In this document: one piece after another, positions 1 to 37,255 of the stretch
Position numbering within the stretch: the first letter of the stretch is position 1
How the letters are laid out: each line of letters opens with the position of its first letter
Assembly: GCA_018303205.1 (NCBI GenBank)
Contig: JAGVYP010000038.1
Coordinates: 1 to 37,255, forward strand
DNA length: 37,255 nt
DNA from: Candidatus Woesearchaeota archaeon
GTDB lineage: Archaea > Nanobdellota > Nanobdellia > Woesearchaeales > JAGWAF01
Direction of reading: 5' to 3'
Made by a program: the position numbers and the translations under genes
The notes under the pieces: model-generated
Database searches by the model: none
Seen by the model: only the letters and a program-made list of their open reading frames with translations
Told to the model about the DNA's origin: nothing

Positions 1-272
1 CATGTTGATTTTTGTGTTTTTTATGCATTCTGTATATTCTTTTATGGTCTATCTTATACGATTTATTTTCTATAAAAAACACAAACAAAAATTCAAACCA
101 AATTAAAAATCTTTTAAAAAATTAAAACAAAATGTAAAAATAATAAACCATAAAAAATATTTGAAAAAATCTTAAAAAAATGAAAAAATACAAACAAAAA
201 TATAAAATAAATCGTATAAGATAGACCATAAAAGAATATACAGAATGCATAAAAAACACAAAAATCAACATG
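1..272. repeat. Perfect 69-bp inverted repeat with AT-rich spacer
   Basis: Bases 1-69 are the exact reverse complement of bases 204-272 (position i pairs with 273-i). The spacer of about 134 bp is very A-rich and contains no convincing gene. The left arm touches the window edge, so the repeat may be longer than seen. The right arm lies 22 bp beyond the stop of the gene at 295-729. Short reading frames across the arms are low-complexity. It could be a large cruciform-forming element, a non-autonomous mobile element, or an inverted artefact at a contig end. Confidence 0.9.
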
Positions 273-294
273 ATAAATATCATCAAATGTTCTC

Positions 295-729
295 TCAGAT
301 TTTTTTCATAATAAAAAAAATCAACACTGCCAAAAACATTCCTAAGAGAAAAAACATCCACAGAGAAGACAAAGAAACTGCTTTCTTATCCTCCTCAAAA
401 ATAACCTTTACCGCAAGCGAAGGAGCAATCATTCCTCCTTTTCCTTCAATAAAAACATACGAAGGACGCTCACCCTTCCCTTGCTCTTCAATATGCACAA
501 TCTGAAAGGTACCAGGAGCAATACTCATTTCCTCTGGAGAAAAAACCAAATAATTATTGTTCTTATTGCTTCTCACACTTAATCGGATCGGATACTCATT
601 AGGATTCGTAATAATCAACTCAGCTTCACCCTCTTGAAATATCACTGTTTCAGGCGTCACTCCTAACCCCATCCCATACACAGAAGACAAGAAAAACAAA
701 GAAAGAACAAATAAAAAAAATAACCTCAT
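295..729 (-). CDS. Secreted, C-terminally membrane-anchored small surface protein
   Basis: 144 aa, family not recognised. An N-terminal signal peptide (about residues 1-19, hydrophobic, ending SSVYG) is followed by a roughly 90-residue beta-rich domain. That domain resembles an immunoglobulin-like or CARDB-like fold (residues 20-110, with FQEGEAELIITNPNEYPI giving the strand-turn look of such domains). A C-terminal transmembrane helix (about residues 119-141) ends in KK, giving type I topology with the domain outside the cell. Its ATG overlaps the stop of the upstream gene (ATGA at 726-729), so the two are translationally coupled and probably act on the same surface structure. The topology is clear; the function is unknown. 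Confidence 0.8.
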   Translation of the reverse strand: MRLFFLFVLSLFFLSSVYGMGLGVTPETVIFQEGEAELIITNPNEYPIRLSVRSNKNNNYLVFSPEEMSIAPGTFQIVHIEEQGKGERPSYVFIEGKGGMIAPSLAVKVIFEEDKKAVSLSSLWMFFLLGMFLAVLIFFIMKKI

Positions 730-2009
730 GAAGCACCCACTGCAGTTACCAACGTAGAACCCCTTAAAGTTCCAGAACTTGCAGACTGAGGAATATGCAC
801 TTCCATACCCAAAGGAGTCACTTCACCAGGAGACAAACTCCTTTCTATGACCTGCATTTCTTCTTCCAAGACAAGACTCAAAGAAGAACCAAAATCATTA
901 TCCAAAGAACAAATAATTTGCTCACTAGGAAAACTCTGAATCCCATCACTCAATCGCGTAGCACTCAACCCTATGTTCAGTATGGTATTCCCAATATTTT
1001 TTATCGTTGGAGCACTGCTCGTTCTTCCATCTTGGTCACCTAAAACTCTCAAAATATCTCCCGGATTACTACGAGGAAACTGCAATGCTTCTGTATCTAT
1101 ATCGAGCGCAAGCAAGCTCAACCACTCAAAAGAGGAGTTGAGCTCTGCGCTCTCACTGGGTGTTGAGGCATGGAGGACTATCTCATAAGTTCCTGCTGGA
1201 TTGGTGTAAGAAAAAGGAATTACTCCAGCCCATATTCCGGGTTGTTCTTCACTCAAATTAATAAATGAACCTTCTATCTCTACACTGACTTCACTGGTTT
1301 CATTACCAGAAATATTTGCTATGACACTAATCAATCGTTCTTGCCCGGCCAAAGGAAGAATCTGCACACCCTGCTCAGGCAAATCATCAGTTAACGCTAT
1401 TGACTCAATACCCACTTCTGCCCCCTCCTCTTCTACAGGAATACTTATCACTATCTCTTGCGTACTGCTTGACCTTTCAAAAAAATCAGGAGTCTCAATA
1501 GCAAAATCTGCAAGGTTATTATTCGTGTCTTGCAAACGATGAAGGCTTTTTCCTTGTCCTGTACCATTACTCGGCATTCCTTCAAAAAGATCTTGATCAA
1601 CAACACTACCCCAGCCAACAGCATCAATAACTCTACTTCCATTTTTCAACGCAACACCTGCATCAGTGTTAGCTAAAGTCAAGGCTTCCTCATGATCTGC
1701 AGCTCTCCAAGACGCATTATCTTTTGTTGTATTCCATCCTACATCTGCAATAAGATAATAATCACCAGGAAACAATAACGTTCCTTGAGGTATGGTCGCA
1801 TCAACTTCAGAACTCCTACTCTTAATAGTCCAACCACTGATATCTATCAACGTATCATTCTCATTCCACAATTCAATTGCTTCTCCACCATTTTCCGTGC
1901 CTACAGGATCATACAATACCTGCGAAATAACGATTGCCTGATTTAGCGAAGCAAAATACAGTGTCATGCACAAACTCATCAAAATCAAAAATGTTTTTTT
2001 GGTTGCCAT
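726..2009 (-). CDS. Secreted lamin-tail-domain (LTD) surface protein
   Basis: 427 aa from the ATG at 2009. This start is preferred to an upstream in-frame start because AAAGGTG lies just before it and a signal peptide follows directly (MATKKTFLILMSLCMTLYF). Residues about 26-140 match the lamin-tail domain pattern: VLYDPVG, then GGEAIELWN, DISGWTI, FPGDYYLIAD and IDAVGWG. LTD domains in prokaryotes are extracellular and usually joined to adhesive or nuclease modules. The rest (about 180-427) is beta-rich, resembling Ig-like or CARDB repeats, with no catalytic motif seen. It ends without an obvious membrane helix. The downstream partner at 295-729, which overlaps it by 4 bp, could provide the anchor; that is inference. 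Confidence 0.8.
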   Translation of the reverse strand: MATKKTFLILMSLCMTLYFASLNQAIVISQVLYDPVGTENGGEAIELWNENDTLIDISGWTIKSRSSEVDATIPQGTLLFPGDYYLIADVGWNTTKDNASWRAADHEEALTLANTDAGVALKNGSRVIDAVGWGSVVDQDLFEGMPSNGTGQGKSLHRLQDTNNNLADFAIETPDFFERSSSTQEIVISIPVEEEGAEVGIESIALTDDLPEQGVQILPLAGQERLISVIANISGNETSEVSVEIEGSFINLSEEQPGIWAGVIPFSYTNPAGTYEIVLHASTPSESAELNSSFEWLSLLALDIDTEALQFPRSNPGDILRVLGDQDGRTSSAPTIKNIGNTILNIGLSATRLSDGIQSFPSEQIICSLDNDFGSSLSLVLEEEMQVIERSLSPGEVTPLGMEVHIPQSASSGTLRGSTLVTAVGAS

Positions 2010-2278
2010 ACACCTTTCTTTATTTTTACTTAAGAAATACTTTACTGTGCATTCTCCGAAAATATTACAACTTCTCCGCAAGACTTCCTAGCATCATCGG
2101 ATCTTTATCACTTTTTTAACATAATTTTATAATATTTTTTGCTTTCCCGAAAGAATTAAGGTGTTATTTATCATTTGTTTCTTTTTTTATAGATAAAGAA
2201 TTCATTCGTACTTGAATTATCTTTGCTTTTTTTTCTAAAGAAAATGAGAAGGATTAAAAAAATAAAAAATTTAAAGGC
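2010..2278. promoter_or_regulatory. Intergenic leader of the LTD gene
   Basis: 269 bp between two minus-strand genes. Reading the minus strand, an AT-rich TATA-like stretch (TTATAAAATTA, about 2125-2135) would place transcription start near 2100. This gives a 5' untranslated region of about 90 nt ending in the AAAGGTG ribosome binding site before 2009. The segment 2140-2278, just after the stop of the large surface protein, is T-rich and could terminate that transcript. No RNA gene is recognised. Confidence 0.4.
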
Positions 2279-3751
2279 TTATTCGAGGTTTTCTCCGCCT
2301 CTGCCTCTTACTAAGGTCATAATCAAAACAATAATAATGACTAAGACTACAACAATAGCAAGGATAACTCCAATCAAGTACCAGGAATTAGAGCTCTCTT
2401 CTTCTGGCGTGCTTGTGGTTGCTGGTGCACGAGGTTGTATAACAACAGGCTGCACAGGAGGCTGTACAACAATAGGCTGCACAGGTTCTTGCTCCTCCAT
2501 TGCTTCCTCTTCTTCCATAGCTTCAGTTCCACATGCTTGCACAGTCACTTGAACAGTTTTCTCATTGCTCAAACTGTCTACATCATAGAAACTACCCAAG
2601 ACAAGGCTGTAAACGCCTTCAGCTACAGTTTCTGGAAGGGTTAAGATAAATGATCCTGTTCTTGTTCTGTCCTCATCTAATTCGTCATGAAGCTTTTCTT
2701 CTTGAACATTCAACTCTGGAGCAGACAAGGTTACTCTGACATCGTCTTCATCACTCGTACCTTGATTTCTCAGAGTATAGCTTATAGTTGCTGTTCTTGG
2801 AGCACAAGAAAGCGTAGTTGGTCTTGCACTTGCTGCAGTAAACACCAAGTCATGGCTATTCCTGTCAATTTCAAGATCAATCCTGATTTCTTCTCCATGC
2901 AATGCGCCATTGTCATCAGTTCCGAAAACCCTGAGGATCATGTCTACACTGCCGTCTTGTGCGTCTAAGTCAATGTCAAACTTGAAACTAGAAGTTTGTT
3001 CGTCATTAGCATCAAGATCAAAGTCATCATCATCATCAAAGTCAATATCATCATCATCAATTTCGATTTCTAACTGAACATCTTTGAAGTCCACGTCCTT
3101 GATTTTTTCACCTGTATCATCACTATCACTGTAGTCGTTTTCAACAGTTGCGGTAACGGTTAATTCGTCTCCTGGACTAAGATCTTCTACATCATCACCA
3201 TCATCAGCATCATCACAGCCTTCTGCTGTACACACTTCTACATTATCAATAAGAAGCCTGTTCACTGCTTGAATGGTTGTTCCAAGAGTAATAGTAGTTA
3301 CTGTTCCAGCAGTTGCACATGCACTGTTAGGTGTTACTCGAATATCAAAGGTATCAAATGCTTTTTCGTTTAAAGTTACACTATCAACAGCGTCAAAATC
3401 ATCAGGAATATTGGCAATAACACTTACGGTATTTGCTCCTGGTTGTAAAACAACAGAAATAGTAGCAGCTCTTGTTACGCTTGCTGCTTCATAGGTAACA
3501 TACCCTGTTGCTGATTGGGAGGTAGCATCATTACTAATAGGGAGGGTAGTAACATCTACGGTACATGTTGCTGCACCTGCAGTAGCATCATAATTAACAA
3601 TAATACTCTTACTTACCGATTCACGATCTTGATTTGGGCTTCCAATGATGAGATCAGAAGTGCTTGAGAAGCTTAAACTTGCCGCACTTACACTGAATGC
3701 TGCCAGAACCATTAATAAGACACTTAAAACGATTAATTTCAATGACTTCAT
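2279..3751 (-). CDS. Asp-rich S-layer-like / CARDB surface protein with C-terminal anchor
   Basis: 490 aa. A signal peptide spans residues 1-23 (MKSLKLIVLSVLLMVLAAF, cleavage near SVSAA). Ig-like beta domains of the COG1361/CARDB style follow. In the middle a strongly acidic stretch (about residues 185-255, with runs such as DDDDIDFDDDDDFD) is likely to bind calcium. A Glu/Pro/Gln/Val linker follows (EEEEAMEEQEP, then repeated QP-V-V-QP units, about 415-450). Then come a 25-residue transmembrane helix and the short tail RGRGGENLE. This is the layout of an archaeal cell-envelope protein held by a C-terminal helix with a stalk. It stands alone behind a strong-looking promoter (3790-3832) and may be abundant. 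The exact role, S-layer or adhesin, is not settled by sequence. Confidence 0.8.
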   Translation of the reverse strand: MKSLKLIVLSVLLMVLAAFSVSAASLSFSSTSDLIIGSPNQDRESVSKSIIVNYDATAGAATCTVDVTTLPISNDATSQSATGYVTYEAASVTRAATISVVLQPGANTVSVIANIPDDFDAVDSVTLNEKAFDTFDIRVTPNSACATAGTVTTITLGTTIQAVNRLLIDNVEVCTAEGCDDADDGDDVEDLSPGDELTVTATVENDYSDSDDTGEKIKDVDFKDVQLEIEIDDDDIDFDDDDDFDLDANDEQTSSFKFDIDLDAQDGSVDMILRVFGTDDNGALHGEEIRIDLEIDRNSHDLVFTAASARPTTLSCAPRTATISYTLRNQGTSDEDDVRVTLSAPELNVQEEKLHDELDEDRTRTGSFILTLPETVAEGVYSLVLGSFYDVDSLSNEKTVQVTVQACGTEAMEEEEAMEEQEPVQPIVVQPPVQPVVIQPRAPATTSTPEEESSNSWYLIGVILAIVVVLVIIIVLIMTLVRGRGGENLE

Positions 3752-3789
3752 TATAACTACCCCCGATATCGCTATATATTATTGTTACT

Positions 3790-3832
3790 CTGGAGTAGGA
3801 GCGCTTCATATATAAAGACTTGTATACTCCAG
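3790..3832 (-). promoter_or_regulatory. Promoter with an 8-bp inverted repeat centred on the TATA box
   Basis: On the minus strand the TATA box CTTTATATAT lies at 3817-3808, about 26 bp before a predicted start near 3786, leaving a leader of about 35 nt to the ATG at 3751. Identical 8-bp arms (CTGGAGTA at 3790-3797 and TACTCCAG at 3825-3832) flank it. The symmetry centre (3811) coincides with the TATA centre. One arm sits at the BRE side, the other near the start site, as expected for a repressor or activator operator. Confidence 0.6.
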
Positions 3833-4026
3833 TAGACAGGTTTTTGCTCCACCCTTATCTTTTAGGTAATCTTTTATTCTTTTTAAGACTTTTGGTAATT
3901 TATTTTTTGAATTTTAGTTTGAATTTTTTATATAAGAAGAGACAGAGATAACAAGAAAACGATAATGGAGAAATCATGAACAAAAATAGACGAGCATAAA
4001 TGAATAAATAAGATAATAAAAAAACA

Positions 4027-5142
4027 CTACTTTTTTTGCGTATCTTTTCTTTCAAGAATAACAATCGTTTCCATGTGAGGAGTTTGGGGAAACAAATCAA
4101 ACAATGCAGTATTCTTTATAACATATTCTGGGAATTTTTTGAGATCTTTCTCTAGCTGGTTAATATTACAAGAAATATAGATCAGAACTTCTGGTTTGCA
4201 TTCTCGTAATCTTTGCACGGTTTTAGGATCCATACCCGAACGAGGAGGGTCAGTAATCACAAACGTTTTTTCTTTTCCTGATGGTATTTGCTTTGCATCA
4301 CCCTCTCTGATATGCACATTTGCTAATTTGTTTTCTTCCTTATTCTTTACTGCTGCTTTGATACTTTCTTTATTATTCTCAATAATAATCACTTCTTTAA
4401 AGAGATCAGCGTTCATCATTCCAAAACAACCCACACCTCCATAGAGGTCAATAAGCTTTGCTTCTGAAGTGTGGTATAAACTAAAATAGGATCTCAAATA
4501 CTCATGCATCTTTTCTGCCATGAGTGTATTGTTCTGAAAAAAACCTTGAGGGCTATATACAAAGGTCATCTCTTTATATTTCTCTTTTAACATGCCTTCT
4601 CCTTTGATCACAAAAAAGTTCTCGCTTACACTTTGGTCCGTGTTAGGAGCAACATAGGTAACCAGAATATGGTCTGCTTTAGATTGGGGCGCAAATGCTT
4701 TTATTTTTTCTATTGTTTCTCCGAGACGATTACTTTCTTCATTTAACACAAAAGAAATGGAAGAGTTTAAGGAAGGAGTTCTGATGACCGCATACCTCAA
4801 AGTACCTGTATTCTTTTTCATGTCAAAAACATCTTCATCCTTAAAAAAATCATGTACTTCACGAAGAAGCTCATTGAGTTTCTCATTTGCTATGGGGCAC
4901 TGAGCAATGTCTACGATGCTCCACCATTTTTCTTTTCTTCTGAGCCCTAACCCTTTCAGATGAAAAATAAAATCCATGCGATTTCTATAGTGGTAAGGTT
5001 CTCCCGCAAAGACTGTTATCTCTTTTTCTCCTGTTGCTTGTAATACTCTCTGTTTTTTATTTTCCAACTGGAGATCATAAGGAATATGTTGTGCAGTGCA
5101 TCCTCCACATTCACCAAAGTAAGGACATAACGGTTTTTCCAT
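4027..5142 (-). CDS. TrmA/RumA-family RNA m5U methyltransferase with [4Fe-4S] cluster
   Basis: 371 aa from the ATG at 5142. It transfers a methyl group from S-adenosylmethionine to C5 of a uridine in tRNA or rRNA. Four cluster-type cysteines are present (Cys6, Cys12 and Cys15 in CPYFGECGGC, and Cys82 in QCPIA). The SAM-binding motif is LIDLYGGVGCFG (about 235). DPPRSG follows, then the catalytic Cys325 in YISCNINQL and the general base Glu358 in HMETIV. There is no TRAM domain, and the short N-terminus is typical of archaeal RumA-like enzymes. The frame stays open upstream to a TTG at 5271, but that extension runs into a palindromic repeat and is unlikely to be translated. Target choice (tRNA U54 or 23S rRNA) cannot be decided from the sequence. 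Confidence 0.9.
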   Translation of the reverse strand: MEKPLCPYFGECGGCTAQHIPYDLQLENKKQRVLQATGEKEITVFAGEPYHYRNRMDFIFHLKGLGLRRKEKWWSIVDIAQCPIANEKLNELLREVHDFFKDEDVFDMKKNTGTLRYAVIRTPSLNSSISFVLNEESNRLGETIEKIKAFAPQSKADHILVTYVAPNTDQSVSENFFVIKGEGMLKEKYKEMTFVYSPQGFFQNNTLMAEKMHEYLRSYFSLYHTSEAKLIDLYGGVGCFGMMNADLFKEVIIIENNKESIKAAVKNKEENKLANVHIREGDAKQIPSGKEKTFVITDPPRSGMDPKTVQRLRECKPEVLIYISCNINQLEKDLKKFPEYVIKNTALFDLFPQTPHMETIVILERKDTQKK

Positions 5143-5256
5143 TTCTTTTAAGAAGAACGTGTTTTTTAAAAAGGTATGGTTCTCTTGTTTATTATTCTTG
5201 TCTCTCTTTTGCGTACTTCTGCGGAGATCTGTTATGGTTATCTTTCTTTTTAATTT

Positions 5257-5560
5257 GTCAAAAACCACCAATGGTTTTTGGGCATGCTCAAAAATTTTTC
5301 ACTATGCATAGCCCATTGGCTTCCTGCCACTCTTCAGAGACTAGTGGAAAATTTTTGACATTTTTAAAGGTCCTTGCGTAGTTTAACTGCTCCGTTGATC
5401 GCAGCAGATCTTTAACAGTAAAGATCTGGTAGAAACAAATACGACATAAAGTCGTATGCACGCTCTTACCCAACTTATGATCGTGCTATACTCGTGGGCT
5501 TGAGCGGAGCGAAACCCACATGTTTTTACCAGATTTTTATAAAAAATCTGTTCTGATTTT
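5257..5560. repeat. Gene-free stretch packed with hairpins and dispersed repeat modules
   Basis: No gene is seen between 5143 and 5619. Successive palindromes are: TCAAAAACCA/TGGTTTTTGG (5258-5281, a short version of the repeat at 34835-34899); a long imperfect pair near 5288-5305 and 5341-5360; AGATCTTT/AAAGATCT (about 5406-5427); ATACGAC/GTCGTAT (about 5439-5457); GTGGG/CCCAC; and CAGATTTTT/AAAAATCTG (5530-5550). Segments 5420-5437 and 5521-5538 are 18-bp inverted arms with 16 matches. The module from GTGGGCTTGAGC to AAAAATCTG recurs inside the element at 15295-15525. Confidence 0.65.
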
Positions 5561-5619
5561 GCTACAAGGCAATGACCTTCAGAGTAGTGTATCTGAAAAT
5601 AGAAATTCTTATGACTTTC

Positions 5620-5925
5620 TTATTGTTGGAATTGTAGCTCTCTTATTTCGTCTTCTAATTGTTCTCTGAGCACTTCCAGCTCTTTTTTTTCTTTTTTTAA
5701 CTGGCTTATTTCCTCTTCTTGTTCTGTGACAATTTTCTTCAGACGTTGTATCTCGTTTTGAAGACCCTCTCTTCCTTTTTCATGATACGCTTCTACTTGT
5801 TCTAATTGTTCTACCTCGTCATGAAGATGTAAGATCTCCCTTGCTTTTTGCAACGCTTCATCCTTTGTTGCACAGATTCCGTTCTTTTTCAAAGTGTTTG
5901 CAAGGTTTTCTACTTGTTGTTTCAT
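5620..5925 (-). CDS. Small coiled-coil protein
   Basis: 101 aa, family not recognised. Residues 1-30 resemble a short helical head (TKDEALQKAREIL). Residues 31-98 form one long heptad-patterned coiled coil rich in Glu, Lys, Gln and Leu. There is no signal peptide or membrane helix, so it should be cytoplasmic and oligomeric. The start ATG (5925) overlaps the upstream stop as ATGA, making this the last gene of a three-gene operon with the flavin-reductase-like protein and the membrane protein. It may be a scaffold or partner for those products, which is inference from position only. Confidence 0.75.
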   Translation of the reverse strand: MKQQVENLANTLKKNGICATKDEALQKAREILHLHDEVEQLEQVEAYHEKGREGLQNEIQRLKKIVTEQEEEISQLKKEKKELEVLREQLEDEIRELQFQQ

Positions 5926-6302
5926 GGTAACGTTCCTGAAGTTATTTTTCCGATAAAAGTAGTGGTACTTCCCGTTGTGAGAGCATCAATCACTTCACAT
6001 TCAAGATGGTAATCCGCATCATGTATCCTACTACAATCAAGGGTTCTCGCGTCTTCTTTTCTTTTATCATGTTCTTTCTCTTTCATGAGGGTTTCAAAAA
6101 AATTTACGACAAAAATCTTTTCTTTTGCAATCACATTGGTTATCAGATCATCTTTAGGAAGGGAAATCGCATACAACTTAGGTTGTTCTGATGCAAGCGT
6201 ATGTTTTTCTGTCCAAGCAAAAAGATCCTGTTCTTTGCTTCTTCCCAGGATATTTATTCTCCCTCTGGTACTGATCAAAACTTTTCTACAGGGCCATCCC
6301 AT
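5922..6302 (-). CDS. Flavin-reductase-like (FMN-binding split barrel) protein
   Basis: 126 aa. Weak but coherent similarity to the flavoredoxin/flavin reductase split barrel: an N-terminal strand PCRKVLISTRGR, a central FVVNFFETLM (compare FVVNIP in the family), and HLECEVIDALTTGSTTTFIG near the end (compare lec.v.....gdh...iG). It is shorter than the usual 160-200 aa, so it may be a minimal barrel binding FMN as a dimer. The ATG lies 28 bp inside the 3' end of the membrane-protein gene in another frame, and its own stop overlaps the coiled-coil gene by 4 bp. It is tightly coupled to both. The electron partner is unknown. Confidence 0.55.
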   Translation of the reverse strand: MGWPCRKVLISTRGRINILGRSKEQDLFAWTEKHTLASEQPKLYAISLPKDDLITNVIAKEKIFVVNFFETLMKEKEHDKRKEDARTLDCSRIHDADYHLECEVIDALTTGSTTTFIGKITSGTLP

Positions 6303-7207
6303 GCGAACTCTTCCTCATTCTTTTTGATCCGGTTTCCATACTCATCAACAGGAATCTCGTCAGGCTCTTGTTTCTTGGGTGGCTCTTCTTCTTCCTCTTC
6401 TTCGCTTTCCTCTCTTTTTTTCTTTCTTGGATGCGAACCTTCTCCTTCATACTCAGCAAAGATCAATGCAAGAATAACCAAACTCAAGTAGATTGCCAAC
6501 GTTACAAGATAAAACTGAACCCAGAAAATACTAAACAAAGGTATGAGAAGATCAGTGCCCAGAGGAATAAAGATCACTTCAATAAAAATAAGCAAAGTAG
6601 CAGCGTATGCACAGATATTAAACATTTTCTTAAAAGAAATCTTGTATCTGGTGAGGTCAAGTACGATGAAAAAGATACCCGCAAACAGGGTTACGATCAA
6701 GAGATATTTTAAAAATAAGAGCACTAAGAGCCAGAAGAGAAATCCCGGAAGTACCAATAAGGAGATGAGGAAAATAAAAGAAGCAATGACATTTCTGCTC
6801 TCTTTATTCCTGAACCAGTCTGCCATCTTTACTTTTTTAGGTTCACCTACAACAGGTTTCCAGTAAAAATACTCCTGTGTAATCAGTATCTTACGCGATT
6901 CAGCCTTTTTGGAATTATTGGTTGCGTCAATAACAAAGTAAGGGTCTTCCTCAGGGATCTTAATAGCATCATACATCAGAATTCTTCCATCAATTTGAAT
7001 CTTATCTATCTTACTCATCTGATCTTCAATATAATTCCCAAAATTAATCACAGAAGGAATACCAAAAATGCACATGATAAAAAAAGCAAGAACCACTAAT
7101 CCTAAAATATAGAATACACCAGAAGACATAGGTCTTTCGGCTATCTCCCCATAATGCTTTCCATTTAAACTGTAAGGGATATCTCTCAAAAAGTCTCTCA
7201 TACCCAT
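6275..7207 (-). CDS. Multi-pass membrane protein, DUF1189-like
   Basis: 310 aa. A soluble N-terminal 28 residues is followed by a first transmembrane helix (about 30-52). A roughly 85-residue external loop contains GRILMYDAIKIPEEDPYFVID. Then come four or five more helices (about 140-265) and a long charged cytoplasmic tail with a run of Glu and KKK blocks. One helix followed by a loop with a 'VID' strand and a cluster of helices resembles DUF1189 membrane proteins, but that assignment is tentative. It is the first gene of the operon 7207-5620. An ATG two codons later (7201) is an alternative start. Confidence 0.65.
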   Translation of the reverse strand: MGMRDFLRDIPYSLNGKHYGEIAERPMSSGVFYILGLVVLAFFIMCIFGIPSVINFGNYIEDQMSKIDKIQIDGRILMYDAIKIPEEDPYFVIDATNNSKKAESRKILITQEYFYWKPVVGEPKKVKMADWFRNKESRNVIASFIFLISLLVLPGFLFWLLVLLFLKYLLIVTLFAGIFFIVLDLTRYKISFKKMFNICAYAATLLIFIEVIFIPLGTDLLIPLFSIFWVQFYLVTLAIYLSLVILALIFAEYEGEGSHPRKKKREESEEEEEEEPPKKQEPDEIPVDEYGNRIKKNEEEFAWDGPVEKF

Positions 7208-7301
7208 TGCTTCACCGCGAACTATTTGGAATGCCTTATCATCTGCAGGTCTGGTTTATAAATGTATTGGCTGAGCTCTTTAAAATCTCATACCTTATTC
7301 C

Positions 7302-7820
7302 CTACTTCAGATTGCTCTTTTTCAAGAAAAAAATAAGGTCCTTGTCTTCTTCTACTTTGTTAACGATCACAAAATATTTTTTTATTTTTTTTATAAAATC
7401 CTCTCTCTTGTCTGATTTTTTTAAAAAAGAAATGATAAATTTTCCTTTCCCGGTTCTTTTCATTTCAAGCAATGCTTTTTCAGGATCATCAAAGTTTTGT
7501 AAAGCAGTAATACTGATTATCCAGTCAAAAGAAGTATCTGGAAAAGAAAGCTGCTCTGCAACACCTTGCATCCAGACTATTTCAGGGTATTTCTTTTTTG
7601 CTTTTTCCAATAATTTCTTGGCAGGATCAATACCTGTTCTTTTGCACTGCCAAGGAGCTGTTGTTAAGCCTGTGCCACATGCCACATCTAAAAGGGTATC
7701 CTCTTTTTTTATGTTCCAATGCATCTTTTTCAATTCTGCTTTGATTAGCTTTATCTTTCTCTGTTGTTCTTCACCATGCAGTTCTTCATAGCCTTCTGCT
7801 ATTTCATCATAATAGGTCAT
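7302..7820 (-). CDS. Class I SAM-dependent methyltransferase
   Basis: 172 aa, a compact Methyltransf_11-type domain. Motif I is LLDVACGTGLTT (about 43-54), motif II the acidic turn GIDPAKKLLEKA, and motif III FDWIISITALQNFDDP. The C-terminus is shorter than usual and has no extra domain, so the substrate (small molecule, lipid or protein) cannot be told. The gene is predicted to be leaderless: its ATG lies about 26 bp from the centre of a symmetric TATA box (7843-7850) shared with the divergent PLP enzyme gene, which suggests coordinated expression. Confidence 0.85.
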   Translation of the reverse strand: MTYYDEIAEGYEELHGEEQQRKIKLIKAELKKMHWNIKKEDTLLDVACGTGLTTAPWQCKRTGIDPAKKLLEKAKKKYPEIVWMQGVAEQLSFPDTSFDWIISITALQNFDDPEKALLEMKRTGKGKFIISFLKKSDKREDFIKKIKKYFVIVNKVEEDKDLIFFLKKSNLK

Positions 7821-7841
7821 CTTTTTCCTTTAGTCCATCAT

Positions 7842-7850
7842 CTTTATAAG
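7842..7850. promoter_or_regulatory. Single symmetric TATA box shared by two divergent leaderless genes
   Basis: The 51-bp gap holds one TATA element, CTTTATAAG, whose complement CTTATAAAG is also a good box. Its centre (about 7846.5) is 26 bp from the ATG at 7872 on the plus strand and 26 bp from the ATG at 7820 on the minus strand. Both transcripts would begin at their start codons. No second TATA box and no ribosome binding site is seen. Confidence 0.65.
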
Positions 7851-7871
7851 CCTTTATTCTTTTTTTATTCC

Positions 7872-8684
7872 ATGAATCTGATAGATGAAATAAAACAGGA
7901 TATTTCCAAACTTGTTCAGAAAAAACAGGTTGTGCTTGTCAAACGTGGAAATGACGCTATCCAACAATCTTTGCAACTTGCACATCTCCTTGGAAAAAGA
8001 AAATTGCTTATCTGTGATCAAGGAGGCTGGCTAACGTATCCAACATACGGAAAGGACATGGGTTTTGAAATTGTTGTTATGAAAACAGATCACGGTGTCT
8101 TATCACCTCAAGAACTTCAAAAACATCTTGATGAAAAAAGTGTCTTGTTGATTAACTCACTACCTGGCTATATTTCTCCCCAAGACATGGGGATTCTTGA
8201 GCAAAACTGTAAAAGAAAAAACTGCTTTTTAATCAATGATGCAGCTGGAAGCATAGGGACTGTACATGCACAAATAGGAAATATTATTCTTGCTTCTTTT
8301 GGAAGTGATAAGCCTTTAAAAATCGGTTTTGGAAAAGCGGGGTTTATAGCATGTGATGATGACACGTTTCTTGACCATTTTATACCTTTCTCTTTTAGTG
8401 AAAAAGAATTGCAAGAAATAAAAAATGCTGTTAAGGGATTACAAGATCGCTTACGCTTTTTACAACAAAAAAGAATCCCTGTTATCAAAGAATTACAAGA
8501 AAAAAATAAAAAAATACTCTTCCCAACCCGATATGGTATTAACGTTATTATTCTTTTTGAAAATGAAAAAGAAAAAAAAGAAATTATTACTTATTGTGAA
8601 AAAAATCATCTTGAATATACTCTTTGTCCTCGAGAGATCAGGGTGCTTGATAATGCTGTTTCTGTAGAAATAAAACGATTGTGA
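7872..8684 (+). CDS. DegT/DnrJ-like PLP-dependent enzyme, reduced form
   Basis: 270 aa from the ATG at 7872. It matches fold-type-I PLP enzymes of the DegT/DnrJ/EryC1 type. KRGNDAIQQSL resembles the N-terminal cofactor-phosphate region. LINDAAGSIG (about 120) supplies the Asp that contacts the pyridine nitrogen. ILASFGSDKPLKIGFGKAGF has the Ser-rich context of the Schiff-base lysine. The usual enzymes are about 370 aa; here the C-terminal domain is strongly shortened. It may be an aminotransferase acting on a nucleotide sugar or amino acid, but no sugar-pathway neighbours are present. The frame stays open upstream, yet the TATA position argues for this start. Confidence 0.6.
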   Translation: MNLIDEIKQDISKLVQKKQVVLVKRGNDAIQQSLQLAHLLGKRKLLICDQGGWLTYPTYGKDMGFEIVVMKTDHGVLSPQELQKHLDEKSVLLINSLPGYISPQDMGILEQNCKRKNCFLINDAAGSIGTVHAQIGNIILASFGSDKPLKIGFGKAGFIACDDDTFLDHFIPFSFSEKELQEIKNAVKGLQDRLRFLQQKRIPVIKELQEKNKKILFPTRYGINVIILFENEKEKKEIITYCEKNHLEYTLCPREIRVLDNAVSVEIKRL

Positions 8685-8769
8685 GGGAGTAACTGCTATC
8701 TCTCCCATTTTTTTCCAATTCATAATTTTTTTAAGTATCTTTATCATCAATAAAAAATAAGAACGCTTC

Positions 8770-9417
8770 TTACTGAAAACCTTTTGCTAACTCTCTCAAT
8801 TTTGCTTCGGGATTGTCTGCTTTTGTTATACCTGACGCTATAAGAATTCCTCTTGCACCATACTCAAGTGCTTTTTTTACGTCTTCAATAGTTTTAATGC
8901 CTGCACCGCACAATACAGGAGTGCCATCCGCATTTTCTACGCATTGAACAATCAACTCTGGTTTTGCTGTTGCTACTGAAATATTTCCCCCAATAAGCTC
9001 AGGAGGTTCAATGGCAAGATAATCAGGACTCATCTGCGCAACTTTTTTTGCTAAACTTGGCTTTGCAATACATACTACTGTTATCAAATTCAATTCTTTT
9101 GCTCTTTCAATTGTCTTTTTTATAACGTTTAAATCAATTTGCTTTTCAGCGTGATTAATTAACGTTCCTACTGCTCCATTTTGTTTTACTGCTTCGGGCA
9201 AAATATTTCCCGTATTTGCACCGTATTCAACAGGATCGATATGTTGCACAAATATTTTTGTATGTACTGCTTTACTTACTCTGTAACAATCTGCAGCTTG
9301 CACAACAGGAACAATTTCTATTTTCGTTTCTTTTTGTATTTTCTCACAAATCTTTGCAAGCTTTACAGCGTTTTCTCCCGTTCCTTCTTTTGTTGTTTTG
9401 AAATTGACTAAAATCAT
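8770..9417 (-). CDS. tpiA: Triosephosphate isomerase (archaeal type)
   Basis: 215 aa, the short tetrameric archaeal form (bacterial enzymes have about 250). It interconverts dihydroxyacetone phosphate and glyceraldehyde 3-phosphate. Asn5 and Lys7 (MILVNFKT) bind substrate, His89 in LINHAEK is the electrophile, and Glu137 in LAIEPPELIGG is the base. The phosphate loops VLCGAGI and GILIASGI are present near the C-terminus. It is the last gene of the fbp-fba-gap-pgk-tpiA series on the same strand. It is separated from pgk by 316 bp that contain a structured repeat, so it may have its own transcript. Confidence 0.95.
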   Translation of the reverse strand: MILVNFKTTKEGTGENAVKLAKICEKIQKETKIEIVPVVQAADCYRVSKAVHTKIFVQHIDPVEYGANTGNILPEAVKQNGAVGTLINHAEKQIDLNVIKKTIERAKELNLITVVCIAKPSLAKKVAQMSPDYLAIEPPELIGGNISVATAKPELIVQCVENADGTPVLCGAGIKTIEDVKKALEYGARGILIASGITKADNPEAKLRELAKGFQ

Positions 9418-9538
9418 TTTTGTTCTCGTTTATTTTTAGTATTTTTTTGAATCTTATATTTTTTATTTTTTTATTTCACTTATTTTTGTTTTTTCATCTT
9501 TTTATACTCTTCTATTTTTTGTAATACTTTAGTGTTCT

Positions 9539-9666
9539 GAAGCTGTACCGTCTTCTCGCGTGGTTGTCCTACTTGTTTCTTCTTCGCTCATTCCCGCTGG
9601 GAGCTTCCCCTTTCGCTTCGTCTATACTTTTCGTCAAAACGCTCGACTTGAGGACGGTGCAGCTTC
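9539..9666 (+). repeat. Structured intergenic element, copy A
   Basis: 128 bp lying between pgk and tpiA. The 14-nt arms at 9539-9552 and 9653-9666 (GAAGCTGTACCGTC / GACGGTGCAGCTTC) pair fully, with one G-U wobble if read as RNA. Just inside are segments conserved with the other copies: TTCTCGCGTGGTTGTCCT after the left arm and ACGCTCGACTTGAG before the right arm. An internal GGGAGCTTCCCC hairpin is also present. The stretch 9418-9733 holds no gene apart from this element. Confidence 0.8.
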
Positions 9667-9733
9667 ATAATCGTGTAATTACCATTTTTTTATAGGATTG
9701 TAATCTTAAAAGTTTGTTCTTATTTCTTTTTCC

Positions 9734-10966
9734 CTATTTTACTCTCTGCTTTGCCTTTTGCAGCATTTGCATAACTGGAGCTTTTTCACCAGAAAGATAA
9801 TATAAGGTTGCTCTTCCACCAATGCTGACATGACTAAATTTTTCTGCAATGCCCATATCTGCAACTACTTTGGCACTATGACCTCCTCCTACAACAGTAT
9901 AGGCATTTTCACATGATACTTTTTCCAATAGGGCATAGGTTCCATACTCAAAACCAGGAATCTCAAACCTTCCCATAGGTGAGTTAATCACGATTGTTTT
10001 GGCATCCTCAAGAATCTTGCTGTACCTCCCTACTGTTTCTCTTCCAATATCAGAGATGATATAAGGAGTTGGTAATTTTGCTACTCTTACCTCAATGCGT
10101 TCTTCTTGTTTCTTCACGGCAACATCAACAGGAGTTTCAATCTTATCACCATATTTTTCAATAAGTTCCTTTGCCTGGGGAAGAAGGGGAAGAATTTCCT
10201 TTCCTTGCAATACTTCTAAAGAAATAGGACCCAGATCATATCCTTTTGCAGCAAGAAACAAATTACCAAGAATACCACCCGTAAGAATGACATCTGCCTG
10301 ATTCTGCTTCATTAAATTTTTAATTACTTTGAGAGACTCTTTTACTTTCACACCTCCCAAAAGGTAAACAATAGGACGCTGAGGTTGCACGAGTATTTTC
10401 TGCAATGCGGCAATTTCCTTTTCAACAACTCTCCCTGCAACCGTAGGAAGCATTTCTCCAAAACCTACCAGACTCGGTTGTGAACGATGAATAGCTGCAA
10501 AAGCATCATTTACAAAAAGATCGCTCACTGCTGCCAATGCCTTTACCAGAATACAATGTGCCTGGACATCAGCAGGTCTTTCCAAGGTTTCCTCAGAAAA
10601 AAAGCGCACATTTTCCAAGACGAGGATGTCTCCCGGATTCATCTTTTTGATATGCTCTTTTGCATTGCTTCCAAAAATATCATCAACAAACTGTATATGA
10701 TTTCCCAAATATTTTTTTAAAAGCTCAGCATGTTGTTGTAGGGAAATAAACTCATTATCTCCTGGCCTTCCTTGATGGGAAAGCACAACAGTCTTTGCAC
10801 CTTTGTCACGTAATTCTTTTAAGGTCGTCGCAGCATGTAACTTAATGCGTTCATCATTGGTGATAAGTCCTGTGGCAGGATCTATGGGGCAGTTGATATC
10901 TACTCTTGCAAGAACCACTTTGTTCTTTACCTCAACATCATCTAAAGTAAGAAAATCATATCCCAT
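9734..10966 (-). CDS. pgk: Phosphoglycerate kinase
   Basis: 410 aa. It converts 1,3-bisphosphoglycerate plus ADP to 3-phosphoglycerate plus ATP, or the reverse in gluconeogenesis. Family landmarks are VVLARVDINCPID (N-terminal substrate Arg/Asp), LSHQGRPG, LENVRFFSEE, FVNDAFAAIHR, YLLGGVKVKESL and the C-terminal VGGGHSAKV. Of two adjacent ATGs (10969 and 10966) the second has better spacing from AGGTG (10973-10977). The start overlaps the reading frame of the gap 3' end, which stops at 10956, so translation of pgk is probably coupled to gap. Confidence 0.95.
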   Translation of the reverse strand: MGYDFLTLDDVEVKNKVVLARVDINCPIDPATGLITNDERIKLHAATTLKELRDKGAKTVVLSHQGRPGDNEFISLQQHAELLKKYLGNHIQFVDDIFGSNAKEHIKKMNPGDILVLENVRFFSEETLERPADVQAHCILVKALAAVSDLFVNDAFAAIHRSQPSLVGFGEMLPTVAGRVVEKEIAALQKILVQPQRPIVYLLGGVKVKESLKVIKNLMKQNQADVILTGGILGNLFLAAKGYDLGPISLEVLQGKEILPLLPQAKELIEKYGDKIETPVDVAVKKQEERIEVRVAKLPTPYIISDIGRETVGRYSKILEDAKTIVINSPMGRFEIPGFEYGTYALLEKVSCENAYTVVGGGHSAKVVADMGIAEKFSHVSIGGRATLYYLSGEKAPVMQMLQKAKQRVK

Positions 10967-11877
10967 CATGATCACCTGTTTTCTCTGCAAGATCAACCAA
11001 TCTTTTTGCATATGCCCACTCATTATCATACCAAGCAAGTATTTTTGCAGTATTACCCATTACTTGCGTGCTTAAACCATCTACGATTGCTGAGTGTTCA
11101 TCTCCCTTAAAATCGCAAGATACAACTTGCTTCTCTTTTTAGTATGACCACAAGATCAATCAGCGAAACCGTTTCTGTGGGTACACGAATTGCTAATCCT
11201 GCAATCTTATCTTTCATTTCCGGAATCACTAACTTTAATGCTTTGGATGCTCCTGTGCTTGTGGGAATCATCGATTTTGTTGCATAGCTAGCCCTGCGCA
11301 GATCTTCATGGGTTTTGTCTAATAATTGCTGATCACACGTGTATGCATGTATCGTTGTCATAAATCCTTTTTCTATGCCAAAACTCTCCTGCAATACTTT
11401 TACAACAGGTGCTAAACAATTGGTTGTGCAGGAAGCATTAGAAATAATCTTATGTTCTGGTTTTAACTGGTTATCATTCACTCCTATAACAATGGTGATA
11501 TCTTCTCCTTTGGAAGGTGCTCCAATAATAACTTTCTTTGCACCTGCTTTGAGATGCTTTTCAGCCCCTTCGCGATCTTTGAAAATTCCTGTACATTCTA
11601 AAACAATATCAACATTCAAGTCTTTCCAAGGAAGATGTTCTGGATTCCGTTCTGCAAATACTTTTATTTCTTTTCCATTCGCGATCATGCTTTTTTCTTT
11701 GATTTCGAGATTTCCCTGCCAGGTTCCATAGGTAGAATCATACTGGAATAAATGCCCCATGGTTTTTGCGTCAGAAGTTCCGTTAATTGCAATGACTTCT
11801 ATCTTTTTGTTTTGCAGTGCGTGGCGTAATGCGCACCTTCCTGTTCTTCCAAAACCATTAATTGCAATGCGTATCAT
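10956..11877 (-). pseudogene. gap: Class I glyceraldehyde-3-phosphate dehydrogenase with internal deletion and frame change
   Basis: From the ATG at 11877 the frame reads a bacterial-type (class I) GAPDH: nucleotide-binding INGFGRTGR, catalytic Cys150 in SNASCTTNCLAP, His177 in TTIHAYT, and NAD-dependent-type middle motifs. It then stops early at 11107 after LVVILKRE-ASCILRF. The rest of the enzyme continues in another frame: VVSCDFKGD, AIVDGLSTQVMGN and AWYDNEWAYAKRLVDLAEK, ending at a TGA at 10956-10958. Between the two parts about 29 residues expected in this family are absent. A single-base sequencing error therefore cannot restore the gene. It is either a genuine inactivating deletion, or an assembly collapse. 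Archaea usually carry class II GAPDH, so the bacterial type suggests transfer or a DPANN replacement. Confidence 0.8.
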
Positions 11878-11955
11878 CGTGTTTCTCTTTGGATATTTTA
11901 TTTTTTCATATTTTTCCATATTTTTTTATCAATTTTTCCTATTTTATTTTCTTTC

Positions 11956-12075
11956 GGTCACCGTCTTCTCGCGTAGTTATCCTTTTTGTTTATTCATCGC
12001 TTATCCCCGATGGGGACATCCCCCTCAGCTTTGTCTATTTTTTCTGTCTAAACGCTCGACCTGAGGACGGTGACC
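11956..12075 (+). repeat. Structured intergenic element, copy B
   Basis: 120 bp between fba and gap. The perfect 10-bp arms GGTCACCGTC (11956-11965) and GACGGTGACC (12066-12075) differ from copy A at their outer part but still pair. Conserved inner segments follow: TTCTCGCGTAGTTATCCT on the left and ACGCTCGACCTGAG on the right. A central GGGGACATCCCC hairpin is followed by a TTTGTCTATTTTT stretch like copy A. No gene is seen in 11878-12139. Confidence 0.8.
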
Positions 12076-12139
12076 ACCTTTAAGGCAATGATCGCTCAGT
12101 AGGTGTTTGACTTTCCGACGGTGAATAACCATATATCTT

Positions 12140-13099
12140 TTATTCTCCCAACTTAAATGGTATTTCTCCTTTTGCGACTTTCTCTGCGAAGTCAACGTCT
12201 TTATTGCCAAGTGTTATTGCAGAGAGCGCATTTGCCATACGGATTGCTTCTGTCAAAGGTTTTTGGTGAATGTTTCTTCCTGTTGCATTCCCTCTTGCTC
12301 CGCTGATATGAATCTGGTCCCAGGTTTCTTGCAAAAATGCTCTTACTGCTTTTGAACTACCACCACTGGTAATCACTCCTGTTCTTCCTGCAGCAGTAAT
12401 AGCTTCCTTGAATGCTTCTGCAGCACTTCCTTCTTTTGGCTTAGGATAATTCACTTTTACAAAATCAGAACCTAGACATGCACCCATTCCTGCAGCTCCA
12501 GCAACGAGATGAGGATCTTTTTCATTCGGAACAGCTTTCCCTCGGGGATACATCCAAAATACCGTAAGCAAACCCTGCTGATGCGCTTGAAAAGCAATCT
12601 GCGCTGCTTCTCTCATCATCTCATCTTCATATTCACTTCCAGCATAGACGGTAAAACCCACTCCCACAACCTTTAATTTTGTCTGTTGCTTGAATTTTAT
12701 AACATCATCCACACTCCACAACATCTTACTGCTTGGATCATGCTGTGTAGTTTTTACCAAATGCGTTTTTGAATTTAATTTAATCAAATAAGGAACTCTT
12801 GGATACGAAGGAGCGTATCGTGCTATTAAACCCAGTTGGGAAGCAAAGACTCCTATGGTTGCTTGGGATGCTATCTTAAACAAATGCTCAGGATCAGCAT
12901 CATCTAAGGGGATCTTGGTTTCTTTTCCTTCCAAGTCTGTTGTTCCATAAAAATCATCATTCATATGCTCTATTTTTTGATCTCCTGCAAAGAGCATGAG
13001 CTTTCCTGTGTATCGTGTTGCAACGAGGAAATTTTTAATGTATTCTGCTTTTTTATCTTCAGGCACATCTGCCGGTACTAAAACATCTATTTGATTCAT
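12140..13099 (-). CDS. fba: Class I fructose-1,6-bisphosphate aldolase (DeoC/LacD-type)
   Basis: 319 aa. It joins or cleaves dihydroxyacetone phosphate and glyceraldehyde 3-phosphate through a Schiff base. LMLFAGDQKIEH (about 34-45) is the N-terminal motif of this archaeal-type aldolase family. Lys215 in SDFVKVNYPKP is the likely Schiff-base lysine. GVITSGGSSK and ISGARGNATGRNIHQ form the phosphate-binding C-terminal part. The start is supported by GAGGTGA upstream, placed in the last codons of fbp only 6 bp away. A separate aldolase next to a separate bisphosphatase means the bifunctional archaeal FBP aldolase/phosphatase is not needed here. Confidence 0.92.
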   Translation of the reverse strand: MNQIDVLVPADVPEDKKAEYIKNFLVATRYTGKLMLFAGDQKIEHMNDDFYGTTDLEGKETKIPLDDADPEHLFKIASQATIGVFASQLGLIARYAPSYPRVPYLIKLNSKTHLVKTTQHDPSSKMLWSVDDVIKFKQQTKLKVVGVGFTVYAGSEYEDEMMREAAQIAFQAHQQGLLTVFWMYPRGKAVPNEKDPHLVAGAAGMGACLGSDFVKVNYPKPKEGSAAEAFKEAITAAGRTGVITSGGSSKAVRAFLQETWDQIHISGARGNATGRNIHQKPLTEAIRMANALSAITLGNKDVDFAEKVAKGEIPFKLGE

Positions 13100-13105
13100 T
13101 ATTCT

Positions 13106-13981
13106 TCACCTCACCTGAATTGCTTTTACCAAGTCATGACTTCCTATATAAATCGGAGATTTTTGATTGGGTTTAACGGGTTTTATATCAAGCATACGCT
13201 GTTGACCATCACTTGCATAGCCTCCTGCTTGTTCAACAAGAAAAGCCATCGGAAGACATTCAAAGAGTAACCGTATCTTTCCTTCAGGATTGTCCTTGAG
13301 TTTAGGATAACAATAAAAGCCACCGTGCACTAGAATATTATTCACATCTGCTATCATTGCTCCTACACAACGAATTTTATAACCTTCTTTTTCTAATCTT
13401 TGCATTAAGGTTTCGTGATCAGGAACATATTTGTCCCTTGTTCCGCTCGGCACGTATATCTTTCCTTCAGGAATTTTTATGTTTTCTCTTCTTAATTTCC
13501 AAGAACCATCTTCTTGTAATACAAATTCATGAGTACCTTTTCCCACACTATAGACCAGCGTTGTGAGGGGGCCATAAAGAATGTACATCGCTGCTATTAT
13601 TTTTGTTTCCGGTCCTGTCATGATACCATTTTTGAAAATGCCAAAGATAGGTCCCAGGCTAAGGTTTGTTTCCATGCTTGAAACTCCGTCCATAGGATCA
13701 AGGGCAATGCCCAAACCTCTTGTTCTTCCTGTTTCGAGAATGCCTTCACGCTCTTCTGTTACAATAGTCTTTACATCATCTACTTTCTCGAGTAGTTCTA
13801 CCCAATAGCGATCTGCTGCAGTGTCTAATTCTAATTGTTCTTCTCCATACTGATTTTTTGTTCCTGTTTGATGTATGGTCGTATAGAAAAATCTTTTTAC
13901 TTGAAGTGCTCCTTTTGCAAGAGATAAGATAACTCTTGCAATCGCAGGATCTGCATTTTGGAGATGTTCTTTGAGCATCAT
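13106..13981 (-). CDS. fbp: Fructose-1,6-bisphosphatase, class I
   Basis: 291 aa. It hydrolyses fructose 1,6-bisphosphate to fructose 6-phosphate, the committed step of gluconeogenesis. Class I landmarks are VTEERE (metal Glu), LDPMDGVSSME (canonical DPLDGSSN, metal and phosphate binding), YVPSGT, and GKIRLLFECLPMAFLVEQAGG near the C-terminus. It is slightly shorter than the usual 320-335 aa. Two ATGs (13981, 13978) are possible; the promoter places the transcript start about 20 nt upstream. It is the first gene of the sugar-phosphate cluster. Class I enzymes are uncommon in archaea, which suggests lateral gain. Confidence 0.92.
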   Translation of the reverse strand: MMLKEHLQNADPAIARVILSLAKGALQVKRFFYTTIHQTGTKNQYGEEQLELDTAADRYWVELLEKVDDVKTIVTEEREGILETGRTRGLGIALDPMDGVSSMETNLSLGPIFGIFKNGIMTGPETKIIAAMYILYGPLTTLVYSVGKGTHEFVLQEDGSWKLRRENIKIPEGKIYVPSGTRDKYVPDHETLMQRLEKEGYKIRCVGAMIADVNNILVHGGFYCYPKLKDNPEGKIRLLFECLPMAFLVEQAGGYASDGQQRMLDIKPVKPNQKSPIYIGSHDLVKAIQVR

Positions 13982-13990
13982 GGTCAAAAG

Positions 13991-14032
13991 GTAGGATAAT
14001 ATCCTACTTTAGAAAGGTGGGTTCTATATAAA
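13991..14032 (-). promoter_or_regulatory. fbp promoter with a 17-bp palindrome at the predicted start site
   Basis: On the minus strand the TATA box TTTATATA lies at 14032-14025, placing transcription start near 14002. That point falls inside a perfect 8+1+8 palindrome, GTAGGATAATATCCTAC (13991-14007). The palindrome could be an operator controlling the gluconeogenic operon, or a 5' hairpin of the roughly 20-nt leader. Confidence 0.55.
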
Positions 14033-14047
14033 CCTTGTGGAAAAAGG

Positions 14048-15065
14048 GGCTAATATGAAACCCTCTGTTTTAGAATAGGAATATTTAAGTAGTAGTCTCG
14101 TCGATAAACTGTTTGAAAGAACGAGTTTTATAGACGAGGTGACTACCAATGGAAATTATAATTTCGAAGTTTAAAAAGGTTGCTGATTTTTGCTATGAAC
14201 TTTGCCAAATTGGCAAAGTTCCCTTGTACTTCTCAAAGTATGCCAATAAGATCTATACCAATTATCAGCATTTGTTCATGCTAGTATACAAGCAAGCCAG
14301 AAAATTTACCTACGAAGAATTATTAACTGATTTAGCTGATAACATCAGCTTACGATGTTATCTTGGCTTGAATGAACTACCCCATTATACCACTTTGATT
14401 AAGTTTGCTCAACGATTACCAAGCTTGGTAATCGATAAACTTGTTCTAGCTTTCAAGAAATTGGTAGAACAACCTGAAAAGGTTGCAATTGATAGTACAG
14501 GAATTAGTTTGGATAATGCGAGTCCGCATTATTGCAAAAGAATAGGCTTGCCTTTCAAGAAAAGACCTTTCTTGAAAGCAAGTTTTATCGTCGATATAAA
14601 CACATTCATGATCTTACTTGCTAGGTTTCGTAAGAAACCAAGACATGATCTTATCGATGCAAAGATCATGGTAAAAAAACTTAGCAAACATTACAAACCT
14701 AAAATATTTTATGCTGATCGTTGTTATGATAGCGATGAAATGTTCAAACAAGTGTTTGAACAACTCCATGCTTACCCATTAATCTTGCAAAAGAACTTGC
14801 ATATCCCAAAATACAAACGCCATGGCACATATCGTAAAAAAACATACGATGTATTCGATTATGGCGAATACCTACAAAGAAACCGCATAGAAACAAGCAT
14901 CGATATGTTCAAAAAAAGAAATGGACACCACATCAGAAGCAAAAACAACAAATGCCAAAAAGTAAAAGCATTTACAAGAGTTATAGCCTACAACATCGAT
15001 AGGCTAATAAGAATGGGAAAAAATCTTATTTTGATCATCATTAAAATAAGGGTTTCATATTAGCC
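14048..15065 (+). mobile_element. Complete insertion sequence with 17-bp terminal inverted repeats
   Basis: The 1,018-bp element is bounded by perfect 17-bp inverted repeats GGCTAATATGAAACCCT (14048-14064, and its complement at 15049-15065). The flanks carry near-identical GAAAAAGG / GAAAAAAGG, possibly a target duplication, though it differs by one A and so is uncertain. One intact transposase gene fills it, and its last codons lie within the right repeat. The lack of decay and the perfect ends suggest recent insertion upstream of fbp. Confidence 0.88.
14149..15063 (+). CDS. IS5/IS4-like DDE transposase (DDE_Tnp_1)
   Basis: 304 aa, the single gene of the insertion sequence. An N-terminal helical DNA-binding part (LADNISLRCYLGLNELPHYTT, as in DUF772-type IS5 transposases) precedes the RNase H-like catalytic core. 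The DDE triad is visible: Asp115 in VAIDSTGI, Asp190 in FYADRCYDSDE, and Glu248 in RNRIETSIDMFKKRNG. The start ATG follows GAGGTGAC at good spacing. The stop TAG lies in the right terminal repeat. All catalytic residues and length appear intact, so the element could be active. Confidence 0.9.
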   Translation: MEIIISKFKKVADFCYELCQIGKVPLYFSKYANKIYTNYQHLFMLVYKQARKFTYEELLTDLADNISLRCYLGLNELPHYTTLIKFAQRLPSLVIDKLVLAFKKLVEQPEKVAIDSTGISLDNASPHYCKRIGLPFKKRPFLKASFIVDINTFMILLARFRKKPRHDLIDAKIMVKKLSKHYKPKIFYADRCYDSDEMFKQVFEQLHAYPLILQKNLHIPKYKRHGTYRKKTYDVFDYGEYLQRNRIETSIDMFKKRNGHHIRSKNNKCQKVKAFTRVIAYNIDRLIRMGKNLILIIIKIRVSY

Positions 15066-15110
15066 GAAAAAAGGGCTTAGTAGAAAACTTCGCTTCGCTT
15101 GGGGTTGCCG

Positions 15111-15171
15111 GCTTCTCGCTTGTTATTTCTTTTTGATTATTACTGACTTGCACAAAAATCAAGGATTTTTG
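15111..15171 (+). repeat. Structured intergenic element, half copy E
   Basis: Right beside the insertion sequence, this segment matches the 5' half of copy D: CTTCTCGCTTGTT, a T-rich spacer, then GACTTGCACAAAAATC and the hairpin AAAAATC-AAG-GATTTTT. No matching 3' arm is found downstream, so it is a truncated copy, perhaps cut during insertion of the neighbouring element or by recombination. Confidence 0.6.
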
Positions 15172-15294
15172 GAGGTAATTAATCCTGATTACGTACTTTT
15201 TGTCTTTTCTTTTCACCATTTTTTTATTTTTTCTATTCATCATTTTCTCTCTTCTTTTTGAGCACTCCTACGGAGATTTACTCTACTCCTTCTT

Positions 15295-15525
15295 GAAGCT
15301 GTACCATCTTCTCGCTTGCAATTTTTATCTCGACGAATGACATTCCCCGCAATTGTTTCGTCAATTGGAACCGATGTGAGTTTCGCTTCGCTCAAGCCCA
15401 CTTTTTCGTGTGGCTTTATGCCGCACCTGTTTTTACCAGATTTTTCTTAAAAATCTGAGGAACTTCCCCCTTGTCACTTCTTATTTTCTTGTCTAAAAAG
15501 CTCGACTTGAGGACGGTACAGCTTC
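15295..15525 (+). repeat. Structured intergenic element, copy C with an inserted module
   Basis: 231 bp. The 14-nt arms GAAGCTGTACCATC (15295-15308) and GACGGTACAGCTTC (15512-15525) pair at 13 positions. Inside are TTCTCGCTTG on the left and AAGCTCGACTTGAG on the right. The extra length comes from an inner module (about 15372-15462) containing GTGAGTTTCGCTTCGCTCAA, a GTGTGGC/GCCGCAC hairpin and CTGTTTTTACCAGATTTTT. Parts of this module also occur at 5495-5553. No gene is present in 15066-15557. Confidence 0.75.
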
Positions 15526-15557
15526 AGAAAACTGAACTATAATCACTTATAGAAACG

Positions 15558-15612
15558 TTTATAAAGGTCATGGCTCCAGAAGAGGATGAGGATTAAGGGA
15601 TGAACGCGGTGA
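15558..15612 (+). promoter_or_regulatory. Promoter and ribosome binding site of the MoxR-VWA locus
   Basis: TTTATAAA at 15558-15565 predicts transcription start near 15588. GCGGTGA at 15606-15612 is a ribosome binding site 10 bp before the ATG at 15623. A nine-codon frame (15600-15629) begins with ATG ahead of this site and overlaps the true start in another frame, so it might act as a small upstream open frame. Confidence 0.55.
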
Positions 15613-15622
15613 AGAAATTCTC

Positions 15623-17431
15623 ATGGTAGTAGGCATAGCAAATCAACTCGGATTCTATTCTTTCCTTATTTTAGTCCCCTTTATTTTGCTCTACCTCATC
15701 AGACCAAGACCCCAAAAGATGAATATACCTTCCTTAATGTTCTTTTTTACCACACGGGAAAGAAGAAGAAAATCTAGCTTTTTCCGCAACTTTCTCAACG
15801 ATCTCCTTTTTCTTATTCAGCTTCTCGTTTTTCTCTTCCTTTGTACTCAATTACTAGAACCTTACCAAACCTATACCCATGATATCACAGCAGAAAACAC
15901 TATCTTTGTCATTGATGTATCAGCATCTAGTCAAGTACAAGACGGAGGAACAACACGCTTTGCAAGAGCTATCAGCAAGGCAAAAGACTCCCTCGGTAGT
16001 TCAAATACCATCATTCTCGCAAAACAAGCTCCTCAAATTGCACTCGAATCAGCAAACGGAGGAGAAGCACTTCAATTCCTCAAGGAACTTAAACCTCTTG
16101 ACACTACCTCCAAAATAGGGGACTCCATTCTTCTTGCAGGAGAACTCATGTCAGGCAAAGAAGGCAGAGTCATCGTCCTTAGCGACTTTATCAACACTGA
16201 AGGAACTCCCCCAGAAATTGCAGCAGACATTTTACGCACGCGTAACATCGTTGTTGACCTCGTTAACACCGCAACCGGAAGACCTGTTAAGAATGTTGGC
16301 TTTGTTGATCTTACCATTGACGAAAAAACAACAACCGTCTACATCAAAAATTATAATGACCAAGATGAAACCGTAACCGTGAGCATTTCAAACCTTCAAA
16401 AACAGCTTCACATTGAGCCTAAGTCCATTGAGCCCTTTGCATTTACCACACCTGAAAAAGTAACCAAAGTAAGCCTTGAAGTCAATGATGACTTTGAAGT
16501 CGATAATGTACTTTACCTCAGCGCTCCGTCAAAAGAAGAAGTGAGCGTCAATGTAGTATCACAAAACCTCTCCATCTTTCTCAAATCAGCAGTTGAGTCA
16601 TTCCAACAAGCAACCTTCAGCCATTCTATACCACCAATCATAGAAAAAAATAAGCAGATCTACATTTTCCATGATGCAGACCCTGGAAAAATTCTTCCGG
16701 GAACTTTTGAAGATCTCAAAAAACAAGTAGAACAAGAAGGAATAAGCCTTATTATTCACGCATTTCCCAATATGCCCAGTGTTGATTACAGAGGTTTACT
16801 TCCTGTTGACATTCTGCAACGCTCCTCAGGAGCACCTCTAATTACTGAACAAGTAAATAGATTTACCAAAAACATTGACTTCGGATCTGTAGAGCAATAC
16901 TTTGTAGCATCACCTAAAGAGGATACTATTACCATTGTTTCAGCACGAAACAGCACAGTCATTGCACTTCAACGTCTTGGAAAAGGAAAAATCATCTATT
17001 ATGGAATCATGGAAGAAGCCAGCGACTTCAAATTCAGCCCAAGTTATCCTATCTTTTGGAAAGGACTTCTTGAATTTATCATAGACAAAAAAAGCATTCA
17101 AAATCTTAACGCAAAAGTAGGGGACACTCTCCTTCTTGACAGAACAGAACGCATTACTCTTCCCAATGGAAAAAGTATTAACCAAGGAACTCTTATCTAT
17201 GAACTTCAAGGCATTTACCAAGTCGGAGACAGAAGCATTGCAGTAAACCTCCTTGACCCCAAAGAATCCGACATTACAGCAAAAGAAATTGTCGGCCAAG
17301 AAAGTACAAGAGCAGAACTCAAGCCCATTACTGAAGAAAGAGAATTAGAATGGGAAATTCCACTTCTCATTGCAGCATGTGTTATGCTCTTCCTCGAATT
17401 AGTTTATATCAAATTTAGGGGTGATGTCTGA
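15623..17431 (+). CDS. BatA-like membrane protein with degenerate von Willebrand A domain
   Basis: 602 aa. The N-terminal BatA region has two membrane helices (about 11-27 and 58-78) around a basic loop (IPSLMFFFTTRERRRK). A VWA domain follows (about 90-225) with a MIDAS-type DVSASS (Asp98, Ser100, Ser102) and VIVLSDF. The large middle part (230-490) is beta-rich, and LGKGKIIYYGI resembles the GATase-like module seen in such proteins. A single helix (about 577-597) closes the protein. The stop overlaps the next ATG by one base (TGATG), so the two VWA proteins are coupled. In bacteria Bat proteins work with MoxR ATPases; the same is inferred here. Confidence 0.8.
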   Translation: MVVGIANQLGFYSFLILVPFILLYLIRPRPQKMNIPSLMFFFTTRERRRKSSFFRNFLNDLLFLIQLLVFLFLCTQLLEPYQTYTHDITAENTIFVIDVSASSQVQDGGTTRFARAISKAKDSLGSSNTIILAKQAPQIALESANGGEALQFLKELKPLDTTSKIGDSILLAGELMSGKEGRVIVLSDFINTEGTPPEIAADILRTRNIVVDLVNTATGRPVKNVGFVDLTIDEKTTTVYIKNYNDQDETVTVSISNLQKQLHIEPKSIEPFAFTTPEKVTKVSLEVNDDFEVDNVLYLSAPSKEEVSVNVVSQNLSIFLKSAVESFQQATFSHSIPPIIEKNKQIYIFHDADPGKILPGTFEDLKKQVEQEGISLIIHAFPNMPSVDYRGLLPVDILQRSSGAPLITEQVNRFTKNIDFGSVEQYFVASPKEDTITIVSARNSTVIALQRLGKGKIIYYGIMEEASDFKFSPSYPIFWKGLLEFIIDKKSIQNLNAKVGDTLLLDRTERITLPNGKSINQGTLIYELQGIYQVGDRSIAVNLLDPKESDITAKEIVGQESTRAELKPITEERELEWEIPLLIAACVMLFLELVYIKFRGDV

Positions 17432-19857
17432 TGGTCTGGTACCAAGACATGCTCGGTCAGCTTATGCAATTTCTCCAAGTAGGTTACCTCAAATACCCCT
17501 TTGCTTTACTTGTTATTATCCCCCTTCTTTTTATTATGATCTGGTTGTTGAGAAGGGATTTTGTCAAACTCAATGAAGAAGAAGACAAACCGTTATTCCT
17601 TGCTATTCGCAAGCAGCAACGCAAACTCATCTTATTCACAAGAACCCTTATCTTTATCCTGCTCCTCATCGCTTTAGCAACGCCATATGTAGAACAAACT
17701 AAAACCATAGAAGGGGAACCTTTTGTGAGAATTATCATCGACAACTCAACTTCTATGAGTATCATGGACACAAGCAATGTAGAAAATATGATCAGACAAT
17801 TAGAATCACAAATAGATGTCGAAGTAAGTAATATTCCTGGAACCAGTTTCTCAGCATTGGGAGATGCGGTGCTCGATCATCTCGGCGCTCATGAAAATGT
17901 GCTCCTGATTAGCGATGGAAACAACAACAAAGGAGCAGACCTAGGAGATGTAGCACTCTACGCTTCACGCTTAAATGCTTCCATTAGCGCACTCGATCTT
18001 GTTGCAAAAAAACCTGATGCAAGAGTAACGATCAAAGGTCCTGATAAAACACTTGAAAACATAGAAAACCAGTTCCTGGTCAGCATAAAAACTACCGGAG
18101 ATATTACCCAAGCTCCTCTCCGAGTTCTTGTGGACGATCAAATTGTTGCTTGCGCTCCTATTTCCATTACTGATTGTACGGTTACTGCTACTTTTAGTGA
18201 TGGTACACATCGCATTTCTGCCTATCTTGACACTGAGGATGCATTCACAGAAAATAACGTATTTTACAAAACCGTGCATGTTGTTTCCAAGCCCCGAGTA
18301 CTTTTTTACTCAGAAAAAGACTCTCCTTTGCAAACCATGCTTTCCCAAGCTTATGAAGTAACGCGTTCCCAAGGATTAACAGAAGACTTCTCACGTTACC
18401 ATACCATTGTCATCAATGACATTCCCTCTTCACGCCTCGATAGCAAAATGGATCTTCTCACAAATTACGTTACTGAAGGCAATGGCCTTTTTGTTGTAGG
18501 AGGACTCAACAGCTATGAACGAGGAGCTTATAGCGGAAGCGTGTTTGAAACTCTTCTTCCCGTGCATGTAGGATCAGCAGCAAAAAAAGAAGGAGATGTG
18601 AACATTGTCCTTGTTATCGACATTTCAGGAAGTACAGGACAACAAACAGCAGGAGGAGCTGTTGCTGTTGACGTAGAAAAAGCCCTTGCACTCAATGTGC
18701 TTACAGATCTTCGCTTTGATAATAAACTCGCAGTTGTCGCATTTAACGTAGACTCTTACCTTATCGAACCTCTCACGTATATTTTTGAAAAACAAGATCT
18801 TGAAACAAAACTCAAACGATTGCAAGATGGAGGGGGAACGCTCATTGATGCAGGACTTTTACGAGCAATAGACATTCTCCGTACAACCCAAGGAAGTAAA
18901 AATATTATTCTCATCAGTGATGGAATAACTCAAATTGTTCCGAGAACCATTGCAGCAACAGAACTTGCAAAAGGCCTTGGCATTAAGATTTACTCTATTG
19001 GCGTAGGAGGGAAAACAAATGAGCCCTTGATGAGTGCAATCGCAGACATGACTTCAGGAATCTATTTCAGAGCAGAACAACATAATAAATTAAAAATTCT
19101 CTTTGGTGAAATTGATGAACAATCAGGAGAAGCGTATGGAGTTGTCGTGCTTAACAGCAATCATTTTATTACTGAAGACTTAGACATTAGCGCTAGTGTA
19201 CTTGGCTTTAACCAAGTTGTTCCCAAATCAGCAGGAAGACTATTGCTTACCACATCCCAAGGCGATCCGCTCTTAACAGTCTGGCGCTTTGGCCTCGGAA
19301 GAGTAGCAGCACTCTCTACAGACGATGGTGGCCTTTATGCTGCACAATTGCTGAGCAAAAACAATTCACGCATGATGACCAGGGTTGTTAACTGGGCATC
19401 AGGAGACCCTGATAGAAAAAGTGACAGCTTTATCTCTGTACTCGATACAAGAGTCTATACTCCTACTGAAATCAGTGTAAAAAGCAAGATACCTCCATCA
19501 GCAGAAGGAGTACTCTTTTATAAAACAGAAGAAGACCTTTACAAAGGAGAAATTACACCCACACAACAAGGATTCAATCAAGTCTTAACTACCGTCTTTG
19601 CAGCAAATTATCCTGTTGAACTTGAAGAAATAGGCATGCACCAAGATTTGCGCAACATCGTTTCAGTTACCGGAGGAAAAATGTTCCAACAAGACGAAAT
19701 TCAAGGCATTGTAGAGCATATTAAATCGCTTTCCATCCGCACGGAACGTAAGAAAGACGACTTACGATGGCCATTTGTCGTAGCAGCACTCATCATCTTC
19801 CTCTTAGAGATCTTCATGAGAAAAATCATTTCCAATAAAAGACAAACATTGGGATAA
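17431..19857 (+). CDS. Double von Willebrand A domain membrane protein (BatB/GATase-like)
   Basis: 808 aa. Two N-terminal helices (about 22-40 and 67-84) are followed by VWA domain 1 with MIDAS DNSTSM (Asp104, Ser106, Ser108) and LLISDGNNN. A GATase1-like middle region has VLFYSEKDSP and LFVVGGLNSYERGAY. VWA domain 2 has VLVIDISGSTG (near residue 397) and IILISDGIT. A long beta-rich region follows, then a terminal helix (about 783-802) with a short basic tail. Both MIDAS motifs look able to bind metal. The extracytoplasmic domains probably sense or bind envelope proteins, and MoxR would remodel complexes on the cytoplasmic side. That is a family-based inference. Confidence 0.85.
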   Translation: MVWYQDMLGQLMQFLQVGYLKYPFALLVIIPLLFIMIWLLRRDFVKLNEEEDKPLFLAIRKQQRKLILFTRTLIFILLLIALATPYVEQTKTIEGEPFVRIIIDNSTSMSIMDTSNVENMIRQLESQIDVEVSNIPGTSFSALGDAVLDHLGAHENVLLISDGNNNKGADLGDVALYASRLNASISALDLVAKKPDARVTIKGPDKTLENIENQFLVSIKTTGDITQAPLRVLVDDQIVACAPISITDCTVTATFSDGTHRISAYLDTEDAFTENNVFYKTVHVVSKPRVLFYSEKDSPLQTMLSQAYEVTRSQGLTEDFSRYHTIVINDIPSSRLDSKMDLLTNYVTEGNGLFVVGGLNSYERGAYSGSVFETLLPVHVGSAAKKEGDVNIVLVIDISGSTGQQTAGGAVAVDVEKALALNVLTDLRFDNKLAVVAFNVDSYLIEPLTYIFEKQDLETKLKRLQDGGGTLIDAGLLRAIDILRTTQGSKNIILISDGITQIVPRTIAATELAKGLGIKIYSIGVGGKTNEPLMSAIADMTSGIYFRAEQHNKLKILFGEIDEQSGEAYGVVVLNSNHFITEDLDISASVLGFNQVVPKSAGRLLLTTSQGDPLLTVWRFGLGRVAALSTDDGGLYAAQLLSKNNSRMMTRVVNWASGDPDRKSDSFISVLDTRVYTPTEISVKSKIPPSAEGVLFYKTEEDLYKGEITPTQQGFNQVLTTVFAANYPVELEEIGMHQDLRNIVSVTGGKMFQQDEIQGIVEHIKSLSIRTERKKDDLRWPFVVAALIIFLLEIFMRKIISNKRQTLG

Positions 19858-19897
19858 ACTAAAATGAGAATTCATTACCTTGGAATAAAATAAGAGT

Positions 19898-19994
19898 GCC
19901 ATTGCCTTGGAGCAAAATCAGGAGAAGGCACGATTCATGCAGTGCCTTCGACGCAAAATCTCCGATCAACGGAGGAGCAAATCTCCGCAATGGC
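19898..19994. repeat. Branched-hairpin element in the gap inside the VWA locus
   Basis: The gene-free stretch 19858-20223 contains a compact foldable segment. An outer stem GCCATTGC/GCAATGGC (19898-19905 with 19987-19994) encloses AAGGCAC/GTGCCTT (19925-19931 with 19942-19948) and CTCCG/CGGAG (19960-19964 with 19970-19974). CATTACCTTGGAATAAAAT is followed by the variant CATTGCCTTGGAGCAAAAT as a short tandem repeat. It is GC-richer than its surroundings. Confidence 0.55.
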
Positions 19995-20223
19995 GCAAAA
20001 AATAGTAAAAGATTGATAAAAAAATGAAAGAAATAAGACAAAAGAGATAAATAAAAAATAAGAATAGAAAAGAAGAAAGATCAAGAAACAAGATAACAAA
20101 AAAAGACAAAATTGACAAAACTCAATATAAAATAGGAAAGGTTAATAAAAAATCAGGTGTTAAAAGATAAAAAACTGATAAAAAAGGGATATTACTAAAA
20201 AAAGAAGAATTTGAGGGAAAACC
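19995..20223 (+). promoter_or_regulatory. Purine-rich leader before the coiled-coil gene
   Basis: About 230 bp, almost entirely A and G on the plus strand, with no reading frame of note. TATA-like AATATAAAATAGG (near 20123) and TTGAGGGAAAACC before the ATG at 20224 may give a second promoter and a ribosome binding site for the second half of the MoxR-VWA locus. Confidence 0.35.
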
Positions 20224-20730
20224 ATGAGCTACATTGACAGAAATGCAAACATCGTACTGCTTTTCCTAGTTGTCATATCACTCACAGTCTTAGTAGGAGC
20301 AACCATCTACTACCAACAAAACTTCTCCGCAATCAATGACGAATATAATGAAAAACTTAACAACCTCAAAAAAATGGAAAAAGAACTCCAACTCAAAACT
20401 ACCATCCTCAACAAAACACGAGAAGAATTAACGCTCAAAGCAGAACGAGAAGAAGAAATTGGAAAACAATTCACAGGAATCAGAAGCGAAAACGAAGAAC
20501 TTGAATCTGAAAGAGACAAACTTTCATCACAGAAATCATCACTAGAAAGTCAGCTTGATAATGCACAACGCTCCTTAAGTGAAGCACAAGCAGAAATTAC
20601 CTTTCAAAAAAGAAAGGTAGCTGAAAAGGAAGCACAAATCAGTGATTTGGCAGTGCAAGTTAATTATTGGAAGGATCAGGCAGCTGATTATTCTTCACAG
20701 TTGCAAGCATGCCAAAATCCCTCAACATAA
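20224..20730 (+). CDS. Membrane-anchored coiled-coil protein
   Basis: 168 aa. A short N-terminus, then one transmembrane helix (about 10-30, NIVLLFLVVISLTVLVGATI), then a long coiled coil (about 40-160) with heptads rich in Glu, Lys, Leu and Gln. It probably exposes a rod on one side of the membrane. No enzyme motif is seen. It sits 4 bp before the next gene in the MoxR-VWA locus and likely acts as a structural or tethering subunit. The predicted topology is clear; the specific role is unknown. Confidence 0.75.
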   Translation: MSYIDRNANIVLLFLVVISLTVLVGATIYYQQNFSAINDEYNEKLNNLKKMEKELQLKTTILNKTREELTLKAEREEEIGKQFTGIRSENEELESERDKLSSQKSSLESQLDNAQRSLSEAQAEITFQKRKVAEKEAQISDLAVQVNYWKDQAADYSSQLQACQNPST

Positions 20731-20734
20731 CACC

Positions 20735-21529
20735 ATGGTAAGAAAACAGATCATCCTAGCAATCAGGGAAATTCACGCTACCTTGAGGTCTATTAACCTC
20801 TTAACCTGCTTGCTGGATAGCCTTCTTGTTTTCTTACTCTCTATCATCCTCCTCCTGCTTATCTCATTACCCTGGAGCTGGGCACTCATACCTTTTGGAG
20901 CATACTTCCTTTTTCACTTCAAAAATCTCCAAAGACAAGTAAACCTCACCTTAGTAGAAGAAAAAACACCTACACTCCAAGAAGAATTAAGAACATCAGC
21001 AGACAACCTTGACAAAGACAATGAAATTGTTAATGCGCTCCATGAAGAAGTACTTGCAAAAATGCGAAATATTCGTGTTTCTGACTTCATCGATTTTCGT
21101 AAAGTCTCAAGAAGACTCCTGGTCATTACCTTACTCAGCTTTCTCATCCTCCTCTTTGCAGCATTTAATGTCTCCTTCCTTGATGTGAATGATCTTGTTA
21201 ACAATTTTCAAGACCAAAACAGGAGAAGTCCTTATGAAGATGAAAGTTATCCTGAAGAAGAAAACAGAGCAGGAGCAGGAGGCTCTATCTTTGGAGAAGA
21301 ATCCATTGCAGAGCTCGGCAGTGAAGAGCTTCAGCTTCAATTTAATCCCGTAGCAACAGAACTCGACCTTAGCCAGGTAGATAAACCTAAAGACGTTGAA
21401 TTCAACAGAAATCCCTTTACAGGAGAGCTCGCTGCGAGCACAGACAGATCCTTTGAAACAGACTCACAATTCGTGCAAGAAAACAAGGAAGTGGTACAAC
21501 TCTACTTTCAAGGTATCGCAACTACATAA
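20735..21529 (+). CDS. Multi-pass membrane protein of the MoxR-VWA locus
   Basis: 264 aa from the ATG at 20735, which lies 4 bp after the previous stop. An earlier in-frame start would run inside the coiled-coil gene and is rejected. Two adjacent helices (about 20-60) precede a helical cytoplasmic segment (65-125), a third helix (about 129-150), and a 110-residue acidic, low-complexity tail (NRRSPYEDESYPEEENRAG and onward). The layout recalls the poorly conserved membrane subunits (DUF4129/DUF4175-like) placed between VWA and MoxR genes, but no family is claimed. Confidence 0.7.
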   Translation: MVRKQIILAIREIHATLRSINLLTCLLDSLLVFLLSIILLLLISLPWSWALIPFGAYFLFHFKNLQRQVNLTLVEEKTPTLQEELRTSADNLDKDNEIVNALHEEVLAKMRNIRVSDFIDFRKVSRRLLVITLLSFLILLFAAFNVSFLDVNDLVNNFQDQNRRSPYEDESYPEEENRAGAGGSIFGEESIAELGSEELQLQFNPVATELDLSQVDKPKDVEFNRNPFTGELAASTDRSFETDSQFVQENKEVVQLYFQGIATT

Positions 21530-21544
21530 AAAAGGTGAACAACT

Positions 21545-22480
21545 ATGGGAGCAATTGAAAATGTCAAACGAACATTTGATTATATGTTTGAAGAAATTGG
21601 GAAAGTCATTGTAGGACAAGATGAAGCATTACGCCAAATCATGATTGCCATTTTTTGCAATGGTAACGCGTTGCTTGAATCCTATCCTGGATTGGCAAAA
21701 ACACTTTCTATTAAAACCATGTCACAAATCATGGACTTAAAGTTCAGCAGGATCCAAAACACCCCTGACCTCATGCCCTCTGACATTACCGGAACGTATA
21801 TTATCGAAGAAACAGCAGGAAAAAGAGTGTTCAAATTTCAAGAAGGACCTGTCTTTGCAAATGTCGTCTTAGCAGATGAAATCAACCGAGCTACTCCCAA
21901 AACACAAGCGGCACTGCTCGAAGCAATGGAAGAAAAACAAGTTACCGTAGGAAACAAAACCTTTGAATTAGACAAACCTTTTTTCGTACTTGCAACTCAA
22001 AACCCCATAGAACAAGAAGGAACCTATCCTTTACCAGAAGCACAACAAGACCGTTTCTTACTCAAGATTAAATTGGATTATCCTAAATTTGAGGAAGAAA
22101 TAGAAATTGTGAACAGATATGCAGAAGTGCTCAAAAATATTAAATTAAAACCCATTATTACCAAACAGAGCATTTTGCAACTCCAACAATTGACAAGACA
22201 AATTCCCATAGCAAATGACATCAAACGCTATGCTGTACAATTAGTTACCTCCACAAGAGTGAAAAAGAACATCATCGAATATGGTGCATCACCCCGGGCA
22301 TCTATTGGATTAATTCTTTCTGCAAAAGCACGTGCCCTCCTGGAAGGAAGAAAATACGTCAGCAAAGCAGATATCAATGAGATGGCATTGCCAGTTTTGC
22401 GCCACCGTATCGTGTTAAACTTTGAAGCAGAACGTCATAACATGAACGAAGATGATGTTATCAAACAACTTTTAAAATGA
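21545..22480 (+). CDS. moxR: MoxR-family AAA+ ATPase
   Basis: 311 aa, normal length for the family. It is a hexameric ATP-driven chaperone thought to activate or assemble VWA-domain partners. The Walker A region reads ESYPGLAKT (45-53; family usual EGVPGLAKT): Lys52 is kept but the first glycine is Ser46. Walker B is VVLADEINR (Asp111, Glu112). FVLATQNPIEQEGTYPLPEAQQDRF-type sensor and arginine-finger sequence is present, and ASPRASIGL is the sensor 2 region. AAGGTGA precedes the ATG. Its last bases overlap the DUF58 start (ATGA at 22477-22480). ATP binding is probably retained but could be weaker. Confidence 0.93.
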   Translation: MGAIENVKRTFDYMFEEIGKVIVGQDEALRQIMIAIFCNGNALLESYPGLAKTLSIKTMSQIMDLKFSRIQNTPDLMPSDITGTYIIEETAGKRVFKFQEGPVFANVVLADEINRATPKTQAALLEAMEEKQVTVGNKTFELDKPFFVLATQNPIEQEGTYPLPEAQQDRFLLKIKLDYPKFEEEIEIVNRYAEVLKNIKLKPIITKQSILQLQQLTRQIPIANDIKRYAVQLVTSTRVKKNIIEYGASPRASIGLILSAKARALLEGRKYVSKADINEMALPVLRHRIVLNFEAERHNMNEDDVIKQLLK

Positions 22481-23343
22481 TCGACACGAGTTTTTTACAT
22501 CAACTGGACAAGTTTAACCTCGTCATTAATAGAAAGGTAAACTCTAACTACATCGGAGAGCGAGAAAGTAACGCAGTTGGAAGAGGATTAATCTATAAAG
22601 ACCACGCTGCCTATACTCCAGGAGATGACTTTAGAACAATAGACTGGAGAGTCTTCGCCAGAACAGACAAACTCTATGTCAAACGCTACGAAGAAGAACG
22701 CAATTTACAAGTACACATTTTTGTGGATTATTCAGGAAGTATGAATTTCGGAACCAATTTCAAAAAAGCAGAATTTGCAGCCATGATAGGACTTGGTTAT
22801 GCGTATCTTTCTCTTAAAAACAATGAAAAATTTGTCTTAAGCACTTTCGGAGAAAGCTTGGAACGCTATAGGCCAAAAAGAGGAAGACAACAGCTCGCAG
22901 CAATGGTAGATTACCTCAATAAAAAAACACCCGAAGGAAAAACGGACATTGATACTTCACTCGGCCAATATCGTAAAACCTTACGTTTTCGGTCTTTGAT
23001 CATTATCATTTCAGATTTTCTTTATCCCATTGAAAGCCTTCGCAATACGCTTTACCAATTTAAAGATCATGAAATAAAACTGATCCAAGTTTTAGACAAA
23101 GTAGAGAAAAAGTTAAACCTCGAAGGAGACTTTCGTCTGAAAGACCTGGAAAGCAATGCTGTCATGCGCACGTTTATCAGTCCTTATCTGAAAAAAAGAT
23201 ACGGTGAACAATTGGAAGAACACAATAAAGAAATAGCACGCCTCTCAGAAGAAATAGGAGCCAAATTCTATTCTGTTTCAACAGACATGACCATCTTTGA
23301 TGCCATGTTCATGACACTCGTTGCAAAGCCAATTAGGATGTAA
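22477..23343 (+). CDS. DUF58 von Willebrand A-like protein
   Basis: 288 aa. The DUF58 signature YTPGDDFRTIDWRVFARTD (about 46-64) is followed by VKRYEEERN and an intact MIDAS, FVDYSGSM (Asp84, Ser86, Ser88). The C-terminal half continues as a VWA fold (IIIISDF, IKLIQVLD). There is no membrane helix, so it is cytoplasmic, unlike the two VWA proteins upstream. DUF58 genes nearly always follow MoxR genes, and here they overlap by 4 bp. It is the most likely direct partner of the ATPase and the end of the operon. Confidence 0.93.
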   Translation: MIDTSFLHQLDKFNLVINRKVNSNYIGERESNAVGRGLIYKDHAAYTPGDDFRTIDWRVFARTDKLYVKRYEEERNLQVHIFVDYSGSMNFGTNFKKAEFAAMIGLGYAYLSLKNNEKFVLSTFGESLERYRPKRGRQQLAAMVDYLNKKTPEGKTDIDTSLGQYRKTLRFRSLIIIISDFLYPIESLRNTLYQFKDHEIKLIQVLDKVEKKLNLEGDFRLKDLESNAVMRTFISPYLKKRYGEQLEEHNKEIARLSEEIGAKFYSVSTDMTIFDAMFMTLVAKPIRM

Positions 23344-23510
23344 TTTCCTTTTTAAATTCTCTTTTTTTTACTTTTCACTTTGAAATTTTTGTTATACTTT
23401 TAATTTTTGTATAAAGAGAAATAATAAAAATAAACACACATAAAATAATAAATAAGAATGACATCTCCAAAATAAAATAAGAAAGTAATAAACAACATAA
23501 AAAGAGGATC

Positions 23511-24248
23511 TTATCCTTTTCTATATAAAACTATAAAACAATTCTTAATGAGTGATTTCCATGATAGCATATACAACAATAACCTACTTCCTCTGTATTG
23601 TTCTGGATTATAGCGATATTTTTGTGCAACACTATACATTTTTAAGTCAAGTGGAAGGTCTTTCGTTCCCGTATATACCCTCATATTTTCTACATAATAC
23701 TTTGTTGCTTTAAAACACCAGATTTTAAACGTATTTTTATTAGGAAAAGTAAAAAGAGCACAACATAAAATGAGATAAGAAAGAGGAAAACACAAATATT
23801 TATCTCTCTTCTTCATCAGGGGAATTTTTATATTTTTTATGACATCTCTTCCGTAGAGTATTTGATATTGTTTTTTAAGGTTATGTAAGAAGATCGTATT
23901 ACTTATTAAAAAATTAGTAAGTATCTTTAATCGTATACTTTTTGGTTTAAACTCTTCTGTTAACTCATCTTTTCCGATCAGAATACTGTGAATTCCCGTA
24001 TACTCATTCGATACTAAAAAATGACTTTCTAAAAAATAGGTGAAGGGTGTGTGAGATAGGTGAATAAGATTTTCACTTTCTCGTATCGTTTTTATTATTT
24101 TTTGAATATCATCCCTCTTTTTGAGCAAAATAAATAAGTCTATATCGCTTTCTTTGCTTTTCTTTTTTGAACCAAATTGAAGAATACTGATAATGTTTTC
24201 ACGATGTTCTTTTAGAATACTCTTAACAAACGTATCAAGTGGGTTCAT
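23511..24248 (-). CDS. Nucleotidyltransferase-domain protein (MNT-like) linked to DUF357
   Basis: 245 aa. The N-terminal pol-beta-type nucleotidyltransferase motif is QFGSKKKSKESDIDLFILL (Gly26, Ser27, Asp35, Asp37). A third acidic residue is less clear. The C-terminal 140 residues are helical and basic, with aromatic clusters, and not recognised. The start overlaps the DUF357 gene stop (ATGA, 24245-24248), so the two are co-translated. Possible roles are modification of an RNA or protein, as in MNT/HEPN antitoxin pairs, or of a small molecule. The 167 bp after the MoxR-VWA locus (23344-23510) show nothing but AT-rich sequence. Confidence 0.75.
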   Translation of the reverse strand: MNPLDTFVKSILKEHRENIISILQFGSKKKSKESDIDLFILLKKRDDIQKIIKTIRESENLIHLSHTPFTYFLESHFLVSNEYTGIHSILIGKDELTEEFKPKSIRLKILTNFLISNTIFLHNLKKQYQILYGRDVIKNIKIPLMKKRDKYLCFPLSYLILCCALFTFPNKNTFKIWCFKATKYYVENMRVYTGTKDLPLDLKMYSVAQKYRYNPEQYRGSRLLLYMLSWKSLIKNCFIVLYRKG

Positions 24249-24577
24249 TTTATCTTTGTTAACGACTCAACATACTCTTTGTCAACTGTAAACAGTCTAT
24301 TATCACCATCAACATCAAATAAACCAAGACGTGCACCCGCATCTAACCAACCGTGCGCGTAATTCAGAGCAGCAAAAGCAGTAACTATATTTCCTTGTTT
24401 TGCAAAATGATGAGCATCATCAAAATAACGTTGTGCCATATCTAAGAAGTCTTCAGCAGCTTTTTCCCAATCAATCTTCCCTTGTTTGGTAAGCTTTACT
24501 TTTTTTAAAGCTTGATCTGTAACATCGAAATATTTTGCTAATTTCTCCGCAGTTACCTTTTCGTCTGTAATAGCCAT
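24245..24577 (-). CDS. DUF357 helical protein
   Basis: 110 aa. The family signature is strong: AQRYFDDAHHFAKQGN, then TAFAALNYAHGWLDAGARL and GLFDVDGDNRLFTV at the end. DUF357 proteins are archaeal helical bundles of unknown biochemical function, with a HEPN-like look. The gene is predicted leaderless: TTTATAAA (24600-24607) is centred 26 bp from the ATG. It directly precedes, with a 4-bp overlap, a nucleotidyltransferase gene, an arrangement like HEPN/MNT modules. Confidence 0.85.
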   Translation of the reverse strand: MAITDEKVTAEKLAKYFDVTDQALKKVKLTKQGKIDWEKAAEDFLDMAQRYFDDAHHFAKQGNIVTAFAALNYAHGWLDAGARLGLFDVDGDNRLFTVDKEYVESLTKIK

Positions 24578-24587
24578 ATAATGCCTC

Positions 24588-24629
24588 GAGGAAGCTTCCT
24601 TTATAAACTAGAGGGACAAGTTTTATAAG
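24588..24629. promoter_or_regulatory. Divergent leaderless promoters with a 12-bp palindrome
   Basis: TTTATAAA (24600-24607) serves the DUF357 gene on the minus strand and TTTATAAG (24622-24629) serves the gene at 24652. Each box is centred about 26 bp from its ATG. The palindrome AGGAAGCTTCCT (about 24590-24600) lies between the minus TATA box and its start site, in operator position. Confidence 0.5.
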
Positions 24630-24651
24630 AAAGTTTAGATCATTGGTACTT

Positions 24652-25098
24652 ATGGCAACTCCGGAAAATGATCCACGGCAAGGACCAGAACCTCTTGGAC
24701 ATGAAGCATATCGCATAAGTGGCATTACCATTATTTACTTCCCTAGTAAATGGGGTGAAGGAAAACCGGATAGTGTTGCTCTTACTCTTGGAAAAGAGGG
24801 GGAACCAACAAGTGCAGATGTTACAGAACTCCCGGATTTTCAACTATGGGGTATATTAGGAGAAAAAGCAAGACAAGCTGTTCTAAGAGCTTATTTAACT
24901 GCGCATCCTGATCTTGTAACTGATGTGAGACTAGTAAGAAATCTTTCTGGTGCAAACAATGTTGGTGCATTAGAAACTTTTCTTGCAACGACACATCCTA
25001 ACAATCGTCAGGGACCTCTAGGAATCACTACTCATAGGATTAAAGATCTTTACCTTCAATATCATATTGACCTTCTTGCTATCGTTCCCAATCCATAA
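24652..25098 (+). CDS. Hypothetical protein, leaderless
   Basis: 148 aa, not recognised. It begins with a Pro/Glu/Gly-rich head (MATPENDPRQGPEPLGHEAY), then a mixed alpha/beta domain with ITIIYFPSKWGEGKPDSVAL, an amphipathic helix around KARQAVLRAYLTAHPDL and a second helix ending in LLAIVPNP. There is no signal, membrane helix or cysteine cluster. The ATG at 24652 is favoured over a TTG three codons earlier because the TATA box centre lies 26 bp away. It is divergent from the DUF357 pair and could be co-regulated with it. Confidence 0.6.
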   Translation: MATPENDPRQGPEPLGHEAYRISGITIIYFPSKWGEGKPDSVALTLGKEGEPTSADVTELPDFQLWGILGEKARQAVLRAYLTAHPDLVTDVRLVRNLSGANNVGALETFLATTHPNNRQGPLGITTHRIKDLYLQYHIDLLAIVPNP

Positions 25099-25197
25099 TA
25101 ATCTCTTTTCATTTTCTCTTTTTTTTAAAATAAATATATTAAAAACATTAAACTCTTTCAAAAAGAATAACAAACAGTCAAAATAAAAGAAATAATC

Positions 25198-25419
25198 TTA
25201 GCTTGCTTGTGTTTCTTCTGGTTTGGGAGTCTGCCTTTTTACTTTAATGGGCAGTACTCCTGCTGCTAGTTCTTTCTTTGCAATTTCAATAGGGTTATAT
25301 CCTATGCCTTCCAGATCTTTTTCAGAAAGCTTTACTAAAAAAGGAGCTCCCATAGAGATTTGCAATGCTCTGCTTCCGATTAATCGTGCTTTTTCAAATT
25401 TGGTTAATTTATCTTCCAT
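25198..25419 (-). CDS. rpo6: RNA polymerase subunit Rpo6 (RpoK, omega homologue)
   Basis: 73 aa. The omega/RPB6 core is plain: KFEKARLIGSRALQISMGAP, then IEIAKKELAAGVLPIKVKR. It helps assemble RNA polymerase by clamping the largest subunit. The ATG at 25419 follows GAGTGAG and lies 4 bp after the rrp42 stop, so it is the last gene of the exosome operon. A longer in-frame start upstream would overlap rrp42 and is unlikely. Linking Rpo6 to the exosome joins RNA synthesis and decay functions. Confidence 0.93.
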   Translation of the reverse strand: MEDKLTKFEKARLIGSRALQISMGAPFLVKLSEKDLEGIGYNPIEIAKKELAAGVLPIKVKRQTPKPEETQAS

Positions 25420-25423
25420 GTGC

Positions 25424-26203
25424 TCACTCCAACTTTTCGCGTAACTCTTCTGACTTTTCCATTGCAAGCTGAGTCATCGCATCAATATCTTCTATCGTAA
25501 GAATGCCATTGCCACCTTTTTGCAGTGCACAAATCTTTCCATCAGCAGTTGTCGTTACGGTTAATCGTGCATCCATCACGTCTTCTTCATCTCTTAAAGG
25601 ATCTACAAACAGTTGATCCTCAATCTTAAAAACAGTAATAGCAATTGGCTCTTTTAAGAGAGGGATAGGATTCTTTGTCTTAGTCATAAAATCAATCTTT
25701 TTGCCATCATATTCTGGAAATCGAGCTTGTTTTAATGCAGCAAGTGACGCAAGACTACTTGCATCAATAAGATTTCCCGCATCATTAATGGTACAAATGT
25801 CAATCATAACCATCCATACTTTTTCTCCTTTGGCAATGCACAATTTTTTAGTGTCAATGGCTGCAGACTCTCTAATCCCCCTGTCTACTACCCTTGCGAG
25901 TTCGACAGCTTCTGTCGAAGGGGGACCAGGTTCAAAGCGTGCACTTGAAAGAGGAAGCAATTCTGCATTTACCATGAGACTTCCTTGTTCCGGAGTATCA
26001 GGATACGGAGTTTCAATTGCGACTTTTACTCCTGCAAGTACTTCAGTGTCTCCGATCTTTACGCGAGCTGATCCTTCTGCTGACTTAGAAATATCATATT
26101 CTACAATGACTTTACGAAAACTTTCTTTTTTTCTTCCGTCATAACGCAAATCAGCATGTAATGCTTTTAAAACGTGAGCACGTTGTTCATCTTTTAAGCT
26201 CAT
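25424..26203 (-). CDS. rrp42: Exosome subunit Rrp42
   Basis: 259 aa, RNase PH fold. Together with Rrp41 it forms the hexameric ring of the archaeal exosome; this subunit is structural and binds RNA but is not catalytic. Landmarks are DLRYDGRKKESFR at the N-terminus, SARVKIGDTEVLAGVK, LPLSSARFEPGPPS, VWMVMIDICTINDAGNLIDAS and FVDPLRDEEDVMDARLTV. Length is normal. Its start overlaps the rrp41 stop by 4 bp (26200-26203), fitting equal synthesis of the two ring subunits. Confidence 0.95.
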   Translation of the reverse strand: MSLKDEQRAHVLKALHADLRYDGRKKESFRKVIVEYDISKSAEGSARVKIGDTEVLAGVKVAIETPYPDTPEQGSLMVNAELLPLSSARFEPGPPSTEAVELARVVDRGIRESAAIDTKKLCIAKGEKVWMVMIDICTINDAGNLIDASSLASLAALKQARFPEYDGKKIDFMTKTKNPIPLLKEPIAITVFKIEDQLFVDPLRDEEDVMDARLTVTTTADGKICALQKGGNGILTIEDIDAMTQLAMEKSEELREKLE

Positions 26204-26913
26204 TTTTCTTCACCTGTAAACTTTTCCTTCAATGCTTGTTTCTGCACTTCATAGATCTTTTTCCCTACTTTCTTTGCAAGTTGGAGTGCTTCCTTGAGTT
26301 GTTGAGCTGTAATATCACCATCATCCTGAAGAAGGGTAATTTCTCCACTATTTGCGAGCATCGCAACAGGAATATCAGCAACACCTGCATCACATTCATA
26401 AGATTCTTCATCATAGTTAAGGTCAGCAACGAGATGGTCATCTACTCTTCCTACAGCAATTGCAACAACAAGGTCTTTCATTTCAAAGCCCGCATCAGCT
26501 AATGCCATAGACGCAGCGCAAATTCCTGCACATCGTGTTCCTGCATCTGTTTGGGGTAGCTCAATAAAAACATCAACAACAGCATTGGGGAAATTTTTCA
26601 AATTAAGAGCAGGAGCTAATGCTTGTTCTGTCACCATAGAAATTTCCTTTGCTCTTCTATTCTGGCCAGGTCTTACTCTTTCGCCATGACCTGAAAAAGG
26701 CATCATATTATAGTTGCATCGCAATACTCCTGTGTCAGGATTCTGCAAAAATTTAGGGTGTAATTCTCTTGGCCCGTATACTGCTGCAATCGCAGTTGTT
26801 GCACCAATCTGAAAGACTGCACTGCCTTGCGCGTTCTTTATTATACCTACTTTTGCTGAGATCTTTCTTGTTTCATCAACAGCTCTTCCGTCTAATCTTT
26901 TTTTGTATGTCAT
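26200..26913 (-). CDS. rrp41: Exosome subunit Rrp41 (catalytic)
   Basis: 237 aa, RNase PH fold, the phosphorolytic 3'-5' exoribonuclease subunit. Landmarks are RLDGRAVDETRKISAKVG, SAVFQIGATTAIAAVYGP, NMMPFSGHGERVRPG (RNA and phosphate binding), DAGTRCAGICAASMALADAG, and VADLNYDEESYECDAGVADI with the catalytic-site Asp. The ATG at 26913 is taken rather than an upstream start that would overlap rrp4. The gene is 4 bp from rrp4 and overlaps rrp42. Confidence 0.95.
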   Translation of the reverse strand: MTYKKRLDGRAVDETRKISAKVGIIKNAQGSAVFQIGATTAIAAVYGPRELHPKFLQNPDTGVLRCNYNMMPFSGHGERVRPGQNRRAKEISMVTEQALAPALNLKNFPNAVVDVFIELPQTDAGTRCAGICAASMALADAGFEMKDLVVAIAVGRVDDHLVADLNYDEESYECDAGVADIPVAMLANSGEITLLQDDGDITAQQLKEALQLAKKVGKKIYEVQKQALKEKFTGEEK

Positions 26914-26917
26914 ATTC

Positions 26918-27643
26918 TTACCTTTGTACGGGAGGATTATTCTCAATCACTTTCCCTGTTTCTTTTTCTAAGTATGCTTTTACACGATCTGTTAGCCCTG
27001 ATTTGTGAGCTTCTCTTTCAATCATCAAAATAGTGTCCACAGCAACTTTTTCTTCTTGAGGAGTTCCTTCTATCCAGATAAGACCATTTTGTCCTACAAT
27101 AATCTTACAGTTGGTTGCCAATTTGATCATAGAAACCATACTTCCCTGTTTTCCAATAATACGAGGAACTTTGTTGGGATTTACTTTGAAAATGCGTCCT
27201 CCTTGGAGTTTTCTCAATCCAGGGCCTTTCAAAGTTACGTCAATCAGGTTTTGACTTGTGACGTTAATAATTTTTACGACGAGGTAATCTCCTAATTTGA
27301 AGTAGGAAGTTAAGTCTGCTCCTCTGTTGATATAATCTGAGGTTGCATCCTTCATTCCTAACATTGCAGGATATGCTGTTGCAGTATCCAGGCGCCATCC
27401 GCTAAAGGTAATGTCAAAAACTTGTGTAATAATAACATCACCTGCTTTGGGAAGGTAGCATCCTGATAAGGATACCAATTTGATTACTTTTCCGTCTATC
27501 TCGACTAATCCAAGTCGATTAGCTCGAATGCTTTCTCCATTGCGATAGGTTCCCTTGCTCGGAAGAAATCCAAGGCCTCTTGCAAGTTCTTCTCCGGGAA
27601 CAACAATTTCTTTTTCTTTTACTAATAATTCTCCATCACTCAT
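26918..27643 (-). CDS. rrp4: Exosome cap subunit Rrp4 (S1 and KH domains)
   Basis: 241 aa. The N-terminal domain (ELLVKEKEIVVPGEELARG, then GTYRNGESIRANRLG) is followed by an S1 domain (about 60-140, AGDVIITQVF and FKLGDYLVVKI) and a KH domain (about 145-215, KVPRIIGKQGSMVSMIK with the GxxG loop). It sits on the exosome ring and feeds RNA into the pore. It lies 4 bp after psmA. In many archaea an SBDS gene lies between psmA and rrp4; here there is none. Confidence 0.95.
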   Translation of the reverse strand: MSDGELLVKEKEIVVPGEELARGLGFLPSKGTYRNGESIRANRLGLVEIDGKVIKLVSLSGCYLPKAGDVIITQVFDITFSGWRLDTATAYPAMLGMKDATSDYINRGADLTSYFKLGDYLVVKIINVTSQNLIDVTLKGPGLRKLQGGRIFKVNPNKVPRIIGKQGSMVSMIKLATNCKIIVGQNGLIWIEGTPQEEKVAVDTILMIEREAHKSGLTDRVKAYLEKETGKVIENNPPVQR

Positions 27644-27647
27644 ATTC

Positions 27648-28382
27648 TCACTTCTTATTTTTCATTTCTTTGTAAATCCTGTCTAATTTTTCTTTGTTGA
27701 CAGAAACAAATTGTCTTTCTTTACTGGTAATGTATGCAGCGTCAATGCGTTTTACATTGAAGTCTTTTCCAATAGTTTTCATCAATGCTTTTATACCTAA
27801 TTTGAGTCCATCTTCAATGTTCATATTTTCCTTGTATTCTTCGTTTAACATTTCTTCTACTTCAGGTTCTCCTTCTCCAATGACGGTTGCTTTAAATTCA
27901 AAATAAATACCTGTCGGATCTGTTTCAAATAAGCGTGGTCCTTGGTTATCAACACCTGCAACAAGAATAGAAACACCGAATGGGCGTAAGCCTCCGCTTT
28001 GCGTGCACATTTGCTTGAGAGCGCAAATATCTTTTACAATGCTGAGGGTATCAATATCGGTATCATAGGTTACTTTGTGTTGCTGTGCTTTTAATTGTGA
28101 TCGTTCAAGTAATACTCTTGCATCTGAAATAATTCCCGCTGCTGCTGCTGCGATGTGAGTGTCGATCTCGAATATTTTTTCTACAGAATCAGCAACAATC
28201 AGTTTTTCGATAATCCTTTTATCTGTTATTAAGACAACGCCGTCGTTGCAAACGATTCCAATAGCAGTGCTTCCTTGACGTACGGTTTTTTTTGCGTACT
28301 CCACTTGTAATAAGCGTCCATCAGGACTAAACATGGTAATTGCTCTGTCATATCCCATTAATTGGTGTGGCATTGGTTGCAT
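27648..28382 (-). CDS. psmA: Proteasome alpha subunit
   Basis: 244 aa. The N-terminal alpha signature YDRAITMFSPDGRLLQVEYA (gate and helix H0) is present, followed by KKTVRQGSTAIGI, DKRIIEKLIV and SGGLRPFGVSILVAG. It forms the outer heptameric rings of the 20S proteasome and is not itself catalytic. The start ATG at 28382 is supported by GAGGTGAATCTA directly upstream; a longer frame continues to 28451 without a binding site. No beta subunit or PAN ATPase is in the window. Confidence 0.95.
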   Translation of the reverse strand: MQPMPHQLMGYDRAITMFSPDGRLLQVEYAKKTVRQGSTAIGIVCNDGVVLITDKRIIEKLIVADSVEKIFEIDTHIAAAAAGIISDARVLLERSQLKAQQHKVTYDTDIDTLSIVKDICALKQMCTQSGGLRPFGVSILVAGVDNQGPRLFETDPTGIYFEFKATVIGEGEPEVEEMLNEEYKENMNIEDGLKLGIKALMKTIGKDFNVKRIDAAYITSKERQFVSVNKEKLDRIYKEMKNKK

Positions 28383-28387
28383 TAGAT

Positions 28388-28711
28388 TCACCTCTCCAGG
28401 AATGCTTGTGCTTTTTGGAGTATTCCGCTTACTCCCAAGCTTCTTATACATACTTCTTGATCATGAATGTTCTGAATCATGGTTAATGCTGCTTTTGTGT
28501 GGTTTACTGCAGTATGGTTGACTTTCCAAAGTGCACCTTTTTCTGTAGGTAAAGGAACAATGCCTGCATGAGCCATGCCAAGGTCTCCTAGGAAAGTATG
28601 CGCTTGTTTGTAACATTCTCTGGATAAGTCTTGAACAGGTTTATCTGCATCAAATGCAAGATACCTTTTTTTCTCTTTTAGGCTAGGCAGTAATGCCTTG
28701 ATTTTTGCCAT
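28388..28711 (-). CDS. rnp2: RNase P protein subunit 2 (Pop5 homologue)
   Basis: 107 aa. The N-terminal LLPSLKEKKRYLAFD is typical of Pop5/Rnp2. It is followed by a helix, KGALWKVNHTAVNHTKAALT and VCIRSLGVSG, which fits the alpha/beta sandwich and late strand (V-x-x-L-G-V-S-G) of the family. It forms the catalytic-domain protein pair of RNase P with Rpp30, which is not seen here. Being first gene of the exosome/proteasome operon agrees with the known archaeal superoperon order. AAGGTGTTG precedes the ATG. Confidence 0.88.
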   Translation of the reverse strand: MAKIKALLPSLKEKKRYLAFDADKPVQDLSRECYKQAHTFLGDLGMAHAGIVPLPTEKGALWKVNHTAVNHTKAALTMIQNIHDQEVCIRSLGVSGILQKAQAFLER

Positions 28712-28775
28712 ACAACACCTTTTATTAGGTGAGAAAAGTTATTTTTTATGTTTCCTTTCTTTTCTCTCACGATAA

Positions 28776-28800
28776 CGTTAAGTTTAACGGTATTTATAAA
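28776..28800 (-). promoter_or_regulatory. Exosome operon promoter with palindrome next to the TATA box
   Basis: On the minus strand TTTATAAA lies at 28800-28793, predicting a start near 28770 and a leader of about 59 nt. Between the TATA box and the start site lies CGTTAA-AC-TTAACG (28776-28789), a symmetric site placed where a repressor would block polymerase entry. Confidence 0.5.
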
Positions 28801-28870
28801 GGTTGCGGATTGGTCTTTTTTTGTCATACTTTTTTCTGATTCATAAATTATTTTAAATATAGAAATATAA

Positions 28871-28905
28871 TCTTTATATAGCCTCTAACCCTTAAGGTGA
28901 CTGAT
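28871..28905 (+). promoter_or_regulatory. Promoter of the FHA-like gene
   Basis: TTTATATA at 28873-28880 predicts transcription start about 26 bp on, near 28903, only a few bases before the ATG at 28907. AAGGTGA (28893-28899) looks like a ribosome binding site but would then lie upstream of the transcript start. A weaker TATA-like AATATAAT (about 28863) could give a transcript that includes it. Confidence 0.45.
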
Positions 28906-28906
28906 C

Positions 28907-29644
28907 ATGCCCCACTTTAACATCACGCACAATTATACTTCCATTACTAGAAAAAATTGGCAACTGTTTCAAAAAGGAGAAATTACCAAAACTAAGTTAC
29001 GTCGAGGGACTCATACTTCCCAACTTTTTTTACCAGACACTTCTCCCTCAATTCTTGTTACACTTTCTCAGTTGCATGAAGAAAAATATCAACAACTCTT
29101 ATCAGTATTCCAGGGAAATGTTGATCCACAAACACCTCTTGAATTTTTAGAAATGAACAATACCCTTCATTTAGGACAAATCGCAGCTTTCTATAGGCTC
29201 TTAACTGAACATTGCTATACCCCTATGGATATTCATCGGTATCAAAAACCACTTTTTCCCCTTCCTGAAGATCAATTACAAGTCTTACATATTGGATCAG
29301 GAAAACAAAATGACATTTGCATTCAAGACAAAGATCTTGCATCACTTGAACTTTTACTGATTTCAGATTATCATGAACGAGAAGATGGACTTCCTATGTA
29401 CACTCTTCATGCTGTTTCAGAACAAGGTGTTTCCATCCTAGGACATCCCTCTTTACAACCTTCACTACAACTCTTATCTGGAGAAACTCTCTCTCTGGGA
29501 ATATCCCTGCCTCTTTTTTCTGATATGGTTTGTCCTCGTTATATCCTTACCTTTCCGTCCTTACTCCCAAAAACACATACGCCAGGAAGAACCTCTTTGT
29601 CACATCAAGACTTGGATGATGAGATTTACCTCACTTCTTCTTGA
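28907..29644 (+). CDS. Hypothetical protein with FHA-like C-terminal domain
   Basis: 245 aa. Residues about 125-215 follow the order of a forkhead-associated domain: VLHIGSGKQNDICIQDKDLA (compare IGR...NDI.I.D..vSR.H), YTLHAVSEQGVSILG (compare y.l.D.gS.NGt.vNG), and LLSGETLSLG (compare L..GD.I.lG). The usual phosphopeptide-binding Arg and His are missing (IGS for IGR, and SLELLL for SR-H), so binding to phosphothreonine is doubtful. The N-terminal 120 residues are not recognised. It is divergent from the exosome operon. Assignment to FHA is inference from pattern only. Confidence 0.55.
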   Translation: MPHFNITHNYTSITRKNWQLFQKGEITKTKLRRGTHTSQLFLPDTSPSILVTLSQLHEEKYQQLLSVFQGNVDPQTPLEFLEMNNTLHLGQIAAFYRLLTEHCYTPMDIHRYQKPLFPLPEDQLQVLHIGSGKQNDICIQDKDLASLELLLISDYHEREDGLPMYTLHAVSEQGVSILGHPSLQPSLQLLSGETLSLGISLPLFSDMVCPRYILTFPSLLPKTHTPGRTSLSHQDLDDEIYLTSS

Positions 29645-29873
29645 TTTTTCATCTCTCTTTCATAATCATCATCTTATAGTCTATAGAGTACATCTCTTTT
29701 AGAATTTTTCGTTGTGTTTTTAAGTTCTTTTTTTGTTTGTTCTCTTTTTCTTTTTAAAATATTCTCTTTTATCGACTAAAAAATACAAATAAAAAATAAT
29801 AAAAAAAGAAATTTTTCCTCCTGTTTCTTCTTTATCCCTCTACCTTTATAAACACCTCAAGCTTTTTGATCTT

Positions 29874-30740
29874 ATGAACTTCCAAAACCTTCCACCCATA
29901 GAAAAAGAAGATTTTTACTTAGACTATGCTATCAAACAAGCCCATGAACAGGCTGAACGATTACGAACAAGCTTGGGTGGCAATGACAAGTTTAGAAAAT
30001 CAGAAAGAATAGAACTCATCAAAGTAGAAACTTTGGGAAAAGTCCTCCAGGAAAAATGCGATGCTATCCTCACGTCTTTTCCAGACCTTGAAAGCCTTCC
30101 TCATTTCTATCTCGAACGAAGAAGCTATTATGGACGAATAAACTCCTTTCTGAAAAAAAACAAAGAAGCATTCACCTACTTAGAACGCTGCAGAAAAATC
30201 ATGAAAGGATTCCCCCATATCAAAACTTCACTCAAAACAGTATGCATCATTGGATTTCCCAACGTAGGAAAAACAACTTTATTTTACAAACTTACCGGAA
30301 GCAAACCAGAGATTCAATCGTACGCATTTACGACAAAAGGAATCAATGTAGGATATATTTCAAAAACTGATTTCGCGAAATCTACGAGCAATGAGTCAAC
30401 TTCCAAAGACACGAAAAAATCAAAAAAAGAAGATACCATACAGGTTTTAGATACTCCCGGAACACTTAACAGGTTTGACAAAATGAATATGATTGAAAAA
30501 CAATCTTACTTAGCACAAAAAGAAGTTGCTGACATGCTTATCTATGTCTTTGACCTTACCGAAAGCTCTTACCCTCTCGAAGACCAAGAAAAGTTATACC
30601 AAGAAACAAAAAAAATAGAAAAACCACTCTTAGTCTACTTAAGCAAAACAGATTTGCTTTCCACAGAAAACATAAAAAAATTCAAACTCAAACACTCTTC
30701 TCTTCAAGAAATAAAAGATGCGTTATTAAAAGACGTGTAG
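29874..30740 (+). CDS. NOG1-like GTPase
   Basis: 288 aa. The N-terminal helical region (1-120, with YGRINSFLKK and FTYLERCRKIMKGFP) is followed by the G domain: G1 GFPNVGKT (127-134), G2 around YAFTTKGINVGYI, G3 LDTPGTLNRFDKMN and G4 SKTD. The N-terminal bundle and the GIN.GYI motif match archaeal NOG1 rather than Obg. NOG1 proteins help assemble the large ribosomal subunit. A Lys/Ser-rich insertion of about 25 residues lies before G3. The gene is predicted leaderless (TTTATAAA at 29845-29852). The gap 29645-29873 is T-rich with nothing else seen. Confidence 0.88.
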   Translation: MNFQNLPPIEKEDFYLDYAIKQAHEQAERLRTSLGGNDKFRKSERIELIKVETLGKVLQEKCDAILTSFPDLESLPHFYLERRSYYGRINSFLKKNKEAFTYLERCRKIMKGFPHIKTSLKTVCIIGFPNVGKTTLFYKLTGSKPEIQSYAFTTKGINVGYISKTDFAKSTSNESTSKDTKKSKKEDTIQVLDTPGTLNRFDKMNMIEKQSYLAQKEVADMLIYVFDLTESSYPLEDQEKLYQETKKIEKPLLVYLSKTDLLSTENIKKFKLKHSSLQEIKDALLKDV

Positions 30741-30833
30741 TGAAAAAGCTATCATTTCTATTTTTTCTTTTTTTTATGTTTTTTCAATATAAAAAACCAG
30801 CCATGAGATCTTCATGGATAGTTCTTATGGTGA

Positions 30834-30944
30834 GGCGAAGGTGGGATTTCCAGTCTTAGGGGTGTCAAGACACTTGAACCCACACAGAGCTGGAAACTCT
30901 ACCAGAGTTTCAATCTGGCGCATTTACCGTTCTGCCACTTCGCC
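30834..30944 (-). tRNA. Class II tRNA-like gene with T-loop insertion; apparent anticodon GAA
   Basis: Reading the minus strand: acceptor GGCGAAG/CTTCGCC, D arm GCA/TGC around AACGGTAA, and anticodon stem CCAGA/TCTGG with loop TTGAAAC. A long variable arm AGAG/CTCT and T stem GTGGG/CCCAC complete the fold. The T loop is TTCAA...AT, interrupted by about 26 nt that hold a GTCTT/AAGAC hairpin, like a noncanonical archaeal intron, although a standard bulge-helix-bulge is not clear. The long variable arm and D arm suit tRNA-Leu (or Ser), but the loop reads GAA (Phe), and base 73 would be U. A TATA box (30962-30971) about 26 bp upstream supports transcription. It could be a real intron-bearing tRNA or a decayed one. 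Confidence 0.7.
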
Positions 30945-30991
30945 ATCAAGACAAGCGTAAGTTTTATATAATCATTATAACTTATAACTTT

Positions 30992-31023
30992 GAGCTGGAA
31001 ACTCTACCAGAATTTTGATCTGG
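30992..31023 (-). repeat. Duplicated anticodon and variable arm of the adjacent tRNA
   Basis: 32 bp matching 30887-30918 at 29 positions. It repeats the anticodon arm and most of the variable arm. All three differences fall in the anticodon loop (TTGAAAC becomes TCAAAAT), while both stems are unchanged. It lies 48 bp upstream of the tRNA 5' end. It may be a scar of integration at the tRNA or a remnant of a second tRNA. The rest of 31024-31165 is AT-rich and shows nothing. Confidence 0.65.
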
Positions 31024-31165
31024 TATTTTTTCTTTTTTATCAGAAATATACTTTCTTATTCTTCATATACTTTTACAAGAAAAAATTGTTAATTTTTCGA
31101 AAATATTTTAGTTTTTCAATCTCTTTTTGAAAGAATTACATTTTTTTATTCTTCCTAAGATGATT

Positions 31166-31675
31166 TCACTTCAAACAAAACAGAGGACCTTTTTCTCTTC
31201 TCCTTCCATAAAGATACAAGGTTATTCCAATGATCACATAAGCCAAAATCATAGAACTCACAGAAGGAACAACTCTTTCAATATAAACACTCAAGACAAA
31301 ATCAATACGCTCAGCATTTTGCATTTGAGGAATAAGAGAATCCAAAGTCTTTACAAGAGTTTCTTTTGAAAAAAACAATAGCAACAAACCAAAAGCACCG
31401 GGAATTAACGTTAAGCCTCCTAAACGCTTGCACATCTTTGCAGGATCTCTCTTAGATAAACGATATGTACTATATACCCCGACAAAAATGAGAGGGGTAG
31501 AAATCGCTAAAATAATGAACGAAGAGAACACAAAATTTCCTGCTTCCTCTGGCAAAGCAACTAAAAACAAGAAAGGAATAATACCTGTTAACCCTGTAAG
31601 ATACGCAATTCTTCCAAGTACATACAAAAAGACAAGCTTAGAAGCTTTCTTAGCAACATGTTTAACTCTTTTCAT
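31166..31675 (-). CDS. Four-helix membrane protein of unknown function
   Basis: 169 aa, not recognised. A basic N-terminus (MKRVKHVAKKASK) is followed by hydrophobic helices at about 14-40, 47-70, 86-104 and 139-157, and a basic tail (YGRRREK). Positive ends suggest both termini are cytoplasmic. A roughly 35-residue loop between helices 3 and 4 has no cysteine or metal motif. A TATA-like TATATTTATATATC near 31727-31740 on the minus strand lies upstream. The gene is divergent from the EndoQ gene. Confidence 0.65.
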   Translation of the reverse strand: MKRVKHVAKKASKLVFLYVLGRIAYLTGLTGIIPFLFLVALPEEAGNFVFSSFIILAISTPLIFVGVYSTYRLSKRDPAKMCKRLGGLTLIPGAFGLLLLFFSKETLVKTLDSLIPQMQNAERIDFVLSVYIERVVPSVSSMILAYVIIGITLYLYGRRREKGPLFCLK

Positions 31676-31815
31676 TTTTTTATTTCTTCTTCTCCTTTTT
31701 GGAACTGTTTCTTTCTATGCTATCAGAAGATATATAAATATACCTACCCTCTTTTGATCAGCGAACTTCCTAACGCTTAAACTTGTTAAAGTACTCTTTT
31801 CTAGATCTTTCATTT

Positions 31816-31860
31816 TATAACCCTACAAAATAGGGAGTTTTACAAAAATGTAGGGTTATA
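31816..31860. repeat. 12-bp perfect inverted repeat between divergent genes
   Basis: TATAACCCTACA (31816-31827) and TGTAGGGTTATA (31849-31860) are exact inverted copies with a 21-bp spacer that contains a further AGGGAG. The site lies about 50 bp before the TATA box of the EndoQ gene and about 75 bp before the TATA-like box of the membrane-protein gene. This fits an upstream regulatory site for either; a terminator is unlikely since neither gene ends here. Confidence 0.6.
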
Positions 31861-31937
31861 CTATCTCAACGGATACTGATCATATTTTACGAAATGATTT
31901 TCAATAGCTTTTTATAACACAACACCCTCCATAATGC

Positions 31938-33173
31938 ATGCCACTCATCGCAGACTTACACGTGCATGGAGCTTATGCAGGTGCATGTAGCAAAGATCTT
32001 TCTATCGCTAACTTATCCAAATGGGCAAAAGTAAAAGGCATTGATGTTCTGGGAACTGGAGACTTTACCCATCCTAAATGGTTTGAACACCTCTCTCAAG
32101 AGTTGAAAGAAGATGAACAAGGTGTTCTTCATTCAAGTACTGGACAAAAATTTATGTGGACAACAGAAATCTCTCTTATTTATTCTCAAGATGGAAAAGG
32201 AAGAAGAGTACATCTTGTCATGCTTGCACCAAACAAAGAAGTTGTCAAACAAATTACTGATCAATTGCTCAAATGGGGGAGAGTAGATTATGACGGAAGA
32301 CCTATCTTTGGAAAAAGTTGTATCGAATTTACAGAAACCATGATGAACATTTCAAAAGATATTGAACTCATACCTGCACATGCATGGACACCTTGGTTTA
32401 GTTTGTTTGGAAGCAATTCAGGATTTGATTCTTTGAAAGATTGCTTTGCCGAAAAAAGCAAATATATTCACGCAATAGAAACAGGACTTAGCAGTGATCC
32501 ACCCATGAACCGGAGATTATCACAATTAGATAATATTAATCTTGTTTCCTTTTCAGACTTACATTCCTATTGGCCTTGGAGAATAGGACGCGAAGCAACA
32601 TTGTTTGATGTTGACTTAACTTATAAAAATGTCATTGAAGCAATCCGTACAGGAAAAGGATTGCATTCAACACTCGAAGTTGACCCACCCTACGGAAAAT
32701 ATCACATCGACGGGCATCGCAATTGCAAATTTTCTTGTGATGCTTCTCAAACAAAAAAATTAAACGGCATTTGTCCTGTTTGCAAAAAACCGTTAACTAT
32801 AGGCGTTGCTTATAGAGTAGAAGAACTTGCTGATAGACCTGCAGGATTTGTTAAAAAAAATGCAAAACCTTTTATTAAGTTAATGCCTTTGCATGAAATA
32901 CTCTCTTTTATGATGCAGAAAAACTTAGCTACCAAAGCAGTTTGGGCAGAATACAACAAAATAATGGCCGGAGGAAAAAATGAGTTTGATATTCTTCTGC
33001 ATACTTCAAAACAACAACTTGAAACATTAACACATCCGAAAATTGTAGAAGCAATCCTTGAAAATAGGGACGGAAAAATTGTTATTACAGAAGCAGGATA
33101 CGATGGAGAATACGGCAAACCTTCTTTTGGAGTTGAACCTATTGCTGAAAAACAACGAAAACTATTTGAATAA
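31938..33173 (+). CDS. PHP-domain endonuclease Q-like DNA repair enzyme
   Basis: 411 aa. The PHP N-terminal metal motif is DLHVHGAYAGA (Asp6, His8, His10). Further PHP positions are GTGDFTHP, ELIPAHAWTPWF, HAIETGLSSDP and SFSDLHSYWPWRIG. A zinc-finger segment follows, with HRNCKFSCDAS and GICPVCKK (four cysteines, about 258-284), then a C-terminal region. This order and length match archaeal EndoQ, which cuts DNA 5' of deaminated bases and some other lesions. TTTATAAC at 31911-31918 places transcription start near the ATG, so the message is nearly leaderless. It stands alone between divergent and convergent neighbours. Confidence 0.85.
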   Translation: MPLIADLHVHGAYAGACSKDLSIANLSKWAKVKGIDVLGTGDFTHPKWFEHLSQELKEDEQGVLHSSTGQKFMWTTEISLIYSQDGKGRRVHLVMLAPNKEVVKQITDQLLKWGRVDYDGRPIFGKSCIEFTETMMNISKDIELIPAHAWTPWFSLFGSNSGFDSLKDCFAEKSKYIHAIETGLSSDPPMNRRLSQLDNINLVSFSDLHSYWPWRIGREATLFDVDLTYKNVIEAIRTGKGLHSTLEVDPPYGKYHIDGHRNCKFSCDASQTKKLNGICPVCKKPLTIGVAYRVEELADRPAGFVKKNAKPFIKLMPLHEILSFMMQKNLATKAVWAEYNKIMAGGKNEFDILLHTSKQQLETLTHPKIVEAILENRDGKIVITEAGYDGEYGKPSFGVEPIAEKQRKLFE

Positions 33174-33214
33174 GAACACTCTTTTGAAAGATGAAGAAAA
33201 ATTTAAAAGAAAAA

Positions 33215-33328
33215 TCAATAAAGATCTTTATTTTTTATTATCTTTCCATATTTGTCAAATAGCTTGTTAAAAACAATTTGTTCTCCAAATATTTTCCTTA
33301 ACTTATGCTTGAGCTCTTCTGGATTCAT
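33215..33328 (-). CDS. Possible 37-aa protein overlapping the nucleotidyltransferase end
   Basis: A 37-codon frame, starting MNPEELKHKLRKIFGEQ and ending IIKNKDLY. It overlaps the last 26 bp of the upstream gene in another frame. The composition is that of a helical, basic, soluble peptide rather than random AT-rich noise, and GAGGTAAAAG just before the ATG resembles a ribosome binding site. Coupled translation with the nucleotidyltransferase is plausible. It may still be chance. Confidence 0.35.
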   Translation of the reverse strand: MNPEELKHKLRKIFGEQIVFNKLFDKYGKIIKNKDLY

Positions 33329-34163
33329 CTTTTACCTCGTTTAATAGGTTGATATAAATAAGAAGGTTATCATGTGCTTTGAATTCTTTAACATCTTCTT
33401 TCATGCTTTTAATAAATGGAACCAATTCATTGTATAAGTACTTTGGTCTATATAATGTTATCAAAAGCTCTTTAGCCATAGTATTTATGATTCGTATTTT
33501 TTCTTCTTTCTTTTTGTTTTTTATCTCTTTGAATTTCTGATATACTTCGTTCGCATCTAAAATCGTATTTTTTACGTGTTTATAATACTCAAATAGCACA
33601 TCTCTTATCGCTTTTTGATCGTCATTGTCTAAGATTTCATTAATAGCTAATTCATAAGCAAAGATAAGAGTATGCATACCTTGTCTTTTGATAACAGGTC
33701 TTTTTAATATCAAATCGCAATTAGCAACAGAGTACTTTGCTGCAGAGTAGAATAGAGATTTTTTCAGATCTTCTTCTGTAATACAGATGAATTGTTTCTT
33801 TCCTTGCCTGTATTGCTTTCTTTTTTTACTGATAATGAATATATCAATGTCATTGTATTTTTCTGCAAATAAAAAAGAACCGCTAATGAACGCTTTTTCT
33901 TTGTTTATTTCTTTTAGCATTTGTTTTGCTTGCTCTATTCTTTCAGGGATCATGTTACTTCCTTTGATGTACCATCCTTCTTTGAAAAAGTTTAAGGGTT
34001 CTATTTTCTTTTTTATTGCTGAATACAGATACGTTTGTTCTGTTTTAGTAAGACTTTCTTTTTTCAACCATTTTTCCATAATATTAACCTGCTTAACAGT
34101 AAACAAAGCAGGTATGAACTGCTCTTTGTTTTCTACTATAGTTTTACATATATTTTCATTCAT
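33303..34163 (-). CDS. Nucleotidyltransferase-like protein
   Basis: 286 aa. A pol-beta-type motif AFISGSFLFAEKYNDIDIFII (Gly95, Ser96, Asp105, Asp107) lies in the middle. It is preceded by about 85 residues that look like a winged-helix head (FTVKQVNIMEKWLKK, SLTKTEQTYLYSAI), suggesting DNA binding. A helical Lys-rich C-terminal half follows. Proteins of this layout are often stand-alone regulators or toxin-antitoxin parts; the substrate is unknown. TTTATAAA at 34187-34194 is centred about 27 bp from the ATG, so the gene is predicted leaderless, and that box lies inside the opposite gene's 5' end. Confidence 0.7.
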   Translation of the reverse strand: MNENICKTIVENKEQFIPALFTVKQVNIMEKWLKKESLTKTEQTYLYSAIKKKIEPLNFFKEGWYIKGSNMIPERIEQAKQMLKEINKEKAFISGSFLFAEKYNDIDIFIISKKRKQYRQGKKQFICITEEDLKKSLFYSAAKYSVANCDLILKRPVIKRQGMHTLIFAYELAINEILDNDDQKAIRDVLFEYYKHVKNTILDANEVYQKFKEIKNKKKEEKIRIINTMAKELLITLYRPKYLYNELVPFIKSMKEDVKEFKAHDNLLIYINLLNEVKDESRRAQA

Positions 34164-34179
34164 ATATACTTATAATTAT

Positions 34180-34764
34180 ATGTTTATTTATAAAGCTTTT
34201 GTTTTTTATGCTATCATCGGATTTCGTCTTGGTCTCACTCTAGAAGAAATAGCTCTCTTGACAAATGAAGAAATTGAAGATCATCTTCTTCACTCAAAAT
34301 TTTTTGACAAAAATGAAATTGCAAAAAGAAAAGAGGGATTTTTGCTATTGCAAATAGGCAATACAACTTCTCTTTTCTCAGGAAATGAAGCGCATCAGAA
34401 AGCAAAGGAATTACAACTTGTACCAGAAATTCCTCAACTTACTTCTTTATCGGGATCTACTGCTTCACCTGGCAATATGCAAGGCATTGCAAAAGTAATT
34501 TACACCAATAAAGATTTGCATAAGATCAAAAAAGGAGATATTGTTATTACAACCATGACCAGGCAGGATTTTATTCCTTACCTTCGAGAAGTTTGCGCAT
34601 TAGTCACTGATGAAGGAGGCATAGGTTCCCATGCTGCAATTATCGCAAGAGAAATAGGATTGCCCTGCATTGTTGGCATAAAATTTGGAACTCAAGTCAT
34701 CAAAGACGGTGATCTTATTGCTCTAGATACAGAGAAAGGAATCGTAAACATTTTGAAACGCTAA
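34180..34764 (+). CDS. Phosphohistidine (PEP-utilising mobile) domain protein, N-terminally shortened
   Basis: 194 aa from the first ATG, but the start is uncertain. Residues about 90-192 are the mobile phosphohistidine domain of PEP synthase-like enzymes: GSTASPGNMQGIAKVI, GDIVITTMTRQDFIP, and VTDEGGIGSHAAIIAREIG with the phosphoacceptor His151, then GLPCIVG and LDTEKGIVNIL. Residues 10-60 (GLTLEEIALLTNEEI, IAKRKEGFLLLQIG) resemble the segment before this domain in larger archaeal proteins. The ATP-grasp and N-terminal parts are absent. No promoter fits upstream, because the 16-bp gap to the divergent gene is too short. It may be a 5'-truncated remnant or a stand-alone swivelling domain. Confidence 0.6.
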   Translation: MFIYKAFVFYAIIGFRLGLTLEEIALLTNEEIEDHLLHSKFFDKNEIAKRKEGFLLLQIGNTTSLFSGNEAHQKAKELQLVPEIPQLTSLSGSTASPGNMQGIAKVIYTNKDLHKIKKGDIVITTMTRQDFIPYLREVCALVTDEGGIGSHAAIIAREIGLPCIVGIKFGTQVIKDGDLIALDTEKGIVNILKR

Positions 34765-34899
34765 AAATTCTACCATTCTTTGAATGGTGGTTTACTTCGT
34801 AAACCACGAAGGAATATGTGGAATTTTGGCGTGCTCAAAAACCATTATTGATCGTGGCATGTCGCTACATGCCACCAATCTATGATTGGTGGTTTTTGA
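34764..34899. terminator. Tandem hairpins between convergent genes
   Basis: Two strong hairpins fill the gap between convergent genes. The first has GTGGTTTAC-TTC-GTAAACCAC (34787-34807) inside an AAAATTC/GAATTTT outer pair. The second has TCAAAAACCA/TGGTTTTTGA (34835-34844 with 34890-34899) enclosing GTGGCATGT-CGCT-ACATGCCAC (34854-34875). The outer part of the second recurs, without the inner hairpin, at 5258-5281. They may end transcription from both sides, but the second also behaves as a dispersed repeat. Confidence 0.5.
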
Positions 34900-34916
34900 C
34901 AAGATCAAAGTGAATT

Positions 34917-36116
34917 TCACTCAAACGCTCCCGCAGTAAACACTGGTGCCCTATTTCTTTCTTTTACTTCAATGGTTAAAATATGTTTTACAACGTCTTT
35001 GCCATCACTTGCAGAAATGAAAACAGTATGGGTTCCTGCATCAGTATAATCAGTTTCTCTAGTCTTTGTTTTCATCCAACCGTCATAAGAAACTAAGACT
35101 TCATCCTCATCAGGATCTGAAATAAGAAAATCGTCTAAGGTAACTGTCTCTCCTTCTATAACAATGATCTCTTCAGGGCCTGTAATGACAGGAGGTTGGT
35201 TAGTGCTCTGTACAACAATAATAAGTTCTTCTTGATCTTGTAATGTTCCGTCACTTGCTGTAATCGTTGCTCTATACGTTTTCGCATCTCCTTTTTTTGT
35301 TTGCCAAGTACATTGAGGTGTTAAAGGAAGTCCACATTGTATGCTTACTTTGTCACCATCAGGATCTGTAGCAGTAGGTTCAACAATAAGGTTGTCATAC
35401 TCTTTTATGGTGACAGGCTCTAATGCTTGCAACATAGGAGCTCTATTCTGATTTCCTACAATGATTTTTACATCTTTTTTCACTTCATGGATTCCATCAC
35501 TTACGGTTATAGTAACCACATGAATGCCTGCATCATTCTCTGTAGTTTGATATTGAGGAGTACTAATCCAACCGGTGTAGGTTACCTTTAATGGATCCTG
35601 ATCATCATCTGAAATAATAGGAGTAATCTCTACTCTTTCCCCTTCTTTTACCCTGATGTCAGCAAGATCAGCAAGGTACGGAGGTTTATTTTTTCCTTCA
35701 ACGATAATAAGAAGTTCCTGTTCTACTCTACTTTTTCCATCTGATGCTACTATTTTTACTCGGTATGCTCCAGCATCACCTTCTTTAGTCTGCCACATTC
35801 CCTGCTCATTCAGAGGAGAAGTAAAAGCATACTGGATAGGATCTCCATCAGGATCTGTAGCACGAAGATTTGGAAAAGAAACTAACTCTCCTTCTTTAAC
35901 GATCTTTCTAGGAAGATCAGCAGCTTCTTCTGGAATAGCTATCTCTGTTTCAGGAAGATCTTTTATGCTTGTTGAGAACGTAGGAGAGATATCTTTCAAC
36001 ACACGCTCTTCATCACCCGCGTGCAAGGGTGCATCACTCACTACCTCTCCCGTAGGTGTTTGCACTATACAGGATGTTAAAAAGAATACCATCATCAAAA
36101 ATATCCATCGCTTCAT
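34917..36116 (-). CDS. Lipoprotein with four cadherin/Ig-like repeats
   Basis: 399 aa from the ATG at 36116 (an upstream in-frame GTG adds only a charged head before the signal). The signal peptide ends in the lipobox-like FFLTSC, so Cys16 is likely lipid-modified and the protein tethered outside the cell. After a spacer, four repeats of about 80-85 residues start near 64, 141, 224 and 308. They have the pattern VKEGE, ATDPDGD, T..GDAG.Y.V.I..SDG and an N.PP linker, typical of cadherin-like/Ig-fold repeats with Ca-binding acidic turns. It is probably a cell-surface binding protein. It follows the DUF1461 gene by 33 bp and may share its transcript. Confidence 0.82.
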   Translation of the reverse strand: MKRWIFLMMVFFLTSCIVQTPTGEVVSDAPLHAGDEERVLKDISPTFSTSIKDLPETEIAIPEEAADLPRKIVKEGELVSFPNLRATDPDGDPIQYAFTSPLNEQGMWQTKEGDAGAYRVKIVASDGKSRVEQELLIIVEGKNKPPYLADLADIRVKEGERVEITPIISDDDQDPLKVTYTGWISTPQYQTTENDAGIHVVTITVSDGIHEVKKDVKIIVGNQNRAPMLQALEPVTIKEYDNLIVEPTATDPDGDKVSIQCGLPLTPQCTWQTKKGDAKTYRATITASDGTLQDQEELIIVVQSTNQPPVITGPEEIIVIEGETVTLDDFLISDPDEDEVLVSYDGWMKTKTRETDYTDAGTHTVFISASDGKDVVKHILTIEVKERNRAPVFTAGAFE

Positions 36117-36149
36117 TGCACGCCTCTTTCTCACACGATTTTTTCAGTC

Positions 36150-36755
36150 CTATTTAAATTTTTTGACGAAAAATCCTATCACGAGAGCACCTAATCCAAA
36201 AAGATACGTTCTTTGAAGTATTGCCATCGCAAAATCATTAAAAAAACTTTGAGGATACACCCTAATCAGTAGTGCATCAGCGTCAAAAAGAAAGGTTCCA
36301 CTCTTAAAAAAGAGCTCATGAAACTTCATAAACAAAGGATCAAAAGGAATAATAAAAAAAAGAAGAGGAAAAACCCAGATCACTATAGCACTAGAAACCA
36401 GTATGATTGTCCTTTCTTCTTTTTTTACGCGTATCAAAGCAAAAAGTGAAAGAAAAGAACATAATAATGCAAGCAAAACAACAAAGTTTATGCGGATCTT
36501 TACATCCCTCATATGCTCTGCTTCTTTTTGGGATAGCCCCTCGTGCGCTAGGGTTGTTTTGTAGTTTGCATCAAAAAAATATTCGTGTATTGCGTTATTC
36601 AAAGGTTTTGCAATCGTTGCATTTACATCATTCTTTTGCTGTACAGATTCCCAAAAAGAAAGATCATAAGCAAGAGTAGCAAAACTCACGAGAAGAAGAG
36701 TCATGGACAAGAGAAGAGTCAACAAAGGTATCTTTGCTCTCAAAAACAAGTTCAT
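36150..36755 (-). CDS. TIGR01906/DUF1461 integral membrane protein
   Basis: 201 aa from the ATG at 36755 (AAGAAGAAG before it). A first helix lies at about 12-34. An external loop has HEYFF and a conserved HMRDVKIRINFV (compare H.lRDVK). Helices follow at about 90-107 and 117-137. The family hallmark is IPFDPLFMKFHELFFKSGTFLF and LLIRVYPQSFFNDFA. A final helix precedes a KK tail. The family is widespread and of unknown function, sometimes beside lipoprotein genes, as here. The identification rests on the FHELFF and YPQSFF motifs. Confidence 0.8.
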   Translation of the reverse strand: MNLFLRAKIPLLTLLLSMTLLLVSFATLAYDLSFWESVQQKNDVNATIAKPLNNAIHEYFFDANYKTTLAHEGLSQKEAEHMRDVKIRINFVVLLALLCSFLSLFALIRVKKEERTIILVSSAIVIWVFPLLFFIIPFDPLFMKFHELFFKSGTFLFDADALLIRVYPQSFFNDFAMAILQRTYLFGLGALVIGFFVKKFK

Positions 36756-36801
36756 TCTTCTTCTTTCTTTTTTCAAACATAAAAAGGTTTCTAAAGTATG
36801 G

Positions 36802-37018
36802 GCCCTGTCCTAAATGTCGGTTAGCAGCATAAGGTCGAGTGTGTAAACAAAAAAGATAAACAGTGACAAAGGGGATGCTCCAGACGGGAAACGCGTAAAA
36901 ATCGTGTATTTTTAGCGTGCCAAAAATCCTTGATTTTTGTGCATGTCACTCATCAACAAAAAGAAGAACTACACGAGAAGCTGCTAACCCGAACGTTAGT
37001 GAGATTTAGGACAGAGCC
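36802..37018 (-). repeat. Structured intergenic element, copy D
   Basis: 217 bp, in minus-strand orientation relative to copies A-C. The outer stem GCCCTGTCCTAAAT/ATTTAGGACAGAGC (36802-36815, 37004-37017) has one mismatch. The inner stem GGTTAGCAGC/GCTGCTAACC (36819-36828, 36980-36989) is perfect and unrelated in sequence to the stems of A-C. The adjoining conserved segments are TTCTCGTGTAGTT and CACTCGACCTTA, and GGAGCATCCCC is again present in the centre. It shares GCACAAAAATCAAGGATTTT with half copy E. Nothing else is seen in 36756-37134. Confidence 0.78.
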
Positions 37019-37134
37019 TAAAGTATGATCCTTTTACCTCTTTAGGATACGTCTTGTTTTCATTTATCTTCTCTTTTTTTATAAAAAATGAATCAAACAA
37101 AAATACAACAAAGAGACGATAAAAAAAATAATTA

Positions 37135-37255
37135 TTAAAAGAACTTAGCTGGTAAACCTGCAAAGTATGCTCCTGCAACTCCTAGCGCAGTTAGCATCAC
37201 AAAAAGAAGGATGATCATCCATACTGCACGAGCTGTGGAAAGTGCATGCAATTTT
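37135..37255 (-). CDS. C-terminal end of a membrane protein (partial)
   Basis: An open frame enters from the right edge and ends at TAA (37135-37137). The visible 39 residues include a short amphipathic stretch (KLHALSTARA), a membrane helix (about VWMIILLFVMLTALGVAGAY) and the tail FAGLPAKFF. The unbroken frame and the realistic helix make a real gene likely. The start and the rest of the protein lie outside the window, so the function cannot be told. Confidence 0.6.
   Translation of the reverse strand, partial: KLHALSTARAVWMIILLFVMLTALGVAGAYFAGLPAKFF

Follow-up and report, generated by a model that had tools for sequence, protein, structure and literature searches.

A MITE-like family of elements in one archaeal order, with a core that is probably kept for a single-strand fold

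The window analyzed here, a whole stretch of 37,255 nucleotides from a Candidatus Woesearchaeota archaeon, contains several intergenic elements whose ends are self-complementary and differ in sequence from one copy to another, which raises the question of whether such elements are preserved for their fold, dispersed by transposition, or both. The original prediction described four copies (A to D), proposed selection on folding, and favored a mobile or independently transcribed unit. Our preferred answer, to which we assign a probability of about 0.7, is that they belong to a MITE-like family of non-autonomous mini-transposons in one archaeal order, which is mobilized in trans and has a core kept for the fold of its minus strand.

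Covariance models found all four copies in the places described, with stems and conserved inner segments as reported (Table 1). The central hairpin is also present, but the motif given for it, GGRRC-TCCCC, should rather read CCCGnnGGG and then CCCC. Copy D has the self-complementary stem ascribed to it, but this stem sits within a longer, transposon-like unit bounded by the terminal inverted repeat (TIR) GGCYCTGTCCTAAAT and flanked by a target-site duplication (TSD), and its apex carries extra AT-rich hairpins. The outer repeat of copy A resembles the GTAATACTTCAGC termini known from other genomes; it is too decayed for copy A to be included in the count of copies with TIR and TSD given below. 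No clear TSD was seen at copy B or copy C. We also found a half copy, E, which adjoins an insertion sequence and forms with copy D an inverted repeat of 99 nt (73%).

Table 1. Positions of the elements and of the neighboring insertion sequence in the window
Feature	Position	Strand	Details
Imperfect 8-bp repeat around copy A	9513–9520 and 9683–9690		TATTTTTT / CATTTTTT
Copy A with decayed outer inverted repeat	9521–9682	+	GTAATACTTTA...GTGTAATTAC; read from the sequence
Core of copy A, from one P1 arm to the other	9539–9666	+	Stem GAAGCTGTACCGTC; R1 126.7 bits, E 5e-30
Copy B	11952–12079	+	R1 138.4 bits, E 4e-33; best match in the genome
Copy B stem	11956–11965 and 12066–12075		GGTCACCGTC / GACGGTGACC
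Insertion sequence, IS5-like	14048–15065	+	TIR GGCTAATATGAAACCCT (17/17)
DDE transposase of this insertion sequence	14149–15063	+	Pfam DDE_Tnp_1 41.9 bits, over cut-off; DUF772 over cut-off
Half copy E	about 15074–15172	+	TIR GGCTTAGTAGAAAA, left stem GGGTTGCCGGC, then TTCTCGCTTG...; cut in the apex
Copy C	15295–15525	+	Extra hairpins inserted at the apex; R2 77.4 bits, E 3e-16
TSD of copy D	36792–36800 and 37019–37027		TAAAGTATG, perfect, 9 bp
Copy D, complete mobile unit	36801–37018	−	R1 84.2 bits; TIR and 9-bp TSD
TIR of copy D	36801–36815 and 37004–37018
Core of copy D	36815–36993

The core is about 127 nt long (123–130 nt), and the whole unit measures about 166 bp. Read along the plus strand, the left half consists of P1, T, P2, a linker, P3, the hairpin P4 (CCCGnnGGG), and CCCC, after which a linker leads to P2', and six bases (CCTGAG or CCTTAT) separate P2' from P1'. 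P1 is a stem of 10–16 bp with a variable sequence and maintained pairing, P2 is a stem of about 8 bp, and P4 is a CCC/GGG hairpin whose region is conserved; a conserved asymmetric loop lies between P1 and P2, and the linkers are fairly constant in length. Because core lengths are spread across all three reading frames, the elements are not coding, and the concern raised with the original prediction that the inner segments might belong to a coding sequence falls away. The genome contains no empty palindromes without the core (ACCGTC-N0-30-GACGGT), so the core is unlike a later insert into pre-existing palindromes.

That the stems differ between copies and nevertheless pair was borne out in larger samples. 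In 102 distinct copies, 610 cells were changed on both sides compared with 181 in shuffles, and 44 later copies from genomes outside the model gave 283 compared with 90; such pair counts are inflated because the alignments were made to fit the structure, but not by enough to yield the numbers obtained. P1, P2, and P4 covary strongly, nearly every pair in them having changed on both sides among the copies, and when partners were shifted by 1–3 columns, pairing in the 102 copies fell from 86.5% to 35–44%. A single genome holds the P2 variants GCGT/ACGC, GCGA/TCGC, GCTT/AAGC, GTGT/ACAC, ACTT/AAGT, GCAT/ATGC, and AAAATTC/GAATTTT. Further copies did not show the loss of pairing that had been named as contrary evidence: 92% of P1 and 97% of P2 pairs were Watson-Crick. 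P3, which is poorly aligned in the model, had 5.8 Watson-Crick pairs compared with 4.1 in shuffled interiors. The conclusion that compensatory mutation maintains a one-strand fold, and that this fold is selected, is well supported.

The original prediction suggested building a covariance model and searching related archaeal genomes, and such searches recovered a family with covarying pairs. Model R1, built from 12 copies, found 46 copies at E<0.01 in the source genome (1.42 Mb in 74 contigs, 85% complete), far beyond chance, and had matches in 59 of the 193 genomes of an order sample (Woesearchaeota-related), the source genome included. Model R2 had matches in 72 of 371 genomes drawn phylum-wide, again including the source genome; 71 of these belong to the same order and one to another order of the class. 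A covariance model was needed for this, as a DNA search of relatives gave two weak matches outside the source genome. The exact apical pattern occurred on two genome contigs, at least one of them from a Woesearchaeota record, and on no viral contigs; a looser gapped pattern occurred in 18 viral stretches, none of which was confirmed by the covariance model. If these were ordinary MITEs, the interior would be ancestral baggage whose apparent conservation stems from recent spread, and near-identical recent copies do exist in some genomes (G143 and G104). We consider this very improbable, because the same fold recurs with divergent sequence across many genera of the order, the held-out copies covary as strongly, and the extra hairpins gather at the apex only.

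Short hairpins recur at the apex of copy C (window 15361–15460) and of the copies at C27:10876, C25:7076, C74:16804, and C2:37016. They form one set of AT-rich and GC-rich sequences (CCAGATTTTTCTTAAAAATCTG, GTGTGGCTTTATGCCGCAC) and may be smaller palindromes that are themselves mobile and sit nested within the element. Elsewhere in the window, at the very start of the contig, arms at 1–73 and 200–272 are 99% complementary with 126 nt between them, and positions 1–272 are thus either a long palindrome or an assembly fold-back; on the minus strand at 11039–11919, a GAPDH frame stops at 270 aa, shorter than expected, with a possible frameshift near 11107–11140.

We scanned the copies for an outer inverted repeat with an 8- or 9-bp TSD at its edge, using shuffled flanks as the control. 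A TIR with an exact or near-exact TSD was found in 60 of 155 copies (0–1 with shuffled flanks), the TSD being 9 bp in 43 and 8 bp in 17; a smaller set gave 37 of 111 (0–2 in the control). About 60% of copies had no recognizable TSD. The termini with 9-bp TSDs include GGCTCTGTCCTAAAT, GGGTGTGTCCCAAAT, GGCTCTGTAGAAAA, GGCTTCATCCAAAAA, and GGCTTTGCACAAAAA, among others, and those with 8-bp TSDs are GTAATACTTCAGC and also GTATTTGTTTAGCATC / GTATGTGCATAGCATC, in which P1 itself is the end. One and the same core is found within three or more kinds of termini that are unrelated, some of them identical to IS5-like termini of the same genome, and the two TSD lengths together with the unrelated ends suggest that at least two transposase systems are involved. 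In G129 and G364, two cores lie head to head inside one unit. As in MITEs, the elements are short, lack coding sequence, have TIRs and TSDs, and, for the GGCT-type ends, have a partner with the same ends, and their mobile, MITE-like nature is well supported. The occurrence of copies in both orientations relative to genes, from which a mobile or independently transcribed unit had been argued, is too loose an argument; mobility stands, on the evidence of the TSDs. Short units at L186 (G129:C51, 1732–2107) with ends GGCTCTGTAGAAAATC and GGCTCTGTCCTAAATC have other interiors, so not every MITE with such ends contains the core.

Candidate partners are present in the same genome. The insertion sequence in the window is flanked by 9-bp repeats (GGAAAAAGG / GAAAAAAGG, 8/9 matching), and its TIR recurs at the ends of a core copy in genome G050 (L149/L190). 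Its transposase scored 131.6 bits against NCBIfam transpos_IS5_2, below the cut-off of 140, and since both IS5-like copies in this genome have transposases just under that cut-off, we use the label IS5-like. The other copy, on C1, has ends GGCTCTGTAGAAAAC, an 8-bp repeat ACCATTTC, and the TATA-like sequence TTTATAAA directly to its right. A third insertion sequence is collapsed in the assembly and known by its ends alone (TIR GGCTCTGTCCTAAAA); its interior (C18-type) is missing from the assembly, and its ends have matching 9-bp TSDs across the contig breaks C18/C23, C29/C19, and C64/C59. Each of these three kinds of end also occurs on core-carrying units. For the GTAATACTTCAGC ends, the search for an autonomous partner yielded just further core-carrying copies and contig-end fragments.

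The insertion sites share features as well. Of 46 TIR-bounded copies, 26 have the motif TTTA(T/A)A at a distance of 10–19 bp from their right end and 13 have it at that distance from their left end, and the insertion sequences likewise have it close to the right end; copies with IS5-type ends preferentially lie so that a TATA box is about 15 bp away from one of the two ends. In the source genome, a gene usually begins to the right of a TIR-bounded copy, and most copies without TIRs directly follow the 3' end of a gene that reads toward them; since the gene calls behind this pattern are rough, it is a lead only. In three cases (L044 at C23:7253, L039 at C27:9624, and window 15049–15087), the TIR of the element lies about 9 bp beyond an insertion sequence end of the form TTTCATATTAGCC (or ...TATCC), as if the two had inserted successively at the same promoter-proximal site.

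Comparison of individual copies points to exchange between ends and interiors. Copy C at 15361–15506 is 96% identical to a copy on C74 with a GGTTAGCAGC-type stem and a ATTTAGGACAGAGCC end, and the likeness stops at the loop beside P1; copy D and a copy on C33 are 92% identical over a 105-nt interior and have different ends. Ends and stems have therefore been exchanged relative to interiors. As the fold stays constant while the termini differ, something about the fold, and not the ends, is preserved.

Which strand folds is indicated by positions 18–19/108–109, which have the constant TC/GA pair on one side and the part of P2 that varies on the other. These positions are TC/TC in 70 copies, fully Watson-Crick in 52 (AA/TT in 33 and GA/TC in 19), and otherwise in 8. 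TC/TC pairs poorly on the plus strand; on the minus strand it reads as tandem GA opposite GA in the context C-GA-G, an arrangement that is stable in both RNA and DNA and can be replaced by Watson-Crick pairs. The alternation of tandem G.A with Watson-Crick pairs points to the minus strand as the folded strand, as is probably true of copy A. A kink-turn was considered at this site and rejected, two Watson-Crick pairs standing between the tandem G.A and the bulge.

The main rival to folded single-stranded DNA is a structured RNA made from the minus strand, carried by the transposon, acting in the host or for the element, and transcribed by read-through from a neighboring gene or from a nearby promoter. 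The one-stranded G.A signature would suit such an RNA, as would the finding that, with RNA parameters, 96 of 143 copies have an inner part that folds better in its minus-strand form, and the position of many TIR-less copies of the source genome 5–84 bp past the stop codon of a minus-direction gene. However, the minus-strand preference is also present with DNA parameters (113 of 143), copies with IS5-type ends mostly have a neighboring gene in the opposite direction, and the window had no Rfam match above the gathering score. In addition, G.T and A.C cells in P1 are rare to the same degree (27 and 33 of 1751), and P2 has hardly any of either (2 and 8 of 582). G.U states are nearly absent from P1 and P2 on either strand, unlike in ordinary RNA helices, which points to the folding of DNA over that of RNA. 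We therefore regard the RNA reading as rather unlikely.

Strict Watson-Crick pairing with no wobble bias, in a P1 that varies freely, is also what would be expected if template switching or arm-to-arm conversion during replication perfected the inverted repeats and kept the palindromes identical without selection. This process would leave unexplained the conserved unpaired segments, the TC/TC state that is kept while its neighbors vary, the recurrence of cores close to 127 nt long across many genomes, and the conserved P4 region, and we consider it a distinctly improbable account.

The mechanism that we propose for the minus-strand fold is as follows. The transposases of several insertion sequences would move the element in trans and would recognize the outer repeats alone, which would make the ends exchangeable. 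The core would be kept because the minus strand must fold, most likely as single-stranded DNA in a cruciform or on a strand exposed by replication, and the folded DNA may bring both ends together or otherwise raise transposition, whatever the transposase. The role of the fold in transposition is the weakest step and is offered tentatively; the fold could instead serve the host or be read as RNA. We prefer a single-stranded DNA fold that aids transposition because of the strict Watson-Crick pairing and the exchangeable ends. A broader conjecture, which we hold with similar reserve, is that the core is a fold-defined 127-nt single-strand module that MITEs belonging to several unrelated transposase systems have acquired across the order and that functions with each of these systems, as a transposase-independent enhancer of transposition or a travelling functional nucleic acid.

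The interior of a MITE is usually taken as filler, whereas here the interior is conserved and the ends are exchanged. This makes it testable whether a non-autonomous transposon can house a structural module and thereby be freed from dependence on any one transposase. For an archaeal order that has been little studied, the family also provides a dispersed marker, together with a covariance model that works. Its promoter-adjacent insertion (a TATA box about 15 bp from one end) could alter gene regulation.

Searching the open-access literature for MITEs in DPANN or Woesearchaeota, we found nothing relevant. Like the prokaryotic MITEs that are moved by insertion sequences, the elements are short, non-coding, multi-copy, intergenic, and AT-rich, with TIRs, TSDs, and apparent autonomous partners in the same genome (review PMC10969869). 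Unlike those MITEs, they have an interior fold that covarying changes preserve throughout an archaeal order, and one core is combined with several unrelated TIR/TSD types. They share with IS903-type members of the IS5 family a TIR beginning GGCTNTGT and a 9-bp TSD, but they lack a transposase. ERIC/IRU and other bacterial intergenic palindromic repeats resemble them in being intergenic imperfect palindromes of nearly equal length (RU-1 is 127 bp; PMC2759123). They differ from the elements in sequence and taxon. ERIC is, moreover, one sequence family and is not known to have freely varying, covarying stems.

In architecture, the elements resemble a known type of folded single-strand site. Integron attC sites likewise combine variable arms that pair, a spacer that stays unpaired, another paired box, and a variable apex, and in them, too, structure is kept while sequence is free and probably one strand is recognized. 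The reading that the elements are themselves attC sites, or hairpins of the REP/IS200-IS605 kind, is already contradicted and scarcely credible. Among 152 copies, GTTRRRY occurred in one, RYYYAAC in two, and both in none, and no Y1 transposase (PF01797) was found in the source genome (85% complete). Cassette arrays were considered and rejected, as copies stand singly between ordinary genes and the genes between neighboring copies share no theme. Unlike attC, the elements have no consensus boxes, and they move with TSDs, which indicate insertion of the cut-and-paste type.

Follow-up and report, generated by a model that had tools for sequence, protein, structure and literature searches.

A serine-type tRNA with a phenylalanine anticodon and a divergent antisense partner form a candidate RNA-RNA toxin-antitoxin-like module in a Woesearchaeota archaeon

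The analysed window, a stretch of 37,255 nucleotides from contig JAGVYP010000038.1 of a Candidatus Woesearchaeota archaeon, contains a locus that is probably a two-RNA, RNA-RNA toxin-antitoxin-like module whose toxin is a miscoding serine-type tRNA. The proposed toxin, a class-II tRNA gene, lies on the minus strand at 30834..30944; the proposed antitoxin, a predicted antisense RNA of about 46 nt, would be transcribed from the plus strand at 30992..31037, its ends predicted from TATA spacing and a T-run. We incline, with some reserve, to the view that such loci represent a new class of toxin-antitoxin or antiviral module, in which a seryl-tRNA with an anticodon for a hydrophobic residue is paired with a divergent antisense antitoxin, and that the class is widespread in Woesearchaeota-type DPANN archaea. 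For the transcription, serine charging, toxicity, neutralisation and biological role of the tRNA/antisense pair we propose the following. The tRNA, with an anticodon for a hydrophobic codon (Phe in the window), would lose a T-loop intron by bulge-helix-bulge (BHB) splicing and then be charged by SerRS whatever its anticodon, because SerRS does not use the anticodon (PMC9976931). The seryl-tRNA would put serine at hydrophobic codons (Phe codons for the window gene) and poison the proteome; serine tRNAs with foreign anticodons do mistranslate and are toxic (PMC6827378). The short divergent antisense RNA, whose sequence complements its own tRNA over the anticodon and variable arms, and in other members over the D arm too, would block tRNA folding, charging or decoding by pairing, and the two RNAs would act together as an addiction or defence module.

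A preliminary description of the locus had reported a tRNA in which the acceptor, D, anticodon and T stems all pair. All are present on the minus strand: the acceptor stem is GGCGAAG/CTTCGCC, the D stem has 3 bp, the anticodon stem is CCAGA/TCTGG and the T stem, in a split T arm, is GTGGG/CCCAC, with a long variable arm, TAGAGTTTCCAGCTCTGT, at 30884..30901. Also correctly read were the anticodon GAA (30909..30911, in the loop TTGAAAC), which would read Phe codons, and U73 (30833), both on the same strand. The fold scores z = -4.3 against shuffled sequences. Neither a second intron in the anticodon loop nor a shift of the anticodon to UGA is compatible with U33, the 5-bp stem and the loops of relatives, such as CTGATGC. 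ARAGORN finds no tRNA in the window, and the Rfam tRNA model gives the gene 25.8 bits (E = 0.004) against a cut-off of 29; in both cases the T-loop insertion is responsible. Models R1 and R2 match the gene with 116 bits and 74.7 bits.

Normal archaeal tRNA-Phe has A73 and a class-I body, and the window tRNA has neither, being class II with U73. Serine features are found in its long variable arm and in the G30-C40 pair of its anticodon stem. Bacterial and archaeal SerRS use both G30-C40 and the discriminator G73 as identity elements for serine (PMC9976931), and it is G73 that the window gene lacks. Serine charging is less sure for this gene and its close paralog L025 because of U73; the same base is found in the true tRNA-Ser(GCU) of genome G007.

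The T loop had been described as split by about 26 nt with its own hairpin, and this corresponds to a predicted intron of 26 nt between positions 59 and 60 (30847..30872, minus strand), with the inner helix GTCTT/AAGAC. Its structure is a canonical BHB: after the T stem come the bulge AA^T, the 4-bp helix TTCA/TGGA, the bulge AG^T and the inner helix (GTGGG-TTCA-AG^T-GTCTT..AAGAC-TGGA-AA^T-CCCAC), giving the archaeal arrangement in which a 4-bp helix is flanked by a 3-nt bulge at each exon-intron border. Predicted splicing would remove the 26 nt and leave the T loop TTCAAGT. The intron proposed in the preliminary description is thus upheld by its structure, but its position is not novel: T-loop insertions of like kind occur in ordinary tRNAs of this genome too (tRNA-Phe L021 as well as L024, L026 and L028), so the T-loop intron is a habit of the lineage and not special to the window gene. 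Some of these ordinary tRNAs, tRNA-Phe L021 among them, carry a second intron in the anticodon loop. Because ordinary tRNAs have T-loop BHB introns, standard finders miss many tRNA genes of the lineage.

The window gene belongs to a family. Its own genome (1.42 Mb, 85% complete) holds four more such genes (L025, L034, L027 and L063), all with GAA and with an upstream copy or like layout; L034, unlike the window gene, has G73. A covariance model built from five sequences found many more members across the order; members were taken from the top of the model rankings, which are not a full census and whose E-values are rough. In an exact-pattern scan of GTDB r220, 10 of 11 matches fell in records named Woesearchaeota, Nanoarchaeia or Nanoarchaeota. 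The possibility of a virus-borne family was set aside after one exact-pattern scan of viral contigs found no member, which is weak evidence. Among 33 diverse relatives, 98.6% of the stem pairs are standard, a level reached by 0 of 500 shuffles, with compensatory changes in every helix, that of the BHB included, and changes on both sides in 17 of 24 pairs. All 33 have a 7-bp acceptor and a 5-bp T stem; the central BHB helix is 98.5% paired, and its U-G pairs mark the strand that carries the cloverleaf as the RNA strand. Since pairing and compensatory changes are kept throughout, the family members are, on comparative evidence, tRNA genes under selection with a conserved BHB intron. The outcome of a pseudogene, which the preliminary description had allowed for, is ruled out for the window tRNA by this covariation, even though the same genome also has a normal tRNA-Phe(GAA).

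Their anticodons follow a rule. Ninety-two deduplicated loci from 52 genomes bear an upstream copy, and 88 of them have anticodons for Phe (33), Leu (29), Ile (22) or Val (4). The anticodons seen in the family (GAA, GAU, CAG, UAA, CAA, UAG, UAU, GAC, GAG, AAG and AAC) vary between and within genomes, with A35 present in 79 of 83 copy-bearing relatives. U33 and 7-nt anticodon loops are kept while the sequence of the anticodon stem changes freely. Detection bias from the seed sequences does not account for A35: a model with the anticodon masked again returned NAN anticodons, plus genuine tRNA-Ser genes. The body, for its part, points to serine, with G73 in 88 of the 92 copy-bearing loci, G-C at pair 30-40 in 70 of 91 members, and a D arm that, set against tRNAs of the same clade, lies nearer to true tRNA-Ser than to tRNA-Leu in 77 of 92 loci (nearer to Leu in 13), a comparison whose leave-one-out controls were right in 14/14 and 5/5 cases. 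The altered identity suggested for the window gene, a Phe anticodon set in a class-II body of serine type, is therefore no isolated oddity and recurs across the family. A count of tRNA-Phe genes elsewhere in the genome had been proposed as a check; as far as a census of Rfam and model matches goes, which is incomplete, a normal class-I tRNA-Phe(GAA) is there (L021). The complete genome G013 likewise holds normal Phe, Ile and Leu tRNAs. Because such normal tRNAs exist, the family genes are not needed for decoding. Together they appear to make up a large, archaeal and apparently undescribed family of serine-type tRNAs with the wrong decoding triplet.

Absent from the preliminary description was the key feature of the locus, an upstream partial copy of the tRNA together with a divergent promoter. 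The copy (30992..31023, minus strand; G000:C66:30992-31023, E = 3e-6) repeats 32 nt of the anticodon and variable arms with 91% identity, 47 nt upstream of the tRNA, and its complement would form the body of the antisense RNA. The predicted duplex of this RNA with the window tRNA has an energy of -55 kcal/mol. Across loci the copies are specific: each matches its own tRNA better than it matches the tRNAs of other loci, and in 69 of 72 loci it is the cognate duplex that comes top (mean -59.5 vs -28.6 kcal/mol). Coverage falls on the anticodon arm, the variable arm or the D arm, and acceptor and T arms are hardly ever copied. In most relatives of group 1 the copy ends 33-60 nt upstream of the tRNA, and in group 2 about 200-245 nt upstream; calling used a score cut-off of 28 in a range of 300 nt, and short group-2 copies therefore count as absent. 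Group 2 loci (L045, L046, L051, L052, L058 and L070) have about 150-200 nt of AT-rich sequence between the antisense promoter and the tRNA.

Differences between tRNA and copy are directed, running G to A and T to C, the changes that leave G-U pairs with the antisense RNA. In strict aligned cores of 37 deduplicated loci, G-U-compatible changes outnumber opposite ones by 132 to 16 (p = 7e-24), and in a larger set of loci by 330 to 64. T>C changes exceed C>T changes by 44 to 10 in the same 37 loci, which disfavours AT drift. Strand-biased mutation in leftward transcription could add to this direction, and would itself need that transcription. A role for the copy in the sense direction, as a leader mimic of the anticodon arm, was rejected, since some copies break the sense hairpin and keep antisense G-U pairing; in L039, four of four changes are compatible with such pairing. 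Conserved complementarity to the cognate toxin RNA, the mark of an antisense gene, is thus found at the level of sequence.

The divergent antisense promoter has a TATA box, TTTATATA, at 30963..30970 on the plus strand, identified from the sequence and from family spacing, and possibly shared with the tRNA. The preliminary description had placed a TATA box at the right distance from the tRNA; the box is there, but the distance is 18 nt, against 23-24 nt at ordinary tRNAs of the same genome. In 72 loci it is the spacing to the copy that is held constant, at 20.4 +/- 3.5 nt (within 17-23 nt in 67 of 72), whereas the spacing to the tRNA is 16.3 +/- 7.6 nt with a range of 6 to 46 nt. The former resembles the TATA-tRNA spacing of the ordinary tRNAs, and in some members the box, at 6 nt, is too close to serve the tRNA. 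A simple pattern count finds BRE-like sequence more often on the leftward side, 24 to 6. At the other end of the predicted antisense RNA, a T-run following a hairpin (31025..31038, plus strand) is its likely terminus; 59 of the 72 relatives have an A-tract left of the copy, and the best 15-nt window beyond the copy on the antisense strand has a median T fraction of 0.8 against a background of 0.32. Given the match of copy to tRNA, the G-U-directed changes, the fixed TATA spacing and the T-run, each locus appears to couple its miscoding tRNA to a divergently transcribed antisense RNA that covers the anticodon. Downstream of the tRNA (30790-30825, minus strand), a hairpin followed by a T-run is common to the window and the paralog L025 (CTGGTCATGAG..CTCATGGCCAG-TTTTTTT in the latter), and is likely the terminator of the tRNA transcript.

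No upstream copy was detected in 22 ordinary tRNAs of the same genome. Among genes returned by the same model, a copy accompanies 1 of 12 true tRNA-Ser genes and 81 of 115 genes with other anticodons (Fisher p = 4e-5). The antisense partner therefore goes with the wrong anticodon and not with the tRNA type, true tRNA-Ser genes being largely without it. The single case of a copy with a Ser anticodon, an apparent exception, is L160 (G272:C11), a tRNA-Ser(GCU) with a copy of the anticodon and variable arms that ends 22 nt before the tRNA.

The module is patchily distributed, and an empty site was found. In the window, 425 bp holding the module separate the gene for a NOG1-like GTPase (29874-30740, plus strand) from a convergent gene for a membrane-like protein (31166-31675). 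In the same-family relative G003 the orthologs of these two genes (60% identical, and 27% identical with E = 1e-12, respectively) share an 11-bp overlap that leaves no tRNA between them, and the models detect no family member at the orthologous place in G002 or G003. The NOG1-like GTPase of the window is 288 aa long, compared with 315-347 aa in relatives, and a middle stretch seems to be missing. Pfam assigns the neighbouring genes housekeeping functions (proteasome, Rpp14/Pop5, NOG1-like GTPase, PEP-utiliser domain) and identifies no mobile-element gene among the window neighbours. Elsewhere, family members form tandem clusters, three in L077 and several in L044/L072; in G115:C38 (L072) and G084:C14 (L077) the tandem members have different anticodons and lie in short stretches without long ORFs.

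A third group consists of class-II tRNAs with NAN anticodons (GAG, AAG, GAA, GAU and CAA) and without the antisense copy; its members include L233 (G000:C27:33053-33165, plus strand), L016 (1215-1327, minus strand; G000:C2), L247, L243, L244, L202, L238 and L251. These share a conserved intron core, CTTTCGGTTTTACCG, and in several a motif resembling TTTCTCGTCGATAGATATAT, which may be an operator, is conserved upstream. Not every such tRNA, then, has an antisense RNA, and toxicity, if real, would have to be dealt with in another way in this group.

Several other readings of these loci must be weighed against a toxin-antitoxin-like module. The tRNAs might be useful to the cell, for example through stress-induced serine substitution, with the antisense RNA as a control switch. 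Such regulated adaptive mistranslation would suit a family so widespread in the order, would account equally well for the antisense pairing and the anticodon rule, and would agree with the upstream motif of the third group, which suggests another form of control; but the patchy distribution, the empty site, the tandem arrays and the varying anticodons look more like a module gained and lost, and we consider this explanation unlikely, if a serious one. More doubtful still is a tRNA-like RNA that takes no part in translation and is never aminoacylated, serving instead as regulator, decoy or processing substrate and silenced by the antisense RNA. U73 in the window copy speaks for it, but an RNA that does not decode would need no NUN-reading anticodon, and the family keeps A35, U33 and 7-nt loops over a varying anticodon stem along with the serine identity elements G73 and G30-C40.

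Partial tRNA copies do arise at integration sites, and the window copy is imperfect, as would be expected if it were a functionless decayed duplicate or an integration remnant. This is very improbable in view of the cognate specificity in many unrelated loci, the fixed place of the copy beside the TATA box and A-tract, and the direction of change; a remnant should also involve random arms and strands, which are not seen, and should not spare ordinary tRNAs and nearly all true Ser tRNAs. Least credible is a genuine extra or recoded tRNA-Phe for normal decoding. The GAA anticodon and the complete, spliceable cloverleaf would fit one, but normal tRNAs already fill this role both here and in G013, the anticodons differ among members and genomes, and the gene is missing in same-family relatives.

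Of known systems, the bacterial allo-tRNAs (Mukai et al. 2017) resemble the window family in combining a class-II body and serine identity with a variety of non-serine anticodons, and work in E. coli showed that they insert serine at the codons they decode (PMC7609411). Their acceptor domain has 12 bp (8/4 or 9/3), their anticodons span 35 of 64 codons and no antisense partner is described for them (PMC7609411), whereas the present family is archaeal, has 7/5 geometry in all 33 members compared, almost only NAN anticodons, a T-loop BHB intron and a dedicated antisense gene. CreTA shares with the proposed module a toxin and an antitoxin that are both RNA, an occurrence in archaea as well as bacteria and an attack on tRNA-dependent decoding; there the CreT mini-ORF sequesters rare tRNAs and CreA, the antitoxin, needs CRISPR-Cas (PMC8501985). 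In the present module a tRNA takes the part of the proposed toxin, and its partner is a plain antisense RNA, derived from a partial tRNA copy in place of a CRISPR-repeat-like sequence; no CRISPR family reaches the Rfam gathering score in the window. In type I toxin-antitoxin systems, an antisense RNA acts against the mRNA of a small toxic protein (reviewed e.g. in PMC6563280). The window module is like these in having a short antisense RNA with a neighbouring promoter, predicted to pair with its cognate toxin transcript, but it differs in aiming at a non-coding tRNA, and its antisense gene stands apart as a partial copy and does not overlap the target on the opposite strand. Noncanonical BHB introns in archaeal tRNAs are established (tRNAscan-SE 2.0 paper, PMC8450103), and the T-loop intron of the window tRNA is of that kind; the unusual features are the antisense partner and the combination of this anticodon with a serine-type body. 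A search of the open-access literature found no miscoding tRNA toxins and no dedicated antisense genes of tRNA genes.

If the proposal is true, a complete miscoding tRNA would be a kind of toxin not described before, and there would be tRNA genes with an antisense RNA gene dedicated to each. The rule of a serine-type body reading a NUN codon is a sharp prediction, serine for hydrophobic residues being among the most damaging of substitutions. Puzzling annotations of Phe, Leu and Ile tRNAs in DPANN genomes would be explained, and caution would be called for in reading decoding capacity or code changes from anticodons alone. The module would then offer a directly testable case of programmed mistranslation in archaea about whose defence biology little is known.
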